Origin: Rhodopseudomonas boonkerdii
GTDB taxonomy: Bacteria; Pseudomonadota; Alphaproteobacteria; Rhizobiales; Xanthobacteraceae
Direction of reading: 5' to 3'
Assembly (NCBI RefSeq): GCF_021184025.1
Contig: NZ_CP036537.1
Location: 4,030,001-4,094,000, forward strand
Length of the DNA: 64,000 nucleotides
Positions within the stretch are counted from its first letter, which is position 1, and each line of letters starts with the position of its first letter. Of the stretch, positions 1 through 64,000 are shown piece by piece. The notes beneath the pieces are model-generated. The model was not told the origin of the DNA, searched no databases, and saw nothing but the letters and a program-made list of their open reading frames with translations. The position numbers and the translations under genes are program-made.

Positions 1-198
1 CTTACGTCGCTCGGTGGCATCGTCGACGCTCTGCATCGCCAGCAGCGCATCGATGCTGTTGGCAGCGCGCGGAGCCGCGGCCGGGCGCGTATCGGCGGCC
101 GGGGCGGCATCGGGCAGCGAAAAGGTACTCGACCCCGTCTTCTTCGTGCCCGAGGAAGAAGTTCCAAGCGTGGTGCCGTTGGGTCCGTAAATGCGCAT
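1..198 (-). CDS. fliX: Flagellar assembly regulator FliX (N-terminal part)
   Basis: Only the first 66 codons are in the window; the gene runs off the left edge. The start MRIYGPNGTTLG matches how FliX proteins of Bradyrhizobium and relatives begin, and is followed by a Ser/Ala/Pro-rich linker and then NSIDALLAMQSVDDATERRK, the beginning of the conserved FliX core. In Caulobacter FliX works with the sigma-54 activator FlbD to couple flagellar assembly to late gene expression. An in-frame upstream ATG exists at 270, but the conserved N-terminus supports 198. It is divergent from flgI, as in Caulobacter. Confidence 0.8.
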   Translation of the reverse strand, partial: MRIYGPNGTTLGTSSSGTKKTGSSTFSLPDAAPAADTRPAAAPRAANSIDALLAMQSVDDATERRK

Positions 199-286
199 CG
201 GCAGGTCCAGCGAAATGGCGGCCATCGGTCCGCCGGTGGCCACTCCCCGTCCCTGCGACATCTTCGCCGGAGCTGGCGGCCCTGTC

Positions 287-301
287 TGCAACCTCGCGCC
301 T
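287..301 (-). promoter_or_regulatory. Possible sigma-54 promoter for fliX
   Basis: On the minus strand the bases read AGGCGCGAGGTTGCA. This fits the -24/-12 pattern TGGCACG-N4-TTGCA with two mismatches and correct GG-to-GC spacing. It lies about 90 nt before the fliX start. Weak on its own, but it sits back to back with a similar site for flgI. Confidence 0.4.
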
Positions 302-434
302 TATGGTTAATCAAACGTAAACAACCCGGCAAAAAGTGCCGCGGGCGGCAGTTTCGACTCGCCCTGTCGCGAAACGGAACTCGTTGAAAATAAAAATATG
401 AAGTAATATCAAACAGATAAATAAATCTCCATGC

Positions 435-450
435 TGGCACGGTCCTCGCA
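435..450 (+). promoter_or_regulatory. Probable sigma-54 promoter for flgI
   Basis: TGGCACGGTCCTCGCA matches the -24/-12 consensus TGGCACG-N4-TTGCA with one mismatch (TCGC for TTGC) and exact spacing. It follows an AT-rich stretch (about 383-430) in an otherwise GC-rich region, which could hold an activator or IHF site. The flgI start is 69 nt downstream. The 320-base gap between fliX and flgI holds no other feature I can support. Confidence 0.55.
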
Positions 451-518
451 ACGTGATAGCCGGACATCGTCATGGGAGTGGCTGATGGTCCGAGCCTAGA
501 CCTCGCGGGGAGCAGCGG

Positions 519-1643
519 ATGTCGAGCCTGACTTCGATCCGATTCTATCAGACGGCCTGCGCGGCCCTGTGTGCGCTGGTGCTGTCGATGGTCTCGGCGC
601 ATGCCACGTCGCGGATCAAGGATCTCGCCAATATCGAGGGCGTGCGGCAGAACCAGCTGATCGGCTACGGCCTCGTGGTCGGCCTCAACGGTACCGGCGA
701 CACCCTCAACAACATCCCCTTCACCCGGCAGTCCCTGCAGGCGATGCTGGAACGCATGGGCGTCAATATCCGCGGCCAGACGCTGCGGACGGGCAACGTC
801 GCCGCGGTGATGGTCACTGGCAACCTGCCCGCTTTCGGCACCCAGGGAACGCGGATGGACGTCACCGTCTCCGCCCTCGGCGACGCCAAGAATCTCACCG
901 GCGGCACCCTGCTCGTCACCCCCCTGCTCGGCGCTGACGGCAATGTCTACGCGGTCGCCCAGGGCTCGCTCGCCATCAACGGCTTCGCCGCGGAAGGCGC
1001 CGCCGCCAGCATCACCCGCGGCGTGCCCACGGTCGGCCGCATCGCCAATGGCGCCATCATCGAGCGCGAGATCGAATTCGCGCTGAACCGGCTGCCCAAT
1101 GTCCGCCTGGCGCTGCGCAATCCCGATTTCACCACCGCCAAGCGCATCGCCGCCGCGGTGAACGACTTCCTCGGCAGCAAGACCGCCGAGCCGCTCGATC
1201 CCTCCACCGTACAGATGTCGATACCGGCGGAGTTCAAGGGCAATGTCGTCGCGCTGCTCACCGAGATCGAACAGCTTCAGGTCGAGCCGGATCTGGCCGC
1301 CAAGATCATCATCGACGAACGTTCCGGCATCATCGTGATGGGCCGTGACGTTCGGGTCGCCACCGTCGCCGTTGCGCAAGGCAACCTGACGGTGACGATC
1401 TCCGAAAGCCTCAATGTCAGCCAGCCCGCACCGTTCTCCAATGGCCGCACGGTAACGGCGCCGTCGACCAGGGTCGGCGTCACCGAGGACGGCAAGAAAT
1501 TCGCCATCGTCAAAGATGGCGTATCGCTGCAGCAGCTCGTTGACGGTCTCAACGGTCTCGGCATCGGTCCGCGCGACCTGATCGGCATCCTGCAGGCAAT
1601 CAAGGCCGCCGGCGCGATCCAGGCCGATATCGAGGTGATGTGA
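519..1643 (+). CDS. flgI: Flagellar P-ring protein FlgI
   Basis: The 374-residue length is usual for FlgI. Residues 1-29 form a Sec signal peptide ending in VSAHA; the mature part opens with TSRIKDLANIEGVRQNQLIGYG, the conserved P-ring start, followed by GLVVGLNGTGD. FlgI assembles in the periplasm around the distal rod to make the peptidoglycan-level bushing of the basal body. Its stop codon overlaps the next start (TGATG at 1641-1645), so the two genes are translationally coupled. Confidence 0.96.
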   Translation: MSSLTSIRFYQTACAALCALVLSMVSAHATSRIKDLANIEGVRQNQLIGYGLVVGLNGTGDTLNNIPFTRQSLQAMLERMGVNIRGQTLRTGNVAAVMVTGNLPAFGTQGTRMDVTVSALGDAKNLTGGTLLVTPLLGADGNVYAVAQGSLAINGFAAEGAAASITRGVPTVGRIANGAIIEREIEFALNRLPNVRLALRNPDFTTAKRIAAAVNDFLGSKTAEPLDPSTVQMSIPAEFKGNVVALLTEIEQLQVEPDLAAKIIIDERSGIIVMGRDVRVATVAVAQGNLTVTISESLNVSQPAPFSNGRTVTAPSTRVGVTEDGKKFAIVKDGVSLQQLVDGLNGLGIGPRDLIGILQAIKAAGAIQADIEVM

Positions 1644-1990
1644 TGTACGGCATCAACGCAGCCGCGGCGTATCAGGCCAAACATCCCACCATCAATGGTC
1701 GCCCCGATCAGACGCTGATCGACGCGATGCAGAAGGTTTCGCCGCAGGCGCAGGCGAAGACGCACAAGCAGGCGGAAGATTTCGAGGCGATGTTCCTCAA
1801 TACGATGTTTGCGCAGATGACCGCGGGCATCAAGGGCGACGGTCCGTTCGGCGAAACCACCGGCACCGGCGTCTGGCGCTCGATGCTGACCGACGAATAT
1901 TCGAAATCCTTCGCCAAGGCCGGCGGCGTCGGCATCTCCAACGAAGTGTTTCGCTCCCTTATCATCCAGCAGGCCAAGGCATCCAACTAG
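1643..1990 (+). CDS. flgJ: Rod-binding protein (FlgJ N-terminal domain only)
   Basis: This 115-residue protein carries the rod-binding domain: QAEDFEAMFLNTMFAQM near residues 44-60 and the FGETTGTGVWRSMLTDEYSK stretch. The C-terminal muramidase domain of enteric FlgJ is absent, which is normal in alphaproteobacteria, where a separate lytic enzyme opens the wall for the rod. The ATG at 1643 overlaps the flgI stop by one base; a GTG at 1640 is in frame but less likely. It probably acts as a rod cap or rod-assembly factor in the periplasm. Confidence 0.85.
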   Translation: MYGINAAAAYQAKHPTINGRPDQTLIDAMQKVSPQAQAKTHKQAEDFEAMFLNTMFAQMTAGIKGDGPFGETTGTGVWRSMLTDEYSKSFAKAGGVGISNEVFRSLIIQQAKASN

Positions 1991-2035
1991 TTGGCCGCCA
2001 GCTAACTCCTCCAACGCACCGCAGAGGATACCCCC

Positions 2036-2527
2036 ATGAACCACGCATTGCGCCAGCAAGCCGCTCCCGTCGCTCCCCGCGCCGTCGCAACGCCGGGCGA
2101 AGCACGCCAGCTCGCAGACAGCTTGATGAAGGTGATGAACGATCTCCTCGCCATCATCGAGCAGGAGACCGCGCTGGTTCGCGCCGGCCACATCCGCGAG
2201 GCGATCGCGCTCGAGCCGTCGAAGGCGGATATCTCAAAACGCTACATCACCATGATCTCGCTGCTCAAGATCAGCCAGGCCTATCTCGCCAGCACGACGC
2301 CGGATCTGCTGCAGGCACTGCGCAAGCATCACGACGTTTTCCGTGCGATGTTGCAGGTCAATCTCACCGTGCTCGCAACGGCACATGCGGTGTCCGAGGG
2401 CATCGTGCGCGGTGTCAATGCTGAGATGCAGCGCCGCAACATTCCCCAGACTTACACCGCCGCCGGCCGACAGGCCCAACCTGGCCGCGCCAACATGACC
2501 CCTCTCGTGATGAGCCGTTCGCTCTAG
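2036..2527 (+). CDS. FlgN-like flagellar protein
   Basis: A 163-residue, mostly helical protein 45 nt behind flgJ, so probably in the flgI operon. Its first half (LADSLMKVMNDLLAIIEQE, then ALVRAGHIREAIALEPSKADIS) resembles the FlgN/FlgK-chaperone family, in which long helices bind the C-termini of hook-associated proteins. The tail from about residue 140 is basic and disordered. If correct, it would escort FlgK and FlgL, encoded 8 kb away in this window. Family membership is inferred from pattern and context, not from a search. Confidence 0.6.
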   Translation: MNHALRQQAAPVAPRAVATPGEARQLADSLMKVMNDLLAIIEQETALVRAGHIREAIALEPSKADISKRYITMISLLKISQAYLASTTPDLLQALRKHHDVFRAMLQVNLTVLATAHAVSEGIVRGVNAEMQRRNIPQTYTAAGRQAQPGRANMTPLVMSRSL

Positions 2528-2537
2528 AATACTCTCG

Positions 2538-2712
2538 ACCTTGATAGAACCGTGTCCCAGGCGCGCTGCAGCGTCGAGCGATGTGGAGCATCGCCGACAA
2601 CGCTGCTGCGCAGAACCGGGACCGTACTAAGCTCGGAGTTTGTTACGGTCCCGGCTCTGCGAGGCGGCATAAAGAGTGCCGCATCGCGTCCGGGACACGT
2701 TTCCATCAAGGT
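2538..2712. repeat. Palindromic element with terminal inverted repeats, copy 1
   Basis: About 175 bp. The left end reads TTGATAGAACCGTGTCCC and the right end is its near-perfect inverse (GGGACACG, then TTTCCATCAA), extended outward by ACCT/AGGT. Internal inverted arms include CAGAACCGGGACCGT and ACGGTCCCGGCTCTG. A second copy lies at 6524-6652 in the opposite orientation. No coding capacity is evident. It fills most of the gap between the flgN-like and flaG-like genes. Confidence 0.7.
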
Positions 2713-2777
2713 AGATATGACTCTAGGTCATGTCCGAGCATCGCTCGTCTTTGAATCAAATCATCGGTTGGACGTAA

Positions 2778-2801
2778 GCACCGAATTCACGCGTTCGGTG
2801 C
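2778..2801. other. Stem-loop upstream of the flaG-like gene
   Basis: GCACCGAA and TTCGGTGC form a perfect 8-bp stem around an 8-nt loop. It lies about 58 nt before the flaG-like start codon. Role unknown; it could be a leader structure or a factor-binding palindrome. Confidence 0.4.
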
Positions 2802-2858
2802 ATTATCATCTGTTGGGAAAGGGGTCGGGAAAGCATCGGTGGAGCCAGGAGGGCTACC

Positions 2859-3245
2859 ATGAGTACCGACTACATGATCAAACCGGTGGGGGCACTGGTT
2901 GTGGCGCCGATTGCACGACCCGCACCAGAAGCGGTGCGCGAAGCCGTGCCGACCCAATTGCCGCCGGACAAGACCGTCACCGCGGCCCCCGGCGTCTCGC
3001 AGGTCAATATCTCCCCGGCCAACTACCAGCAGGTGGACAGCGATCGCATTTCCAAAGGGGTGATTATCGACCGGGATGCCAAGGAGATCGTCTTCGTCTC
3101 GGTGGACAAGAAGACCAATCAGATCATCAATCAATATCCGGAAGCGAGCCGGCTGCGAACGCACGCCTATCTGCGCGCGATGGACGCTGCTAAGCAGGAT
3201 GCGAAGCTCTACGAGCGCAGGATCGAGACCGACCGCAACGCCTGA
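2859..3245 (+). CDS. FlaG-like flagellar protein
   Basis: 128 residues with a good ribosome site (CAGGAGG) before the ATG. The N-terminal half is Pro/Ala-rich and probably disordered. The C-terminal half (KEIVFVSVDKKTNQIINQYP, about residues 72-91) resembles the FlaG fold, where a beta-hairpin carries the motif V-D-x-x-T-x-x-x-I-x-Q-x-P. FlaG-type proteins affect filament length. The gene converges on the unknown minus-strand gene with a gap of only 3 nt. Confidence 0.55.
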   Translation: MSTDYMIKPVGALVVAPIARPAPEAVREAVPTQLPPDKTVTAAPGVSQVNISPANYQQVDSDRISKGVIIDRDAKEIVFVSVDKKTNQIINQYPEASRLRTHAYLRAMDAAKQDAKLYERRIETDRNA

Positions 3246-3248
3246 GCG

Positions 3249-3608
3249 TCAGACATCGCGCTTCGCGTAAGCCGTATCGAGATAAGTGCTGCCGGTGGCC
3301 GCATCGGTGACGACATTCTTGATCGTCGCCTTGTTGTTCGCCGTCATCTGGAACTTGGTATCGCCGACACGGAAGGCATTGTCCTTGATCAGCACCTGCT
3401 GATACTTCACCGTTCCTTCGCTCTGATACTTCACCTGAGCACGGAAACCGTTGACCTGCGAGACGGCGATCTCGAACTTCTTGCCGTTGGCGTAAGTGCC
3501 TTTCCAGCTCCCCTCATAGAGGGTCGGATCCACCGCGACATATTTGCCTGCCGTGATCGGCGTGGTCGTCTTCGCTGCGGTGGAGAGGATGCTCAGAACG
3601 TCGGCCAT
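3249..3608 (-). CDS. Unknown small protein of the flagellar cluster
   Basis: 119 residues, no signal peptide. The sequence is rich in Lys, Thr, Val and Tyr and looks like an all-beta domain (repeated short strands such as GKKFEIAVSQVNGF, AQVKYQSEG, KFQMTANN). The start ATG at 3608 has GAGG just upstream. It follows flaF by 70 nt on the same strand, so it may belong to the flbT-flaF unit. I do not recognise a family. A lipocalin-like or filament-associated role would be a guess. Confidence 0.6.
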   Translation of the reverse strand: MADVLSILSTAAKTTTPITAGKYVAVDPTLYEGSWKGTYANGKKFEIAVSQVNGFRAQVKYQSEGTVKYQQVLIKDNAFRVGDTKFQMTANNKATIKNVVTDAATGSTYLDTAYAKRDV

Positions 3609-3678
3609 ATCTGCCTCATCTGCCCGACGTCGAATCGCCGCGCTTCCGCATTACGCAACGCCGCACGTTAATTGATCG

Positions 3679-4044
3679 TTACGGGCGCCCGGACAGGCCG
3701 GCGGCGATGTTGCGATTGATATCGATCAGCGCCTGAAGATGCTCGACCTGACGAATCTGCTGCAACGCCGCACACTGCGTCATCACGAAGATACCGATAT
3801 TGGCGATGTTCTGTCGGATCTCGATCTTTTCCGGGTTCTGGTCATTCATGGCATCGCCAACAAAGATCGACCAGAGCTTGCGATTGAACAAGAGCGCCTC
3901 GTCGAGGCCGGCGTCGGTGGTAGACCAATTGGCGACCACGTCCTGCAGCTTGCGTGCAGCCTTCAGAAGAGCCTGGGCTTCGATATCTCGCGGTGATGCC
4001 GTGGTTTGAGCCGTACGCGCGTAAGCCTGGGCACCGGTCGACAT
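3679..4044 (-). CDS. flaF: Flagellar biosynthesis regulator FlaF
   Basis: 121 residues matching FlaF: AYARTAQTTASPRDIEAQALLKAARKL at the N-terminus, the conserved ALLFNRKLWSIFVGDAM block (about residues 50-66), and the C-terminal helix EHLQALIDINRNIAAGL. In Caulobacter FlaF is needed for flagellin synthesis and opposes FlbT. It lies 3 nt after flbT on the same strand, a standard alphaproteobacterial pair immediately downstream of flagellin genes. Confidence 0.92.
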   Translation of the reverse strand: MSTGAQAYARTAQTTASPRDIEAQALLKAARKLQDVVANWSTTDAGLDEALLFNRKLWSIFVGDAMNDQNPEKIEIRQNIANIGIFVMTQCAALQQIRQVEHLQALIDINRNIAAGLSGRP

Positions 4045-4047
4045 GCA

Positions 4048-4425
4048 CTACCTCAACAGCTCTTCTTCCCGCTTGATCAGCGGACGCAATTCCCTGAGTG
4101 CTTTGTAGAGTTGGCCACTTAAGATTAGCTTACTAATCTCGCCGATCGGATCGCGGTAGCTCGGCACTGCTTCGATCAGATCCTTGATGAAACCGAGATA
4201 GAGTTCCTGATAGGCGGGTATGTCGTTCTCCAGATACATCATCTGAACGCAGAGATAGATGCGCTTCACCGGCGTATTTGCGGTCTCAGCGGTCAGGATA
4301 TCCTTCTCGCGCAGGATCGGCGCATCGCCATCGATCAGGAATGCCGTACGCGTCTCGGAATTCGTGATGACGCTTTGCCCGATGATGATTCGCTCGCCGG
4401 GTTTCAACTCGACTCGCAATGGCAT
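4048..4425 (-). CDS. flbT: Flagellin mRNA regulator FlbT
   Basis: 125 residues starting MPLRVELKPGERIIIGQSVI, the typical FlbT opening. An in-frame start further upstream (4449) is less likely because a strong GAGGAGG ribosome site precedes 4425. FlbT binds the leader of flagellin mRNA in Caulobacter and promotes its decay until the hook is complete. The adjacent flagellin genes carry matching leader hairpins (see 6229-6242 and 8325-8339), which are natural candidates for its target. Confidence 0.93.
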   Translation of the reverse strand: MPLRVELKPGERIIIGQSVITNSETRTAFLIDGDAPILREKDILTAETANTPVKRIYLCVQMMYLENDIPAYQELYLGFIKDLIEAVPSYRDPIGEISKLILSGQLYKALRELRPLIKREEELLR

Positions 4426-4547
4426 TAGTGCCTCCTCTGGTGGCCCCACGCGGGAGCTGGAAAATACGACGGCTTGGCCTTTAATACCACCCAGCCATGA
4501 ATGCGCGTCCGGCCGCTCGGCGCTCAGGATCGATCCCCCAGGCTACG

Positions 4548-4575
4548 AAAAACGGCGGGGTCCCCCCCGCCGTTA
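4548..4575 (-). terminator. Rho-independent terminator of the first flagellin gene
   Basis: On the minus strand AACGGCGGG pairs with CCCGCCGTT and is followed by TTTTT. It lies about 25 nt past the flagellin stop codon. An almost identical hairpin ends the second flagellin gene (6664-6691). Confidence 0.85.
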
Positions 4576-4599
4576 AAATATTCGCCCGCTGCATCAGAC

Positions 4600-6198
4600 T
4601 TACTGGAGCAGCTTGAGCACACTCTGCTGCGACTGGTTGGCGAGTGCCAGTGCCGATACCGCGATCGACTGGCGGGTCGACAGCGCCTGGCTGTTGGCCG
4701 CCTCCTCATTGGTGTCGGCGAGCGTCAGGTTGGACGAACCGGTCTGCAGCACGTTGATCAGGTTCTTGGCGAATTCCTGACGGATCTGCACGATCGAGAG
4801 ATTCGAACCCAGGGCCGACGCCTGTGAGCGCAGGATCGAGCTCGCAACATTGAGTGACGAGAGCGTGGTGTTCGCCGAGGTGTTGTCCAGGAAGTCCGAA
4901 CCTGAGCTGAGCTTGCCGAGGCCGAGGCCAGCCGGCGTCAGCGTGGTGCCCTGGATGTTGAGCGTCGACTTCCCGGTCTCATTGAACACCAGCTTGAGCT
5001 GATCGCCACCAAGCAGGTTGATGCCGTTGAACGAGGCGTCCTGCGACGTCGTGGTGATCTGATCGATGATGTTGTTGTATTGCGCAATCAGATTGGCACG
5101 CGAGGTCTGCGAGGCAAAATTCTGTACCGGATCGGTCGCCGTAAGACCGCTGAAGAGTTCACCCGGCGCAGCGGCGGTGCCGCCGATGGCGCCGATCTTC
5201 GAGGATGCAGCGTCGTTGGACGTGGTGATCGTAATGAAGCCTTTCGGATCGATCACGGCCTGGAGGTTGTTCGGCGCCAATGCAGCATTGAGCTGCGCCA
5301 GCGTGGAGACCTGACCGGCCGCCTTGCCGAAAGTGATGTTAGTCGGGATGCTCGACGAATTGGTCGCGGCGATCGTCAGCGTGAGCGACGGCGGGCCACC
5401 GAGTGCGGTCGGGCCTTCGGCGCGCTTCTGCTTGACGGACGTGCCAAGCCCCAATGAAGCCAGGGCAGAAGTATTCGAGCTCTGGATGTCCAGATCCTCC
5501 GTCACGCCAGTGTTCAGCGTGATAGCACCCGTCGCACCAATCGAGGATGCCGGCGTGCCACCCGACAACGCGTCGATCTTCGCCAGCAACGTGGAGACAT
5601 CGTCGGTGATGTTGATTTCATTCGGGCCCGCCGCGCCGGAAGCGCGGAACGTCAGGCTCTTGCCGTTGACCGTAATGGTATCGTTTACGGCAAAGCTGGT
5701 CCCGATCGAATCGGTATTGGCCCCGCCCGAAAGTATGGTGGCCCCGGTGATCGGGGTCGCGACCGTCAGCTTGCTGTTTGCAGGGGTTCCCAAGAATGTC
5801 GCGTTGGCCGGATCTGGTGTTCCGAGCAGATTATCCGCGGTCGCACCGGGGTTGATCGGCGTCGTTATTGTGGACTTGCTGTCATAGCCGACCGGAATCT
5901 GAAGCGCCTGATTGGCGATGGACTTGGCGGTATCCACCAGCTTCTGCAGCGAGGTGATGCCGGTATTGGCCGCCTGCAGCACCTGTACGCCGTTGCCGAT
6001 GCCGTCGAGAAGATTGTTGATGTCGCCGGCGCGGCTATCGAGGCCTGCTGCCGTGAAGAAATTGGTGGGATTGTCGAGGGCCGTATTGACCTTCTTGCCG
6101 GTCGCGAGACGGTTCTGCGTGGTCGACAGGAGATCCGCCGTCGATTGCAGCGACAGCAGGTTCTGGCGAACCGAGGCCGATAGAACGATGCCTGACAT
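4600..6198 (-). CDS. fliC: Flagellin, copy 1
   Basis: 532 residues. The N-terminal D0/D1 region (SASVRQNLLSLQSTADLLS, then RLATGKKVNTALDNP) and the C-terminal helices (TRQSIAVSALALANQSQQSV, ending LLQ) are standard flagellin; the central 300 or so residues are Thr/Ser/Ala-rich and variable. Exported by the flagellar type III system to form the filament. The first 100 residues are almost the same as in the neighbouring copy, whereas the centre differs strongly, so this is a tandem duplication with a diverged surface domain. It has its own terminator. Confidence 0.97.
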   Translation of the reverse strand: MSGIVLSASVRQNLLSLQSTADLLSTTQNRLATGKKVNTALDNPTNFFTAAGLDSRAGDINNLLDGIGNGVQVLQAANTGITSLQKLVDTAKSIANQALQIPVGYDSKSTITTPINPGATADNLLGTPDPANATFLGTPANSKLTVATPITGATILSGGANTDSIGTSFAVNDTITVNGKSLTFRASGAAGPNEINITDDVSTLLAKIDALSGGTPASSIGATGAITLNTGVTEDLDIQSSNTSALASLGLGTSVKQKRAEGPTALGGPPSLTLTIAATNSSSIPTNITFGKAAGQVSTLAQLNAALAPNNLQAVIDPKGFITITTSNDAASSKIGAIGGTAAAPGELFSGLTATDPVQNFASQTSRANLIAQYNNIIDQITTTSQDASFNGINLLGGDQLKLVFNETGKSTLNIQGTTLTPAGLGLGKLSSGSDFLDNTSANTTLSSLNVASSILRSQASALGSNLSIVQIRQEFAKNLINVLQTGSSNLTLADTNEEAANSQALSTRQSIAVSALALANQSQQSVLKLLQ

Positions 6199-6228
6199 GT
6201 GGAAACCTTTTCCTGTTCCCTGCGCAGA

Positions 6229-6242
6229 CGACCTTCGGGTCG
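6229..6242 (-). promoter_or_regulatory. Leader hairpin of flagellin copy 1
   Basis: In the mRNA sense CGACC-CGAA-GGTCG forms a 5-bp stem 31 nt before the start codon. The same structure, with loop AAGAA, occurs 32 nt before the other flagellin start. The shared core GAAGGTCGTC suggests a common protein or RNA target, possibly FlbT. Confidence 0.5.
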
Positions 6243-6412
6243 CACAAGCGCTTGGTGCATCTGACGAGGCCTTCCTCGCCGCGACGCTGCCGGTTGAATT
6301 TGACGCCCTTCTGGAAGAGGAATCTCGGTTCGCCTAACGACGATGTCCGGATTAACGCGGCCGATTCTCGACCTACCTGCTTCCTAAACAGGACCGATTA
6401 TGCGGCCGTACA

Positions 6413-6425
6413 CCTTAAATTAAGG
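6413..6425. other. AT-rich palindrome upstream of flagellin copy 1
   Basis: CCTTAA-A-TTAAGG is a perfect 6-bp inverted repeat with a single central base, about 215 nt before the start codon, followed by GTTAAC. It could be an operator. No sigma-54 core was found in this upstream region. Confidence 0.3.
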
Positions 6426-6470
6426 TTAACATCGTCTTAAGAGCTTGCCGGAGGCTTGCAGCGACGCGCA

Positions 6471-6500
6471 AAAAGGCCCGGAAACGGAGGTTTCCGGGCC
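6471..6500 (-). terminator. Second terminator-like hairpin downstream of flagellin copy 2
   Basis: GGCCCGGAAAC pairs perfectly with GTTTCCGGGCC across a 4-nt loop, with a T-run on the minus strand. It lies beyond the palindromic repeat at 6524-6652, so transcripts passing the first terminator of flagellin copy 2 would meet this one. Confidence 0.65.
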
Positions 6501-6523
6501 AGAGGCGTTGTCGGCTGTGTCGC

Positions 6524-6652
6524 AATCGTGTCCCGGATGCGATGCGGCATTCTTATGCCGCTTCGCAGAGCCGGGACCGCCAAAAGCCAAGCCGGATACG
6601 GTCGCGTTCTGCGATGCAGCGCAAAGAGCGCTGCAGCGCGCCCGGGACAAGA
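6524..6652. repeat. Palindromic element with terminal inverted repeats, copy 2
   Basis: Starts CGTGTCCCGGATGCGATG and ends in CCCGGGACAAG. It aligns with the reverse complement of the element at 2538-2712: the blocks GCGATGCGGCA, CGCAGAGCCGGGACCG and GCTGCAGCGCGC are shared in the same order. It is shorter in the middle and has lost part of the outer repeat. It lies between two terminators. Confidence 0.65.
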
Positions 6653-6663
6653 TCGACAAACGC

Positions 6664-6691
6664 AAAAACGGCGGGGTTTCCCCCGCCGTTT
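6664..6691 (-). terminator. Rho-independent terminator of flagellin copy 2
   Basis: AACGGCGGGG and CCCCGCCGTT form a stem around a short loop, with TTTTT on the minus strand, 28 nt after the stop codon of the second flagellin. Confidence 0.85.
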
Positions 6692-6718
6692 CCTAGGATG
6701 GTCGTCAGTCTGTTCCGA

Positions 6719-8293
6719 TTAACGGAGCAGCTGGAGCACGCCCTGCTGCGACTGGTTGGCCAGCGACAGCGCGGAGACGGCGATCGACTGACGGGTCGAC
6801 AGCGCCTGGCTGTTGGCGGCCTCCTCGTTGGTGTCGGCGAGGGTCAGGTTCGAGGCGCCGGTCTGCAGCACGTTGATCATCTGCTTCGAGAAGTCCTGAC
6901 GCATCTGAACGACCGAGAGGTTCGAACCGAAGGCCGAAGCCTGCGAACGCAGCGTGGAGCTGGCGTTGTTCAGCGAGGTCAGGATCTTGTTGGTCGCAGC
7001 GTTGTCCAGGAAGTCGGTGCCCTTGGTCAGCGACTGCAGACCCAGGCCGGCCGGATCGAAGGTCACGCCCGTGATGCTCAGCTTCGACTTGCCCGTTTCG
7101 TTGAAGGTCAGGGCCAGCGTGTCGCCGTTGAGCAGGTTGACGCCGTTGAAGGATGCGTCAGCCGCGGTCGTCTTGATCTGGTCGATCACCGTGTTGTACT
7201 GCGCCACCAGGCTCGAACGGGTGTTCTGAGCGTTGACGTCAGCCACCGGACCCGAAGTGTTCAGCGCACCAAACAGCTTGCCTGCGCCTGTCGCCGTGCC
7301 GCTGATGATGCCGCTCGCCGAGAGATCGAACGAAGCTTCATCATTCGTAGTCTGGATCGTCAGCTTGCCAGCGGTGTCGATCGAGGCCTGCAAGTTGCTG
7401 GTTGCCAGCTTCTTGTTCAGGTCGTCGAGCGTGTTGACTTGGCCGGCGCCCTTACCGAAGGTGATGGTCTGCGGAGCGCTGCCATCGATTGCACCGATCG
7501 TCAGCGCCTGACCAGCCTTCGAGCTGGTCGCAGCAGTGGTGCCGGCCGTGAGGCCCACCTTGGCAAGTGCAGTACCGCCGAGGGTGATGCTGCCCGTAGC
7601 GTTGCTGTTTGTCAGCGTGAGCTGGTTACCCGTGATCGTCGCAGCGGCGGTGCCACCACCAAGAGCTGTCTTGATCGCAGCGGTCAGATCATCGGTGGTC
7701 GCAGCGGTGGTCGCGGTCGTGTTCAGGTTGATGGTGCCATCCGGATCAGTCGTGGACGCAGCGGTACCAGCACCAGCAGCCGTGATCTTGATCGTCGTAC
7801 CGTTGACGACGAGCGTATCGCCAGAAGCGAAGGAACCACCGGCTGCCGTCGTAAGGCTCGACGCAGCAGCAAGCGTACCGGTAGCGGTGCCGGTCAGCGT
7901 GGCAGCCGTATCCGGGGTGCCGAGCAGGTTGTCAGCAGTGGCGCCAGCGATCGTCGCGGAGAACTGCGACTTGGTCGAGTAGCCCGAGGTCGCCTGCAGC
8001 GCCTGGTTGGCGATCGACTTGGCCGAGTCAACCAGCTTCTGCAGCGAGGTGATGCCGGTGTTCGCGGCCTGGAGGATCTGCACGCCGTTGCCAATACCAT
8101 CAAGCAGGTTGTTGATGTCGCTGGCGCGGTTGTTCAGGCCTTGGGCCGTGAAGAAGTTGGTGGGATTGTCGAGCGCCGAGTTGACCTTGTTACCGGTCGC
8201 AAGGCGGTTCTGGGTGGTGGAGAGAAGATCAGCGGTCGACTGCAGCGAGAGCAGGTTCTGGCGAACGGACGCGCTAAGGGTAATGCCGGACAT
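6719..8293 (-). CDS. fliC: Flagellin, copy 2
   Basis: 524 residues from MSGITLSASVRQNLLSLQS to the C-terminal QGVLQLLR. The ATG at 8293 is chosen over an upstream in-frame start at 8317 because AGGAAGG lies just before it and the other copy starts at the same residue. N- and C-terminal helices are nearly the same as copy 1; the centre is a low-complexity Thr/Ala/Gly region. It is transcribed first of the two, but each copy has its own leader and terminator, so they are probably separate transcripts. Confidence 0.97.
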   Translation of the reverse strand: MSGITLSASVRQNLLSLQSTADLLSTTQNRLATGNKVNSALDNPTNFFTAQGLNNRASDINNLLDGIGNGVQILQAANTGITSLQKLVDSAKSIANQALQATSGYSTKSQFSATIAGATADNLLGTPDTAATLTGTATGTLAAASSLTTAAGGSFASGDTLVVNGTTIKITAAGAGTAASTTDPDGTINLNTTATTAATTDDLTAAIKTALGGGTAAATITGNQLTLTNSNATGSITLGGTALAKVGLTAGTTAATSSKAGQALTIGAIDGSAPQTITFGKGAGQVNTLDDLNKKLATSNLQASIDTAGKLTIQTTNDEASFDLSASGIISGTATGAGKLFGALNTSGPVADVNAQNTRSSLVAQYNTVIDQIKTTAADASFNGVNLLNGDTLALTFNETGKSKLSITGVTFDPAGLGLQSLTKGTDFLDNAATNKILTSLNNASSTLRSQASAFGSNLSVVQMRQDFSKQMINVLQTGASNLTLADTNEEAANSQALSTRQSIAVSALSLANQSQQGVLQLLR

Positions 8294-8324
8294 GTTTGAT
8301 ACCTTCCTGGTAAACACAACTAGA

Positions 8325-8339
8325 CGACCTTCTTGGTCG
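8325..8339 (-). promoter_or_regulatory. Leader hairpin of flagellin copy 2
   Basis: In the mRNA sense CGACC-AAGAA-GGTCG forms a 5-bp stem, 32 nt before the start codon. It shares stem, position and flank (GAAGGTCGTC) with the leader hairpin of flagellin copy 1. Confidence 0.5.
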
Positions 8340-8545
8340 GTTCCGGGAAGATGCTCCCACAGGCTCTAACAATCCGTAAAACAACCCACGCAATCCTGCG
8401 GAATCCGTTGTTTTGATACGGTTTCTTGCTGCATCTGCGCACAGCAGCTGACGCAGCGCATGCGATGCGTGATGTCGCTGATATCAAACGATTTTGTTGA
8501 GGCGCTCCGCCGTCACGACTTCAGACTGGCGGTAACCTGGAACGT

Positions 8546-8568
8546 TGCGAGGCCGAAACGGCCTCGCA
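8546..8568 (-). terminator. Stem-loop just after flgL
   Basis: TGCGAGGCCG and CGGCCTCGCA form a perfect 10-bp stem with a 3-nt loop, 5 nt after the flgL stop. There is no T-run, so it may instead protect the 3' end of the flgE-flgK-flgL transcript or act as a weak terminator. Confidence 0.5.
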
Positions 8569-8573
8569 CGTCT

Positions 8574-10139
8574 TTAAAGAAACTTAACCAAACTCATCTG
8601 GTACAGCGTCGATGTCGTTTGATACGACGCCTGCAGCGCGGTCTGCAGTGCCAGGATCTTGGTCGCGACTTCGTCGTTATTGATGCCCTCGATACTGGAG
8701 AGCATGGTCTGCGCCATCGCCTTGGTCTGGGTCTGACGATCGGTGGTCGACTTGATCGCCGCCTGCGCACCGGCAAAATCGGCCTGGATGTTCTCGACGC
8801 TCTGCTGGCCGGGCACGTCGGCCAGATTGTTCGCCACGCGCTGGTTCAACGCCGCAATCTGCGCGTTCGCATCCTTGGCATAGTTCGCATCGGTCAGTTT
8901 GTTCGGATCGACGGCAAAGGCCGCAAATACCGCAACCGTCTGCAGCTGATTGCGCAGCGCCTGCTCGTCAGCGCGCGCGCCGTACTGCACATTGATCGAG
9001 GTATCGATCTGCGACACGGCCGATCCACGGGCCGGACCATTGGCCGCCGTGTCCGGCTCGCCGCGATACCAGATCACTGTATTGGTCGCATCGCCCGCGA
9101 CCAGCGTGGTGGCGGAGCCGATCGGCGTCGAGCCGACGCGCAGCGGCGGTTGATCGAAGAAATTCTCGCCGGCCTCGATCGCCGAGGCGGCGACCATCGG
9201 ACCATTGGCGAGATCCTTCATCGCGCCGCCGAGCGCGGTGTTGAGATTGGCCGCGGTCGCGGTGCTGTCGGCGCCGATCGCAAAACTGCCCGCCGGCAGC
9301 GGCGTCTTGTCCGACGCCGTCAGCACGATGTCTTCCGTGGTTCCGTCTGGCATCGTGAAAGTAAACTTCACCTGATCGCCGACCGCGGGATTGGTGGCTC
9401 CGAGATCGACCGACATGGACTTCTGCGCCGGTGCGCCGGACGGATCGACCGGCTGCGTCACCGTCGCGCCGGCAATCGTCGTCGAGACGCCGGTCACCTT
9501 CATGCCGAACGGCTGCGCCGCCGCGGGCGGCAACGGCGTCGTATCCTCTTCGGTGATGACCACCGAGGTTGCCGGCACGCCGATGGCGCTGCCGACGCGG
9601 CCATTCCCGTTGACACCGAGATCCGCGGTCTTGCGTTCCGCGATCACCTGCTTGAGGCCGGCGATGTTCGCACCGTTGCCGTTCATGATCTGGTCGGCCG
9701 GCGCGACAGGCGCCGTATCGGTGGCACGGCCGGAGAACAGATAGCGGTCACCCGAGCGCGCATTGAGCATGTCGACGCTATCGAAGAAGTCGAGTGAAGC
9801 CGTCTTCTGCCCCGGTGTCTGACCGGTATTGTCGAAACTGCCGCCCGCGCTGACAGCAGCGCCCTTCACTTCCGTGCCGATGGCGACGAGCCGCTGCAAC
9901 GACAGATTGGCGACGCCGATCCGGGTGTTGAGATTGGTTGCCGTATCCGCATAGGACGCGACGGCGCTGATCTGCGCGCGCAAGGCGATCGACAGGCTGC
10001 GCCCGCTGCCGAGCCCGGCATAGGTGTTGGCGACCTTGCCGCTCGACAGTTGCTGCGTCAGCGTATCGAGCTGATTGCGCAGATCGAGAATACCGGAGCC
10101 GATATAGGAGGTACGTCCGCCAACGCCACTGATCGTCAT
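8574..10139 (-). CDS. flgL: Hook-filament junction protein FlgL (HAP3)
   Basis: 521 residues. The N-terminus shows the flagellin-like helix of FlgL (ILDLRNQLDTLTQQLSSGKVANTYAGLG), and the C-terminus closes with helices ending in YQMSLVKFL. A block near residues 118-137 (DSVDMLNARSGDRYLFSGRA) is also typical. It lies 7 nt after flgK in a probable flgE-flgK-flgL operon. FlgL is exported by the flagellar system and links FlgK to the filament. Confidence 0.93.
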   Translation of the reverse strand: MTISGVGGRTSYIGSGILDLRNQLDTLTQQLSSGKVANTYAGLGSGRSLSIALRAQISAVASYADTATNLNTRIGVANLSLQRLVAIGTEVKGAAVSAGGSFDNTGQTPGQKTASLDFFDSVDMLNARSGDRYLFSGRATDTAPVAPADQIMNGNGANIAGLKQVIAERKTADLGVNGNGRVGSAIGVPATSVVITEEDTTPLPPAAAQPFGMKVTGVSTTIAGATVTQPVDPSGAPAQKSMSVDLGATNPAVGDQVKFTFTMPDGTTEDIVLTASDKTPLPAGSFAIGADSTATAANLNTALGGAMKDLANGPMVAASAIEAGENFFDQPPLRVGSTPIGSATTLVAGDATNTVIWYRGEPDTAANGPARGSAVSQIDTSINVQYGARADEQALRNQLQTVAVFAAFAVDPNKLTDANYAKDANAQIAALNQRVANNLADVPGQQSVENIQADFAGAQAAIKSTTDRQTQTKAMAQTMLSSIEGINNDEVATKILALQTALQASYQTTSTLYQMSLVKFL

Positions 10140-10146
10140 GACTGCC

Positions 10147-12018
10147 TCAGAATGCCTGCATCAGGGTTTTGTACAATTCGTTCACGGTCGACATCACGCG
10201 TGCGTTGGCCGAATAGGCGTTTTGCAGTGCCAACAGATGCGCCATCTCGTCGTCCATATTGACGCCCGACGCATCCGACATCTTCTTGTCGAGCGTGTTC
10301 AGCACGACGTTCTGGCCGTCCGACAACTGCTTCGCCGCGTCCGCGGCCGCGCCCTGCTGGCTGACGAATTGCCGCATGTAGCTGAGCAGATTTCCGGTGA
10401 ACGGCGCGGCGGCACTGCCAACGCCTGTCTGTGCACCGTAGGTGAAGCTCGCATTGGTCAGCTGGTTCAGCATGAAGGACGAGCGCGTGGTGTCGCCGGC
10501 TGCCGTCGTCGAATTATAGGCGACGAGCTTCGAAGGATCGGCGATCAGCGCGTTGTTCACCGTAATGCGGCCGGCAAGACCGGTTATCTGCGATCCGCTT
10601 GTCGTGATGCCACCGGTATAGGCGGAGCCGTTGTCGGTGAACAGCGCGAATTCCGTGCTGCCATCGGCCAGCGTGCCTGGCGGCTGCGTCACCGTGGTAG
10701 ACAGCGTGTTGATGGTGGCAAAGGCGGGATTGCTGGCAACCGACAGAGACGACAGCGATGAACCGCTGAAAGTGACATTGCCACCCAGCGCGCTGTTGAT
10801 CTGGTTCAGGATCCCGGTGATGCCCTGCGAGAAGTCGACGCCGATCACCTTGTCATTGGGATTGGTGGTGGCCGTGTTGGACAGCGGCAGCACGTCCGGC
10901 GTATCCACACGCATCAGAGTGATCTGCTGCTGCTTGCCGGTCGCGGCATCCGTGTAAGTGAGATTGATGGTATTGCCCGAAAGCAGCTTGGACGCATCGA
11001 GCGAATAGTCGGTCGCCGGCGCGACCGGGGCCGGCGAGACCGTCGTCTTGTCGGAAAGTGCGCTCGAGATCGACGCAGCGAACTGATCGAGCTGGTTCTG
11101 CGCTTCGACCAGCGTCTTGTCGCGCAGTTCCGTATAGGCAGCGATCATGCCGGACTTGATGGCGCCGGTCGCCGTCAGATCGATCGAACCGCCATTGGGC
11201 AGGTCGATCATGACAGATCCCAGCGCGCTCTTCGACGGATCAGAACTCCATGTCGTGCCAGCCGACACGGTGCCTTGCGCATTGAAGCGCAACGTTGCCG
11301 CCTCGTTGCCGACCAGCTGCACGCCAGAGCCGGTGAACACCGTCACCTGGTTGGCGCCATTGGTGCTGACGCGAATATCCATCAGCTGCGAAAGCTGGTT
11401 GATATACTGATCGCGCTGATCCAGCAGCGCCGCCGTATTGGCATCGGTGGAGGTGCCGCCGAGCGGATTGGCCGTCAACTGGTTGTTGATGTTGGCAATC
11501 TGCTTCATCAGATTGTTGGCGGTCGTCACCGAATCCTTGATGCCATTTTCCGCCGCGCTGCGCAGGTTCTGGATGCCCTGCGTCATCGAATTCAGCTGCT
11601 GCGCAAGCGTCTGTGCAGCATTGAGCACGCCGATCCGGGCCGACGAACTGTCAGCGCTGGTCGATAGCGCCTGCACCGCAGCGGTCAGCGCATTGAACGA
11701 ATATTCCAGCGAGCCGACAGAACCGGGATCGCCATAGAGACTCTGCATCTGCTGGAGATAGCTCGACTTCAGCGACGCGTAACCCGCGCCAGACATTTCG
11801 GTGCGAAGTTGCGCCAGAATATACTGATCGAGCTCGCGATTGACCCCGACGGTGCGAACGCTGCTGCCGTCGCCGGCGTTGAGCGCGACCTGATCCGTCG
11901 TCTTGCGGATGTAACCGGGCGTTTCCGCATTGGCGACATTCGAGGAGACGAGCGACAGCGCAGCCTGATTGGCACGCAGGCCGGCCATGGCGATCGAGAG
12001 TGCGGTATTCAGACTCAT
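10147..12018 (-). CDS. flgK: Hook-filament junction protein FlgK (HAP1)
   Basis: 623 residues, a normal FlgK size. The N-terminus MSLNTALSIAMAGLRANQAALSLVSSNVANAETPGYIRK and the C-terminal VNMDDEMAHLLALQNAYSANARVMSTVNELYKTLMQ are the paired helices conserved in rod/hook axial proteins. It is downstream of flgE (55-nt gap) and upstream of flgL. The predicted chaperone partner is the FlgN-like protein at 2036-2527. Confidence 0.95.
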   Translation of the reverse strand: MSLNTALSIAMAGLRANQAALSLVSSNVANAETPGYIRKTTDQVALNAGDGSSVRTVGVNRELDQYILAQLRTEMSGAGYASLKSSYLQQMQSLYGDPGSVGSLEYSFNALTAAVQALSTSADSSSARIGVLNAAQTLAQQLNSMTQGIQNLRSAAENGIKDSVTTANNLMKQIANINNQLTANPLGGTSTDANTAALLDQRDQYINQLSQLMDIRVSTNGANQVTVFTGSGVQLVGNEAATLRFNAQGTVSAGTTWSSDPSKSALGSVMIDLPNGGSIDLTATGAIKSGMIAAYTELRDKTLVEAQNQLDQFAASISSALSDKTTVSPAPVAPATDYSLDASKLLSGNTINLTYTDAATGKQQQITLMRVDTPDVLPLSNTATTNPNDKVIGVDFSQGITGILNQINSALGGNVTFSGSSLSSLSVASNPAFATINTLSTTVTQPPGTLADGSTEFALFTDNGSAYTGGITTSGSQITGLAGRITVNNALIADPSKLVAYNSTTAAGDTTRSSFMLNQLTNASFTYGAQTGVGSAAAPFTGNLLSYMRQFVSQQGAAADAAKQLSDGQNVVLNTLDKKMSDASGVNMDDEMAHLLALQNAYSANARVMSTVNELYKTLMQAF

Positions 12019-12073
12019 GACTAACTGTCGCTCTCAGGGTTCGAAGAACGGCCGCAAAAGGCGGCCTGTGGCG

Positions 12074-13936
12074 TTAGCGCATGACGTTCAGCAGATCCTG
12101 CACCATGGTGTTCGTCGTCGTGATGACCTTGGTGTTGGCCGAATAGGCCTGCTGCGTGATGATGAGCTTGGTGAATTCGTCGGCGATGTCGGTGTTCGAC
12201 GATTCCAGCGACGAGCCCGAGATACTGCCGCCCTTGCCGTACAGCGCTTCGCCGGACTCGTTGGTCACCTCGAATGCACCGCCGTCGATCCGCTTGAGAA
12301 AGTTGGCGCCGTTGAAGGTGGCGATGCTGACTTCCGCGAGATCGATGTTGCGGCCGTTGGAGTAGCTGCCGACCACGCGGCCTTCGTTGCTCACCGAGAC
12401 GCTCTTGAGCTGACCTGCGGCGTAGCCGTCCTGCTGCAACTGATTGACCTGCACATTGCCGTTGGTATCGGCGAATTGCGTCAGACCGCCGGTGCCGAAC
12501 GCCATTGTGACATTGCCAAGCGACTTGCCCGACACGGTCAGACCCGTCAGCGTGAGCTGACCGATCACCGGCTGCATCTGGCCGTCGGGACCGAACTTGA
12601 AGTCGGTGCCGACATTCACCCATGCTGCCTGCCCGCCCGTCGCGGATGCATTGGTCTGGTAGAACAGGTTCCAGGTATCGGTGCCGCCCAGCGTAGCGGA
12701 TTCCACCTTCGCCCAACGGAACTGCAAGCTGACCGGCGCGCCGTTGCCGTCATAGGCGGTGGTCGCGCCGCCGGCGATCGACTGATCGAGGAAGGTCTGA
12801 TTGTCGCTGCCAATCACGATGCCGGTCCCCGCCGTCCCGCCGCCGGTGCGGTTGCCCAGCAGCGTGCCACTGAAGCCCATGGCCTGGAACGCCGCCACCG
12901 CGGTCGTCGAAGAACCCGCCGCAAGCGTGAAGTCGTTGGCGACGCCTGAATTAATGGTTACGACGCCGTTCGCATCGACGCTGGATGCCGGATTGGTGTT
13001 GCCGGTCAGCGTATCGATCTGGGCGAGCAGATCGCCGACCGTCGGCGGCGGCACCGAGTCCAGCTGGACAAAGGTGGTGCCCGCCACCGGCGCGGGCGCG
13101 GCGCCAGTGTAGAATTGAATGGTGTGGGTTGTCGTGGTACCCGCATTCGACGTTTTCAGGATCAGCGTATCATTGTTCGCAAAGCCGGAAGTCAGCGAGT
13201 CCGTGCCGGCAACCGTCACGAGCGAAGTGTTGGCCGAGATCGGCACCGGAGTGGTCGCAGCATTGTTGCGGGCATTGCCGGCCACGGCCTTGTTGCCGAA
13301 CGGCGTCGCCGCGGTGCCGAGCACACGCGGATTCGAAATGTAGTCAGCCGGACGCAGCAACTCGGAGCCGGGAACGGCCGTCTGGTGATCGGCCGTCAGC
13401 GGATAGCTGGCAAGGTTGGCGCGGTAATCGATTTTGGTGGTCGCCTGCGACGGCAGGAAGTCGTTCTGGAAACGCAGTACTTCCGGTGTCGAACCCGCGG
13501 GGTTGCCCGTGGTCGGATCGATCTTCACGCCCTGCAGATAGTAGCCGGCGCCGTTGACGAGATAACCGTTCTTATCGAGCGAGAAGTCGCCGCGGCGGGT
13601 GTATTTGTTGACACCGTCGAAGATCGGCGTGGAGTCGGACACGTTGCCCGGCTTCTGCACGGCGAAGAAGCCATCGCCATTGATCGCCATATAGGTGGCG
13701 ACCGAAGCCGACTGCACCGATCCAGCGATGGTGTTCGTGCTGCGCGATCCCGCATTCACGCTGCCCGCGAGCTGCGCGTTGGTGCCGGTGTCCGGAATGA
13801 GATCGGTGAAGCTGGTATCGATCCGCTTGAAAGCGGTGGTCTGCGAGTTGGCGATGTTGCCGGAGATGTTCTCCAGTGCATAGGAGTTCGCCCGCAGGCC
13901 CGCAACGGACGTGGTGAGAGCGCCGAAGATACCCAT
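12074..13936 (-). CDS. flgE: Flagellar hook protein FlgE
   Basis: 620 residues starting MGIFGALTTSVAGLRANSYALENISGNIANSQTTAFKR, the axial-protein signature; the C-terminus ITQQAYSANTKVITTTNTMVQDLLNVMR is the matching helix. In-frame upstream codons extend to 14023, but the conserved start and GGAG favour 13936. It is longer than enteric FlgE (about 400) because of an expanded middle domain, common in alphaproteobacteria. A perfect sigma-54 core lies about 70 nt upstream. Confidence 0.94.
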   Translation of the reverse strand: MGIFGALTTSVAGLRANSYALENISGNIANSQTTAFKRIDTSFTDLIPDTGTNAQLAGSVNAGSRSTNTIAGSVQSASVATYMAINGDGFFAVQKPGNVSDSTPIFDGVNKYTRRGDFSLDKNGYLVNGAGYYLQGVKIDPTTGNPAGSTPEVLRFQNDFLPSQATTKIDYRANLASYPLTADHQTAVPGSELLRPADYISNPRVLGTAATPFGNKAVAGNARNNAATTPVPISANTSLVTVAGTDSLTSGFANNDTLILKTSNAGTTTTHTIQFYTGAAPAPVAGTTFVQLDSVPPPTVGDLLAQIDTLTGNTNPASSVDANGVVTINSGVANDFTLAAGSSTTAVAAFQAMGFSGTLLGNRTGGGTAGTGIVIGSDNQTFLDQSIAGGATTAYDGNGAPVSLQFRWAKVESATLGGTDTWNLFYQTNASATGGQAAWVNVGTDFKFGPDGQMQPVIGQLTLTGLTVSGKSLGNVTMAFGTGGLTQFADTNGNVQVNQLQQDGYAAGQLKSVSVSNEGRVVGSYSNGRNIDLAEVSIATFNGANFLKRIDGGAFEVTNESGEALYGKGGSISGSSLESSNTDIADEFTKLIITQQAYSANTKVITTTNTMVQDLLNVMR

Positions 13937-14007
13937 TACATCGTCTCCAACTTCCGGGCGGCCCACCGGGTGTTGCCAAAGTCGCGGCCGCAGTCGGAGA
14001 CAATGTC

Positions 14008-14022
14008 GCAAGGCCCGTGCCA
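14008..14022 (-). promoter_or_regulatory. Sigma-54 promoter of flgE
   Basis: On the minus strand TGGCACG-GGCC-TTGC matches the sigma-54 consensus exactly, including spacing. The predicted transcription start near 13996 leaves a leader of about 60 nt to the flgE start. The rest of the flgE upstream gap to 14239 holds only the repeat at 14121-14229. Confidence 0.85.
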
Positions 14023-14120
14023 AACGGGATATTCGAGGCGAATCAGTGCACTAGTGAAAATGCTCCGGCTCCAGGACCGGGGCACAATTGCCTAGCAGGG
14101 AAATATTTGCCGGCCAGGTT

Positions 14121-14229
14121 GTCATTGCGGACCCTGACGAATTGCGGAGCAATTCATTTGGCCGAAGCAATCCAGGAAGCCACGTGAAGGAAGATTGGAT
14201 CGCTTCTCGCAAGGGCTTCACGCAATGAC
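14121..14229. repeat. Dispersed GTCATTGCG-type intergenic repeat
   Basis: The ends GTCATTGCG and CGCAATGAC are inverted, with GAAGCAATCCAG inside. This family is scattered between genes in many alphaproteobacteria. It lies between flgE and msrB. Confidence 0.6.
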
Positions 14230-14239
14230 GGAGCAGCTC

Positions 14240-14746
14240 TTACGTCGCCGAGGGCGTCGCCGGTTTGAACACCATGGCGAAGCCATCCATGCAATAGCGC
14301 AGGCCGGTAGGCTTCGGGCCATCGTCAAACACGTGGCCGAGATGGCCGCCGCAGCGACGGCAGTGAATCTCGGTGCGGACCATGCCGTAGCTGGTATCCT
14401 TGCGTTCGCCCACGGCATTGTCGAGCGGCTTCCAGAAGCTCGGCCAACCCGTGCCACTCTCAAATTTGGTATCGGACGAAAACAGCGGATTGTCGCAGCC
14501 GGCACAGGCGAAGATACCCTTGCGCTTCTCCTTCAACAGCGGGCTGGAGAACGGCCGTTCGGTACCCTCCTTGCGAAGGATCTCGTATTGCTGCGGCGTC
14601 AGTTGCTTGCGCCACTCCTCGTCGGTCTTCATGACCTCGAATTTTTCGTCGGAGGCAGCGCGAGCGGACGACCCCGTCAGCCATTTCAGCGACAGGAAAC
14701 CGGCAATGCCAGCGGCTGTGGACAGGAGCAGACGGCGGTCGATCAT
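14240..14746 (-). CDS. msrB: Exported methionine-R-sulfoxide reductase MsrB
   Basis: 168 residues. It reduces the R-epimer of methionine sulfoxide in proteins. The zinc-binding cysteines are C81/C84 (CAGC) and C129/C132 (CRRC), and the catalytic cysteine is C152 in RYCMDG. Residues 1-30 form an export signal with a twin arginine followed by LLL ([11 protein letters not shown]), so Tat export is plausible. The start at 14746 has GGGAGA upstream. Periplasmic MsrB would repair envelope proteins under oxidative stress. Confidence 0.9.
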
Positions 14747-14854
14747 AGTGGGTCTCCCTCGGTCGGGATGCGGGTCCCGTTCGTGTGAGTTACGAACCGA
14801 TCGGCGAGAGGTTACGGCCGGTGCAGCAAAAATCACTCACGAAATCGCGAGCAG

Positions 14855-16225
14855 CTAGGCGATCGGACCGCCGGTCCCGGCACGGGCATTGGCCTCCGCC
14901 AGCCGTGCTTCGCGGATCCGTTCCCGTTCCCCTGCCCGCTCACGATAACGGGCCAGCGTGCCCTGCAGCGTCGCGACCTGACGCTGCCAGACTCCCACCC
15001 CGTGACCGACGATGCGACCCAGCCTGCCGCCCGCCCAGACCAGCTCGAACGGAGCAAACAGTCTGGTGCGATCATCGCGGGCGATCATGCCATACGCAAT
15101 CAGCTGCCCGGCCATGGCCGTGGTGTTGAGCCCCTGATGGCCGAAACCGCTGGCGACCCACAGGCCCGGCCGTATCTGTCCGATCTGCGGCATGCCATGC
15201 ACGGTCTGTCCCATGGCACCGCCGAAGCTCTCGGTGATGGCCACCTTGCCGAGCTGCGGAAACACCGTCGCGATCCGCCGCGCGATCTTGCGTGCAAAGC
15301 GTTCCGGCCTCGCCGCCCAGGTCGTCTCCGGACTCGACCACATCAGGCGATCGCCACCCACAACGCGGAAATGGTCCATGCCGTCGCTGTCGCTCACCGA
15401 GCCCTGAAACGCAATCGCCTCCGCCAGCCGCTCGCCGAGCGGCTCCGTGATGCCGGCATAGCGCCAGATCGGCAGCAGCGTGTCGGACAGCCGCTGCGCC
15501 GGCGAGCCGAGATGCACATTGCCGGCCAGCACCACATACTGCGCCCGCAGCTGCGCCGAGGGCGTGACGATGCGCTTCATCACGCCGGCAGCATCGAGGC
15601 TGATTGCAGGCGTATCCTCGAAGATGCGTACGCCCGCCTGCTTTGCCAGCGTCGCCAGACCCATCAGATATTTGCGGCCGTCGATCTGGAACGCTTTCGG
15701 ATAATAGACGCCATGGAAGTAGCGCTGTGTCTTCAGCGCTTCGCGCACGCGTTCGATCTGCCAGCCTTCGGCCACCGTGTCGAAATCCTCGTTCAACATC
15801 TGCAGCCGCGCAATCAACTTCTCGCCGGCATCGACATTGGAGACTTCGAGCGCACCCTCGCTGAATGCAAGATCCGGAATGACATCTCCCGTCGCGCGTG
15901 CGCGGACAGCTTCAGCGCCCTGTTGTGACAGCGCCCACATCTCACGGGCGTCCTCGAGCCCGACCCGTGCAATCAAATCGGCAAGCGGCAGGCCGAAGCC
16001 CGGCGTCACCGTACCCAGCTGATGGCCGGACGCGTTCCAGCCGACATGACGGCCTTCCAGCACCGCCACGCTGGCGCCGAGCTTCGCAGCCTCCAGTGCG
16101 ATCGACAGCCCGGCGAGCCCGGCGCCGATCACGCAGACATCCGTATCCAGCGGATGGGCCAGCCGCACGCGGTCCTCTTCAGCCACGTCGGGTCCAAATG
16201 TCACGCTTGCGGAAGCTACAGTCAT
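14855..16225 (-). CDS. FAD-dependent amino-acid/amine oxidoreductase (DAO family)
   Basis: 456 residues. The dinucleotide-binding motif TDVCVIGAGLAGLSIALEAA lies near residues 27-46, followed by the acidic end of strand 2 (VLEGRHVGWNASGHQLG), typical of the DAO/PuuB-OrdL group. The C-terminal FAD motif appears as PGLWVASGFGHQGLNTTAMAG. These enzymes oxidise amino groups or glycine derivatives, giving H2O2 or passing electrons onward. The ATG at 16225 is preferred to a TTG at 16243 because GGAAA lies before it. Substrate unknown. A C-terminal basic helix after residue 410 is an addition to the core fold. Confidence 0.8.
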   Translation of the reverse strand: MTVASASVTFGPDVAEEDRVRLAHPLDTDVCVIGAGLAGLSIALEAAKLGASVAVLEGRHVGWNASGHQLGTVTPGFGLPLADLIARVGLEDAREMWALSQQGAEAVRARATGDVIPDLAFSEGALEVSNVDAGEKLIARLQMLNEDFDTVAEGWQIERVREALKTQRYFHGVYYPKAFQIDGRKYLMGLATLAKQAGVRIFEDTPAISLDAAGVMKRIVTPSAQLRAQYVVLAGNVHLGSPAQRLSDTLLPIWRYAGITEPLGERLAEAIAFQGSVSDSDGMDHFRVVGGDRLMWSSPETTWAARPERFARKIARRIATVFPQLGKVAITESFGGAMGQTVHGMPQIGQIRPGLWVASGFGHQGLNTTAMAGQLIAYGMIARDDRTRLFAPFELVWAGGRLGRIVGHGVGVWQRQVATLQGTLARYRERAGERERIREARLAEANARAGTGGPIA

Positions 16226-16323
16226 GCCGTTTCCTACGGGCAAGTGCGGCGCTTGTCACCTTGTCCTCACGGTCCGCGTCCATTAATCCGCAATTCACCG
16301 TTAGCCAACGAATCGAGGCCCGA

Positions 16324-16869
16324 ATGCGCCGATTGATGCTGCTCCGTCACGCCAAAACCGAAACGGATGCGCCGAGCGGCAAGGATTTCGACCGTCGCCT
16401 CGACGAACGCGGCCGTCATGACGCTCCCCTGATCGGCGCTTGGCTCAGCAGTCACCCGCCGCCCCCCGATATGGTCTGCGTCTCCACCGCAATGCGTACG
16501 CGCCAGACCTGGGATCTCGTATCGGCCGCGATGCCGTCCAACAAGCCGACGGTCGAATATGTGGATGAACTCTATGGTGCCGGCCTCGAGGAACTGCTCG
16601 CGGTAATCCGCGATGCCGCAGTGCAGGATCCGCGCCGGCTGATGTTGATCGGCCACAATCCCGGACTGCACGAAATGGCACTCGGCCTGATGATGAGCGG
16701 CAAGCAGGGCGGCGACGCCGCAGGCCGCAAGGCGCTGGCCGACAATCTGCCCACCGGCAGCCTCGCCCTCATCGACTTCGACATCGATGACTGGAACGAC
16801 ATCGCCTTCCGATCCGGCACGCTGGTGCAGTTCGTCAGCCCGAAACTGCTGAAGGACGACGGTCAATAA
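16324..16869 (+). CDS. SixA-like histidine phosphatase
   Basis: 181 residues. The catalytic motif LLRHAKT is at residues 6-12 and the second histidine is in LIGHNPGLHEMA. This short histidine-phosphatase fold without extra domains is that of SixA, which in E. coli removes phosphate from histidine phosphotransfer domains. The start is placed at the MRRLMLLRHAK methionine because the open frame extends upstream without family similarity. A single-domain Hpt protein is encoded about 11 kb away, but no partnership is shown. Confidence 0.8.
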   Translation: MRRLMLLRHAKTETDAPSGKDFDRRLDERGRHDAPLIGAWLSSHPPPPDMVCVSTAMRTRQTWDLVSAAMPSNKPTVEYVDELYGAGLEELLAVIRDAAVQDPRRLMLIGHNPGLHEMALGLMMSGKQGGDAAGRKALADNLPTGSLALIDFDIDDWNDIAFRSGTLVQFVSPKLLKDDGQ

Positions 16870-16926
16870 GTCGCCTGCCGCCGCGCCTCGATCGTGCTAC
16901 ACTCCGTCCGTCGGTGGAGGTGCAGC

Positions 16927-17367
16927 ATGTACAAATCCATTCTGGTCCCGATTGATCTCGCCGAGATTGACATCGCAAAGCCTGCAATTGCCCAGGCCGG
17001 CCTGTTCTCCAAAACCTTTGGCGCCCGGGTACGGCTGCTCAATGTCATGCCGCTGATGCCGGTGATGCTGGCGGAATATGTGCCGGCGGATTTCGACACC
17101 CAGCAGCGCGACAGTTCGGAGCAGGCGCTCGCCGCTGTCGCCCGCGACTGCGGCATCGACGACACCCATGTGTCGAGCGTGGTGCGCCAGGGCGGCATCT
17201 ATCACGAGATCCTCGAAGAGGCAGCAGCCATCAGAGCCGACCTCATCGTGATGACCTCGCACCGCCCGGCCATGCGCACTTATTTTCTCGGTTCCAATGC
17301 CGGGCACGTGGTGCGCTATGCGAAGTGCTCGGTGCTGGTGGTGCGGCAGGCTCCGGCTCTCCCGTAA
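16927..17367 (+). CDS. Universal stress protein (UspA family)
   Basis: 146 residues, a single Usp domain: MYKSILVPIDLAE at the start and the nucleotide-binding end SHRPAMRTYFLGSNAGHVVRYAKCSVLVVR. The usual first Gly of the G-2x-G-9x-G-S/T motif is replaced by Ser, so ATP binding may be altered. GGAGG lies just before the ATG. It follows the SixA-like gene by 57 nt. Confidence 0.85.
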   Translation: MYKSILVPIDLAEIDIAKPAIAQAGLFSKTFGARVRLLNVMPLMPVMLAEYVPADFDTQQRDSSEQALAAVARDCGIDDTHVSSVVRQGGIYHEILEEAAAIRADLIVMTSHRPAMRTYFLGSNAGHVVRYAKCSVLVVRQAPALP

Positions 17368-17376
17368 GGGCGGCAG

Positions 17377-17979
17377 CTACGTCACCAGCAAATCGTCCGG
17401 CATGCGATCGAATGTATAGCCGCGCGGCCTGTTGCGGCGAAGGAATGCCCCGATCTGCCAGCCGACCAGAGCGCTGAAACCGAGGATAAAGGCCGCCCCG
17501 GCAAATTCGCCGATGAACAGCGCGCGCAGCAGCAACGCCGCCATGGCCAGGCCGAAAAGGACCAGTGCGGCCACGATTGCTTTGTAAGTGACGGGCCGCA
17601 CGCCGGCGCAGAGCACCGCGGTGCTGCCCGCTGCAGCCAGGCGGCGATGCAGATTGACGATGAATGGCACGTAGCCCGGCTGCGGCTTCATCAGCGCCAC
17701 CGTCTGTTTGGACGCCGAGAAGAACCGCAGGCGCTGCCCGTTGCTGTGCCGGAGCTCCGCCAGATAGCGGTTGTGCTGCATGCCCATCGGCCGGTACGAC
17801 AGACGTACCGACGCGATGTCGGCATAGGCCCACACGCCGGAGCGCCGGCCAATCTGCCAGGCGAGGCCATCGTCGGTCAGTTCGAACCGATGCGCGGGGC
17901 CGATCAGCGAGGCGCGGTAGACATAGACAAGTCCCGAGCCGGCATCGTTATTCGGCAACTTGAACAGGGATGTCAGCAC
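17377..17979 (-). CDS. Conserved membrane protein of unknown function
   Basis: 200 residues. The first 115 form a soluble, PH-like beta-rich part (HRFELTDDGLAWQIGRRSG, then YADIASVRLSYRPMG), followed by two hydrophobic helices (about 130-152 and 156-176) and a basic tail. The layout resembles bacterial PH-domain membrane proteins, but this is only a pattern match. It converges on the universal stress gene. Confidence 0.6.
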   Translation of the reverse strand: MLTSLFKLPNNDAGSGLVYVYRASLIGPAHRFELTDDGLAWQIGRRSGVWAYADIASVRLSYRPMGMQHNRYLAELRHSNGQRLRFFSASKQTVALMKPQPGYVPFIVNLHRRLAAAGSTAVLCAGVRPVTYKAIVAALVLFGLAMAALLLRALFIGEFAGAAFILGFSALVGWQIGAFLRRNRPRGYTFDRMPDDLLVT

Positions 17980-18037
17980 ATCGGCTCTCCGGGACCGCCG
18001 CTTGCTTGCGCGGGCATCTGTCCCTTACAAGCTCCTC

Positions 18038-18472
18038 ATGGCCGAGACGACCATTTTTCCGCGCCGCCTGGTTCTGGCGGGCGCGACGATTTCCGGGGTG
18101 ATGCTGGCGCTCGCCGTGCATATGCTCGGCCAGCGTTTCGGCCTTGATCTCGGAGGCCTGTGGTACAACGACCCCGCCAATTTCATGCCGGCCGGCTCGG
18201 CGATCGCCTGGTGGCTGATCGCCGCGATGGGTTTTGTCAGCGGCTATGTCACCGCCAATCTGATGGACAGCGCCGCCTCCGGCCGCATGCCGCGCCGCAT
18301 GCGTCACGTCCTGATCGGCATCGGCGTGCTGGTGCTGGCGGGCGCCGGTCAGGCAGCGTCAGCGCCCAATGCGATTCCGACCGCATCGGGCGTCGTCGCG
18401 GGCCTCATCGCCCTCGTCCTGGGCGGCATCATGGCCTTTTGCGGCGCGCATTTCGCGCTGAAGCGCACTTAA
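18038..18472 (+). CDS. Small membrane protein of unknown function
   Basis: 144 residues with four likely membrane helices (around 12-30, 58-76, 90-106 and 116-136). The methionine at 18038 is favoured; the frame extends back to 17960, but that part overlaps the divergent neighbour and is hydrophilic. No family recognised. Confidence 0.55.
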   Translation: MAETTIFPRRLVLAGATISGVMLALAVHMLGQRFGLDLGGLWYNDPANFMPAGSAIAWWLIAAMGFVSGYVTANLMDSAASGRMPRRMRHVLIGIGVLVLAGAGQAASAPNAIPTASGVVAGLIALVLGGIMAFCGAHFALKRT

Positions 18473-18499
18473 AAAAGTCGCGCGGGCGCTCACCCGCGC
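18471..18499 (-). terminator. Terminator of the DUF892 gene
   Basis: GCGCGGG and CCCGCGC form a stem and, on the minus strand, are followed by TTTTTT. It directly abuts the stop codon of the convergent membrane-protein gene. Confidence 0.75.
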
Positions 18500-18525
18500 A
18501 AGTTCGTTAGGTAACCGCCCGCAAA

Positions 18526-19032
18526 CTAGCTCGCCGCGCGCAGATTGACCTTGCCTTCCGCCAGCGATGTCAGCTTCGCATCGGTCTGCTTCTCCTCATC
18601 CAGCGTCTTCTGCAGAACCGCCGCGCAGTCATCGCGGCCAAGCTGGCGGGCCCAGGCGATCAAGCTGCCATAGCGCACGATCTCATAATGCTCGGCCGCC
18701 TGTGCCGCATTGATCAGCGCAGCATCCAGGACACGCTTGTCGGCGACTTCGCCGGCGGTCTCGTCGGCTTCCTGGACGATACCGTCAATGGCCGGACAGG
18801 TGACCGCCTTGACTTCGGCACCATGCATCTTGAACACCTGTTCGAGGCGCTGCACATGCACCTCGGTCTGTTTCAGATGGTCTTCGAAGCCCTGCTTCAA
18901 CGCCGGCTCGGTGGCCTTGCCGGCCATCTTCGGCAGCGCTTTCAGAAGTTGCTTCTCGGCATAGTAGATGTCCTGCAGCTGGTGCACGAACAGGTCATCC
19001 ATCGTCTTGATGTCACGGGTGAACAATCCCAT
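18526..19032 (-). CDS. DUF892 ferritin-like protein (YciE/YciF type)
   Basis: 168 residues with two repeated helical pairs carrying acidic and histidine metal ligands: DDLFVHQLQDIYYAEKQLLK, LKQTEVHVQRLEQVF, AAEHYEIVRYGSLIAWA, TLDEEKQTDAKLT. The fold is a four-helix bundle with a di-iron site; members are general-stress proteins in alphaproteobacteria. The ATG at 19032 has AGGGA at good distance; the ATG at 19038 is too close to it. A possible EcfG-type promoter lies at 19159-19183. Confidence 0.85.
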   Translation of the reverse strand: MGLFTRDIKTMDDLFVHQLQDIYYAEKQLLKALPKMAGKATEPALKQGFEDHLKQTEVHVQRLEQVFKMHGAEVKAVTCPAIDGIVQEADETAGEVADKRVLDAALINAAQAAEHYEIVRYGSLIAWARQLGRDDCAAVLQKTLDEEKQTDAKLTSLAEGKVNLRAAS

Positions 19033-19471
19033 GGTCATATCCCTCAGTCAGGAACGAAACCGCCCCGGCGCACGAACGGCACCACCCCGGAATGGGGCGG
19101 TAACTGCCGCTCATTGTGTCGTTTAGCCGCGTCTCATTCGGTTGCAGATACCACCGCCAACCGGCCACTTCGGGACATGTTCCGCGCGTCGAACGTCATT
19201 GCTATGGAACGTGAGGCTTTCAGGCCTATATCAGGATGGAAGCAATAACCCGATTTACAGTGCAGATTCAGACCGATTGCAGCCGCGGCGCGAATGTGAC
19301 GAGATCGCGGCTCCGGTATTAACGCTGGCGTTGTCAAGGGCTGCACAATCAGGCGTTTTTGCCGTAAGGGTTTGATCGAGATACATGAACGTCGCGTATG
19401 AGTGAATCGGCCAGCGTCTGCCCCATGCAAGGAACGGCTTTCCCTTTGTTCGCGCTCCGCCGGGAGGACGA
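19033..19471. other. Intergenic region between the DUF892 and YbhN-like genes
   Basis: The 439-base divergent spacer has no convincing gene. It holds the possible EcfG promoter of the DUF892 gene and, near the right end, the YbhN-like ribosome site GGGAGGA. Short open frames here start or end inside neighbours and lack family features. Confidence 0.5.
19159..19183 (-). promoter_or_regulatory. Possible EcfG (general stress) promoter
   Basis: On the minus strand GGAAC-N16-GGTT resembles the EcfG consensus GGAAC-N16/17-CGTT with one mismatch. It is 127 nt before the DUF892 start. DUF892 genes are often under EcfG in this group. Confidence 0.35.
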
Positions 19472-20551
19472 ATGTTTCGATTGCTGACCGCGCTCGGGCG
19501 CGGCTTCAAGCAGCATGTCGGCTGGAAACGGCTGGGTGTTGTAGCGAGCCTGATCGTCATCGGCCTTGCCATCTGGCATTTGGTCACGACGCTGAAAGGC
19601 CTTAACGCCGCCGATATCCTGGCGGCCATGGCGGCCAAGTCCACGATGCAGATCGCCCTGGCGACGCTGTGCGTGATCGGAGCCTTCTGCACGCTCACCT
19701 TCTACGACTATTTTGCGCTGAGAACGATCGGCAAGAAGCATGTTCCCTATCGTATCGCCGCCCTGTCGAGCTTCACCAGCTACACGATCGGCCATAATCT
19801 TGGCGCGACGGTCTTCACCGGCGGCGCGATTCGTTTTCGCATCTATTCGGACTATGGCCTCACCGCCATTGATGTCGCCAAGATCTGCTTCATTTCCGGA
19901 CTGACCTTCTGGCTCGGCAACTGCTTCGTGCTGGGCATCGGCATGGTGTGGCATCCGCAGGCGGCATCGGCCATCGACCAGTTGCCCGACGCCTTCAATC
20001 GCCTGATCGGCCTCGCCTGCCTCGCCGGCATTGCCGGTTATCTGGTCTGGATTTCGACCGGCAAGGAGCGCCGCCAACTCGGCCAGAACGGCTGGAAGGT
20101 CGTGCTGCCGTCGGCACCACTGACGCTGCTGCAGATCGCCATCGGCGTGATCGATCTCGGCTTCTGCGCGCTGGCCTTTTATCTGCTGATGCCCGACGCC
20201 CCACATGTGGATTTTGTGTCGGTCGCGGTGGTGTTCATTCTCGCCACCCTGCTTGGCTTTGCCAGCCATGCGCCGGGTAGCCTCGGCGTGTTCGACGCCG
20301 CCATGCTGGTGGCCCTGCCGCAATTCAAGCAGGAAGAACTCATCGCCACCGTGGTGATGTTCCGCATCCTGTATTTCATGATCCCCTTCGCGATCTCGAT
20401 CTGCATCATGGGCACCCGCGAGCTATGGCTCAGCGTGATCAAGCCGTGGCATCACCGCAAGCTGAACGGCTCGGCCGACGAGCGCCGGAGCGGCGAACCG
20501 GCCGCAGTGATCGTGCATCGGCAGCCACTGAAGCGTCAGTCGCAGGGGTGA
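19472..20551 (+). CDS. YbhN/MprF-type integral membrane protein (UPF0104)
   Basis: 359 residues with about eight membrane helices. It matches the transmembrane domain of lysylphosphatidylglycerol synthases: GHNLGATVFTGGAIRFRIYS (about 110-129) and the late motif ASHAPGSLGVFDA (about 268-280). The catalytic aminoacyl-transferase domain of MprF is missing, so it does not make lysyl-lipids by itself; stand-alone members are thought to be lipid transporters or flippases. GGGAGGA precedes the ATG. Confidence 0.8.
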   Translation: MFRLLTALGRGFKQHVGWKRLGVVASLIVIGLAIWHLVTTLKGLNAADILAAMAAKSTMQIALATLCVIGAFCTLTFYDYFALRTIGKKHVPYRIAALSSFTSYTIGHNLGATVFTGGAIRFRIYSDYGLTAIDVAKICFISGLTFWLGNCFVLGIGMVWHPQAASAIDQLPDAFNRLIGLACLAGIAGYLVWISTGKERRQLGQNGWKVVLPSAPLTLLQIAIGVIDLGFCALAFYLLMPDAPHVDFVSVAVVFILATLLGFASHAPGSLGVFDAAMLVALPQFKQEELIATVVMFRILYFMIPFAISICIMGTRELWLSVIKPWHHRKLNGSADERRSGEPAAVIVHRQPLKRQSQG

Positions 20552-20558
20552 AGACCCC

Positions 20559-20646
20559 GTAGGGCGGATGAGCCGAAGGCGTAATCCGCCGTTCTTTGCC
20601 CCATAGATTCGGCCGGCGGATTACGCCTTCGGCTCATCCGCCCTAC
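20559..20646. repeat. GTAGGGCGGAT-type intergenic palindrome, copy A1
   Basis: The arms (20559-20591 and 20614-20646) are almost perfect inverse copies beginning GTAGGGCGGATGAGCCGAAG. It would form a long hairpin after the YbhN-like gene. Three further relatives lie at 22680, 38698 and 41240. Confidence 0.85.
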
Positions 20647-20732
20647 ATATTTCTGCGTTTCAACTCCGCGGAACGCGTCCGGCATGCTAGGCGTTTCTTA
20701 CTTCCGCCCCATACGTGACGTTCAACCCCGCC

Positions 20733-22670
20733 ATGGCCATCGCTTTTTTCAGACGTTCATTGCTCGTCGCCGCCACGCTTGCCGGCACGCTGGCGGCTTG
20801 GCCGGTGCACCGGGCCGCGGCTCAGACGGGCGCCGCCAACATCCAGATCTCCTGGGAAGTCCGCAACCGCTTTCGTCTGTTTCGCGAGGAGCGCGACTTT
20901 CAGCTTCACGTCGATTCCATGCGCAATCGCAGCGTGTTGGCCTCCGAGCAGGCGTTGGGCATCCAGAGCGACGGTCGCGGCTGGGCGCGCAATACGGTCA
21001 ACCGGCTGTGCATCGATCTTGCCGGCAAGGTCAGCGAGCCCTGCATGCGCGAAGGCACCCGAGAAAGCTATCTGACGCCGTCCGATCACCCAGTCACCGT
21101 CCGTCTCACAGGCGAAGTGCCGGTCGGCGCTGTCTGCGCCTGGACTTTTGACGACGGCGAGGGTCCGCGCCAGTCCACACTCGACTGCGCAGAGCCAATC
21201 AACTTTCGCGCCCTCTATGGCCGCCGCACCGTCGCGACGGTGGACGTCTCCAGCGGTGACGGCCCGATGCGTACCTCCACGGATATCGTGGTGCGCGATA
21301 TCCTGATCGCCGGCCTCGGCGACTCCATCGCCTCCGGTGAAGGCAATCCGGATCGTCCCGTCGCGTTGTCGGACGACGGCTTCTGCTTCCGCTCTTACTC
21401 GGGCGGGCCGACAGCGCAGTATTACCGACCGAGCCGCGCCGCTTTCAAAGGTGGCCGCTCCTGCGATTCCTATGAATCCCTGCAAGCCTGGCAGCGCGCC
21501 GGTGCCCAGTGGCTCAACGCCGCCTGCCATCGCTCGCTCTACAGCTACCAGACCCGCGCGGCTCTCGCGCTCGCCGTTCAGTACCCCCATATCGCCGTCA
21601 CCTATCTGCCGCTTGCCTGCTCCGGCGCAACCATTCCCGATGGCCTGCTCGGCAGTCAGCGCGCCCGCGAATGCCTGACCACGAAGAATGCCTCGACCTG
21701 CGCCGGCAGCGTCAACGGGCAGGTCGCCGAACTGCGCGAGGCGATGGGCGCCGCCAAGCGTCGCCAGCCCAATCGCCGGCTCGATCTGGTCTTCCTGTCC
21801 ATCGGCGCTAATGACATCGACTTCTCCGGCCTCGTCGCCGACGTGATCGTCGAAAACGGGACCGAGCGCACGCTGTTCAAGCGCGCCGGTCTGCTCGGCT
21901 CCGTGGAAGATTCCCGCAACGCTCTGGTGCGCGATCTGCCTGCGGCCTTCGGCAAGCTGCGCGAACAGCTCAAGCCGCTGGTCGGCGGCGACATGGGCCG
22001 CGTGGTGTTCGCCGCCTATGCCAATCCCGCGCTCGTCAATGGCGGCGCCTGCCCCGGCGGCCCCGGCGGCTTCGACGTGCATCCGTCGTTCTCCGCCGAT
22101 CCGCGCCGCCTCGCCAACGTCACCAGCTTCGTGGATCGGGAATTTCTGCCGAGGCTGCGCTCCATCGCGCTGTGCGAGGGCGGCGTGCTGTGCCGTAATC
22201 CAGAGGCCGATCGCATGACCTTCGTCGATGCGCATCAGCAAACCTTCGCCAATCACGGCTTCTGCGCCCGCGGATCGAACGACCCCGAATTCGACCGCGC
22301 CTGCTTCTCGCCCAAGGGCGACAGTTTCGTAAGCAGCTTGGTGGAAGCCGCGCAGCAACCGATGGTGTGCGGCCGCGGCGCCAGCGAATTCCGCGCCTAT
22401 CTGCCACGGGCCCGCTGGATTCGTGACGCCAATGACAGTTACTTCGCCGCGATGACCTATCCGCAGGGATACTCCGCCGCAGTGCAGCCGGCGGATATCC
22501 ACGACGCCACCTGGGGCGTCCTCTCCGCGGTCTATGGCGGCGCGATCCATCCGACCGGCGAAGGCCATGCGGCAATGGCCGACGCAGTGGTGCCGGCGGC
22601 AGCAAACGTGTTGCGGCTCGGTGCGGAGGCGGAAGTCTCGCAAGAGCCGTTGGCGCCGGTTCAGCAGTGA
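20733..22670 (+). CDS. Secreted SGNH/GDSL-type hydrolase
   Basis: 645 residues from the ATG at 20733 (a GTG at 20715 is possible). A signal peptide covers about residues 1-30 (RRSLLVAATLAGTLAAWPVH, ending RAAAQ). The esterase core begins at GLGDSIASGEG with nucleophile S198; the block III motif GAND has N360, and the catalytic histidine region is IHPTGEGH near H606. Residues 30-190 form an extra beta-rich domain (WTFDDGEG). Many Cys residues suggest disulfides in the periplasm or outside. The substrate could be a lipid, glycan acetyl group or polyester. No partner gene is adjacent. Confidence 0.75.
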   Translation: MAIAFFRRSLLVAATLAGTLAAWPVHRAAAQTGAANIQISWEVRNRFRLFREERDFQLHVDSMRNRSVLASEQALGIQSDGRGWARNTVNRLCIDLAGKVSEPCMREGTRESYLTPSDHPVTVRLTGEVPVGAVCAWTFDDGEGPRQSTLDCAEPINFRALYGRRTVATVDVSSGDGPMRTSTDIVVRDILIAGLGDSIASGEGNPDRPVALSDDGFCFRSYSGGPTAQYYRPSRAAFKGGRSCDSYESLQAWQRAGAQWLNAACHRSLYSYQTRAALALAVQYPHIAVTYLPLACSGATIPDGLLGSQRARECLTTKNASTCAGSVNGQVAELREAMGAAKRRQPNRRLDLVFLSIGANDIDFSGLVADVIVENGTERTLFKRAGLLGSVEDSRNALVRDLPAAFGKLREQLKPLVGGDMGRVVFAAYANPALVNGGACPGGPGGFDVHPSFSADPRRLANVTSFVDREFLPRLRSIALCEGGVLCRNPEADRMTFVDAHQQTFANHGFCARGSNDPEFDRACFSPKGDSFVSSLVEAAQQPMVCGRGASEFRAYLPRARWIRDANDSYFAAMTYPQGYSAAVQPADIHDATWGVLSAVYGGAIHPTGEGHAAMADAVVPAAANVLRLGAEAEVSQEPLAPVQQ

Positions 22671-22679
22671 GGCTCAGCC

Positions 22680-22800
22680 GTAGGGCGGATGAGCCGAAGG
22701 CGTAATCCGCCGGCCGCGTTCGTTGTTAAACTTCCGCGCCGGATTACGCGGCGTTTATCATCGGGCACGCTTCGCGCGCCCGATGGCTAATCCGCCTTAC
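22680..22800. repeat. GTAGGGCGGAT-type palindrome, composite copy A2
   Basis: The left arm equals copy A1. The right arm is split: GGATTACGCGGCG is followed by a second motif (ATCGGGCACGCTTCGCGCG) and then TAATCCGCCTTAC. The stop codon of the MFS gene (22797-22799) lies inside the right arm. Confidence 0.75.
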
Positions 22801-24326
22801 GGCTGCGGGCTACACTGCGGCTGGCCCGCACGCGCCGGCAATCTTATCCCGAAGATCACAAAGCTGATCACCGCCAGTATCCACACGCTCACGCCGCCAT
22901 AGAGCAGCACCCAGCCAAAACCATCCGTCAAAGCCCGATGGATGACGGCATCCGGCACGTTGCGCTCGGACGCAATCGCCGTGCCCGCAGCGACACTTTC
23001 CGCGATCGATCGCAACACGCCGGCATCGATCATCCCCGGCATAGCCACCTTCAAAGACGCGCGAACGCCCTCGACAAGGATGAGTCCCATCAGCGCGATA
23101 TTGATCGCCAGCGAAATCATGCGCGCGCTCATATCGATACCCGATGCCATTCCTGCGCGCTCGGGCGCCACCGCCCCCGTTGTCGTATTGGTCACCGGCG
23201 TATTGGTCATGCCCAGACCGACGCCGGCGAGAATGCAACCGGGCAACATGGTCAGCCAGCTTGCATTCTCAACCGAACTGCCGAGCTTCATCAGCATGAA
23301 GCCAAGCCCGATTGCGAACAGGCCCAGCGGAATGATCAGGCCCGCGTGATAACGAAGCGCTAGGCGCTCGGCCACCGGCGGCACCACCAGCGTCGGCAAA
23401 GTGTAAGCCAGCAACGACAATCCCGCGCCAACGCTGTCATAACCGAGCCCCGCCTGGAAGTAGATCGGCAGATAAATCATGAACGGCCAGAAGCTGAAAT
23501 TCATCGCCATCGACCCGATCAGCGCGCCGGAGAAATTCCGGATCCGGAACACACTGAAATCGAACATAGGCCGCGGGCTGACCCGCTCCGCGACGATGAA
23601 GCCAATGAAGCTTGCGATGAACACAGCCATCACGGCGAAGGCTGCCCCACTGTCGAAACCGAGGTCGGGCCCCTGTGTGATGAAGAATGCGAGACAGAAC
23701 ACCGCCAGCGACAACGTGACGATGCCCCCAAGATCGAGACTGCTGGCGCCCGGATCGCGCGACTCTCGAACACCGCTCGCTGCGAGGAACAGCGAGACGA
23801 CGCCCAGCGGGACGTGAACCAGAAACACCCACTCCCAGCTGAGCAGAGCGACAATCGCACCGCCGATGATCGGGCCGAAACCGAGACCGATGCCGAAGAT
23901 GATCCCCCACCATCCGAACGCGATGGCACGCGCACGGCCGGCCTGAAACTGATGCGACAGTACGGCGATCTGGCAGATCAGCATCGCGCCACCGCTCATG
24001 CCCTGCAGAAACCGGGCGACGATCAGCACCGACGCATCGCGCGCCAGGCCACAGACCAGCGACGAGGCCGCAAATGCGACGATCGCACCGATATAGACCC
24101 GCTTGCGTCCGTAGCGGTCGGCCAGCGCGCCGGTGGCCATCAGCACGGTCGTGACCGCGATCGTATAGGCGTTCATGACCCATTGCAGTTGCTTGAAGTC
24201 GGCGCGCAGCACCGTTTCCAACGTCGGCAGGATCGCGGGAATGCTGGAGATCTCCAAGCCGAACATCAGGGAGGTTAGACAGACGGCCGCCAAAGCCAGC
24301 GTGCCCTGTCGGGAATCGGAATGCAT
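22797..24326 (-). CDS. MFS drug/metabolite exporter, 14-helix (DHA2) type
   Basis: 509 residues with about 14 membrane helices. Motif A appears as GALADRYGRKRVYIG (about 64-78), and GFGPIIGGAIV is the antiporter motif C that marks exporters. Similar to EmrB/QacA proteins. The ATG at 24326 is preceded by AAAGGCGA. It is divergent from a LysR regulator 103 nt away, which probably controls it. The last codons and the stop run into repeat A2. Confidence 0.88.
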   Translation of the reverse strand: MHSDSRQGTLALAAVCLTSLMFGLEISSIPAILPTLETVLRADFKQLQWVMNAYTIAVTTVLMATGALADRYGRKRVYIGAIVAFAASSLVCGLARDASVLIVARFLQGMSGGAMLICQIAVLSHQFQAGRARAIAFGWWGIIFGIGLGFGPIIGGAIVALLSWEWVFLVHVPLGVVSLFLAASGVRESRDPGASSLDLGGIVTLSLAVFCLAFFITQGPDLGFDSGAAFAVMAVFIASFIGFIVAERVSPRPMFDFSVFRIRNFSGALIGSMAMNFSFWPFMIYLPIYFQAGLGYDSVGAGLSLLAYTLPTLVVPPVAERLALRYHAGLIIPLGLFAIGLGFMLMKLGSSVENASWLTMLPGCILAGVGLGMTNTPVTNTTTGAVAPERAGMASGIDMSARMISLAINIALMGLILVEGVRASLKVAMPGMIDAGVLRSIAESVAAGTAIASERNVPDAVIHRALTDGFGWVLLYGGVSVWILAVISFVIFGIRLPARAGQPQCSPQP

Positions 24327-24429
24327 GTTGTCGCCTTTCGCTTCAGTTCGGGCGCAACATAGGCAGCGATTGACCATCCGATAACAGCATGATTGAATAT
24401 TTCAGAGACAACAAATCCGGATAAATGAT

Positions 24430-25287
24430 ATGAGCGCTCTGGACGTCGAGGCCGTACAGGCCTTCGTCACCATCGCCAATCTCCAGAGTTTTACCCGCGC
24501 AGCGGATGCGCTGGGCACGACTCAGGGGGCGATCAGTGTGAAGCTGAAGCGGCTGGAAGAACGTCTCGGCCACAAGCTGATCGAGCGCACGCCGCGACTG
24601 GTCCGGCTGTCGGCGCAAGGCGCGGTGTTCGTCGAAGCCGCCCGCGAGTTTCTGGCCGCGCATGACCGCGCCCTCTCTGCACTGACCTCAACGCGTCGCC
24701 GCTTTACCCTGGGCATCGCCGCACATGTGGTGGGGCCGGAGGTGCCGACCCTGCTGGCGCGGCTCAATGCGCACGACCCCTCGCTGACCATCGAGGTGCG
24801 GCTCGACAATTCACCCAAACTGCTGGAGTCCTTCGATCGCGGCGAGATCGATGCGGCGATCATTCGCCGGGAAGAAGATCGCCGCGACGCCGAGGTGCTC
24901 GCGCCGGAAGACTTTGGCTGGTTCGCCGCACCGGATTTCGAACACCGTCCGGGCGAACCGCTTCGCCTCGCTGCCCTGTCGCCGCTCTGCGGCGTGCGCG
25001 ACATCGCCATCCACGCGCTGGACGCAGCCGGCATCCCGTGGACGGAGGTCTTTCTCGGCGGCGGATCGTCGGTGGTTGCGGACGCCGTATCGGCAGGTCT
25101 GGCGACAGCGGTGTTCTCATGCCGCGTCGCACCGCCCGGCACCCTCGAAGTCAGCAGGAAGTTCGGCCTTCCGACATTGCCCTCGTCGGAAATCGTGCTG
25201 CTCTCGACATTGTCGGATCAGCAGTCGCGCAAGGCGCTGCGCACCATCGCAGCAGCGTTCCGCGAACATCGCAGCACGGCTGCATGA
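24430..25287 (+). CDS. LysR-family transcriptional regulator
   Basis: 285 residues. The N-terminal winged helix-turn-helix (VEAVQAFVTIANLQSFTRAADALGTTQGAISVKLKRLEERLG) and a LysR substrate-binding domain from about residue 88. It is divergent from the MFS exporter, the usual layout for a regulator that senses the exported compound. The 103-nt spacer is AT-rich relative to its surroundings and would hold the operator. Confidence 0.9.
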   Translation: MSALDVEAVQAFVTIANLQSFTRAADALGTTQGAISVKLKRLEERLGHKLIERTPRLVRLSAQGAVFVEAAREFLAAHDRALSALTSTRRRFTLGIAAHVVGPEVPTLLARLNAHDPSLTIEVRLDNSPKLLESFDRGEIDAAIIRREEDRRDAEVLAPEDFGWFAAPDFEHRPGEPLRLAALSPLCGVRDIAIHALDAAGIPWTEVFLGGGSSVVADAVSAGLATAVFSCRVAPPGTLEVSRKFGLPTLPSSEIVLLSTLSDQQSRKALRTIAAAFREHRSTAA

Positions 25288-25295
25288 ATAACAAA

Positions 25296-25329
25296 GGGTG
25301 GGCAAAACGCCATCGCGTTCGGCCCACCC
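25296..25329. terminator. Convergent stem-loop between the LysR and DUF2147 genes
   Basis: GGGTGGGC and GCCCACCC form an 8-bp stem with an inner GC-rich loop. It lies between two genes that end toward each other. A short T-rich tail is on the minus strand only. Confidence 0.5.
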
Positions 25330-25345
25330 CAAATGCTGAAACCGA

Positions 25346-25975
25346 TCAGCGCTGCGGCTGCTGCACTTGCGCCGCGCTGGCCTTCCGCATCGGCTGCGGC
25401 TTCGCCGTGACGCTTCCCACCGTCGGCGTCTGCTTCGCCGCCACCGTCTGGTTCGGGAAATACTTCGCCGTCACGCTCGGATCGAGCGACGCCATCTGCG
25501 CATCGGGCAGACGATACCAGGTCTCGTCCTTCCCGAGCAGCGCAATGCCCCAATAGCCGCGCACCGTGAGCGTGCGACCATCCGGGCTGACGCTCATCTT
25601 GGCCTTGTAGACCTTGCCGTCGCGCGGATCGAGAATGTTGCCGTTCTCGTATTTCAGGCCCTGCTGCTGCATGTTGCGAATGAAAGAAATGCCCAGCACC
25701 GGCTGGTTCTTGCGGTCATCGACGCATTTGCTGCAAATCTCGTCGCCGGGCTTGTCATCGGCGCTCGGAAACGTCTTGGCGATGGCGCCCTCATAGACGC
25801 CGCCATGATCGACCATCAACACCCAGACGACGGGTTTGCCATCCTCGATTTTCTGCCAGAGACCGGCTGCCGTGGGACCTCCTGCTGCAACCTGCTCGGC
25901 GGCAAAACCGGGCGTTGCGAGCAACGTGGCAGCAGTTGCCATGACGGCAAGCTGGCGGGATCGAAACTGGATCAT
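25346..25975 (-). CDS. Secreted DUF2147-like protein
   Basis: 209 residues with a signal peptide ending TPGFAA (about residue 25). The core has the DUF2147 pattern: [30 protein letters not shown], then [40 protein letters not shown] and the closing [13 protein letters not shown]. The tail after residue 175 is Gln/Pro/Lys-rich and disordered. Function unknown; related secreted proteins are widespread. The start at 25975 has AGGGGA before it. Confidence 0.75.
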
Positions 25976-26339
25976 CAATATCCCCTTCGCAGTTCGTCGT
26001 CCGGCAACCAAGCAGTTGGACGGACTATCAATCTTGCGCGACGAAAGAGTGACCCTGGTTGATGGCTTTTGCAAGATTGCCGATCGCGCCTCGCATTTCC
26101 GTTCATTGCCGGTGCCGCAATGCTGCCACAAGAAAAGGGGGCCGGAGGTCACTGGAAGACCTCCAGCGCTTGCGGCAATCTTGAGGCGGCTGCGGCACCC
26201 GTGAGGCAGGAACCCGCTCCGTCGTCGTTAAGGAACCGTAGCGGAGGTTGGTTAACAGCAGGCTTCTATCCCAAGCCGCGCTCTTGCCTGTCGCGATCAA
26301 CTACGCTGTAACCGCCGCAAGCACCTGGAGATTTTTGAC
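25976..26339. other. Intergenic region between the DUF2147 and thioesterase genes
   Basis: 364 bases between divergent genes with no supported gene. Visible structure: a 7-bp hairpin GGAGGTC...GACCTCC near 26143-26164. No recognised promoter core. Confidence 0.4.
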
Positions 26340-26792
26340 GTGAATGCCCCGACCCGCGCGCCTGCGCCGATCCTTGAAGACTATCCGTTTCGCCTCACGG
26401 ACAATGTGCGCTTCATGGATCTCGATCCGAACAATCACGTCAACAACGCGATCTATTCCAGCTATTTCGAGACCAGCCGGGTGATGCTCACCAAGGACCC
26501 ATCTTACGGAATGACGCCGGACGGATTGAGCTGGGTGCTGGCGCGGCTCGATATTCATTTTCGTGCCGAACTGCACTGGCCGAATGTCATCGAACTCGGT
26601 ACCGGCATCGAAAAAATCGGCCGTACCTCGCTGACATTCTCACAGGTGGTATTCTGCGGCGGTAAGTGCATCGCGTCGGCCAGCGCCACAACCGTGATGG
26701 TCGGACTCGCCAGCCGGCAACCGACGGCGATCCCGCCGGACGTGATCGGGAAGATGCAGCCGTGGATGATGCGGAATAGCAGCGCCGCTTGA
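26340..26792 (+). CDS. Acyl-CoA thioesterase, 4HBT hotdog family
   Basis: 150 residues with a GTG start preceded by GGAG. The active-site stretch MDLDPNNHVNNAIYSSYFETSR (about residues 26-47) is that of 4-hydroxybenzoyl-CoA thioesterase/YbgC-type proteins, with Asp in the catalytic position. It would hydrolyse an acyl-CoA in the cytoplasm; the chain is not predictable. Confidence 0.85.
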   Translation: MNAPTRAPAPILEDYPFRLTDNVRFMDLDPNNHVNNAIYSSYFETSRVMLTKDPSYGMTPDGLSWVLARLDIHFRAELHWPNVIELGTGIEKIGRTSLTFSQVVFCGGKCIASASATTVMVGLASRQPTAIPPDVIGKMQPWMMRNSSAA

Positions 26793-26802
26793 GCGCGGCG
26801 CT
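26781..26802. terminator. Convergent stem-loop after the thioesterase gene
   Basis: AGCGCCGC and GCGGCGCT pair across a 6-nt loop. It overlaps the thioesterase stop and lies between two convergent genes. No T-run. Confidence 0.4.
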
Positions 26803-26806
26803 CCGG

Positions 26807-27127
26807 TTACGCCTGGCGTTCCGGCGTGATCACCACAAGGCCGTCGAGGGCATCGGTGATCTTGATCTGGCATGAGAGACGCGAGTTCGGCTTGATGTCA
26901 TAACCGAAGTCCAGCATGTCCTCTTCCATCGGGGTCGGCGCTCCGACCTTTTCCGTCCAGGCTTCGTCCACATAGACATGGCAGGTGGCGCAGGCGCAGG
27001 CGCCGCCGCATTCGGCTTCGATGCCGGGAATCGAGTTACGGATCGCGGCTTCCATCACGGTAGAGCCGGTGTCCGCATCGATGGTGCGGGTTTCGCCGGA
27101 ATGATCGACAAAGTTGATTTTGGCCAT
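26807..27127 (-). CDS. [2Fe-2S] ferredoxin, adrenodoxin/FdVI type
   Basis: 106 residues. The cluster ligands are C40, C46, C49 and C86 (C-x5-C-x2-C ... C). The C-terminal [18 protein letters not shown] is characteristic of Isc/adrenodoxin-like ferredoxins in alphaproteobacteria. It would pass electrons to an oxygenase, cytochrome P450 or iron-sulfur assembly; no partner is adjacent. Confidence 0.92.
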
Positions 27128-27253
27128 GATGCTCGCACTGCCGGAAAGAAGATACGGCTGTCCTATAACGGGTCGCCCCCGACAGCGCCAGCGCTCCGCA
27201 GCAAAACCGTCATCTGCAAATGTGGGGTAACGGGGCCTCCGGCCCAGAAGCGA

Positions 27254-27631
27254 TCAGGACCGCTTGAGAATGCCGTCGATTTCGGCGCGGGCCTCGAGCA
27301 CCGCATCCGTGAGCGTCATCAACGCCTCGGCGCTATCCGTCTTGTCCCGCAGCATGTTTTCCAGCCATTCGGCCGCATCGGTGATCCGGAAGGCACCAAT
27401 GGCTTCGGCCGAACCGCGCAGCTTGTGGGTCAGCTCGCCGATATTGTCCGGCATTTTCACGATCTTCTCGATCAGCTCGCTCGCCTGGGCCGCAAACATG
27501 GCCAGCACCTCGCGCTCCAGCGAGGCATCGCCCATGGTCATGCGCTTGAGGTGGTCGAAATCAAAAGGCCCGTCATCGGGGACCAGCGGCGGTGACGGCA
27601 TCCATTGAACCCGTTCGAGATGAAGCGACAT
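27254..27631 (-). CDS. Single-domain histidine phosphotransfer (Hpt) protein
   Basis: 125 residues, all helical. H69 in THKLRGSAEAIGA is the phospho-accepting histidine. With no kinase or receiver in the same protein or next to it, it is an orphan relay component. It is divergent from the gpr-like gene across a 410-base spacer with CtrA-like boxes. Start could also be the methionine at residue 11. Confidence 0.82.
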   Translation of the reverse strand: MSLHLERVQWMPSPPLVPDDGPFDFDHLKRMTMGDASLEREVLAMFAAQASELIEKIVKMPDNIGELTHKLRGSAEAIGAFRITDAAEWLENMLRDKTDSAEALMTLTDAVLEARAEIDGILKRS

Positions 27632-27792
27632 TGATATTGGCCCGGAATTTCCGCCGCCGGAGGTTTTGGCGACAATTTTCAGGAGCCAAACACGGAATTG
27701 GTTAACGGAACGTTCTGTGCACGATCCGGCATTCCGCCCGCATTTTGACGAAAACTCGCCACGATTCCACGGCCAATCGCGATATTCGTGGC

Positions 27793-27807
27793 TTAACAGA
27801 TAGTTAC
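27793..27807. promoter_or_regulatory. CtrA-like box, one mismatch
   Basis: TTAA-CAGATAG-TTAC fits the TTAA-N7-TTAA consensus except for the last base. Confidence 0.4.
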
Positions 27808-27829
27808 CGGGAGAAGCCGTTAACTATCA

Positions 27830-27846
27830 TTAAGAATGTCTTAACC
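27830..27846 (+). promoter_or_regulatory. CtrA-like box, perfect
   Basis: TTAA-GAATGTC-TTAACC equals the CtrA consensus TTAA-N7-TTAAC. A further TTAA begins at 27820. The site lies about 195 nt before the gpr-like start codon and about 200 nt before the Hpt start on the other side. Confidence 0.6.
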
Positions 27847-28041
27847 GGAAGCATTTCATTCGCGCGACCAAGCCAATAGGATGTTTGCGGGAAGTAGTGG
27901 ACAAGCCGAGCGACCGGCAGTCCGCGATCGTGGGACGGGGTGTATTCCGCGTCATGGCAAACGGGCCGTGACGGGGGCAGCGAACACGACTTGTGCGGAA
28001 ACTTCCGTAGTGTTGCGTAACAGGGGGCGCGTGGAACGAGC

Positions 28042-31000
28042 ATGGCAAACAATTCAAAGAAGGCCAAGGATCCGACCGAAGTCGCTCTCTCCGCTATTCA
28101 GGAGGCCCTGAACGTCGACGGGTCGCGCGACCCCAATCTGCGCGCCGATAATGCAGCCGCCACCGGCCCCGCCGACCTCGACGAACCGCGCTTCGATTCC
28201 CGCGTCACCGGCGAACGGCCGGCCTTCGAATCTGTTGAGGAACCCCGCTTCGGCCGGCGCGCCGCCAATGACGATCGCGAGACCATCGGCCAGATCCTGC
28301 AGGCGCTGCAGAAGAACCGCCCTGCCCGCAACGTCTACACGCTCGCGACGCTGTTTGCCGGTGTCTGGGTGATCGCCGCCGCGTTCCTTGCATACGCCTT
28401 CCTGCCGTCGCTGCAGACCATGGCTGGTCAGGGTTCCGGCGGCACACTGGCGCTCGTCGGCCTCGCCGCAGCGCTGGTCGCCCCGATCCTCCTGTTCTAT
28501 TTCCTCGCGGCGCTCGCATGGCGCGGTCAGGAAATGCGCATGATCGCCCAGTCGATGGCGCAGGTTGCGATCCGCTTCTCGGAGCCGGAAGGCAGCTCCA
28601 GCGATGCCATGGTCACGGTCGGCCAGGCGATCCGCCGAGAGGTCGCCGCCATGGGCGACGGCATCGAGCGCGCCATCGCACGCGCCGGCGAACTCGAAAC
28701 GCTCGTCGCCAACGAAGTCTCGGCGCTGGAACGCGCCTATTCGGACAATGAAGTGCGCATCCGCGCGCTGCTGCAAGACATCGCGCATCAGCGCGACAAC
28801 CTCGTCGGTCAGGCCGAGCAGGTCCGCTCGGCGATTTCCGGCGTTCAGATCGACCTCCGCCACGACATCGCACTGATCTCCGATGCGATCGCCTCGCGGG
28901 TCGACGATGTTGCCAAGAGCATCACCAGCGCGCTTGAAGAACGCGGCGAACACATCACGACCGCGCTCGGCCGCGCCGGCGACAACATGATCCTCGCCCT
29001 CGGCGAACGTGGCGGCGATCTGCTCGACCGCCTCGAGGAAGCCAGCGGCGAAACCACCCGCGCCGTGCTGGAAGCATCCGAACGCCTGACCACCAGCCTC
29101 AACTTCAAGACCGGCCACGTCCACGACGAGTTCGTCGATCTCGCCGATCGCGTCCACGAGATGCTGAACGAGCGCATCGACCGCATCACCAATGACTTCG
29201 AACAGCGCTCCGCCTCGATTGTCGACCGCGTGTCCGATCGCACCGAACAGGTCCATGACACGCTGAAGAACTCCAGCGACAGCCTGTTGCTCGAACTCGA
29301 ACTGCGCAGCAATGATCTCTCCAGCCGCATCGACGATGCCGGCAACCGCCTCGCCACACAGGTTCTCACCTCCGGCGACAAGGCAAGCGAGTCGCTCGAA
29401 GCAACCGTCACCGCCCTCGTTGCCAAGGTGGCAAGCCAGACCGAGAGCGCGCATGACACGCTGAGCCTGCAGATGAGTGCCTTCGAGCAGCTCGTGAAGG
29501 ATCAGGGCCTCGAGCTCGCCGAACGCTTCTCGCGCGACAGCGGCAATCTGGGCGCCATCATTACCAAGCACATTTCCGAATTCGACCGCACTGTGAAGAC
29601 CTTCGGCGGCGAGGTGGTCGAACGTCTCGGCCAGCGCACGCAGGACATCAACGATACGCTGAAGACCTATGTCGACGGTTTCGACGCCCGCGTGACCTCA
29701 AATATCGGCGGCATCACCGACACGCTCGACGGCCGTCTCGCTCATTTCGAAACGACCTTCGAGAACCGCGTCAACAGCCTCGACGCATCGCTCGACAGCC
29801 GCATGCAGTCGTTCGACCAGACCGTGGACAACCGCCTCAAGGGCCTCGAAGAAACCTTTGATCAGCGCGCGCAGTCGGTCACTGCGATCGTCGAATCCCG
29901 CCTGCAATCGCTGCAGTCCACGCTCACCGACGGCGCCGAGCGCGCGGTCGATACGGTGGACGCTCGCTTGACCCATCTCACCACCTCGCTGACCGAAGGC
30001 ACTACGCGCGCCGTGGCGACCATCGACACCCGCCTGACCCACCTCACCAATTCGCTCACCGAAGGTGCGGTGCAGGCGATCCATTCCATCGACGACCGCC
30101 TTTCGTTCCTCACGACCTCCCTCACCGAGGGGACGGTGCAGGCGATCGGTGCCATCGATCACCGCATCGCAGGAGTCACCGCGGCGATCGACGATCGCAG
30201 CAACAGCCTCGCCGACACCGTCACCGCGCGCTTCCAGAGCATTCATCAGGGTGTCGAGACTCGCGCAGGCGCCATTGCGACCGAAATCGAAAACCGCGTC
30301 GAACAGTTCGAAGAACTGCTCGGGTCGCGCATCGAGGCCGTCGCCGGCCGCATCGAAACCTCGGGCCGCATCGCGAGCGACCAGCTCATGGCGCGCGCCG
30401 AAGAGCTCTCGATCGGTATCAAGGGCCATGTGGACGATGCCGAGCGTGCACTGACCCATCTCATGGTCAACACCAGCGAGACGATCCAGGCCGGCGCCCG
30501 CGCCGCACAGGAATCGCTCGTCTCGGTCTCGACCGATGTCGGCGCGCAGCTGCGCCTGACCGCAAGCGATATCGAAAGCTCGCTCACCGCCATCGGTACC
30601 AACGCCGCCGGCACGATCGTATCGAGCGCCCGCGAGGCGCAGACGACGCTCATCACCGCGTCGAGCGAAGCCGCCGAGCAGGTCAAGACGCTGTCGGCCG
30701 ATGTGGAGCGTACGCTCACCACTGCCGGCACGACCACGGCCGCGTCGATCCTGGCCGGCGCACGCGACGCACAGACCACTCTTGTCTCGACCTCGACCGA
30801 AGTCGCCACCCATATCCAGACGCTGTCGGCCGATATCGAGCGCACGCTCACCACCGCCGGCACTGCAACGGCCGACGCCGTGCTGTCGGGCGCCCGCGCC
30901 GCACAGTCCACGCTGGTCGCCGCCTCGACCGACGCAACGCAGCAGGTCCGCTCGCTGGCTGCCGATGTGGAGCGCACGCTGGTCGCCGCAGGCAATGCAA

Positions 31001-33423
31001 GCGCGGAATCCATCCTCGCCTCGACCCGCAACGTACAGTCCTCGCTCATCGAGGCTTCGTCCGAAGCCGCCAATCAGGTGCGCACGCTCGCCGCCGACAT
31101 GGAGCGCAGCATCACTGCCGCCAGCAGCGCGACTGCCGACGCGATCGTCAGCCATGCCCGCGAGGCACAGTCGGCACTGATCACCGCTTCGACGGAAACC
31201 ACCTCGACAGTCCGCAATCTCGCGACCGACGTGGAGCGCACGCTCACCGCCGTCGGTGCCGATGCGGCCGCTTCGATCCTGTCGAGCGCTCGCGAGGTGC
31301 AGACCTCGCTCACCACCTCGTCGGCCGATGCGGCATCGCAGATCAAGTCGATCTCGGCAGACATGGAGCGGTCGCTGGCGGCCGTCACCGCCAACACCAC
31401 TGACAACATCAAGTCCACCGCCGTCGGCGCACAGCAGACCCTGATTGCGGCCTCGACCGAAGTGGTCACCCGCATCAAGGCCACCTCGTCAGAAATCGAG
31501 CGTTCGGTGTTCACGGCTTCAGGCTCGTTCGGCACCACCATGAGCGCGAAGACCGACGAGATCGTCGGCTATGTGCAGCAGCAGACAGAACGCCTCTCGC
31601 AGATGGTGGACGCGAAGCGCGGCTCGCTCGTCGATGCGCTCGGCTCGAAGGCCAACCAGCTCACGGTCGATATGGACCGCGTGACGGTGGATGCGCTGAA
31701 GGCCATCGAAAGCCGCAGTCAGACCTTCTCGCAAACGCTGGCCACCAGCGGTATCGACGTCGCCCGCGCCATCACCACCGCTGGCGAACTCGCGGCCGGC
31801 GCGGTCAACAAATCGCTCAAGGATCTCGAGACTTCGTCGCGCTCGGCCATCGAGCAGTCGCGCCAGGTGTCGATCACCGCGGTCACGGAGATGCAGGAAA
31901 CCAGCAAGATCCTGCGCACCGACACCGTCGCGCTGTTCGAGCGTTTGCGTGAGGGCAACATCCTGCTGCAGGAAGTGCTCACCGGCGCCCACGACAACCT
32001 CAACTCGCTGGAGCGCGCGCTGGTCACCCGTGTGGCCGATTTCGTCGCCACCATGAATGACGTGACCTCGCGCAACGGCGTCGCCACTCAGACGCTGGAA
32101 GAGCAGCTCACCGTGTTCACCGCCAAATCAGAGAAGGCGCTGGAGGATCTCAATCAGCTCTCGACCCAGTTCGAGGCCCATGGTCATGCGCTGGTGGATG
32201 CCGCGGCCCTCGTCGAACAGAGCAACCGTTCGACGCTCACCTCGGTCGGTGACAGGAAGGCTGCACTGGAATCGCTGGTCACCACCATCGACAGCCGCAC
32301 CAACGACCTCGACGCCCGCCTCAGCCGCTTCACGGGCTTGCTCGATGAGTCGCTGGCCGCTGCGGAAGAACGCGCGCGCGACATCGCCCGCGTCGTCGCC
32401 GAAACAGCCGGCGCCGGATCGTCCGCGATCAGCAAGCAGTTCGAGGCCGTACGCAGCGCGGCGGAGGACGAGCGCCGCGCCACCACCGAAGCCATGGCCG
32501 AGATCTATCAGCAAGGCACTCGCGAGGCGGAAGCCATGTTCAAGGCCTCGGCGGACAAGTTCGCATCGATGGTCGTGAGCATGAAGGCGATGGCCGCCGA
32601 AATGCAGAACGAGCTCGAAAGCACCCGCACGGAACTCCGTCGCGGCGTGTTCGAGATGCCGCAGGAGGCTGCCGAGAGCACCGCGCAGATGCGCAAGGTA
32701 ATCGTCGATCAGATCGAGGCATTGGCGGAACTCAACCGCATCGTCGCCCGCCACGGCCGCGGCATGGACGTCGTCTCAGCCGCCGCCCGCAGCGCGCCAC
32801 AGCGCGAACCGGAGCCTGTCATGGCGACCGTCGGTTCGAGCCGTGCCGAAGCGCGGGCCGAGGCTCCACGTGCGGAAGCATCGCGCCGCTCATCGCCGAT
32901 CGGTACCGCATCCAGCCTGCCCTCGGCAGACTTCGGCGGCTCGTCGCGCCGTACCGAGGCGCCATCGGTTGCTCCCGCCAACCAGGGCAGCGGCGATGGC
33001 TGGTTGACTGACCTGCTCGGTCGTGCCGATGACGAGGAAGAAGCAGCGCCGCGTGCCCGCGCGCCGCAGCAGCCGGCTGCGTCCAGTAATCCGCTGGAAT
33101 CGCTGTCGCTCGACATCAGCCGCCTGATGGACCGCAACCTCGCAGCCGAAATGTGGGATCGCTATCAGCGCGGCGAGCGCAAGGCCTTCAGCAAGCGCCT
33201 CTACACCCCGGCCGGCCAGAAGGCGTTCGATGAAGTCGCTCGCAAGTATCGTGCCGACCGCGTCTTCAAGGGCACGGTTGAACGCTACATCACCGAGTTC
33301 GAGCGCCTGCTCGACGAGGTGGCTCGCGACGAACGTGGTCCGGCAGCACTGCGCGCGCACCTGACCTCGGAAACCGGTCTGGTCTACACGCTGCTGGCGC
33401 ATGCGGCGGGACGGTTGGGGTAA
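28042..33423 (+). CDS. gpr: Giant repeat protein, growth-pole-ring (GPR/RgsE) type
   Basis: 1793 residues. A disordered N-terminus (1-90) is followed by two membrane helices (about 98-121 and 134-160) and then a huge helical region with apolipoprotein-like repeats. Four 22-residue units run over residues 628-715 (LTEGTTRAVATIDTRL type) and eight 44-residue units over 819-1170 (AREAQTTLITASSEAAEQVK type). After a Pro/Ala/Arg-rich linker (about 1585-1690) comes a compact C-terminal domain starting near LSLDISRLMDRNLAAEMW. Agrobacterium GPR and Sinorhizobium RgsE share this plan and form a ring at the growing pole. Homology is inferred from architecture. Confidence 0.75.
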   Translation: MANNSKKAKDPTEVALSAIQEALNVDGSRDPNLRADNAAATGPADLDEPRFDSRVTGERPAFESVEEPRFGRRAANDDRETIGQILQALQKNRPARNVYTLATLFAGVWVIAAAFLAYAFLPSLQTMAGQGSGGTLALVGLAAALVAPILLFYFLAALAWRGQEMRMIAQSMAQVAIRFSEPEGSSSDAMVTVGQAIRREVAAMGDGIERAIARAGELETLVANEVSALERAYSDNEVRIRALLQDIAHQRDNLVGQAEQVRSAISGVQIDLRHDIALISDAIASRVDDVAKSITSALEERGEHITTALGRAGDNMILALGERGGDLLDRLEEASGETTRAVLEASERLTTSLNFKTGHVHDEFVDLADRVHEMLNERIDRITNDFEQRSASIVDRVSDRTEQVHDTLKNSSDSLLLELELRSNDLSSRIDDAGNRLATQVLTSGDKASESLEATVTALVAKVASQTESAHDTLSLQMSAFEQLVKDQGLELAERFSRDSGNLGAIITKHISEFDRTVKTFGGEVVERLGQRTQDINDTLKTYVDGFDARVTSNIGGITDTLDGRLAHFETTFENRVNSLDASLDSRMQSFDQTVDNRLKGLEETFDQRAQSVTAIVESRLQSLQSTLTDGAERAVDTVDARLTHLTTSLTEGTTRAVATIDTRLTHLTNSLTEGAVQAIHSIDDRLSFLTTSLTEGTVQAIGAIDHRIAGVTAAIDDRSNSLADTVTARFQSIHQGVETRAGAIATEIENRVEQFEELLGSRIEAVAGRIETSGRIASDQLMARAEELSIGIKGHVDDAERALTHLMVNTSETIQAGARAAQESLVSVSTDVGAQLRLTASDIESSLTAIGTNAAGTIVSSAREAQTTLITASSEAAEQVKTLSADVERTLTTAGTTTAASILAGARDAQTTLVSTSTEVATHIQTLSADIERTLTTAGTATADAVLSGARAAQSTLVAASTDATQQVRSLAADVERTLVAAGNASAESILASTRNVQSSLIEASSEAANQVRTLAADMERSITAASSATADAIVSHAREAQSALITASTETTSTVRNLATDVERTLTAVGADAAASILSSAREVQTSLTTSSADAASQIKSISADMERSLAAVTANTTDNIKSTAVGAQQTLIAASTEVVTRIKATSSEIERSVFTASGSFGTTMSAKTDEIVGYVQQQTERLSQMVDAKRGSLVDALGSKANQLTVDMDRVTVDALKAIESRSQTFSQTLATSGIDVARAITTAGELAAGAVNKSLKDLETSSRSAIEQSRQVSITAVTEMQETSKILRTDTVALFERLREGNILLQEVLTGAHDNLNSLERALVTRVADFVATMNDVTSRNGVATQTLEEQLTVFTAKSEKALEDLNQLSTQFEAHGHALVDAAALVEQSNRSTLTSVGDRKAALESLVTTIDSRTNDLDARLSRFTGLLDESLAAAEERARDIARVVAETAGAGSSAISKQFEAVRSAAEDERRATTEAMAEIYQQGTREAEAMFKASADKFASMVVSMKAMAAEMQNELESTRTELRRGVFEMPQEAAESTAQMRKVIVDQIEALAELNRIVARHGRGMDVVSAAARSAPQREPEPVMATVGSSRAEARAEAPRAEASRRSSPIGTASSLPSADFGGSSRRTEAPSVAPANQGSGDGWLTDLLGRADDEEEAAPRARAPQQPAASSNPLESLSLDISRLMDRNLAAEMWDRYQRGERKAFSKRLYTPAGQKAFDEVARKYRADRVFKGTVERYITEFERLLDEVARDERGPAALRAHLTSETGLVYTLLAHAAGRLG

Positions 33424-33449
33424 AGAGCCCAGCGGAAGTTGAAAAACGA

Positions 33450-33480
33450 AAGCGGAGGCAGCGATGCCTCCGCTTTTTTA
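33450..33480 (+). terminator. Rho-independent terminator of the gpr-like gene
   Basis: AAGCGGAGGCA and TGCCTCCGCTT form an 11-bp stem around GCGA, followed by a T-run. It lies 26 nt after the stop codon. Confidence 0.92.
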
Positions 33481-33510
33481 TTGCATTGAATGATGCGCCT
33501 AACTGCTCCG

Positions 33511-33613
33511 CGGTGGTCGCCCGGCTTGATCGGGCGATCCAGTCGACACCGGCATCTGTGATGAGGCGCTTCGCCCGCGTGTACTGGATCACCCGCTTTT
33601 GCGGGTGATGACA
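33511..33613. repeat. Dispersed intergenic repeat (CGGGTGATGACA end)
   Basis: CGCCCGGCTTGATCGGGCGATCCAG on the left and TGGATCACCCGCTTTTGCGGGTGATGACA on the right contain nested hairpins. This pattern is common between genes in Bradyrhizobium-like genomes. It abuts the 3' end of the epimerase-like gene. Confidence 0.5.
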
Positions 33614-33634
33614 GACGTAACCGTGATGGCGACG

Positions 33635-34510
33635 TTACTGAACGAACCCGATCCGCTGCGTGAAATTGCGCGTCTCACCCGCAACGATATGCATCACGCC
33701 CGGCTTGTCGCCGAACTCGCCGTCGAAACCCGCCGGGCTCGCATAGCCATGCCATGGCTCGATGCAGAGAAATGCGGCGCCGGACGGCTTGGACCAGAGG
33801 CCGAGCTGCGGGAAGCCATCCCAGGCGAAAGTAATCGTCGGCGCCCCCGGCGCCCGATAGCGCAAAGACCGACTCGCGATCCGGTCGAAGATCATCGCAT
33901 CCTTCGCGAACAAGGCTTCTGACAGCGCAAGCGTATCGCCTTGCACCGCCGTCGCCTCGGCCTCCGGCAGCAGCAACCCGCCATCGAGCCGACGGATCGG
34001 TGCCGGCTCGGGGTTTGCGAACGCAACGCTGTGCGCGTTCTTCGCGACACCGTCCGCGAGCGGCCAATGAAACGCCGGATGCGCACCAATCGAGGTCGGC
34101 AGCGTTTCGTCGCCCGTATTGGTGATGGCATAGCCGATCACCAATTCATCGCCCTCGACGACATAGGAGACGTCCAGCCGGAACGCGAATGGATATTTCG
34201 CCCGGCTTTCGGCATTGTCTGATAGCGACAACACACACAACGTCTTCTCACGCGCGATCCAGGCAAAGCGCTGGTCACGTGCGAAGCCATGCTGCGTCAT
34301 CGGATAGGCTTGGCCGCGATGCCTGAGCACATCGCCTTTCAGCCGCCCGACGATCGGAAACAGGATCGGCGCATGACGGGGCCATTCCGGGCCGGCCTGC
34401 CATAGCACTTCCCGCCCGTCCGCATTTTTCAGCGAACACAACTCAGCGCCATCCGCCTTGATGGTCGCCATCACCCGGCCGTTGCTGATGGTGAAATGAT
34501 CGTCGGACAT
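33635..34510 (-). CDS. Aldose 1-epimerase-like protein
   Basis: 291 residues, galactose-mutarotase fold. Recognisable blocks are GAELCSLKNADGREVLWQ near the start, HGFARDQRFAW with a conserved His, SIGAHPAFHWPL with the catalytic histidine, and a late IEPWHG. The group includes Gal10/YeaD-like epimerases acting on hexose or hexose-6-phosphate. The ATG at 34510 follows GAGAGG. Confidence 0.85.
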   Translation of the reverse strand: MSDDHFTISNGRVMATIKADGAELCSLKNADGREVLWQAGPEWPRHAPILFPIVGRLKGDVLRHRGQAYPMTQHGFARDQRFAWIAREKTLCVLSLSDNAESRAKYPFAFRLDVSYVVEGDELVIGYAITNTGDETLPTSIGAHPAFHWPLADGVAKNAHSVAFANPEPAPIRRLDGGLLLPEAEATAVQGDTLALSEALFAKDAMIFDRIASRSLRYRAPGAPTITFAWDGFPQLGLWSKPSGAAFLCIEPWHGYASPAGFDGEFGDKPGVMHIVAGETRNFTQRIGFVQ

Positions 34511-34524
34511 CGGCACCTCTCAAG

Positions 34525-34618
34525 AGCATCACCCGGCGAAGCGCAGCGAAATCCGGGAACCGGCGTTTCAACGATCTCGACATTCCCGCATGATGCTGCG
34601 CTTCATGCGGGCTGCGAA
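34525..34618. repeat. Intergenic repeat with terminal hairpin
   Basis: Contains CCCGGCGAAGCGCAGCGAAATCCGGG and CCCGCATGATGCTGCGCTTCATGCGGG, each able to fold. It follows the mlaD stop and precedes the epimerase-like start. The hairpins may end the mla transcript. Confidence 0.5.
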
Positions 34619-35527
34619 CTAGCGGCGACGCTGCTGCAGCGGTGGTTGCTGCTGCGGAGGCGGTGCCTGCTGGGTGCTCGAGCTCGGACCGAATAGCAGG
34701 CGCGTCGGGTTGCGGTCCAGATTGTTCACCGCACGGCTGATATCGCCCAGCGTCCGGCTGGCATCGCCGAGGGTGCGGCGACCATCGATGATGAGCTGCC
34801 CGGAACGTTTGTCCAGATTCTCCGTCAGCTCATGGAACGACTTGACGGCCGCCGTCAGCGCGCCACCGTCCTTGCCACCGGCCAGCGTGTCGAGACCGAG
34901 CATGATGTTGTCGGTCTTGGCAACGACGCCGTCGGCCTTGCCCATGATGCTGTCGATCTTCTTCATGATGCCGTCGATGGATTCGGCATTGCGGGCGAGC
35001 ACACCGGTGAAGGCCTCGACATTGCTGATGGCGCCCTTGAGCGCCTCCTGATTGTCATTGACCAGTCGGTTGACGTTCTGCAGCGTGGCGCGCACGGCCT
35101 CGCCGATATCCCTGGTGGCATCGGGATCGGCGGTGAGCACCGGCACGCCATCTGTATCGATCGGCACGTCCGGCGCATCGGGGGCGCCGCCCTTCAACGA
35201 AATCGCGGCCACCCCGGTCAGACCCTGGAATTCGAGGCCGGCCAGCGTATCCTTGCGGATCGGCGCCACGGTGTCGATCATCGCCAGCGCCACCACACGA
35301 CGCGGATTGTCGAGCTTCACCGAGACCACTTCACCGACGCGGATGCCGTTGAAGTTGACATTGCCGCCATTGCGCAGGCCCGAGGCCGAGCCCTCGAACA
35401 CGATGCGCAACGGCGTGCGCTGCTTGCCCGAGTTCAGATTCTGCGACCACATCACAAAACCGATGACAGCGGCGATCACCGCCAGCGTGAAAGTTCCGAT
35501 CAGGACGTAATTCGCCCGCGTTTCCAT
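34619..35527 (-). CDS. mlaD: MlaD-type lipid-transport protein (MCE domain)
   Basis: 302 residues. One N-terminal membrane helix (about 7-27) anchors a periplasmic MCE domain (TPLRIVFEGSASGLRNGGNVNFNGIRVGEV, about residues 38-67), followed by a long amphipathic helical region (145-270) and a Pro/Gln tail. MCE proteins form rings that carry phospholipids between membranes. It follows mlaF by 3 nt and completes an mlaE-mlaF-mlaD operon. Longer than E. coli MlaD (183), as usual in alphaproteobacteria. Confidence 0.9.
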   Translation of the reverse strand: METRANYVLIGTFTLAVIAAVIGFVMWSQNLNSGKQRTPLRIVFEGSASGLRNGGNVNFNGIRVGEVVSVKLDNPRRVVALAMIDTVAPIRKDTLAGLEFQGLTGVAAISLKGGAPDAPDVPIDTDGVPVLTADPDATRDIGEAVRATLQNVNRLVNDNQEALKGAISNVEAFTGVLARNAESIDGIMKKIDSIMGKADGVVAKTDNIMLGLDTLAGGKDGGALTAAVKSFHELTENLDKRSGQLIIDGRRTLGDASRTLGDISRAVNNLDRNPTRLLFGPSSSTQQAPPPQQQPPLQQRRR

Positions 35528-35530
35528 CGT

Positions 35531-36331
35531 TCAGACTCCACTCACCCCGGTCACGGCGCGTGCGCGCTTGCCGTGGAAATATTCACGTAGCCAGGGATGC
35601 GTCGCGGCCTGCATGTCGGCCATCGTTCCCTGGGCGATGATCTTGCCGCCACCCAGCACGGCAATGCGGTCACAGGCGGTGTGCAGGCTGTCGAGATCGT
35701 GAGTGACCATGAAGACCGTCAGCCCGAGCGTCCGCTGCAGCGTGCGAACCAGCTCGTCGAAATCGCCGGCACCGATCGGATCGAGGCCCGAGGTCGGCTC
35801 GTCGAGAAATACGATCTCCGGATCGAGTGCGAGCGCACGCGCCAGTGCCACACGCTTGATCATGCCGCCGGAGAGCTCCGACGGATAGCGCTCGACCACC
35901 TCCGGCTTCAGGCCGACCATGGCGATCTTCGCCATCGTGATCTCGTCGAGCAGGCGCTGCGAGACTTTCAGATATTCGCGCACCGGAAACTGGATGTTCT
36001 GCCGCACATTCAGCGACGAGAACAGCGCACCATGCTGAAACAGGATGCCCCAGCGGCGCTCGATGTTGCGGCGCTCCTTTTCGCTGCTGTCGAGATCGGT
36101 GCCGAATACCTTGATCTTGCCGGACACTTTTGGCACGAGACCGATGATCGTGCGCATCAGCACCGACTTGCCGGCGCCGGATGCACCGACGAAGCCCAGG
36201 ATTTCCCCGCGTGCAACGTCGAGATTGAGGCCATCCAGCACCTTGCGACTGCCGAAGGCGACGGTGAGGTCGCGGACGCGGATGATGGCGTCGCTCATGG
36301 CCGGTGCGATGTAAGCGTCTTCCGAAGTCAT
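35531..36331 (-). CDS. mlaF: MlaF-type ABC ATPase
   Basis: 266 residues. Walker A GASGAGKS (49-56), signature LSGGM and Walker B EIVFLDEPTSGLDPIGAG. The LSGGM form and the DPIGAGDFDELVRTLQ stretch are those of Mla ATPases. Start at 36331 is one base past the mlaE stop; the methionine 11 codons later is also possible. Powers lipid movement through MlaE. Confidence 0.92.
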   Translation of the reverse strand: MTSEDAYIAPAMSDAIIRVRDLTVAFGSRKVLDGLNLDVARGEILGFVGASGAGKSVLMRTIIGLVPKVSGKIKVFGTDLDSSEKERRNIERRWGILFQHGALFSSLNVRQNIQFPVREYLKVSQRLLDEITMAKIAMVGLKPEVVERYPSELSGGMIKRVALARALALDPEIVFLDEPTSGLDPIGAGDFDELVRTLQRTLGLTVFMVTHDLDSLHTACDRIAVLGGGKIIAQGTMADMQAATHPWLREYFHGKRARAVTGVSGV

Positions 36332-36332
36332 G

Positions 36333-37460
36333 TCAGATCCCGAGCGCGGCAAAGAAGATGGCGAACACACCGTCCATCACGATCACAAAGAAGATTCCCT
36401 TCACCACGGACGCCGTGGTGTGCTGGCCGAGCGATTCCGCACTCCCCTTCACAGCCAGACCTTCGACGCAGGCGACGATGCCGATCATCAGCGCCATGAC
36501 AGGTGCCTTCACCATGCCGACGATGAAATGGTTGATGGAGATCTCGCGCAGGCGTGACAGGAACGAGGTCGGATCGACACCGCCATAGAGCCAGGCGACC
36601 AGCCCGCCGCCATAAAGGGCAGCCATGGCGCCGATGAATGCGAGGATCGGCATCGCCAGCGCGAGGGCCATCATGCGCGGCAGGATCAGCACTTCGACAG
36701 GATCGAAGCCCATGGTGCGCAAGGCATCGATTTCCTCGCGCATCTTCATGGAGCCAAGCTCGGCCGTATAGGCGCTGCCGGAACGGCCGGCGACCATGAT
36801 CGCGACCAGCAACACGCCAAGTTCGCGCAGCACCAGGATTCCCAACATATCGACGACGATGACATCGGCGCCGAAGCGGCGGAAATGGAAGATGCCCTGC
36901 TGGGCGACGATGCAACCGATCAGGAAGGTGATCAGGACGATAATCGGCACCGCATTCCAGCACACCTGCTGCATATGATGCACCATCGAGGTCAGCCGGA
37001 ACCGCGACGGATGCAGCCAGACCCTGAACCAGGCCGCGATCACCGCGCCGATCATGTCCACCAGTGAGAGCAGCGTCTCGCCGATGCCGTAGACATTCCG
37101 GCCGATACCGTCGAGTGCGACGATAATGCCGTTTGACCCGCGTCCGGTCGCCGGCTGCGGCTTTACCTTGCGAACTTCGTCCACGAGGCTCGCATAGTTA
37201 TCGGAAAGACCCGCGATCTTGATGTCCTGGCCGCCCGCCGCTAGCGCGCGTCGCAGCCGCTCGATCAGCCAAGCTCCGAACGTATCGAGTTTGGAGACGT
37301 CGGACACATCGATGGAAATATTCGCCCGGGTACGGGCCAGCTTTTCGGCATCGGCAACGAGTTTTTCCAGCGCGGATGCGGATGTGGCCGTCCACGCGCC
37401 GGCCGCGCAAAGCGCAAGCTGATCGCCCTTGTCGATCTTTTCGAGTGTAGGGCCGCTCAC
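36333..37460 (-). CDS. mlaE: MlaE-type permease with N-terminal STAS domain
   Basis: 375 residues. Residues 1-105 are a STAS-like domain (ANISIDVSDVSKLDTFGAWLIERL), in E. coli supplied by the separate protein MlaB; the rest is the MlaE permease with about five helices and the conserved GRSGSAYTAELGSMKMREEIDALRTMG loop. The fusion is common in alphaproteobacteria. With mlaF and mlaD it forms an inner-membrane lipid transporter; mlaC and mlaA are not in the window. Confidence 0.92.
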   Translation of the reverse strand: MSGPTLEKIDKGDQLALCAAGAWTATSASALEKLVADAEKLARTRANISIDVSDVSKLDTFGAWLIERLRRALAAGGQDIKIAGLSDNYASLVDEVRKVKPQPATGRGSNGIIVALDGIGRNVYGIGETLLSLVDMIGAVIAAWFRVWLHPSRFRLTSMVHHMQQVCWNAVPIIVLITFLIGCIVAQQGIFHFRRFGADVIVVDMLGILVLRELGVLLVAIMVAGRSGSAYTAELGSMKMREEIDALRTMGFDPVEVLILPRMMALALAMPILAFIGAMAALYGGGLVAWLYGGVDPTSFLSRLREISINHFIVGMVKAPVMALMIGIVACVEGLAVKGSAESLGQHTTASVVKGIFFVIVMDGVFAIFFAALGI

Positions 37461-37693
37461 AGCGGGCCTTCAGGAGGGTTCAACCGAGACATGAACAAAG
37501 TATTAACACGCCATCATAGGGATTTGAGAAACTCAATCGAACCAACACGATGCTATGGTTAACAAGATGTTAGCGGTGCCCCGAGACCTCTTCTCAAGCA
37601 CCGCAATACGTCGCAAACAAGTTCACTCCGGTCACTTAAACTTATAGAGACCTGATCGAATTCACGCCTTGATTCAACCCGAAGGATGCCTGC

Positions 37694-38695
37694 TTGCCCG
37701 CTGCAGCCCCTGCCCCAGCGACATTGACCGCCCGCATCGAGACCTGGCCGATTGCGGGCAGCTTCACCATCAGCCGTGGCGCCAAGACCGAGGCGGTCGT
37801 GGTGGTGGCCGAGATCGTGCGCGGCGGCCATACGGGCCGCGGCGAATGCGTACCCTATGCACGATATGGCGAGACGCCGCAGGCGACGCTGGCGGCGATT
37901 CAGGCCATGGCCGGCGCATTTGCCGCAGGGCTCGACCGTGACGCTTTGCAGGCCGCCATGCCGCACGGAGCCGCACGCAACGCAGTGGATTGCGCGCTGC
38001 TCGATCTCGAGGCCAAGGAGAGCGGGCAGCGCATCTGGAAACTGCTGCAACGGCCGGCGCCCCTGCCCTGCATCACGGCCTATACGATCTCGCTGGGCAC
38101 GCCAGAGGCCATGGCCGCGGCGACTGCGAAGGCTGCACATCGGCCGTTGCTGAAGATCAAACTCGGCAGCGACGACGACATCACACGCATCAACGCCGTG
38201 CGCAGCGCAGCGCCGAAAGCCAGGCTCATCGTCGATGCCAACGAGGGGTGGACGACGAACAACCTTCTCGCCAACCTCGATGCATGCTACCGCGCCGGCG
38301 TAGCACTGATCGAGCAGCCCCTTCCCGCCGACAATGACGAGGCGCTGCTGCATGTGCGGCGGTCTGTCCCGGTCTGCGCGGACGAAAGCGTGCACGATCT
38401 CGCCTCTCTGCCAGCGCTTGCCGGCCGCTACGACGCGCTGAACATCAAGCTCGACAAGGCCGGCGGCGTCACCGAGGCGCTGAAGATGGCAGACGCCGCA
38501 CACACCATGGACCTCGACATCATGGTCGGCTGCATGGTCGCGACCTCGCTGGCCATGGCTCCGGCGATGTTGATTGCACGAGAGGCGGCGTTTGTGGACC
38601 TGGATGGTCCGCTGCTGCTGGCGAAAGACCGCGACGGCGGGCTGCGCTACGAGGACAGCACGGTGTATCCGCCGGATACCGATTTATGGGGCTGA
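37694..38695 (+). CDS. Dipeptide epimerase (L-Ala-D/L-Glu epimerase-like)
   Basis: 333 residues, enolase superfamily. Catalytic lysines are K156 (in KIKLG) and K252 (IKLDKAGG); metal ligands are D181, E207 and D230. TAYTISLGTPEAMA is the mark of muropeptide dipeptide epimerases, which act on L-Ala-D-Glu during cell-wall recycling. The start is a TTG at 37694, with GAAGGA 7 nt before; an ATG at 37686 is out of frame. Confidence 0.85.
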   Translation: MPAAAPAPATLTARIETWPIAGSFTISRGAKTEAVVVVAEIVRGGHTGRGECVPYARYGETPQATLAAIQAMAGAFAAGLDRDALQAAMPHGAARNAVDCALLDLEAKESGQRIWKLLQRPAPLPCITAYTISLGTPEAMAAATAKAAHRPLLKIKLGSDDDITRINAVRSAAPKARLIVDANEGWTTNNLLANLDACYRAGVALIEQPLPADNDEALLHVRRSVPVCADESVHDLASLPALAGRYDALNIKLDKAGGVTEALKMADAAHTMDLDIMVGCMVATSLAMAPAMLIAREAAFVDLDGPLLLAKDRDGGLRYEDSTVYPPDTDLWG

Positions 38696-38697
38696 TC

Positions 38698-38786
38698 GCA
38701 GGCGGATGAACGAAGCGTATCCGCCGCGGAGTTTCCATTTTGAACTCGGCCGGCGGATTACGCCTTCGGCTCATCCGCCCTACGGC
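38698..38786. repeat. GTAGGGCGGAT-type palindrome, copy A3
   Basis: The left arm is a shorter variant (GGCGGATGAACGAAGCGTAT); the right arm is CGGCGGATTACGCCTTCGGC to CCCTAC. It lies between two convergent genes and may act as a bidirectional terminator. Confidence 0.8.
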
Positions 38787-38792
38787 TCGGGA

Positions 38793-39980
38793 CTAAACCT
38801 CCTCGTTCAATCGCTGCTCCACACGTTTGCGCCCCAGCCAGATCACGCAAGCGCCAGCCAGACCCAGCCCCGCCATCACGTAATACACCCCCTCGCCATA
38901 GCGGGCGTAGATCGCGCCGGACAACAACGCCATGGCGCTGGTCACGAGGCCCGTGCAGGCAGTGACATAACCTTGCGCCCGCGCCATCACCTGCTGGGGG
39001 ACGTGATGCAGCAGCAGCCCCATCATGCCAAGCTGCGTGAAGCCGAAGGTCGCTCCATGCAGGAACTGCACGACGACGAGAACGGGCAGCGGCAGCGTCT
39101 GCGCCGTTAGCGTCCAGCGCAGCAGCGCGGCAAGGCCGCCGAGGATCACCATCGTCGCCGGCGTGAGCGTCAACCGCGGCGACAAAGCGAACAGCACGAT
39201 CTCGGCCAGCACGCCGAGCGTCCATAAGCCGGCGATGGTGAGACCGTCGAGACCCATCCCCTGCCAGGTGATCGACGCGAATGTGTAGTAGCCGGCATGA
39301 CTGCCCTGGATCAGCCCTGCAGAGGCCGCGATAACGAGAAAACCGGGATCGCGCAGCAGCCTGCCCGCACCGGAATGTGAGTTACCCTCGCCGACCGGGG
39401 CGCCAAGCGGTTGCAGGCCGACACTGGCCAGCGCCGATAACGCCGTCGCCGCGACGATCACCCAGATGAGATGCACTTCGCTGATCCAACCAACCACCAG
39501 CCCACAGATCAGGGCGCCGGCCACATAGGCGGCGGAGCCCCACAGTCGCAGCGGCCCGTAGTCGAAACCGAAGCGCACCACGCCTTTCAGCGCATAGCCA
39601 TCGGTGAGCGCGGTGAGCGGTGTCCACACCACCGCCGTCACCGCGAAGGCCATCAGCAACGCCAACGGCGCATGCAGGGTGGCCACGACGACAAAGCCGG
39701 CCATGGTCAGGAAGGAACATACGATCATGGCCCGACGCAGCGCATGGCGGCGCTCGGCAACAGCTGCAATGAGCGGCAACGTGGTGAACCGCGTCAACGC
39801 CGGAGCGGCGATGATGGCGCCGATCCAGGCTGGATCGATCCCGATCGCCTTGAGCCAGACCGGGAAAAACGGCTGATAAAAGCCGCTCAAGCCAAACACC
39901 GTACCGTAGAACAAGGCCAGCCGCCGCGCGAACTTGCGGGCCACGTGCGGGGCGATACAGAGGCCGGTTTCAGGTATCAT
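38793..39980 (-). CDS. MFS transporter, HcaT/nucleoside-symporter-like
   Basis: 395 residues, 12 helices. RLALFYGTVFGLSGFYQPFFPVWLKAIGIDPAWIGAII is the start of the 3-phenylpropionate transporter (HcaT) family; RLWGSAAYVAG is also conserved. The methionine at 39980 is favoured over upstream in-frame codons that are hydrophilic. Substrate unknown; probably uptake of an aromatic or organic acid. Confidence 0.78.
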   Translation of the reverse strand: MIPETGLCIAPHVARKFARRLALFYGTVFGLSGFYQPFFPVWLKAIGIDPAWIGAIIAAPALTRFTTLPLIAAVAERRHALRRAMIVCSFLTMAGFVVVATLHAPLALLMAFAVTAVVWTPLTALTDGYALKGVVRFGFDYGPLRLWGSAAYVAGALICGLVVGWISEVHLIWVIVAATALSALASVGLQPLGAPVGEGNSHSGAGRLLRDPGFLVIAASAGLIQGSHAGYYTFASITWQGMGLDGLTIAGLWTLGVLAEIVLFALSPRLTLTPATMVILGGLAALLRWTLTAQTLPLPVLVVVQFLHGATFGFTQLGMMGLLLHHVPQQVMARAQGYVTACTGLVTSAMALLSGAIYARYGEGVYYVMAGLGLAGACVIWLGRKRVEQRLNEEV

Positions 39981-40056
39981 TGGACGGGTTGCGATTCGTG
40001 CGGGATCGTTGCCATGCTGACATAGCGCGCCTTCCCGCGCGCCGCGAGTTGACCTG

Positions 40057-41223
40057 ATGGCCGAAGAAGCATTTGCCCTGTCGCCGATCAACGCCCGTCC
40101 GAACGTTCCGGGCGAGGCCGATTACGAGGCGATCCGCGAGGCTTTCATGGAGACCGCACGCGGCCGGTGGTTTCTCGCCGAATACACCAAGCGCAACCGC
40201 AATGCCGATACCAATTTGCTGCTCGAAGCCGTATCACGGCTGGAAACCGGTCTCGCCGCCCAAAAGCAGCAGCCGCAGGGGCTGAGCCTCATCGCGGCGC
40301 TCGGTGCGATCCGCTCCGCGATACGCCAGGCCAAGGCCACCGCCATCGAGGTGCTGCCGCGCAGCGACGATGGAGACGTGCAGACGACCGCGCGCAATGG
40401 CGCCCGTATCATTCGCGAGATCGCCATGACGATGCGTGAATGCGGAGCCGATGTCCGCATCTGCGATCTGCTGGATACCCAGGTCAGAGCCATCGAGGCC
40501 GGCCACGACGCGCTGCAAGCGAACGGTCGCCACGCCGTGCTGGCAAGCTATGACGTCCTGATGGAGCGCATCGAGGCGCTTGCCGACGGCCCCCTCATGC
40601 CGGCTGCAAAGACCGCCGAGGCTCCGGTTGCAGAGCAGCCCCCCGAGCCGCGCGAAGCCTCGGTGACACCGCTGTTCAAGGCGCCCGCAGGCGAGCCATT
40701 CGCCGAAACATCGGTTGAGAAGCCTGCATGCGCATCGCCCCCGGTCGAAGAACCGCGCGTCGAGACAGCGGAAGCGCAGATCCGTGGCCCGACGGAAGGA
40801 GCTGACGAAGCAACGGTTATGGCGGATATGGGCTTCGAGGCCGGGGAAGCCGAAGACCTTGCCGTACTCGATGCAGTCGCCATGGAAATGGGAGCCATCG
40901 ATCTCGACGACAGCGACGAGCTGTTCGCGCCGATGTCAGGAACGACGCCGATCGAGACGGTTGATGGCACACCGGGCGAGCCGGTTTATCAGGCTTCAGA
41001 ACAGCCGCCCGTCACGGGCGAGCAGACACTGGCTGAGATCACTGCCGCCGCCTTGGTGCCAGAGCCGGCGCCGGCCACCCCGATTGCGCAGACTCCCGCG
41101 CCCTCACTCGGTGCGGCGCTAATCGCCAATGGCGTCATTGCCCGGCCGGCGAACCCCGCTTCCGATCCGCTGGCACCATTTCGCCGGATGACCCAGGCCG
41201 AGAAAATCGCGTTCTTCTCGTAA
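40057..41223 (+). CDS. Conserved protein of unknown function with disordered acidic middle
   Basis: 388 residues. An N-terminal helical domain (1-180) contains ARGRWFLAEYTKRNRNADTN, followed by about 190 residues rich in Ala, Glu, Pro and Thr that look disordered. It ends in the compact motif DPLAPFRRMTQAEKIAFFS. I recall this start and end from unannotated proteins of Bradyrhizobium-like bacteria but know no function. The short tail could be a docking peptide. No signal peptide or membrane helix. Confidence 0.65.
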   Translation: MAEEAFALSPINARPNVPGEADYEAIREAFMETARGRWFLAEYTKRNRNADTNLLLEAVSRLETGLAAQKQQPQGLSLIAALGAIRSAIRQAKATAIEVLPRSDDGDVQTTARNGARIIREIAMTMRECGADVRICDLLDTQVRAIEAGHDALQANGRHAVLASYDVLMERIEALADGPLMPAAKTAEAPVAEQPPEPREASVTPLFKAPAGEPFAETSVEKPACASPPVEEPRVETAEAQIRGPTEGADEATVMADMGFEAGEAEDLAVLDAVAMEMGAIDLDDSDELFAPMSGTTPIETVDGTPGEPVYQASEQPPVTGEQTLAEITAAALVPEPAPATPIAQTPAPSLGAALIANGVIARPANPASDPLAPFRRMTQAEKIAFFS

Positions 41224-41239
41224 GGCGTGATCATCTTTA

Positions 41240-41331
41240 GCCGTAGGGCGGATTAGGCGAAGCCGTAATCCGCCGGCCGGCTCTGTGTTGCGAAGAACGG
41301 CGGATTACGCTTCGCCAATCCGCCCTACGGC
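41240..41331. repeat. GTAGGGCGGAT-type palindrome, copy A4
   Basis: GCCGTAGGGCGGATTAGGCG and the inverse CGCCAATCCGCCCTACGGC bound a GC-rich hairpin between convergent genes. Confidence 0.85.
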
Positions 41332-41342
41332 AACGGCGTCTC

Positions 41343-42329
41343 TCAAGCACCAATTGCCTTGGCATACAGCTCGGCATCGACATTGCCGCCGGAGAGCACG
41401 ATCACCACCGTCTTCCCGCGCGCGTCGATCTTGCCTTTCAGCAGCGCCGCCAGCGCTACGGCGCCACCGGGCTCAACCACCAGCTTCAATTCGTTGAACG
41501 CGAAGGCCATTGCTTCCATCACTTCCTGATCGGTGGCGCTGACGGCGCCGGCGAGCAGGTGCCTGTTGACGGCAAAGGTGATGTCGCCGGGCTGCTGCGC
41601 CATCAGGGCGTCGCAGATGGTGCGGCCACTATTGCCATGGGCAACGGGCTTGCCCGCTTTGAGCGAGAGTTCGTGGTCGTGATATCCAGCGGGCTCGGCG
41701 ACAAGGATCGCTGCGCCGGCAAACCGCGCCTTCACGGCGACCGCGATGCCGCCGATCAAGCCGCCGCCGGAGGCCTGCGCCGAAACAATATCCGGCATCA
41801 CAGCAAGCGCCGCCAGATCCTCGGCGATCTCGCGGCCCACAGTGCCCTGCCCGGCCATCACAAATACATCGTCATAGGGCGGCACCACGGTGGCACCGCT
41901 GTCGCCGGAGATTTTTCGCGCAATGGCTTCGCGATCCTCCTTGTCGCGATCATAGAGGACGACCTCTGCACCGTAGCCGCGTGTGCGCGCCACCTTCATC
42001 ACCGGGGCGTCGGACGGCATCACAATGGTCGCCTTCATGCCGAGAATCTGCGCCGCGGCGGCCACCCCCTGGGCATGATTGCCGGACGAGAAGGCGACGA
42101 CGCCCTTGCCGCGCTCGTCCTGCGGGATTGACGACAGCTTGTTGAACGCACCGCGGAATTTGAACGAGCCGGTCCGCTGCAGCACTTCCGGTTTGACGAA
42201 GATGCGCCCGCCCGTCAGCGCATCGAGCGCGGGTGACGGCAGCAACGGCGTGCGCACTGCATAGGGCGCAATGACCCGGGCGGCGGCATCGATATCGGCG
42301 GCGGAGATTGGGAGAGCTGTGTTTGTCAT
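41343..42329 (-). CDS. PLP-dependent threonine/serine dehydratase-like enzyme
   Basis: 328 residues, fold type II. K57 in GSFKFRGA binds pyridoxal phosphate; SSGNHAQGVA is the substrate loop and SGGGLIGG the phosphate loop. The regulatory ACT domain of biosynthetic IlvA is absent, so a catabolic threonine dehydratase, serine racemase or hydroxyaspartate dehydratase is likely. Confidence 0.87.
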   Translation of the reverse strand: MTNTALPISAADIDAAARVIAPYAVRTPLLPSPALDALTGGRIFVKPEVLQRTGSFKFRGAFNKLSSIPQDERGKGVVAFSSGNHAQGVAAAAQILGMKATIVMPSDAPVMKVARTRGYGAEVVLYDRDKEDREAIARKISGDSGATVVPPYDDVFVMAGQGTVGREIAEDLAALAVMPDIVSAQASGGGLIGGIAVAVKARFAGAAILVAEPAGYHDHELSLKAGKPVAHGNSGRTICDALMAQQPGDITFAVNRHLLAGAVSATDQEVMEAMAFAFNELKLVVEPGGAVALAALLKGKIDARGKTVVIVLSGGNVDAELYAKAIGA

Positions 42330-42377
42330 ACCCGCATGCTAGGCGCGCGAGGCATTGCCGACAAGGGCAAGCGACGC

Positions 42378-43427
42378 TCAGGCGACGACGGGCGGACTTC
42401 CCGTTACGGGCTTGACCTTAAGATGCAGCTCGGCACGCGCCTGGGTGATATTGCCGACAAAAGCGCGCGCCGAGGCTTCCCAAGTATGGTCAGCAGCGAA
42501 ATCGAGACATGCCTGCCGCTCAATCCGCAGCGCCTGCACACAGGCTGCCTGCAAGTCGTCCGAAAGCACGCCCACGGGCGCCGAGCCGATCACATCCTTG
42601 GGTCCCGTCACCGGCAGGGCCGCCACCGGCACGCCGCTGGCAAGCGCTTCCAGCAACACAAGACCGTAAGTATCGGTCTTGCTCGGGAATACGAACACAT
42701 CGGCACCGGAATAGACCCGCGCCAGTTGTTCCCCTTGCAGGGCACCGAGAAACACCGCGTTCGGATATTTCGTCTGCAGTTCCCCGCGCGCCGGACCGTC
42801 GCCGACGACGACCTTGGTGCCCGGTAGATCGAGCGACAGGAAAGCGTCGAGGTTCTTTTCGACGGCGACGCGCCCGACCGAGAGGAATACCGGCTTCTCA
42901 TAACCGAGATCGGCATCGCGCGGACGGAACAGATGACCATCGACGCCACGCGGCCACAGCACGACATTCTTGAAACCGCGCTCGCGCAGTTCATCGGCCA
43001 GTGCCGGTGTTGCCGCCATCACCGCAGAACTGGCGCCATGAAACCAGCGCAGGCCGGCCCAGACCCACGCCTCGGGAATCGGGAAGCGCGCGGAGACATA
43101 TTCCGGAAAACGCGTGTGGAAGCTCGTGGTGAAAGGAATGCTGCGACGGCGGCAATAAGAACGCGCAGCAAAGCCGATCGGCCCTTCCGTGGCAATATGG
43201 ATATTGTCCGGTTTTGCTGCTTCGATCATCTGCGCAATGCGACGGCGACGCGGAATGGCGACACGAAGATCGCGATAGCTGGGCAGACCGAAGGTGCGAA
43301 ACGTCTCTGGCGTGAGAAAGCTTACCTCAACGCCGAATGTCTTGGCGGCCTCGGCCATCATGGTCAGCGTGCGCACGACTCCGTTGACTTGCGGATGCCA
43401 GGCGTCGGTCGCGACCAGGATGCGCAT
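42378..43427 (-). CDS. agt: Glycosyltransferase family 4, probable diacylglycerol glycosyltransferase
   Basis: 349 residues, GT-B fold. The donor-site signature EX7E is in FPSKTDTYGLVLLEALASG; SVGRVAVEKNLDAFL and VVGDGPARGEL are typical of GT4. The start overlaps the plcP stop by one base (TGATG), so translation is coupled. In Agrobacterium the equivalent gene (agt) next to a plcP-type gene makes glucosyl- and glucuronosyl-diacylglycerol during phosphate starvation. Assignment here rests on family plus neighbours. Confidence 0.72.
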   Translation of the reverse strand: MRILVATDAWHPQVNGVVRTLTMMAEAAKTFGVEVSFLTPETFRTFGLPSYRDLRVAIPRRRRIAQMIEAAKPDNIHIATEGPIGFAARSYCRRRSIPFTTSFHTRFPEYVSARFPIPEAWVWAGLRWFHGASSAVMAATPALADELRERGFKNVVLWPRGVDGHLFRPRDADLGYEKPVFLSVGRVAVEKNLDAFLSLDLPGTKVVVGDGPARGELQTKYPNAVFLGALQGEQLARVYSGADVFVFPSKTDTYGLVLLEALASGVPVAALPVTGPKDVIGSAPVGVLSDDLQAACVQALRIERQACLDFAADHTWEASARAFVGNITQARAELHLKVKPVTGSPPVVA

Positions 43428-44224
43428 CAAGCGGCCTTTGCAGGAGCGAGCGTTCGCACCGGTTCGTCTTTCTTGGCGACATCGGTCCAGGTGAGGATCT
43501 CGAAACGTCCGTCCTCATGCTCGACCAACGCCGTGCAGCTCTCGACCCAGTCGCCGCAGTTCATATAGCGGATGCCATGCTCGTCGCGAATGGTGGCGTA
43601 GTGGATGTGACCGCAGATCACGCCGTCGGCACCGTGGCGGCGCGCTTCGCCGGCCAGCGTCTCCTCGAAGGCGCCGATATAGTTCACCGCGTTCTTCACC
43701 TTCATCTTGGCCCATTTCGACAGCGACCAGTAGGGGAAGCCGAACAGGCGGCGGAACATATTGACCAGGCGGTTCATTTGGATCGCGAAGTCGTAGGCCT
43801 TGTCGCCGAGATGAGCGAGCCACCGAGCGTTCTGCACCACGAGATCGAAGATGTCGCCATGGATGACAAGATATTTCTTGCCGTCCACGCCCTCATGCAT
43901 CGCCGTCTCGACGACTTCGATGCCGCCAAAATGCGTGCCGTAATAGTTACGCAGGAACTCGTCATGATTGCCGGGAATGTAGACGACCTTGGCGCCCTTG
44001 CGGACCTTGCGCAGCATCTTCTGAACGAAGTCGTTATGCGACTGGGGCCAGTGCCAGCCCGATTTCAGCGCCCAGCCATCCACGATGTCGCCGACCAGAT
44101 AGATCGTATCGGCATCGTGAACGCGGAGGAAATCCAGCAGCTTTTCAGCCTGCGAGCCCCGCGCGCCGAGATGAACGTCGGAGATGAACAAGGTGCGAAA
44201 GCGGTGTTCGTTGCCTTCACTCAT
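43427..44224 (-). CDS. plcP: PlcP-type metallophosphoesterase (phospholipase C, LpxH-like)
   Basis: 265 residues. Metal ligands of the calcineurin fold: D16 and H18 (SDVHLG), D46 (GDIVDG), N86-H87 (GNHDEF), H122 (IHGDIFD) and H206/H208 (GHIHYA). Often annotated as UDP-2,3-diacylglucosamine hydrolase, but the rhizobial members such as Sinorhizobium PlcP split phosphatidylcholine to diacylglycerol when phosphate is low. The ATG at 44224 follows GGAAAGA. Neighbours pmtA and agt support the PlcP reading. Confidence 0.72.
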   Translation of the reverse strand: MSEGNEHRFRTLFISDVHLGARGSQAEKLLDFLRVHDADTIYLVGDIVDGWALKSGWHWPQSHNDFVQKMLRKVRKGAKVVYIPGNHDEFLRNYYGTHFGGIEVVETAMHEGVDGKKYLVIHGDIFDLVVQNARWLAHLGDKAYDFAIQMNRLVNMFRRLFGFPYWSLSKWAKMKVKNAVNYIGAFEETLAGEARRHGADGVICGHIHYATIRDEHGIRYMNCGDWVESCTALVEHEDGRFEILTWTDVAKKDEPVRTLAPAKAA

Positions 44225-44261
44225 CGCGTATCTTTCCATGTCAGGCGGCTAGCAAAGTTGC

Positions 44262-44279
44262 ATGACCGAACGATGACGT
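44262..44279 (-). promoter_or_regulatory. Candidate Pho box for plcP-agt
   Basis: On the minus strand ACGTCAT-CGTT-CGGTCAT matches the rhizobial PhoB box CTGTCAT-N4-CTGTCAT at 11 of 14 positions with the exact 4-nt spacer. It starts at the last base of the pmtA stop codon and lies 37 nt before the plcP start. Confidence 0.5.
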
Positions 44280-44938
44280 CAGGCCGCCAGCGCCGGAGCG
44301 GTTCTCTCAAATGTCACAAGCGTATAGATGCCGAACGGCCGCAGCTTGCGGCGCTCGACGAGAATGCTGTCGGCATTCGCCTGCGACCACGCCTGCAGCC
44401 GCGCAAACGGGAACTCCGGGCGCAGGCCGAGCGAGCGGGTCTTCTCCGCCGCCCAGCGCTCCAGCGCCGCGGCCCAGCCGGTTTCTGAATACAGATGATT
44501 GACGAGGATGATGCGCCCGCCCGGCTTCACCACGCGGTGGCATTCGGATAGCACCTGTTCGGGATTCTCCACGAGCGTGATAACAAATTGCGCCACAACG
44601 CAGTCGAACGTGGCGTCCGCGAAATCCATCGCATGGGCGTCCATCTGGCGCACGTCCTTGACCCACGGAAACCGCCCGGAGGCCATCTTGGCGCGAGCTT
44701 TAGCGAGCATCGGCTCGGACAGATCGATCCCGGTAACTTCAGTGCTCCGGTCGTAATCCTCGAACGAGAGTCCGGTACCAACGCCGACTTCAAGCACCTT
44801 GCCGCCGACGGCGCGCGCGGCTTCTGCGGCGGCGCGTCTCCCCTTGAGCATCACCGGCCCGCAGACGGCATCGTAGATCGGGGCCCAGCGGGCATAGGCC
44901 GTTTCAACAATGGATTTTTCCAGATCCAGCGTCGTCAT
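44279..44938 (-). CDS. pmtA: Phosphatidylethanolamine N-methyltransferase PmtA
   Basis: 219 residues, class I SAM methyltransferase. The SAM motif is EVGVGTGLS (50-58) with VTGIDLSEPMLAKAR next. The N-terminus ETAYARWAPIYDAVCGPVM and the overall size match the rhizobial/Rhodobacter PmtA type, which methylates phosphatidylethanolamine three times to phosphatidylcholine at the membrane. It is upstream of plcP and agt on the same strand with a 54-nt gap. Confidence 0.85.
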   Translation of the reverse strand: MTTLDLEKSIVETAYARWAPIYDAVCGPVMLKGRRAAAEAARAVGGKVLEVGVGTGLSFEDYDRSTEVTGIDLSEPMLAKARAKMASGRFPWVKDVRQMDAHAMDFADATFDCVVAQFVITLVENPEQVLSECHRVVKPGGRIILVNHLYSETGWAAALERWAAEKTRSLGLRPEFPFARLQAWSQANADSILVERRKLRPFGIYTLVTFERTAPALAA

Positions 44939-45059
44939 CGATGGTTCCGTCCAGCGTGTCCAATGGAATCGGACAACTCATGTGCTGTTCGGCTGATATC
45001 AAGGCGGGATGACAGATCGACGACAGAGTGTCGCAGCAGCTGTGGGAACTATACTCCGT

Positions 45060-45170
45060 CCTCATCCTCAGGAGTCGCGTAGCGGCGTCTCGAAGGATGG
45101 CGGCAAAGCCGGAGCCTAACCAACTCATGGTTCGAGACGTGCGCAAGTGCGCGCTCCTCACCATAAGGGC
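45060..45170. repeat. Dispersed CCTCATCCTCAGGAG-type repeat, copy 1
   Basis: CTCATCCTCAGGAG...TCTCGAAGGATGG followed by TCATGGTTCGAGACG. A frequent intergenic family in Bradyrhizobium and relatives; a second member lies at 47185-47290. Confidence 0.65.
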
Positions 45171-45184
45171 GGTGGAGTAGCGTT

Positions 45185-45985
45185 TCAGTAGTACTTGTGG
45201 AAATGGTGCACCGGTCCATGTCCGTGGCCGACAGTGAATTTGTCGGCCGCGGCGATCGCGGCGGTGACATAGGCCTTGGCGGATCGTACCGCGGTTTCCA
45301 TGTCCTCGCCCTTGGCCAGGCTCGCCGCGATGGCCGATGACAGCGTACAGCCCGTGCCGTGCGTGTTCTTGGTGACGACGCGACGCGCCGGCAGTGCCGC
45401 CGTCCCCTTGCCGGTGACGAAGAAATCCGTGCTTTCCGGTCCGTCACCGTGCCCGCCCTTGATCAGCACGGCCTTGCAGCCAAGCTCAAGCAACCGCTTG
45501 CCCTGCGCCTCTATCTCGGCCTCGCTCTTCGCCGTCGGCTCATCGAGCAATGCGGCAGCTTCGGGCAGATTTGGCGTGATGATATCGGCGCAGGGGATCA
45601 ACACCTTGCGCAGCGCATCGATGGCATCGGGCACCAGCAGGCGATCGCCTGAGGTCGCCACCATCACCGGATCCAGCACCACATGTTTTGGCTTCCATTT
45701 CACGAGGCTAGCGGCGATCGCCTTGATGACGTCGCGCTGTGCCACCATGCCGATCTTCACCGCGCCCACCGCCAGATCGACGAACACCGCGTCGATCTGG
45801 TCGCTGACAAATGCCGCCGGCACCTGATGGATGCCGGTCACGCCTTTTGTGTTCTGCGAGGTCAGCGCCGAGATGGCCGAGGCGCCATAAACGCCGAGCG
45901 CGGCGAACGTCTTCAAATCTGCCTGGATTCCCGCTCCGCCCGAGGAATCGGAGCCGGCAATGGTCAGGGCAACGGGCGTTGGCAT
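45185..45985 (-). CDS. thiD: Hydroxymethylpyrimidine/phosphomethylpyrimidine kinase ThiD
   Basis: 266 residues. [24 protein letters not shown] (11-34) and the anion hole [10 protein letters not shown] with C213 are ThiD signatures. It phosphorylates HMP and HMP-P in thiamine synthesis. A GTG at 45997 is a possible earlier start. The C-terminal [13 protein letters not shown] is an unusual His-rich tail. No thiamine riboswitch was seen upstream. Confidence 0.95.
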
Positions 45986-46177
45986 CGAAAAACTCACGTC
46001 AAATCAAGCGGGAAGCAGCTTCACAGTGGTACTCCACCGCCGCCGGGCCGGCAACCGCATGGCCTGGGCCGCTTTGGCCCCCTACGAAATGCTCGATGCG
46101 CCAAACTGTCCTGCGCCCGTGCATGGCGAAGCGGCGTGCAATGCGATACGGTCGCCAAAAATCAGGAGGAGACAAAA

Positions 46178-47167
46178 ATGACCAATCATTTCAACCGCCG
46201 CCATTTCCTGGCCGCCGGCTCAGCCGCCGTCGCGATGCCGTTTCTGGCGCGAAACGCCTCCGCCCAGGCAGCCTGGCCCTCGAAGCAGATTCGCATGGTC
46301 TGCAGCTATCCTGCGGGCGGGCAGACTGACCTGCTGGCACGCTCGTTCGGCGAGTTTATCGGCAAACAGATCGGCCAGACCGTGGTGGTCGAAAACAAGG
46401 CCGGCGCCTCCGGCGCCATTGGCACCGCGGAAGTTGCTCGCGCCGAGCCCGATGGCCACACCATCCTGTGCTCGATCTCCACGACCTATGTGATGAACCG
46501 GGTGATGCTGAAGACTCCCGGCTATGACATGGACAAGGACTTGTCACTGGTCAGCGTCGTTCCTGGCGCTGGACTTTTGCTGGTCGCTAATCCTGCGTCG
46601 GGCGTGAAGTCTTTGGAAGATTTCGTCGCTTTCTCAAAGAAGAAAGACAAGGTCAATTTCGGTACCTATAGCGTCGGCTCGGCTCCGCATTTCACGATCA
46701 ATGAGCTCAACAAGCAATACGGTCTCAAGATCGAACCGATCCATTATCGCGGCGAGGCGCCGATGTGGACGGGTCTTGCAGATGGCTCGCTGGACTTCGC
46801 CATGGGCAGCTACACCGCTGCGCAATCCGTCCTGCAAAGCAATCGCGGCGTGGTGTTTGCCGTGCATTCGAAGAAGGTCGATGCGATTCCCGAGGTGAAG
46901 ACGCTGCCCGAGCAGGGCGCGACGTCCAAATTCTTCACGGTGAGCGGCTTCTCCGGCTGGGCTGTGCCCAAGGCGACACCGCAGCCGATCGTCGACAAGC
47001 TGGCTGCGCTGTTCGTGCAGGCCAACAGCGATTCGAAGATCAAGGAGGTCCTCAAGACCGTCGCTCTGGAGCCGGCGCTCGGTTTCAAGGAAACCAATGC
47101 GCTGTATCAGAAGGAACTGCCGGTCTGGCTCGAGGCGGCGCAGGCGCTGGGCTTGCAGCCCGCCTGA
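46178..47167 (+). CDS. Bug-family (TctC-like) substrate-binding protein
   Basis: 329 residues. A Tat-like signal ([23 protein letters not shown], 7-29) leads to [23 protein letters not shown], the hallmark of Bug binding proteins that capture small carboxylates. No TctA/TctB membrane genes are near, so it is an orphan receptor. AGGAGGAG precedes the ATG. Confidence 0.9.
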
Positions 47168-47184
47168 GCCCACCTTGGCTCGCC

Positions 47185-47290
47185 ACCCTCATGGTGAGGG
47201 ACGGCCGCAGGCCGCGCTTCGAACCATGAGATGGTGCGGCGTAGAACCACTGTCGAGACGCGGCCCGATGGCCGCTCTCAGGATGAGGGC
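47185..47290. repeat. Dispersed CCTCATCCTCAGGAG-type repeat, copy 2
   Basis: CCACCCTCATGGTGAGG...CTTCGAACCATGAG and CTCTCAGGATGAGGGCAG; related to the element at 45060-45170. Confidence 0.65.
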
Positions 47291-47394
47291 AGAATTCATC
47301 GACTGCCCTCTGGTGGCGCCGGGTCCCGATGGCCTTGCCACGCTGGCTGTTTTGGGCTTGATGATCGCCAAACGCCCGTATTCGGAGAATCCCG

Positions 47395-47631
47395 ATGATC
47401 CCCTTCTTTGTCCAGATCAAGTGCAAGCTTGGCCAGTCCTATATCGTGGCCAATGCGCTGGCGGAGGCCGAGATCGCCTCGGAGATCTATTCCACCGCCG
47501 GCCATTACGACCTGCTGGTGAAGTTCTATGTCGATAAGGACACCGATATCGGCCACTTCGTGAACGAGAAGGTTCAGGTGCTGCCGGGCATCCAGGACAC
47601 CCACACGATCATTACGTTCAAGGCGTTTTGA
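47395..47631 (+). CDS. Stand-alone Lrp/AsnC ligand-binding (RAM) domain
   Basis: 78 residues. PFFVQIKCKLGQSYIVANALAEAEIASEIYSTAGHYDLLVKFYVD, ending in QDTHTIITFKAF, is the effector/oligomerisation domain of Lrp proteins without the DNA-binding part. Such proteins (e.g. SraA-type) bind amino acids and may join full Lrp regulators. A full Lrp is encoded 2.5 kb away. Confidence 0.88.
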   Translation: MIPFFVQIKCKLGQSYIVANALAEAEIASEIYSTAGHYDLLVKFYVDKDTDIGHFVNEKVQVLPGIQDTHTIITFKAF

Positions 47632-47670
47632 TCTCCCCTCTCCCCGCGTCTTGCCCAGGGAGGTTGGGAG

Positions 47671-50034
47671 CTAAACCGCCATCTTGCGATGCCGCACGGG
47701 AGCTGCCGGGCTCAGGCTTTCCGCCGCATCGATGATCGAATTCACATCGATGCCGTGATGGCGATAGAGATCGCCGATCGTACCGGTCTGGCCGAAATGC
47801 TCGACGCCGAGCGTCTCCAGCCGATGACCGTACACCGCGCCGATCCACCCCAGCGTTGCCGGATGACCGTCGAGCACCGTGACGATGCCGCAATCGCGCG
47901 GCAGCGGCGCCAGCAGCTTCTCGATATGGCTCTGCTGCGGCGTGCGCTGCTCGCGACGGATACGGCGAGCCACAGTCCAGCCCGCATGGAGACGATCCGC
48001 TGAAGTGATCGCAAGCAGCCCGACATCGCGATGGCTTTCGCCAAGCAGGCCCGTCGCCTCGATCGCTTCAGGCGCCAGCACACCCGTATAGGCGATTACT
48101 AGATCGCAATTATCTCCGGGCTTACGCAGCCAATAGGCGCCGTCTGCGATATGCTGCTGCAGTTCCGGCGTCATGATGCGCTTCGGCTGCGCGACGGTTC
48201 GCGTCGAGAGCCGCAGATAAACCGAACCGCCCTCGCCCGCCTCGCGCTGCATGTGGGCGAAGCCCCAGCGCATGATCACTGCGAGTTCATCGACAAAGGC
48301 CGGTTCATACGATGCAAGCCCATCCTGCGCCATGCCGATCAGCGGCGTTGCGATTGACTGATGCGCCCCGCCTTCCGGCGCCAGCGTGATTCCCGACGGC
48401 GTTGCCGCCACCATGAAACGCGCATCCTGATAGCAGGCATAGTTCAGCGCATCGAGCCCACGCTCGATGAACGGATCGTAGAGCGTCGCAATCGGCAGCA
48501 AACGCGCGCCATTGATCGCATGCGACAGGCCGAGCGCCGACATCATAATGAAGAGATTCATCTCGGCGATCCCCAGCTCCATATGCTGGCCCTTCGGCGA
48601 ATAGTCCCACGCAAATGTCGACGGGATCTTCTCCTGCCTGAACAGATCGGCGTTCTCTGCCTTGGCGAACAGGCCCCGACGATTGACCCAGGCGCCAAGA
48701 TTGGTCGAGACGGTGACATCAGGCGAAGCCGTGACGATGCGTGACGCCAGCTCGGTCTCGCTGCGCGCGAGTTCGTTGAGGATCAAGCCAAAGCCCTGCT
48801 GCGTGGACATCTCCGCGGCAGGCTTGAATTGCAACGTATCAGGCACGTCGATAGTCGGCGCGTCGAGCCGGCGGCGGCCCTGCTGCACGAACGGCACCTG
48901 CTTCAGGAACGCTTCCAGCGTCGCGGCATCCTGCGTCAGGCCTTCGAACTTGTCCCACTCGTGTCCGGGCCGGATGTTCTGGCTCGCGCGCCATTTCTCC
49001 ATCTGCGCCGGCGTCATCAGGCCGGCGTGATTGTCCTTGTGCCCCTGGAATGGCAGGCCGACGCCCTTGATTGTATAGGCGATGAAACAGACCGGACGAT
49101 CGTGATCAATCTTCTCGAAGGCGTCGAGCATGCTGCCCATGTCGTGGCCGCCGAGATTGGACATCAGCGCCAGCAATTCATCGTCACTGCGCCGGTCGAT
49201 CAACGCGGTGACATCGCCCTGATCGCCGATTTCGTCATGCAGGCGCTTGCGGAACGCAGCGCCGCCCTGGAAGCAGAGCGCCGCATAGCGCTGGTTCGGG
49301 CAGTTGTCGATCCAGGTCTTCAGTGCAGCGCCACCGGGCTCGGCAAACGCGGCATCCATCAGCCGGCCGTATTTGACGATGACCACGTCCCAACCGAAAT
49401 TGCGGAACATGGCTTCGAACTTCTCCCAGAGCCCCTCGCGCACGACGGCATCGAGGCTCTGGCGATTGTAGTCGATGATCCACCAGCAATTGCGCAGACC
49501 ATGCTTCCAGCCTTCGACCAGCGCCTCGAAGATGTTGCCCTCGTCCATCTCGGCATCGCCGACCAGCGCGATCATGCGGCCCTCACGGCGGTCCTTCATC
49601 AGACCGTGGGCGGAAACGTAATCCTGCACCAGCGACGAGAACAGCGTCTGCGCGACACCGAGACCGACCGAACCGGTGGAGAAATCGACGTCATCGACAT
49701 CCTTGGTGCGCGACGGGTAGCTTTGCGCGCCTTTGAAGCCTCGAAAATTCTCCAGTTTCTCCCGCGTCTGATGACCGAGCAGATATTGAATGGCATGGAA
49801 GATCGGCGACGCATGCGGCTTCACCGCAACGCGATCTTCCGGCTTCAGCACCGCAAAATACAGCGCCGACATGATGGTCGCGAGTGACGCGCTTGAAGCT
49901 TGATGGCCGCCGACCTTGAGGCCATCGGCATTGGCACGGATGTGATTGGCGTTGTGGATCGTCCATGAGGAGAGCCAGAGCGCCTTCTTTGCCAGCGCCG
50001 TCAGCGTCTGCAGGCGGCCGTCATCGATCGACAT
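47671..50034 (-). CDS. AceE/transketolase-like 2-oxoacid dehydrogenase E1
   Basis: 787 residues, homodimeric E1 plan. The thiamine-diphosphate motif is GDAEMDEGN (159-167) with N190 after it; HNANHIRANADGLKVGGHQASSAS resembles AceE. The central domain holds KGQHMELGIAEMNLF, equivalent to the catalytic-Glu region. It is about 100 residues shorter than AceE, lacking most of the E2-binding N-terminus, and no E2/E3 gene is near. It is divergent from an Lrp regulator, so an amino-acid-derived 2-oxoacid is a plausible substrate. ATG at 50034 has GGGAGG; an upstream frame to 50082 has none. Confidence 0.8.
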   Translation of the reverse strand: MSIDDGRLQTLTALAKKALWLSSWTIHNANHIRANADGLKVGGHQASSASLATIMSALYFAVLKPEDRVAVKPHASPIFHAIQYLLGHQTREKLENFRGFKGAQSYPSRTKDVDDVDFSTGSVGLGVAQTLFSSLVQDYVSAHGLMKDRREGRMIALVGDAEMDEGNIFEALVEGWKHGLRNCWWIIDYNRQSLDAVVREGLWEKFEAMFRNFGWDVVIVKYGRLMDAAFAEPGGAALKTWIDNCPNQRYAALCFQGGAAFRKRLHDEIGDQGDVTALIDRRSDDELLALMSNLGGHDMGSMLDAFEKIDHDRPVCFIAYTIKGVGLPFQGHKDNHAGLMTPAQMEKWRASQNIRPGHEWDKFEGLTQDAATLEAFLKQVPFVQQGRRRLDAPTIDVPDTLQFKPAAEMSTQQGFGLILNELARSETELASRIVTASPDVTVSTNLGAWVNRRGLFAKAENADLFRQEKIPSTFAWDYSPKGQHMELGIAEMNLFIMMSALGLSHAINGARLLPIATLYDPFIERGLDALNYACYQDARFMVAATPSGITLAPEGGAHQSIATPLIGMAQDGLASYEPAFVDELAVIMRWGFAHMQREAGEGGSVYLRLSTRTVAQPKRIMTPELQQHIADGAYWLRKPGDNCDLVIAYTGVLAPEAIEATGLLGESHRDVGLLAITSADRLHAGWTVARRIRREQRTPQQSHIEKLLAPLPRDCGIVTVLDGHPATLGWIGAVYGHRLETLGVEHFGQTGTIGDLYRHHGIDVNSIIDAAESLSPAAPVRHRKMAV

Positions 50035-50134
50035 GGTACCTCCCGAATAGCCAGCTGAATCCAGCTGTGAATTGAGCAGCATTCTAGCAGCGGCGATTTT
50101 GGGATTTTCTCAATTTATGGCGACAGAAGACCTC

Positions 50135-50188
50135 GCATTGGGATAGATGGATTGTTTGAGTATCCATTTTATGGATTTTTCCCAATGC
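50135..50188. promoter_or_regulatory. Nested inverted repeats between E1 and lrp-like genes
   Basis: GCATTGGGA (50135-50143) and TCCCAATGC (50180-50188) are a perfect 9-bp inverted pair; the right arm contains the start codon of the Lrp gene. Inside lies the palindrome ATCCAT-TTT-ATGGAT (50162-50176). A likely operator for the divergent pair. Confidence 0.55.
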
Positions 50189-50646
50189 AAGAACTGGACG
50201 CGATCGACCGCAGAATACTCGCCGCCCTGCAGGCGGACAGCCGCTGCACCATGCAGGAACTCGCGGAAAAAGTCGGCCTCTCGATCTCGCCGTGTCACCG
50301 CCGGGTCAAGCTGCTCGAACAGCGCGGCGTGATTTCCGGCTACATGGCTCTGGTGGATCAGAAAGCTGTCGGCCTGCCCGTCAGCGTGTTTATCTCGATC
50401 AAGCTGGTCAGACAGAAGGAAGAGGACCTCAACCGTTTCGCCAAGGCGATAGCGAAATGGGACGAGGTACTGGAATGCTATCTGATGACCGGCAACCGTG
50501 ATTACCTGCTTCGCGTGGTCGCGGCCGATCTCGCTTCCTATGAAGCATTCCTGAAGAACAAGCTGACGAGACTCGACGGCATCGCGTCGATCGAGTCGAG
50601 CTTTGCGCTCAGCCAGGTGAAATATTCGATCGCATTGCCCGTATAG
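50185..50646 (+). CDS. Lrp/AsnC-family regulator
   Basis: 153 residues. The DNA-binding part (LDAIDRRILAALQADSRCTMQELAEKVGLSISPCHRRVKLLE, 4-45) precedes a RAM domain. The ATG at 50185 gives the usual LDxIDRxIL start; no Shine-Dalgarno is seen and the start codon lies in an inverted-repeat arm. It is divergent from the E1-like gene and probably controls it in response to an amino acid. Confidence 0.92.
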   Translation: MQELDAIDRRILAALQADSRCTMQELAEKVGLSISPCHRRVKLLEQRGVISGYMALVDQKAVGLPVSVFISIKLVRQKEEDLNRFAKAIAKWDEVLECYLMTGNRDYLLRVVAADLASYEAFLKNKLTRLDGIASIESSFALSQVKYSIALPV

Positions 50647-50703
50647 ATCGCCGCGCGGAATCTGCTGGCAACGAGGTAATCCGGGGTCACGAGAAGACGG
50701 CGG

Positions 50704-53121
50704 CTAACTCGCCCGTTTCACCTCGATCGCCCGACCTTTTCCAGTGGCCACGACCTTACGGTAGTGATCGATGGGATATGGCCGGCCGATAAGATACCCC
50801 TGTATCTCCGCACACCCTTCGGCGGCGAGGAATGCCTGTTGCGCCGGCGTCTCGACGCCTTCGGCGATCACAGGCAATTTCAGCGAACGGCCGAGGCCAA
50901 TGATCGCATGCACGATCGCAGCCGATTGCGGGTTGGTCTCCAGCTGCATCACAAAGGTCTGGTCGATTTTGATCTTATCGAACGGGAAGGCCTGCAGATA
51001 ACTGAGACTCGAATAGCCGGTGCCGAAGTCGTCCATGGCGACACGGACGCCGAGCGCCTTGATGTCACGCAGGATCGCAATGGCGCCGGCGAAATCGTCG
51101 ATCAGAACGCCCTCGGTGATCTCGATCTCGACGCGCTGTGGCGCAAGTCCCGTCTCCTTCAGAACCGCAGCGAGCATGTCCGGCACATCGATTGTGCGGA
51201 AATCGACCGGCGACAGATTGATGGCAATGGAAAGCGGGTTGCGCCAGGTCGCCGCCTCGCGGCACGCTGCGCGCAGCACCCAGGCATCGATGGCGCCGAT
51301 CAAGCCGGTTTCTTCCGCGAGCGGAATGAAGACGGCAGGCGAGACGATGCCGCGGTCCGGATGTCGCCAGCGCAACAACACCTCGAAGGCGACGATGGTG
51401 CCGTCAGCAGAAGCCTGCGGCTGGAAATAAAGCTCAAACTGCTCGTTCTCGATGGCCACCACGAGGTCGCGTTGTAGCAAACGTTTCTCACGGATCTGCT
51501 GATCCATCTCCGCTTCGAAGAAACGGATAGTGCCGCGCTCCTCGGCCTTCGCACGATCAAGCGCGAGATCGGCATGGGCGATCAGGCTCTCGGTATCGTT
51601 GCCATCCTGCGGATAGACGGAGATGCCGACACTGCAGCGGACGCGAACACTTTGCCGGTCAATCTGCAAGATGTTGTCGAGCACCGCCGACAGGCGCGCA
51701 CAGAGATCGTCCACCGCCTGCGGTTCGGCGCCGAGATGCGCGACAATGGAAAAGATATCGCCGCTTGGCCGTGCGAGGAACGCGCCATTGCTCGCCACGG
51801 TCAGGCGCTTGGCGACCTCGGACAGCACAGCGTCGCCCGTGGCCTGGCCGAACACTTCGTTGATCTCGCGAAAGCGGTCGATGTCGATGCGCGCCACTGC
51901 GAACGAACCATGCCCTGCAGATGCCTCGCTGAATACCCGCTCGAGATATTCGTTGAAGGCGACGCGGTTAGGCAGATCCGTAATCGGATCGTGGCGCGCG
52001 AGATGCACCATGCGCGCTTCGCTCAGCTTGCGGTCGGTGATGTCGGCGTGGATCACAACCCAGCCGCCGCTGTCCATCGGACGATAGCGCACATGGATGG
52101 TACGTCCATCAGGCAGTTCGGCGGTCTGGCTCAGAGGTTTACGATCGGCGATCGCCGCTTCGATCTGTGCATCGTAACACTCCTGGTCGACGAACAACAT
52201 GCCAACCTCGCCGCGCAATGCCATGACCTGCGCCATGGTGGCTCCCAGCACCATCTTTTCGGGCGGAATACGATACATGCGGATATAGCTGTCGTTCCAC
52301 AACTCGATTCCGCCCTGCGCATCATACATGCACAAGCCCTGCCCCATATTGTTGAGCGCGGCGTCAAGCTGCATGTTGCGCTGGCGCATGCTGCGCCGGC
52401 TGCGCTGGTCGGACACGGCGACAACGAGCCCCGCGATGACCACAGTCACCGTGAATGCGGCGATCGCGAGCGACAAATCGATAGGTGACAACAGGCTCTC
52501 ACTGCCGTTGATGACCCCTTTGTAAGTGAGCTTGATCGCCCCCATGGCGACGAAGTGATGTACGCAGATCGCCAGCGTCAGCAGCAATGCCGCACCAAGC
52601 AGCTTGACCGGCCTGTCGGCCTCCCGCGCCACCAGCATCGCAGAAGCGCCGAGAACCATGCCACCAACAATGGAGGCAGTGATGAGGTCCGGCATCCATT
52701 CGATGATGGCGGGAATACGCAGCGACGCCATCCCCATATAATGCATGCAGGCGATGCCGAGTCCGATCACCGCGCCGCCCATCAATGCGTTCTGCCTGTT
52801 GCGGTGAAACAGCGCGATCGCGAAACCCGCGGTCGTCATCACTGCGGCAGCAACGAGCGAACAAGCTGTGATGGTCGGGTCGTAGTGGAGTTCGAAGCCA
52901 GGCGTGTAAGCGAGCATTGCAATGAAATGCGTCGCCCACGTGCCGAAGCCGGTGACCACGCCGGCCGTGATCAGCCAGGCCAATCGTGCGTCAGGCGGCG
53001 CCGTGCGTGCACGCGTGAAAAGATTGACGGCCGCAAGGCTGGTGAGAAAGCACACTGCCGCCGCCAGCAAAATCTGCCGCCAGTCATGCTGCGTCTCGAT
53101 GCAGTTCCAAACTCTCAGCAT
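50704..53121 (-). CDS. MHYT-PAS-GGDEF-EAL cyclic-di-GMP protein
   Basis: 805 residues. The N-terminal MHYT sensor (1-250, about seven helices) has the repeated motifs THFIAM, CMHYMGMAS and HHFVAM, thought to bind copper and sense oxygen, CO or NO. A PAS-like domain (about 265-365) follows. The GGDEF motif is degenerate (SGDIF), so cyclase activity is unlikely. The EAL domain has EVLLRW, EITEG, DDFGTGYSS, KIDQTF and EGVET intact, so it probably degrades c-di-GMP. Confidence 0.92.
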   Translation of the reverse strand: MLRVWNCIETQHDWRQILLAAAVCFLTSLAAVNLFTRARTAPPDARLAWLITAGVVTGFGTWATHFIAMLAYTPGFELHYDPTITACSLVAAAVMTTAGFAIALFHRNRQNALMGGAVIGLGIACMHYMGMASLRIPAIIEWMPDLITASIVGGMVLGASAMLVAREADRPVKLLGAALLLTLAICVHHFVAMGAIKLTYKGVINGSESLLSPIDLSLAIAAFTVTVVIAGLVVAVSDQRSRRSMRQRNMQLDAALNNMGQGLCMYDAQGGIELWNDSYIRMYRIPPEKMVLGATMAQVMALRGEVGMLFVDQECYDAQIEAAIADRKPLSQTAELPDGRTIHVRYRPMDSGGWVVIHADITDRKLSEARMVHLARHDPITDLPNRVAFNEYLERVFSEASAGHGSFAVARIDIDRFREINEVFGQATGDAVLSEVAKRLTVASNGAFLARPSGDIFSIVAHLGAEPQAVDDLCARLSAVLDNILQIDRQSVRVRCSVGISVYPQDGNDTESLIAHADLALDRAKAEERGTIRFFEAEMDQQIREKRLLQRDLVVAIENEQFELYFQPQASADGTIVAFEVLLRWRHPDRGIVSPAVFIPLAEETGLIGAIDAWVLRAACREAATWRNPLSIAINLSPVDFRTIDVPDMLAAVLKETGLAPQRVEIEITEGVLIDDFAGAIAILRDIKALGVRVAMDDFGTGYSSLSYLQAFPFDKIKIDQTFVMQLETNPQSAAIVHAIIGLGRSLKLPVIAEGVETPAQQAFLAAEGCAEIQGYLIGRPYPIDHYRKVVATGKGRAIEVKRAS

Positions 53122-53335
53122 AAGGATACCAACGATTTTGAAGGCTATTTGATCTTAGCTCCTTTCGCGTTCGTGTTGCTTAAAACACGCGGTAAACGTG
53201 CGCGGAACGCGCTTTATTCTTAAGCTGCAATGAACGGAATGGAATCTTGGTATCGCACTGCGCGAGACGTGGACGACGATACCACGCATGGTTATTATTA
53301 TACCAACAACATAGCTTGTATGAGTTATGAGGCCA

Positions 53336-54307
53336 TCACGAAGCTGGATAGGGCTCCGCGGGCACAGCGATCCCAGCACGCCGCACACGTTCACGATGCG
53401 CGGTGTAAACGCCCGATGCGATGATGATTGCCGCGCCGAGAAACGTCCACGCATCCGGAATCTCGCCGAACACGAAGAAGCCAAGCAACGTCACCCACAT
53501 CAGTTGAACGTAGGAGAATGGCGCAAGCACCGAGGCATCGGCATAGCGAAAAGCCAGTACCACGATCCAGTGCCCCACTGTGGATGATACACCGATCGCG
53601 ACGCCGAGCCCGAGTTGCGTCCATGTCGGTTGCGACCAGTAGAACGGTGCGAACAGGCTGAGCACGAGAAAACCGACGATGGCGGAATAGGCCATGGTGG
53701 TGATGGGATGATCCGCACCGCTCATCTTTCGCGTCAGCACGAGTGCGCTGGCCCAGCCCAATGCGGAGATGATCGGAAACAGCGCAGCCGGATGAAAGGC
53801 CGAGGTGCCCGGCCGCACGATGATGAGCACACCGATCAGGCCGATAACGGTCGCGGTCCAGCGGCGCAGACCGACCTTCTCGCCAAGGAAGATGATCGAC
53901 AGGCCGGTGACGAACAAAGGCGAGATGAAGCCTGTCGCGGTGGCTTCTGCGATCGGCAGAAAGCTGAGGCCGACGATGAAAAAAATCGACGAGCAGAGCA
54001 GGCCAAGTCCGCGAAACACCTGGAGCAGCGGCCGGCTGGAACGCAGCATCTTGCCTCCGGACGGGATCGTCACGATCGGCAGCATGATCAGCAGGAAAAC
54101 CGAAAACCGGATCCATGCGATCTCCACCGGCGGCATGCCGCCGCGGGCAAGGTACTTGGCCATGGCATCCGAGGATCCCAGAAAGCCGGTCGACGAGATG
54201 ATCAGCAGGATGCCGAGAAATGGCTTGTCGAGATGGCGCGAGGCCAGCACGCGTGCAGACGACTGCGCGGGTACGCTGATCTTCGGCGGCGGAACGTGAG
54301 TGGTCAC
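53336..54307 (-). CDS. EamA/DMT-family transporter
   Basis: 323 residues from a GTG at 54307; ten helices in two EamA repeats, starting LDKPFLGILLIISSTGFLGSSDAMAKYLARGG. The start is uncertain because there is no clear ribosome site and the frame stays open to 54454. Exporters of this family move amino acids or metabolites outward. Substrate unknown. Confidence 0.82.
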   Translation of the reverse strand: MTTHVPPPKISVPAQSSARVLASRHLDKPFLGILLIISSTGFLGSSDAMAKYLARGGMPPVEIAWIRFSVFLLIMLPIVTIPSGGKMLRSSRPLLQVFRGLGLLCSSIFFIVGLSFLPIAEATATGFISPLFVTGLSIIFLGEKVGLRRWTATVIGLIGVLIIVRPGTSAFHPAALFPIISALGWASALVLTRKMSGADHPITTMAYSAIVGFLVLSLFAPFYWSQPTWTQLGLGVAIGVSSTVGHWIVVLAFRYADASVLAPFSYVQLMWVTLLGFFVFGEIPDAWTFLGAAIIIASGVYTAHRERVRRAGIAVPAEPYPAS

Positions 54308-54478
54308 GGATGGAAACCGGCTGGCTGGGCCCGGTGAAATATGCGGCCCGAATCTGATCCTCACCAAACGCCGTTCGCACGTCCGGGACAACCTCCGATA
54401 ACAGGACTTGGATATGCAACAGGCGCCGCCGGTTGGTCCCGCGCAATCATGCACTGCAGCATAGATGGGCGATGGCCG

Positions 54479-55318
54479 TCACAGCATTGGCAGACTGGAG
54501 GGCTCGCGCCCGCGCGGAAACACCTTGTCGAGCGCAGCGATCTCCGTCTCGCTCAGGACGAGATCGCCGGCTGCGGCATTGTCGGCGGCATGGGCCGCAG
54601 ACGACGCTTTCGGGATCGCGAATACCGCGGCCTGCCGGGTCAGGAAGGCGAGCGCCACCTGTCGCGGACTCGCACCGCGAGCGGCCGCGATCTCCTCCAG
54701 CAGCATACCGCCCGGCGAGTGGGAAGACGGAAAATCGTTATGGCCGAATGGCGAATAGGCGACCACCGCGACACCATGCCGCTCGCACCAAGGGATGACG
54801 CGATGCTCGATGGCGCGCTCCTGCAGATGATAGAGCACCTGATTACAGGCGATGGCGTCCTTGGCGGCCACACGCGACAGGTCGTTGAGATCGTCGGCGT
54901 CGAAATTACTGACGCCCCAGGACGCAATCTTGCCGTCGGATTTCAGCTCCTCGAAGGCAGCGACCGTTTCAGCCAACGGAACCTGACCACGCCAATGCAG
55001 CAGGTAGCAATCGAGCCGGTCCGTGTTCAGCCGTTTCAGCGAGCGTTCGCAGGCGGCGATAGTGCCTTTACGCGATGCATTGCTTGGCAACACCTTCGAG
55101 ACGAGAAACACCTCGTCGCGCCGTCCGACGATCGCCTCGGCAACCACCGGCTCTGCGTCGCCATACATTTCAGCCGTATCGATATGGCTCATGCCGGCAT
55201 CGAGCCCGGCGCGCAGCGCCTTGATGGCCGCGGCACGGTCGCCACGGTCGATATACCAGGTGCCCTGCCCGATCACGGACACGTCGCGCCCAGTGGCTCC
55301 GAATGACTTGTGTCGCAT
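54479..55318 (-). CDS. Aldo-keto reductase
   Basis: 279 residues. The catalytic tetrad is D47, Y52, K75 and H108 (HIDTAEMYG, VSKV, LLHWRG). IPKASS near residue 242 binds NADP phosphate. A TIM-barrel oxidoreductase acting on carbonyl compounds; closest in style to AKR5/MgsA-detoxifying types. Substrate not predictable. Confidence 0.9.
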   Translation of the reverse strand: MRHKSFGATGRDVSVIGQGTWYIDRGDRAAAIKALRAGLDAGMSHIDTAEMYGDAEPVVAEAIVGRRDEVFLVSKVLPSNASRKGTIAACERSLKRLNTDRLDCYLLHWRGQVPLAETVAAFEELKSDGKIASWGVSNFDADDLNDLSRVAAKDAIACNQVLYHLQERAIEHRVIPWCERHGVAVVAYSPFGHNDFPSSHSPGGMLLEEIAAARGASPRQVALAFLTRQAAVFAIPKASSAAHAADNAAAGDLVLSETEIAALDKVFPRGREPSSLPML

Positions 55319-55384
55319 GAACGCGCCTCCGCCTGCTCCCGCGACAGGCGCGGGAGTGGACGATAGCGCATCATAGCCGAGGTG

Positions 55385-55726
55385 TCAGTGGCTGATCATC
55401 CATGGCCGTGCGGTCGGGAAGCTCTTGGCGCCGGTCGCCGTTTTCTTCATCAGCCGCGAAGGCTTCTTGCCGGAGCAACAGCCGCAGCCAGGGGCGTGCT
55501 TGGCCTTGTATTCCGCCACCGTCTGCGGCGCATGCGTGCTGCGCTCGTTGGTGGCATGCGCCTTGCGCTTATCGGAAGGCATGCAGAAGAAGGCTGGCGG
55601 GGTGAGGATGACACGGGGGGACGATATTGTGCAAATTGGACAAAACTGCGGATCGTCGCATTCGGCCATGGGCCTCATGTCGGTGAAAGGCCCGCAATCG
55701 TCGCAAAGATATTCATAGACCGGCAT
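55385..55726 (-). CDS. fmdB: FmdB-type zinc-ribbon protein
   Basis: 113 residues. MPVYEYLCDDCGPF with C8-x2-C11, then CPIC, make a zinc ribbon as in FmdB, named from the amide-utilisation cluster of Methylophilus. A C-terminal CGCCSGKKP adds further cysteines. ATG at 55726 has GAGGA before it. It follows fmdA by 73 nt. Its proposed regulatory role is not proven. Confidence 0.85.
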   Translation of the reverse strand: MPVYEYLCDDCGPFTDMRPMAECDDPQFCPICTISSPRVILTPPAFFCMPSDKRKAHATNERSTHAPQTVAEYKAKHAPGCGCCSGKKPSRLMKKTATGAKSFPTARPWMISH

Positions 55727-55799
55727 GGCCGTCCTCGTCGCAAGGGGAAAAAGGCGACCGCAGCACCGATGACATGGCGCCGCGGCCGAGTTGGCCGTG

Positions 55800-57029
55800 T
55801 TACTTGTCCGGCGACAGCGGCATCTGGATCGAACCGTCGATATGTTTGATCGGCCCGGCCGCGCCCGGCATGATGTCGAAGTCGAAGATCTCCGTCGGCA
55901 GCCACAAGGTGGCGCAGGCATTCGGCACATCGACCACGCCGGAGATGTGGCCCTGGCACGGCGCGGTACCGAGAATCGAATAGGCCTGCGCGCCGGAGTA
56001 GCCGAACTTCTTGAGATATTCGATCGCGTTCAGGCAGGCCTGACGGTAGGCGATGTGCACATCGAGATAGTGCTGCTTGCCGGCCTCATCCACCGAGATG
56101 CCTTCGAAGATCAGGAAGTCCTTGTAGTTCGGCGTCATCGGCGACGGCTTGAACACGGGATTCTTGATGCCGTATTTCGCCACGCCATCCTTGATGACAT
56201 CGACCTTGATATGCAGCCAGCCGGCCATTTCGATGGCGCCGCAGAACGTGATCTCGCCATCGCCCTGGCTGAAATGCAGGTCGCCCATGGAAAGGCCGCC
56301 GCCGGGCACATAGACCGGGAAATACACCTTCGAACCGCGCGACAGATCCTTGATGTCGCAATTGCCGCCATGCTCGCGGGGCGGCACGGTGCGCGCACCT
56401 TCGGCCGCAGCCTTGTCGCGGGCTTCGCCCTTCATCCGGCCCATATGTGCGGTTGGACCGAACGGCGGATTGGCGAGGCCGGGCACGCGCTCGGGATTGG
56501 TCGCGATCAGTGCGGTCTCGCGCTCGTTCCAGGTGGCGAGCAGTTTGGGATCGGGCAGGCAGCCGATCAGGCCGGGATGGATCAGGCCGGCGAAATTGAC
56601 ACCCGGGACATGGCGCGACGAGGTGTACATGCCCTTGAAGTCCCAGATCGACTTCTGCGCCAGCGGAAAGTGATCGGTCAGGAAGCCGCCGCCATTCTGC
56701 TTGGAGAAGAAGCCGTTGAAGCCCCACTGGCTGTCCTTCATCGGGCCGACATCGAGCAAATCCACCACGAGCAGATCGCCGGGTTCCGCGCCTTTGACAC
56801 CGATCGGGCCGGACAGGAAGTGCACGATCGACAGATCGATGTCGCGCACGTCGTCGGCACTGTCATTGTTCTTGATGAAGCCGCCGGTCCAGTCATAGGT
56901 CTCGACGATGAAGTCGTCGCCCGGATTGACCCACGCCACCATGGGAATGTCCGAATGCCAGCGATTGTGAATCATGTCGTTGTCGTAGGCCGACTGCGTG
57001 AGGTCGACCTTGATCAGTGTATCAGGCAT
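55800..57029 (-). CDS. fmdA: Formamidase FmdA
   Basis: 409 residues, acetamidase/formamidase family. MPDTLIKVDLTQSAYDNDMIHNRWHSDIPMV, the metal-site stretch VPGVNFAGLIHPGLIGCLPD and PPREHGGNCDIKDLSRGSKVYFPV are conserved. It hydrolyses formamide to formate and ammonia. Its position at the end of a urea/amide ABC operon supports a nitrogen-scavenging role. Confidence 0.95.
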   Translation of the reverse strand: MPDTLIKVDLTQSAYDNDMIHNRWHSDIPMVAWVNPGDDFIVETYDWTGGFIKNNDSADDVRDIDLSIVHFLSGPIGVKGAEPGDLLVVDLLDVGPMKDSQWGFNGFFSKQNGGGFLTDHFPLAQKSIWDFKGMYTSSRHVPGVNFAGLIHPGLIGCLPDPKLLATWNERETALIATNPERVPGLANPPFGPTAHMGRMKGEARDKAAAEGARTVPPREHGGNCDIKDLSRGSKVYFPVYVPGGGLSMGDLHFSQGDGEITFCGAIEMAGWLHIKVDVIKDGVAKYGIKNPVFKPSPMTPNYKDFLIFEGISVDEAGKQHYLDVHIAYRQACLNAIEYLKKFGYSGAQAYSILGTAPCQGHISGVVDVPNACATLWLPTEIFDFDIMPGAAGPIKHIDGSIQMPLSPDK

Positions 57030-57073
57030 TCAATGCTCCCCTTCGGTTACAGACTTGCAGTTTCTCGAATGAA

Positions 57074-57763
57074 CTAGACGGACAGATATCTTGCGACCTG
57101 CGCGGCATCGATGCCCTCGCGCGGCTCGTCGCGAACGATCTCGCCGTTCTCGATCACCAGCACGCGGTCTGCGACATCGAGCGCAAAGCTCAGCACCTGT
57201 TCGGAGACGATGATCGACAGCCCCCTGTCGTCGCGGATCTTCTTCAGCGTGCGCGCCATGTCCTTGATGATCGACGGCTGGATGCCTTCGGTGGGTTCGT
57301 CCAGCAACAGCACCTTCGGCTTGGTGGCGAGTGCACGGGCGATGGCCAGCTGCTGCTGCTGACCGCCGGACAGATTGCCGCCGCGGCGGTCTTTCATCTC
57401 CAGCAGCACCGGGAACAGTTCGTAGAGATCGCCGGGGACGTCCTTCTCGCCGGATGCGACGAGGCCGGTCTCGATATTTTCCTTCACCGTCATATGCGAA
57501 AAGATCATGCGTCCCTGCGGTACGTAGGCGAGCCCGCGGGCGACGCGCTCATAGCTTTTCAGCGCGCCGAGCTCCTTGCCATTCATGGTTACCGATCCCG
57601 ACTTGGTCGGCACGATGCCCATCAGCGATTTCATCAGCGTGGTCTTGCCCATGCCGTTGCGCCCCATGATCGCGACGATCTCATTGGGCTGCACCTTCAC
57701 ATTGAGACCATGCAGCACCTCGGCGTGGCCGTAGGCGACGTGGAGATCGTTAATGGCGAGCAT
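57074..57763 (-). CDS. urtE: Urea/amide ABC transporter ATPase UrtE
   Basis: 229 residues. Walker A GRNGMGKT, signature LSGGQQQQLAIARAL, Walker B LLLDEPTEGIQPSII; the last phrase is typical of UrtE. ATG at 57763 has GGAG 6 nt before. In Methylophilus the equivalent gene (fmdF) sits with fmdA. 44 nt before fmdA. Confidence 0.93.
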   Translation of the reverse strand: MLAINDLHVAYGHAEVLHGLNVKVQPNEIVAIMGRNGMGKTTLMKSLMGIVPTKSGSVTMNGKELGALKSYERVARGLAYVPQGRMIFSHMTVKENIETGLVASGEKDVPGDLYELFPVLLEMKDRRGGNLSGGQQQQLAIARALATKPKVLLLDEPTEGIQPSIIKDMARTLKKIRDDRGLSIIVSEQVLSFALDVADRVLVIENGEIVRDEPREGIDAAQVARYLSV

Positions 57764-57796
57764 GGGAGGCTCCATCGTAGCCCGAAGAACTGCAGA

Positions 57797-57919
57797 CTCC
57801 CTCGCCCCGCTTGCGGGGAGAGGGCGGGGTGAGGGGAAGCCTCCGCGATCTCAGAGTGGGTGGAGAGTCCCCCTCACCCGCCGCTGCGCGGCGACCTCTC
57901 CCCGCAAGCGGAGAGAGGT
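57797..57919. repeat. CTCTCCCCGC-type intergenic palindrome, copy B1
   Basis: CCCTCGCCCCGCTTGCGGGG... and CTCTCCCCGCAAGCGGAGAG are inverted GC-rich arms. It lies inside the operon between urtD and urtE, so the transcript must run through it; it may lower expression of the distal genes. Confidence 0.7.
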
Positions 57920-57959
57920 TAGAAAGATCGCTGCTCGCTGTGAAATCGACCTGCATCGT

Positions 57960-58715
57960 TCAATGCCCCAGATAGACTTCGATGACCTTGGGATCGTTCT
58001 GCACCTTCTCCATGGTCCCTTCGGACAGGATCTGGCCCTGATGCAGAACGGTGACCTTGTGGGCGATATCCTCGACGAATTTCATGTCGTGCTCGATCAC
58101 CAGCACCGATCGATCCTTGATGATGGTGTTGAGGAGCTCGGCAGTCTTGACGCGTTCGCTGACGCTCATCCCTGCGACGGGCTCGTCGAGCATCAGAAGA
58201 TCCGGATCCTGGATCAGCAGCATGCCGATCTCGAGCCACTGCTTCTGGCCGTGCGAGAGAACGTCGGCATACATGTTGAGGCGATCCTTCAGGAAGATCA
58301 TCTCGGCGACTTCCTCGACGCGCGCCTTCACGGCCGCATCGCGTTGAAACATCAGCGACCCGAACACCGAACGGCCGCGCGGATAACAGATCTCCAGATT
58401 CTCGAACACCGTGAGATCCTCGTAGACCGACGGCGTCTGGAACTTGCGACCGACGCCGGCGGTGACGATCTCGTTTTCCTTGAGCCTGGTCAGCTCGGTA
58501 CCGCGGAACTGGATCGAACCCGATGTCGCTTTGGTCTTGCCGCAGATCAGGTCGAGTACCGTGGTCTTGCCGGCGCCATTCGGACCGATGATGACGCGAA
58601 TCTCGTTCTCCTCCACATAGAAGGAGAGATCGTTGACCGCCTTGAAGCCGTCGAAGGAGACGGTGAGTCCCTCCACCGCGAGCAGAAAATCCTTGGGCTG
58701 ATGACCGACAAGCAT
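57960..58715 (-). CDS. urtD: Urea/amide ABC transporter ATPase UrtD
   Basis: 251 residues. Walker A GPNGAGKT and the signature LSHGQKQWLEIGM, which is specific to UrtD (LivG-like) subunits. The frame is open far upstream (to 60947), but that is antisense-like translation through urtC/urtB; the true start is the ATG at 58715, 11 nt after urtC. Confidence 0.94.
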   Translation of the reverse strand: MLVGHQPKDFLLAVEGLTVSFDGFKAVNDLSFYVEENEIRVIIGPNGAGKTTVLDLICGKTKATSGSIQFRGTELTRLKENEIVTAGVGRKFQTPSVYEDLTVFENLEICYPRGRSVFGSLMFQRDAAVKARVEEVAEMIFLKDRLNMYADVLSHGQKQWLEIGMLLIQDPDLLMLDEPVAGMSVSERVKTAELLNTIIKDRSVLVIEHDMKFVEDIAHKVTVLHQGQILSEGTMEKVQNDPKVIEVYLGH

Positions 58716-58726
58716 GATGCGTTCCC

Positions 58727-59875
58727 CTATTCTGCCGGCGCGCCATCGGCGGCGGATTTGACGGGCCACTCCTTCTTCTTCGCCTTCGAGAAGGCCGCGA
58801 TCAGCCGATCCACATGGCGTTGCACGTGATCCTTCCAGATCCCGGACAAACCGTTCGGGAAGAACAGCACCACCGCGATGAACAGGCCGCCGAGGCCGAA
58901 CAACCACATCTGCGGGAAGGATTCCGAGAGGCCGGTCTTGGCGAAATTCACGAGCAGCGCGCCATAGACGGCGCCGAAGATCGACGACCGGCCGCCGACC
59001 GCGGTGTAGATCACCATCTCGATGGACGGCACGATGCCGACGAAAGATGGCGACATAAAACCGATCTGCAGCGTGAACATCGCGCCGCCGATCGCAGCAA
59101 AGACGGCAGCCATGCAGAAGGCGAAAATCTTGAAATTGGCGACACTGTAGCCCGAGAATCGAACACGATCCTCCTGCTCGCGCATCGCCACCAGGATGCG
59201 CCCGAGCTTGGTGAGACGGATGAACTGCGCGAGGATGATGCAACCAAACAGCACGAAGACTTCGAAGAAATAGAGGATGAACTTGGCGCTGTCGGTGCGG
59301 ATATCCCAACCGAGCAACGTGCGCAGGTCCGTCATGCCGTTGATGCCGCCGGTGTAGCCCTGCTGTCCTATGATGAGGATGGTCGCGATGGCGGCGATCG
59401 CCTGGGTGATGATGGCGAAGTAGACGCCACCGACGCGACGCTTGAACATCGCGGCGCCGATGATGAAGGCGAACACGGCGGGCACCACGAAGATCGCTAT
59501 GATGGTCAGTGTCAGCGAGTGGAACGGTTTCCAGAACATCGGCAGCGCCGTGATCTGGTTCCAGTCCATGAAATCCGGGATGCCGGGCGTGGTCTGGATC
59601 TTGGTGTTTTCGACGCTGGAGGCTTCCAGCTTCAGGAACATCGCCATGCAGTAGCCGCCAAGGCCGAAGAACACGCCCTGGCCGAGGCTGAGAATGCCGC
59701 CATAGCCCCAGCACATCACGAGGCCGATGGCGACGAAGGCATAGGTCAGGTACTTGGCGACGAGATTGAGCCGGAAAATATCCAGGCAGGCCGGCAGGAT
59801 GACCACGAGCAACAAGGCAAGCGACAGAAAGCCGATCAGCTCCGAACGATTGAAGAAGCGGGAATTGATGATCAT
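58727..59875 (-). CDS. urtC: Urea/amide ABC transporter permease UrtC
   Basis: 382 residues, LivM-like, about ten helices: WGYGGILSLGQGVFFGLGGYCMAMFL near residues 56-81 and GRILVAMREQEDRVRFSGYSV (the EAA-type coupling loop). It pairs with UrtB. The C-terminal SKAKKKEW tail is basic and cytoplasmic. Confidence 0.94.
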   Translation of the reverse strand: MIINSRFFNRSELIGFLSLALLLVVILPACLDIFRLNLVAKYLTYAFVAIGLVMCWGYGGILSLGQGVFFGLGGYCMAMFLKLEASSVENTKIQTTPGIPDFMDWNQITALPMFWKPFHSLTLTIIAIFVVPAVFAFIIGAAMFKRRVGGVYFAIITQAIAAIATILIIGQQGYTGGINGMTDLRTLLGWDIRTDSAKFILYFFEVFVLFGCIILAQFIRLTKLGRILVAMREQEDRVRFSGYSVANFKIFAFCMAAVFAAIGGAMFTLQIGFMSPSFVGIVPSIEMVIYTAVGGRSSIFGAVYGALLVNFAKTGLSESFPQMWLFGLGGLFIAVVLFFPNGLSGIWKDHVQRHVDRLIAAFSKAKKKEWPVKSAADGAPAE

Positions 59876-59908
59876 GTGATGGTGTCCTGCTCTTTCTGTG
59901 CTGCGCGC

Positions 59909-60835
59909 TTACTTGCGGACTTTGAGGGCGAACAACCCTTGCGGCCGGATCATCAGGATCGCGACGATAGTCAGCAGCGTCAGCACCTTGGCCATCGAGC
60001 CGGACATGAAGAACTCCATGGTCGATTGCGCCTGCGAGATGGTGAAGGCCGAGGCGATGGTACCGAACAGGCTCGCTGCCCCGCCGAACACCACGACGAG
60101 GAACGTATCGACGATGTAGAGCTGGCCCGAGGTCGGCCCGGTCGAGCCGATCATGGTGAAGGCCGAGCCGGCGATTCCGGCGATGCCGCAGCCGAGGGCG
60201 AACGTGTAGCGGTCGACCTTCTCGGTATTGATGCCGACGGCGCCGGCCATTACGCGGTTCTGCACCACGGCGCGCACCTGCTTGCCCCAGCGCGACTTGA
60301 ACATGATCCAGGCAACGACGATCGTGATGATCACGGTCAGACACATCACGAAGATGCCGTTGATCGGCACTTCGATCGTGTCGGTGACCTGCTTGCTGCC
60401 CATCATCCATTGCGGCAGTTCGACACCGACCTCGCGGGCACCGAAGATCGAACGATAGGCCTGCTGCAAGATCAGGCTGAGCCCCCAGGTCGCGAGCAGC
60501 GTGTCGAGCGGACGCTTGTAAAGGAAGCGTATCAATCCCCATTCCACCAGCATCCCCAGACTGCCTGAAGCGATGAAGGCGAGGATCATGGCGACGAAGA
60601 AGTAGCCGGAGAACAAGGATGGCAGATAGGCCTGGAAGAAACTCGACGTCATCCATGTGACATAGGCGCCGAGGATCATGAACTCGCCATGGGCCATGTT
60701 GATGACGCCCATCTGGCCGAAGATGATGGCAAGGCCGAGCGCCATCAGCACATAGACCGAAAACAGGATCAGGCCGGCAAAGCCCTGCATCGCGAAGATG
60801 GCGCCGAGGTCGCCAAGGGAGTAGTCGCCGAACAT
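59909..60835 (-). CDS. urtB: Urea/amide ABC transporter permease UrtB
   Basis: 308 residues, LivH-like: GLAIIFGQMGVINMAHGEFMILGAYVTW (about 33-60) and SRWGKQVRAVVQNRVMAGAVGINTEKV as the coupling loop. ATG at 60835 follows GGAGGA; the frame extends upstream without similarity. Confidence 0.94.
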   Translation of the reverse strand: MFGDYSLGDLGAIFAMQGFAGLILFSVYVLMALGLAIIFGQMGVINMAHGEFMILGAYVTWMTSSFFQAYLPSLFSGYFFVAMILAFIASGSLGMLVEWGLIRFLYKRPLDTLLATWGLSLILQQAYRSIFGAREVGVELPQWMMGSKQVTDTIEVPINGIFVMCLTVIITIVVAWIMFKSRWGKQVRAVVQNRVMAGAVGINTEKVDRYTFALGCGIAGIAGSAFTMIGSTGPTSGQLYIVDTFLVVVFGGAASLFGTIASAFTISQAQSTMEFFMSGSMAKVLTLLTIVAILMIRPQGLFALKVRK

Positions 60836-60962
60836 CGATCCGTCCTCCGTCAGGGAAAGAGTCCCGCGCCGCGCGTGAACACGCGACGCGGGGTTGTCGT
60901 GCACGGATAGGTCGTCCGCGCCAGGGAGAGATTTGCGTCTGCACCAACGGCCGATGCGATCG

Positions 60963-61070
60963 TTCCCTCTCCCGCTTTCGGGTGAGGGTCAGGGTGGGGG
61001 TGTCTCCGCAAGCGCCGGAGCCCGTGGCAGCCCCACCCCGGCCCTCCCCCGCAAGAGCGGGAGAGGGAGA
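60963..61070. repeat. CTCTCCCGC-type intergenic palindrome, copy B2
   Basis: TTCCCTCTCCCGCTTTCGGG and CCGCAAGAGCGGGAGAGGGA are inverted arms. It lies between urtA and urtB and may set the binding-protein to permease ratio by stopping part of the transcripts. Confidence 0.7.
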
Positions 61071-61077
61071 AGTGGAG

Positions 61078-62337
61078 TTACTGATAGCCCTTGGGGAATG
61101 GATCCGGCTCGATCAGCTCAGGCGTCTCGTAGACCACCTTGAACTGACCATCGAGCTGTGCCTGGCCGACACGCGCCTTCGACCACAGATGGTGGTTCGG
61201 GTGGATCTTGACGTAACCTTCCGGCGCCTTGGTGAATTCGATGCCCGCGGACGCCGCCGCGATCTTGTCGATATCGAACGAGCCGGCCTTCTCCACCGTC
61301 ATCTTCCACAGCCACGGGCCGAGATAGGCCGCCTGGGTGACGTCGCCGATCACGGTCTTCTCGCCCCACATCTTCTTGAAGGCGGCGACGAATTCCTTGT
61401 TGTTCGGATTATCGAGCGACTGGAAGTACTTCATGCAGGCATAGGCGCCCGCGATGTTCTCGCCACCGATGCCGTCGATCTCGTCCTCGGTGACCGAGAT
61501 GGTCAGCATGGTCTGCTTCGACAGGTCGATGCCGGCCGCCTTGAGCTGCTTGTAGAAGGCGACGTTGGAGCCGCCGACCACCGCCGCGTAGATCACGTCC
61601 GGCTTGGTCAGCTTGATCTTGTTGATCACCGAGTTGAACTGGGTGTGGCCGAGCGGGAAGTATTCTTCGCCCGACACCTTGCCGCCGAGCTTACCCTCAA
61701 TGTGCTTGCGGGCGATCTTCATCGACGTGCGCGGCCAGATGTAATCCGAGCCGATCAGATAGAAGCTCTTGCCGTTCTTCGTCTTCGACACCCAGTCGAG
61801 GCCCGCGAGGATCTGCTGGGTTGCTTCCTGACCGGTATAGATGACGTTCTTTGACTGTTCGAGGCCTTCATAGAAGGTCGGATAGTAGAGCATGCCGTTA
61901 TACTGCTCCATGACCGGCAGCACGGCCTTGCGCGAGGCCGAGGTCCAGCAGCCCATGATGGCGGCGACCTTGTCGTTGACGAGCAGCTTCTTCGCCTTCT
62001 CGGCGAAGGTCGGCCAATCCGATGCGCCGTCTTCCTGAATGAACTTGATCTTGCGCCCCAGCACGCCACCCATGGCATTGATCTGTTCGATCGCCAGTTT
62101 CTCGGCCTGCACCGAGCCCGTTTCCGAGATCGCCATGGTGCCGGTGACCGAGTGCAGGATGCCGACCGTGACCTCGGTATCGGTCACGGCGAGGCCGGTG
62201 GTATTGACGGCGGCCGTTGCAGGCGCCTGCGCAAAAGATGTGCGCGGGAGCATGGACATCGCCGGCAGCGCCGCCATGCCCATCAGCAGTTTTCGCCGCA
62301 ACGGTGAGTGCAGGCCCGTTTTTTGCTCGTCTGACAT
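61078..62337 (-). CDS. urtA: Urea/amide-binding protein UrtA
   Basis: 419 residues. A signal with twin arginine (RRKLLMGMAALPAMSML) ends about residue 37. TEVTVGILHSVTGTMAISETG is the UrtA/FmdD start, followed by a periplasmic type-I binding fold. ATG at 62337 is preferred to the GTG at 62340. First gene of urtABCDE-fmdAB. Confidence 0.93.
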   Translation of the reverse strand: MSDEQKTGLHSPLRRKLLMGMAALPAMSMLPRTSFAQAPATAAVNTTGLAVTDTEVTVGILHSVTGTMAISETGSVQAEKLAIEQINAMGGVLGRKIKFIQEDGASDWPTFAEKAKKLLVNDKVAAIMGCWTSASRKAVLPVMEQYNGMLYYPTFYEGLEQSKNVIYTGQEATQQILAGLDWVSKTKNGKSFYLIGSDYIWPRTSMKIARKHIEGKLGGKVSGEEYFPLGHTQFNSVINKIKLTKPDVIYAAVVGGSNVAFYKQLKAAGIDLSKQTMLTISVTEDEIDGIGGENIAGAYACMKYFQSLDNPNNKEFVAAFKKMWGEKTVIGDVTQAAYLGPWLWKMTVEKAGSFDIDKIAAASAGIEFTKAPEGYVKIHPNHHLWSKARVGQAQLDGQFKVVYETPELIEPDPFPKGYQ

Positions 62338-62514
62338 CACTTCCCCACTGGTTTGGAACGCTTATTGGTGAGGCAAGTGTTGCTGAACTTAAGCGCTCCT
62401 CGGATACGTGGGATTGCGTATACTGCACCGCAAAATGCCGACGTAGGTTTTGCCATCACGCAAATAAGCGTAGTCGCGAAATCCGCTGGATTTCGCTGGG
62501 GTCAGGAGTGAGGA

Positions 62515-64000
62515 GTGGCGGGGCGGCAGCGGATCGACAGGGTTCGACGCCAGTACAATCAATGGGTCGCCAACCAGACCCTTGAGGACTATGCCCTCCG
62601 CTTCACCGCGAAGAGCGCGCGGCGCTGGTCCGCCGCCCGCGTCGCCAACACCGCGCTCGGCGCCATCTCGTTTCTGGCGCTGGAAGCCATCGGCGGCACC
62701 ATCACCATCAATTACGGCGTCACCAACGCGACGGCCGCGATCCTCGTGGTCAGCGTCATCATCTTCTGCTGTGGCTTGCCGATCGCCTACCACGCCGCGC
62801 GCAGCGGCATCGATATCGATCTCCTCACCCGCGGCGCCGGCTTCGGCTATATCGGCTCGACCATCACGTCGCTGATCTACGCCTCGTTCACCTTCATCTT
62901 CTTCGCCATCGAGGCGGTCATCCTCGCCGCGGCGCTGGAGATGTGTTTCGATATTCCACGCCCGATCGGCTATCTCATATCGGCCGTGGTCATCATTCCG
63001 CTGGTGACCCACGGCATCACGCTGATCAGCCGTTTCCAGCTTTGGACGCAGCCGGTCTGGCTGATCCTCAATCTGCTGCCGTTCATCGCCATCGCCTGGG
63101 CGAGCCGGCAGTCCTTCACCGAATGGACCGCCTATCCCGGCCTGCACGGCGATCCAAAAGGCGGGCTCGACCTTCTGTTGTTCGGCACCGCGGCTGCAGT
63201 GATCTTCTCGCTGGTCGCGCAGATCGGCGAGCAGGTCGATTTTCTTCGCTTCCTGCCGCGCGATCGCCGACAGTCGAAAGTGAACTGGTGGATCGCCCTG
63301 CTCTGCGCCGGTCCGGGCTGGATCGTCGTTGGCGCCATCAAGCTGCTGGCCGGCTCGTTCCTCGCTTATTTCGCGCTGACGCACGGCGCCACGCCGGAAC
63401 AGGCTGCCGAACCGGCGCATATGTATCTCGAAGCGTTCCGCTACGTGTTGTCGAATCCCGATCTTGCGTTGGCGCTCACCGGGACTTTCGTCGTCCTGTC
63501 CCAGCTCAAGATCAACGTGACCAATGCCTATGCGGGCTCCATCGCCTGGTCGAACTTCTTCTCGCGCCTCACCCACAGCCATCCCGGCCGCGTCGTGTGG
63601 CTGGTGTTCAACGTGCTGGTGGCCCTGCTGCTGATGGAGATCGGCGTCTACAAGGCGCTGGAGCAGACGCTGGCGCTCTATTCCAACGTCGCCATCGCCT
63701 GGGTCGGCGCGCTGGTCGCCGATCTCATCATCAACAGGCCACTCGGCCTGCGCCCGCAGCAAATGGAGTTCAAGCGGGCGCATCTCTATGACATCAATCC
63801 GGTCGGCGTCGGCGCCATGCTGACCGCCACCGTGATGTCGGTCAGCGCCTTTTATGGGCTGTTCGGCCCGACAGCCAAGGCGCTGTCGCCATTCGTGGCC
63901 CTGATCACCGCGTTGGTCACCGCTCCCGTCATCGCCTTTGCCACAGGCGGCAAATACTACATTGCCCGCAAGCCGAAGCGCGCCTGGCAAAACGTGCCGA
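62515..64000 (+). CDS. NCS1-permease-like membrane protein (partial, possible sensor)
   Basis: At least 495 codons, no stop before the window end. The GTG at 62515 follows AGGAG and a TGA closes the frame at 62509. WVANQTLEDYALRFTAKSAR, then LEAIGGTITINYG and GAGFGYIGSTITSLIYASFTF, are those of the NCS1 (cytosine/purine permease) fold, 12 or so helices. In related bacteria I recall proteins of this type continuing into a histidine kinase, which cannot be checked here. Divergent from urtA; could import or sense an N-containing compound. Confidence 0.75.
   Translation, partial: MAGRQRIDRVRRQYNQWVANQTLEDYALRFTAKSARRWSAARVANTALGAISFLALEAIGGTITINYGVTNATAAILVVSVIIFCCGLPIAYHAARSGIDIDLLTRGAGFGYIGSTITSLIYASFTFIFFAIEAVILAAALEMCFDIPRPIGYLISAVVIIPLVTHGITLISRFQLWTQPVWLILNLLPFIAIAWASRQSFTEWTAYPGLHGDPKGGLDLLLFGTAAAVIFSLVAQIGEQVDFLRFLPRDRRQSKVNWWIALLCAGPGWIVVGAIKLLAGSFLAYFALTHGATPEQAAEPAHMYLEAFRYVLSNPDLALALTGTFVVLSQLKINVTNAYAGSIAWSNFFSRLTHSHPGRVVWLVFNVLVALLLMEIGVYKALEQTLALYSNVAIAWVGALVADLIINRPLGLRPQQMEFKRAHLYDINPVGVGAMLTATVMSVSAFYGLFGPTAKALSPFVALITALVTAPVIAFATGGKYYIARKPKRAWQNVP

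Follow-up and report, generated by a model that had tools for sequence, protein, structure and literature searches.

Pairs of plcP and agt genes have been described in marine bacteria (PMC4796936), Methylosinus (PMC9239053) and Pseudomonas (PMC8528852), and the accessible text of two of these reports already places a Pho box upstream of the pair (PMC4796936, PMC8528852). In Sinorhizobium, the PlcP protein is described as regulated by PhoB and degrading phosphatidylcholine (PC), and the accessible text of the same study reports that both pmtA and plcP are raised under predation (PMC10315480). Among the phospholipid N-methyltransferases (Pmts), the R-type and S-type enzymes are treated as different groups (PMC12139422, accessible part), and PmtX1 of Bradyrhizobium is reported to use MMPE (PMC8590670, PMC12139422, accessible parts). 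Why it is specifically PC that supplies the diacylglycerol in Agrobacterium has been called unclear in the accessible part of a review (PMC3972451). A dedicated Pmt tied to plcP-agt, with Pmts of two unrelated kinds involved, would offer a direct genetic test of PC as the obligate donor, and would also make PC synthesis part of the phosphate response.

The pmtA, plcP and agt genes of Rhodopseudomonas boonkerdii

The window, a stretch of 64,000 nucleotides from the genome of Rhodopseudomonas boonkerdii (contig NZ_CP036537.1), carries three neighboring genes on its minus strand, and their enzyme families and positions are those proposed in the initial annotation. By homology, pmtA (44938..44279, 219 aa) encodes a cassette-specific Rhodobacter-type (R-type) phospholipid N-methyltransferase, plcP (44224..43427, 265 aa) a calcineurin-like phospholipase C, and agt (43427..42378, 349 aa) a GT4 diacylglycerol glycosyltransferase. 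The first ATG of plcP would give a protein of 270 aa (44239..43427), but translation probably starts at the second one, 44224, because the start aligns there in many relatives and a GGAAAG motif lies directly ahead. The TGATG overlap between plcP and agt is present at 43429..43425. On the same strand, thiD (45997..45185) lies upstream, and an IlvA-like dehydratase gene (42329..41343) follows 48 bp past agt. An IlvA-like gene comes next after agt in 69 of the 82 loci where agt follows plcP, and no functional link was seen. No classical sigma-70 promoters were found across 42250-45250.

The PmtA protein matches the R-type enzyme RtPmtA (PDB 8ys9) over residues 8-212 (E=2.8e-38), and scores 108.9 bits against the Legionella PmtA equivalog, below its cut-off of 390. 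A further R-type Pmt, with 45% identity, is encoded elsewhere in the same genome beside an mnmA-like gene. Such other R-type copies (38-52% identity) occur in all 30 genomes examined, 15 of which also contain a PmtA of the cassette type (at least 65%). In a tree, the cassette PmtA is separated from the remaining R-type copies with weak support (80/79), and five BtaB sequences form a separate clade (100/100) with long branches, outside of which PmtA falls. Judged by sequence, PmtA is thus a second, cassette-specific R-type phospholipid N-methyltransferase, distinct from BtaB and from the other copy in the genome. An identity as BtaB was rejected on its position outside that clade and on the location of btaA (G000:C1:4411649), which is not in the cassette. 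In this genome, btaA is arranged head to head with a btaB candidate, away from plcP (L094 3144-5229), in a 9 kb stretch where no Pho box of 12/14 was found. Among 120 listed of 4115 matches, the source names of close PmtA homologues include Rhodopseudomonas palustris, Afipia and Bradyrhizobium prioriisuperbiae. Cassette-type PmtA is thereby placed, by name, in R. palustris, and since a protein of strain TIE-1 shares 97% identity with the cassette PmtA of locus L033, the cassette type is available in a laboratory organism.

The PlcP protein belongs to PF00149 (51.1 bits, cut-off 21.5), its metal-site motifs DxH, GDxxD, GNHD, HGD and GHxH are invariant across 19 aligned proteins, and it is 61-68% identical to the plcP products of named Rhizobium, Mesorhizobium and Agrobacterium loci, which makes it a candidate orthologue of rhizobial PlcP. 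Since all nine of its PDB matches are LpxH, the UDP-2,3-diacylglucosamine hydrolase (best E 1.8e-06), a role of this metallophosphoesterase in lipid A synthesis was also considered. Its scores against the LpxH families are nevertheless far under the cut-offs (TIGR01854, 52.5 bits versus 190.35; NF003743, 50.5 versus 134), the genome already has LpxI, the protein reads GNHD where aligned LpxH reads GNRD, and both agt and a Pho box lie next door, all of which makes LpxH an extremely improbable identity. The Agt protein combines the PF13439 and PF13692 domains of GT4 enzymes. In one Agrobacterium genome a single protein matches it at E<=1e-30, with 53% identity over ~330 aa (E=3.7e-118).

Promoter-like repeats ahead of plcP and pmtA

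The Pho box that the initial annotation had located right after the pmtA stop, ACGTCATCGTTCGGTCAT (hereafter P2; 44279..44262, minus strand), is there with exact spacing and 11/14 matching positions. Its first base is the final base of the pmtA stop codon, and a -10-like TAGCCG (44251..44246, minus strand) lies ten bases downstream. Across the window, allowing up to 3 mismatches yields three box matches versus 4.18 expected from shuffles, so the P2 match by itself proves nothing; it is within chance, and becomes credible only through conservation. For the relatives we scored a box of 14 positions, three of which each allow two letters (Pho scoring). A box of at least 12/14 precedes plcP in 22 of the 40 loci with pmtA upstream (shuffle mean 0.04) and in 17 of the 67 loci without it (shuffle mean 0.22), while the control regions ahead of agt (0/82) and ahead of ilvA (0/81) show none. 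Three loci with pmtA upstream (L008, L020 and L062) have a perfect 14/14 box, and at a threshold of at least 11/14 the box is found in only 54 of the 107 annotated loci. The dinucleotide TA occurs exactly ten bases downstream, at the expected -10 place, in 38 of these 54 loci (background TA frequency 0.026), and in 26 of the 28 that also have pmtA upstream. Both the position of P2 and its -10 are kept in many relatives.

A second repeat, overlooked in the initial annotation, lies 70 bp 5′ of pmtA. This element, CTGTCGTCGATCTGTCAT (P1; 45026..45009, minus strand), has a single mismatch to the PhoB-type consensus CTGTCAT-N4-CTGTCAT (13/14), and a -10-like TATCAG (44998..44993, minus strand) follows exactly ten bases downstream. 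In the whole genome of 5.63 Mb, only 10 sites, P1 included, come within 1 mismatch of STGTCATNNNNSTGTCAY (reversed control, 4), and several of the ten are probably due to chance. Among the remaining sites, one is found 75 bp upstream of a gene for a PstS-like binding protein and one 57 bp upstream of a polyphosphate kinase gene, companions that favor the reading of the cassette as a Pho operon. A further one of the ten, a perfect Pho box (G000:C1:3820111-3820128), is seen 144 bp ahead of the gene for an 828-aa PAS-GGDEF-EAL protein (L085 2482-4968).

For the relatives we used a relaxed rule, set after inspecting the loci, which asks for PhoB geometry with TGTCR half-sites. By this rule, 38 of 39 loci, the own one among them, carry the P1 repeat ahead of pmtA (by weight, 11 of 12 genera), versus a shuffle mean of 0.12 and empty control regions (0/81 and 0/82); these counts omit L024, whose contig ends inside pmtA. 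A TA dinucleotide is placed ten bases downstream of the best site in all 39. The half-site is CTGTCGY in most genera and, by Pho scoring, P1 reaches at least 12/14 in just 8 of the 39 loci, so P1 may be either a variant PhoB site or the site of another PhoB-family regulator. A large regulon of the CTGTCGY type was rejected, as 81 matches versus 78 in the reversed control (up to 1 mismatch) amount to no enrichment. Combining the CTGTCGY pattern with the -10 leaves 5 matches across 10 genomes, of which 4 lie at pmtA, and the control yields no match, the pattern having been drawn from these same loci. ChvI was discarded as the P1 regulator on the published ChvI motifs, which in the accessible sources are unlike the P1 repeat.

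These observations bear on the proposal of the initial annotation that PhoB would raise only plcP and agt. According to such a split arrangement, only these two genes would answer PhoB, through P2, and pmtA would be constitutive or otherwise regulated. The half-sites fit this idea to some extent, as P2 is of the CTGTCAT type wherever it is present, while P1 is mostly CTGTCGY and seldom scores 12/14. However, a repeat with PhoB spacing and its own -10 stands ahead of pmtA in nearly every locus, P1 equals or beats P2 in the genus of the window, and six loci of the Rhodopseudomonas palustris group (g28, so assigned from the 96-97% PmtA identity of two loci) have no detectable P2. In those six loci neither P1 nor P2 reaches 11/14 by Pho scoring, the pmtA-side repeat scoring 9-10/14. 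Exclusive control of plcP and agt by PhoB is thus not supported, and we consider the split arrangement rather improbable.

The pmtA leader contains a hairpin of two helices (44992..44947, minus strand), whose 3′ arm adjoins the probable Shine-Dalgarno sequence. Compensatory changes occur in 9 of 39 leaders, from two genera and picked for their shared shape, and much of this covariation is a single split between the two genera. Over all 39 leaders of the family, hairpins are no stronger than in shuffles (median z 0.34). A SAM or other riboswitch was rejected, with no credible match in Rfam (best E 1.3). In 36 of the 39 loci, the 60 nt preceding pmtA contain the motif GATTC.

Linkage of pmt and plcP genes in relatives and in further assemblies

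That a PC-making gene is linked to a PC-splitting pair, as put forward in the initial annotation, is borne out across the family. At a threshold of E<=1e-75, cassette-type PmtA was found in 51 of 149 genomes, and in 49 of the 51 it sits in a plcP cassette; this figure counts as linked G059, where a contig end splits pmtA and leaves its 3′ part just ahead of plcP. In 48 of the 51, pmtA and plcP share strand and contig and lie no more than 1.2 kb apart, and in 47 the gap is below 300 bases. Among the special cases, the PmtA of G135 (54% identity) is unlinked to plcP, no plcP was found in G148 (58% complete), the plcP of G004 is partial at a contig end, and in G033 agt lies between the two genes. 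The annotated loci represent 107 of the 129 genomes with a PlcP match, and pmtA lies upstream of plcP in 40 of the 107 and downstream in 7. The 80 named loci, the top-ranking ones among 584 confirmed matches, also include nine Bradyrhizobium loci with the order thiD-plcP-agt-ilvA and two Nitrobacter loci with thiD-plcP(-agt). No Pmt was found alongside in any of these eleven, which indicates that the pathway can do without an adjoining Pmt. A second pair of Agt-like and Pmt-like genes (46% and 43%) occurs ~3.6 kb upstream of the cassette in one locus (L044 1-885).

The genome of R. boonkerdii holds a paralogue of plcP (PlcP2, 62%; G000:C1:5578428) in a second cassette (L070 4878-7223; G000:C1 ~5578.4-5580.7 kb), where an S-type Pmt and a DedA/VTT protein accompany PlcP2, itself extended at the N terminus, with a divergent response regulator and a histidine kinase. 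This Sinorhizobium-type (S-type) Pmt matches PDB 9ko3 (E=6.1e-22), and scores 101 bits against PLipidMtase_Agro, under the cut-off of 250. The trio of S-type pmt, dedA and plcP2 was found in 8 of the 12 plcP-paralogue loci examined, from eight genomes of six genera, with two-component genes nearby in all eight and an Agt added in six, the own copy being without it. The four loci lacking the trio comprise one plcP-agt, two near btaA-btaB, and one without such neighbors. No box of at least 12/14 was seen in the 11 kb around the own copy of this second cassette. A third assembly occurs in an alphaproteobacterial MAG (L214 2304-5346), where phoB (351 bits, cut-off 296) is followed in one run by an S-type-like methyltransferase gene, plcP and agt. 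As R-type and S-type Pmts are treated as different groups, the association of Pmt with plcP probably arose at least twice.

The lipid acted on by PmtA might, alternatively, be another aminolipid that is made when phosphate is scarce, for example ornithine lipid or the precursor of a betaine lipid. The enzyme of the third assembly leaves room for this, scoring 83.5 bits for PmtA and 82.5 for OlsG, the ornithine-lipid methyltransferase, both under their cut-offs, and BtaA is present in the genome of R. boonkerdii. Nonetheless, the window protein matches the R-type PmtA 8ys9, BtaB forms its own clade and has a candidate beside btaA, and the Pmt of the second cassette scores 101 bits for PmtA versus 49 for OlsG. 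We regard this alternative as decidedly improbable.

Possible role of the methyltransferase and comparison with known systems

Taking together the gene families, their linkage, the conserved promoter geometry and the repeated association of the genes, the cassette appears to be a phosphate-starvation lipid-remodeling operon of the plcP-agt kind that has acquired an R-type Pmt of its own, a reading that we consider fairly probable, if slightly less so in view of the few P1 repeats that score 12/14. That plcP-agt belongs to a Pho-linked pair, as initially suggested, agrees with the Pho box published upstream of such pairs (accessible parts of PMC4796936, PMC8528852). Under low phosphate, PhoB would bind P1 ahead of pmtA and also P2 ahead of plcP, with a strength that may vary between genera, both the binding and the direction of regulation being predictions. 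The expected activity of PmtA is to methylate PE or MMPE towards PC; PlcP would then split a methylated or zwitterionic phospholipid into diacylglycerol and the phospho-head group, and Agt would transfer glucose or glucuronate onto the diacylglycerol, giving a glycolipid. As for the putative flow of substrate, PmtA could either feed PlcP with its preferred substrate or hold PC steady as phospholipid shrinks, and we favor the first option since plcP is found linked to two kinds of Pmt gene.

A more daring extension, to which we give only tentative credit, is that methylation would be a committed step of lipid turnover in phosphate starvation, by which PE becomes PC, or MMPE/DMPE, and thereby cleavable by PlcP. 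Bacteria could then have assembled this chain of methylation, cleavage and glycosylation on at least two occasions and perhaps on a third: once around an R-type Pmt, once around an S-type Pmt accompanied by DedA and the N-terminally extended PlcP next to another two-component system, and, as the possible third, around the S-type-like enzyme beside phoB.

The main rival explanation is PC homeostasis, where pmtA would uphold the bilayer-stabilizing PC while PlcP drains the phospholipids, without feeding PlcP. In the accessible text of the corresponding reports, an agt mutant of Agrobacterium strongly loses PC (PMC3972451), and in Sinorhizobium ExoS/ChvI becomes active when PC is absent (PMC8343143), both in keeping with homeostasis. 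However, the other R-type Pmt found in every one of the 30 genomes examined would make a plcP-tied copy needless for basal PC, and homeostasis alone leaves the tight linkage of pmtA and plcP unexplained. We therefore see this rival as unlikely, though worth serious attention, and feeding of PlcP by PmtA is still the option that we favor.

Compared with known systems, the plcP-agt operons of marine bacteria (type 2), Methylosinus and Pseudomonas share with the window the gene order and the diacylglycerol-to-glycolipid logic, and the marine and Pseudomonas examples share its reported Pho box. The accessible text of these descriptions names no methyltransferase, whereas the window has pmtA ahead of plcP, with a promoter-like repeat of its own. 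In the type 1 plcP-btaAB clusters (e.g., L153 and L154) there is a SAM methyltransferase near plcP, BtaB, but this enzyme acts with BtaA on betaine lipid, and the window cassette has no btaA. Among the R-type enzymes, RtPmtA (8ys9) is of the same family as the window PmtA by sequence, and PmtX1 of Bradyrhizobium is grouped with it by published description; the window enzyme differs from known R-type Pmts as a second paralogue tied to plcP. No description of a pmt-plcP operon was found in the accessible text of the open-access literature. The plcP-agt pair is thus a known one, and what looks new is that a lipid methyltransferase repeatedly accompanies it.
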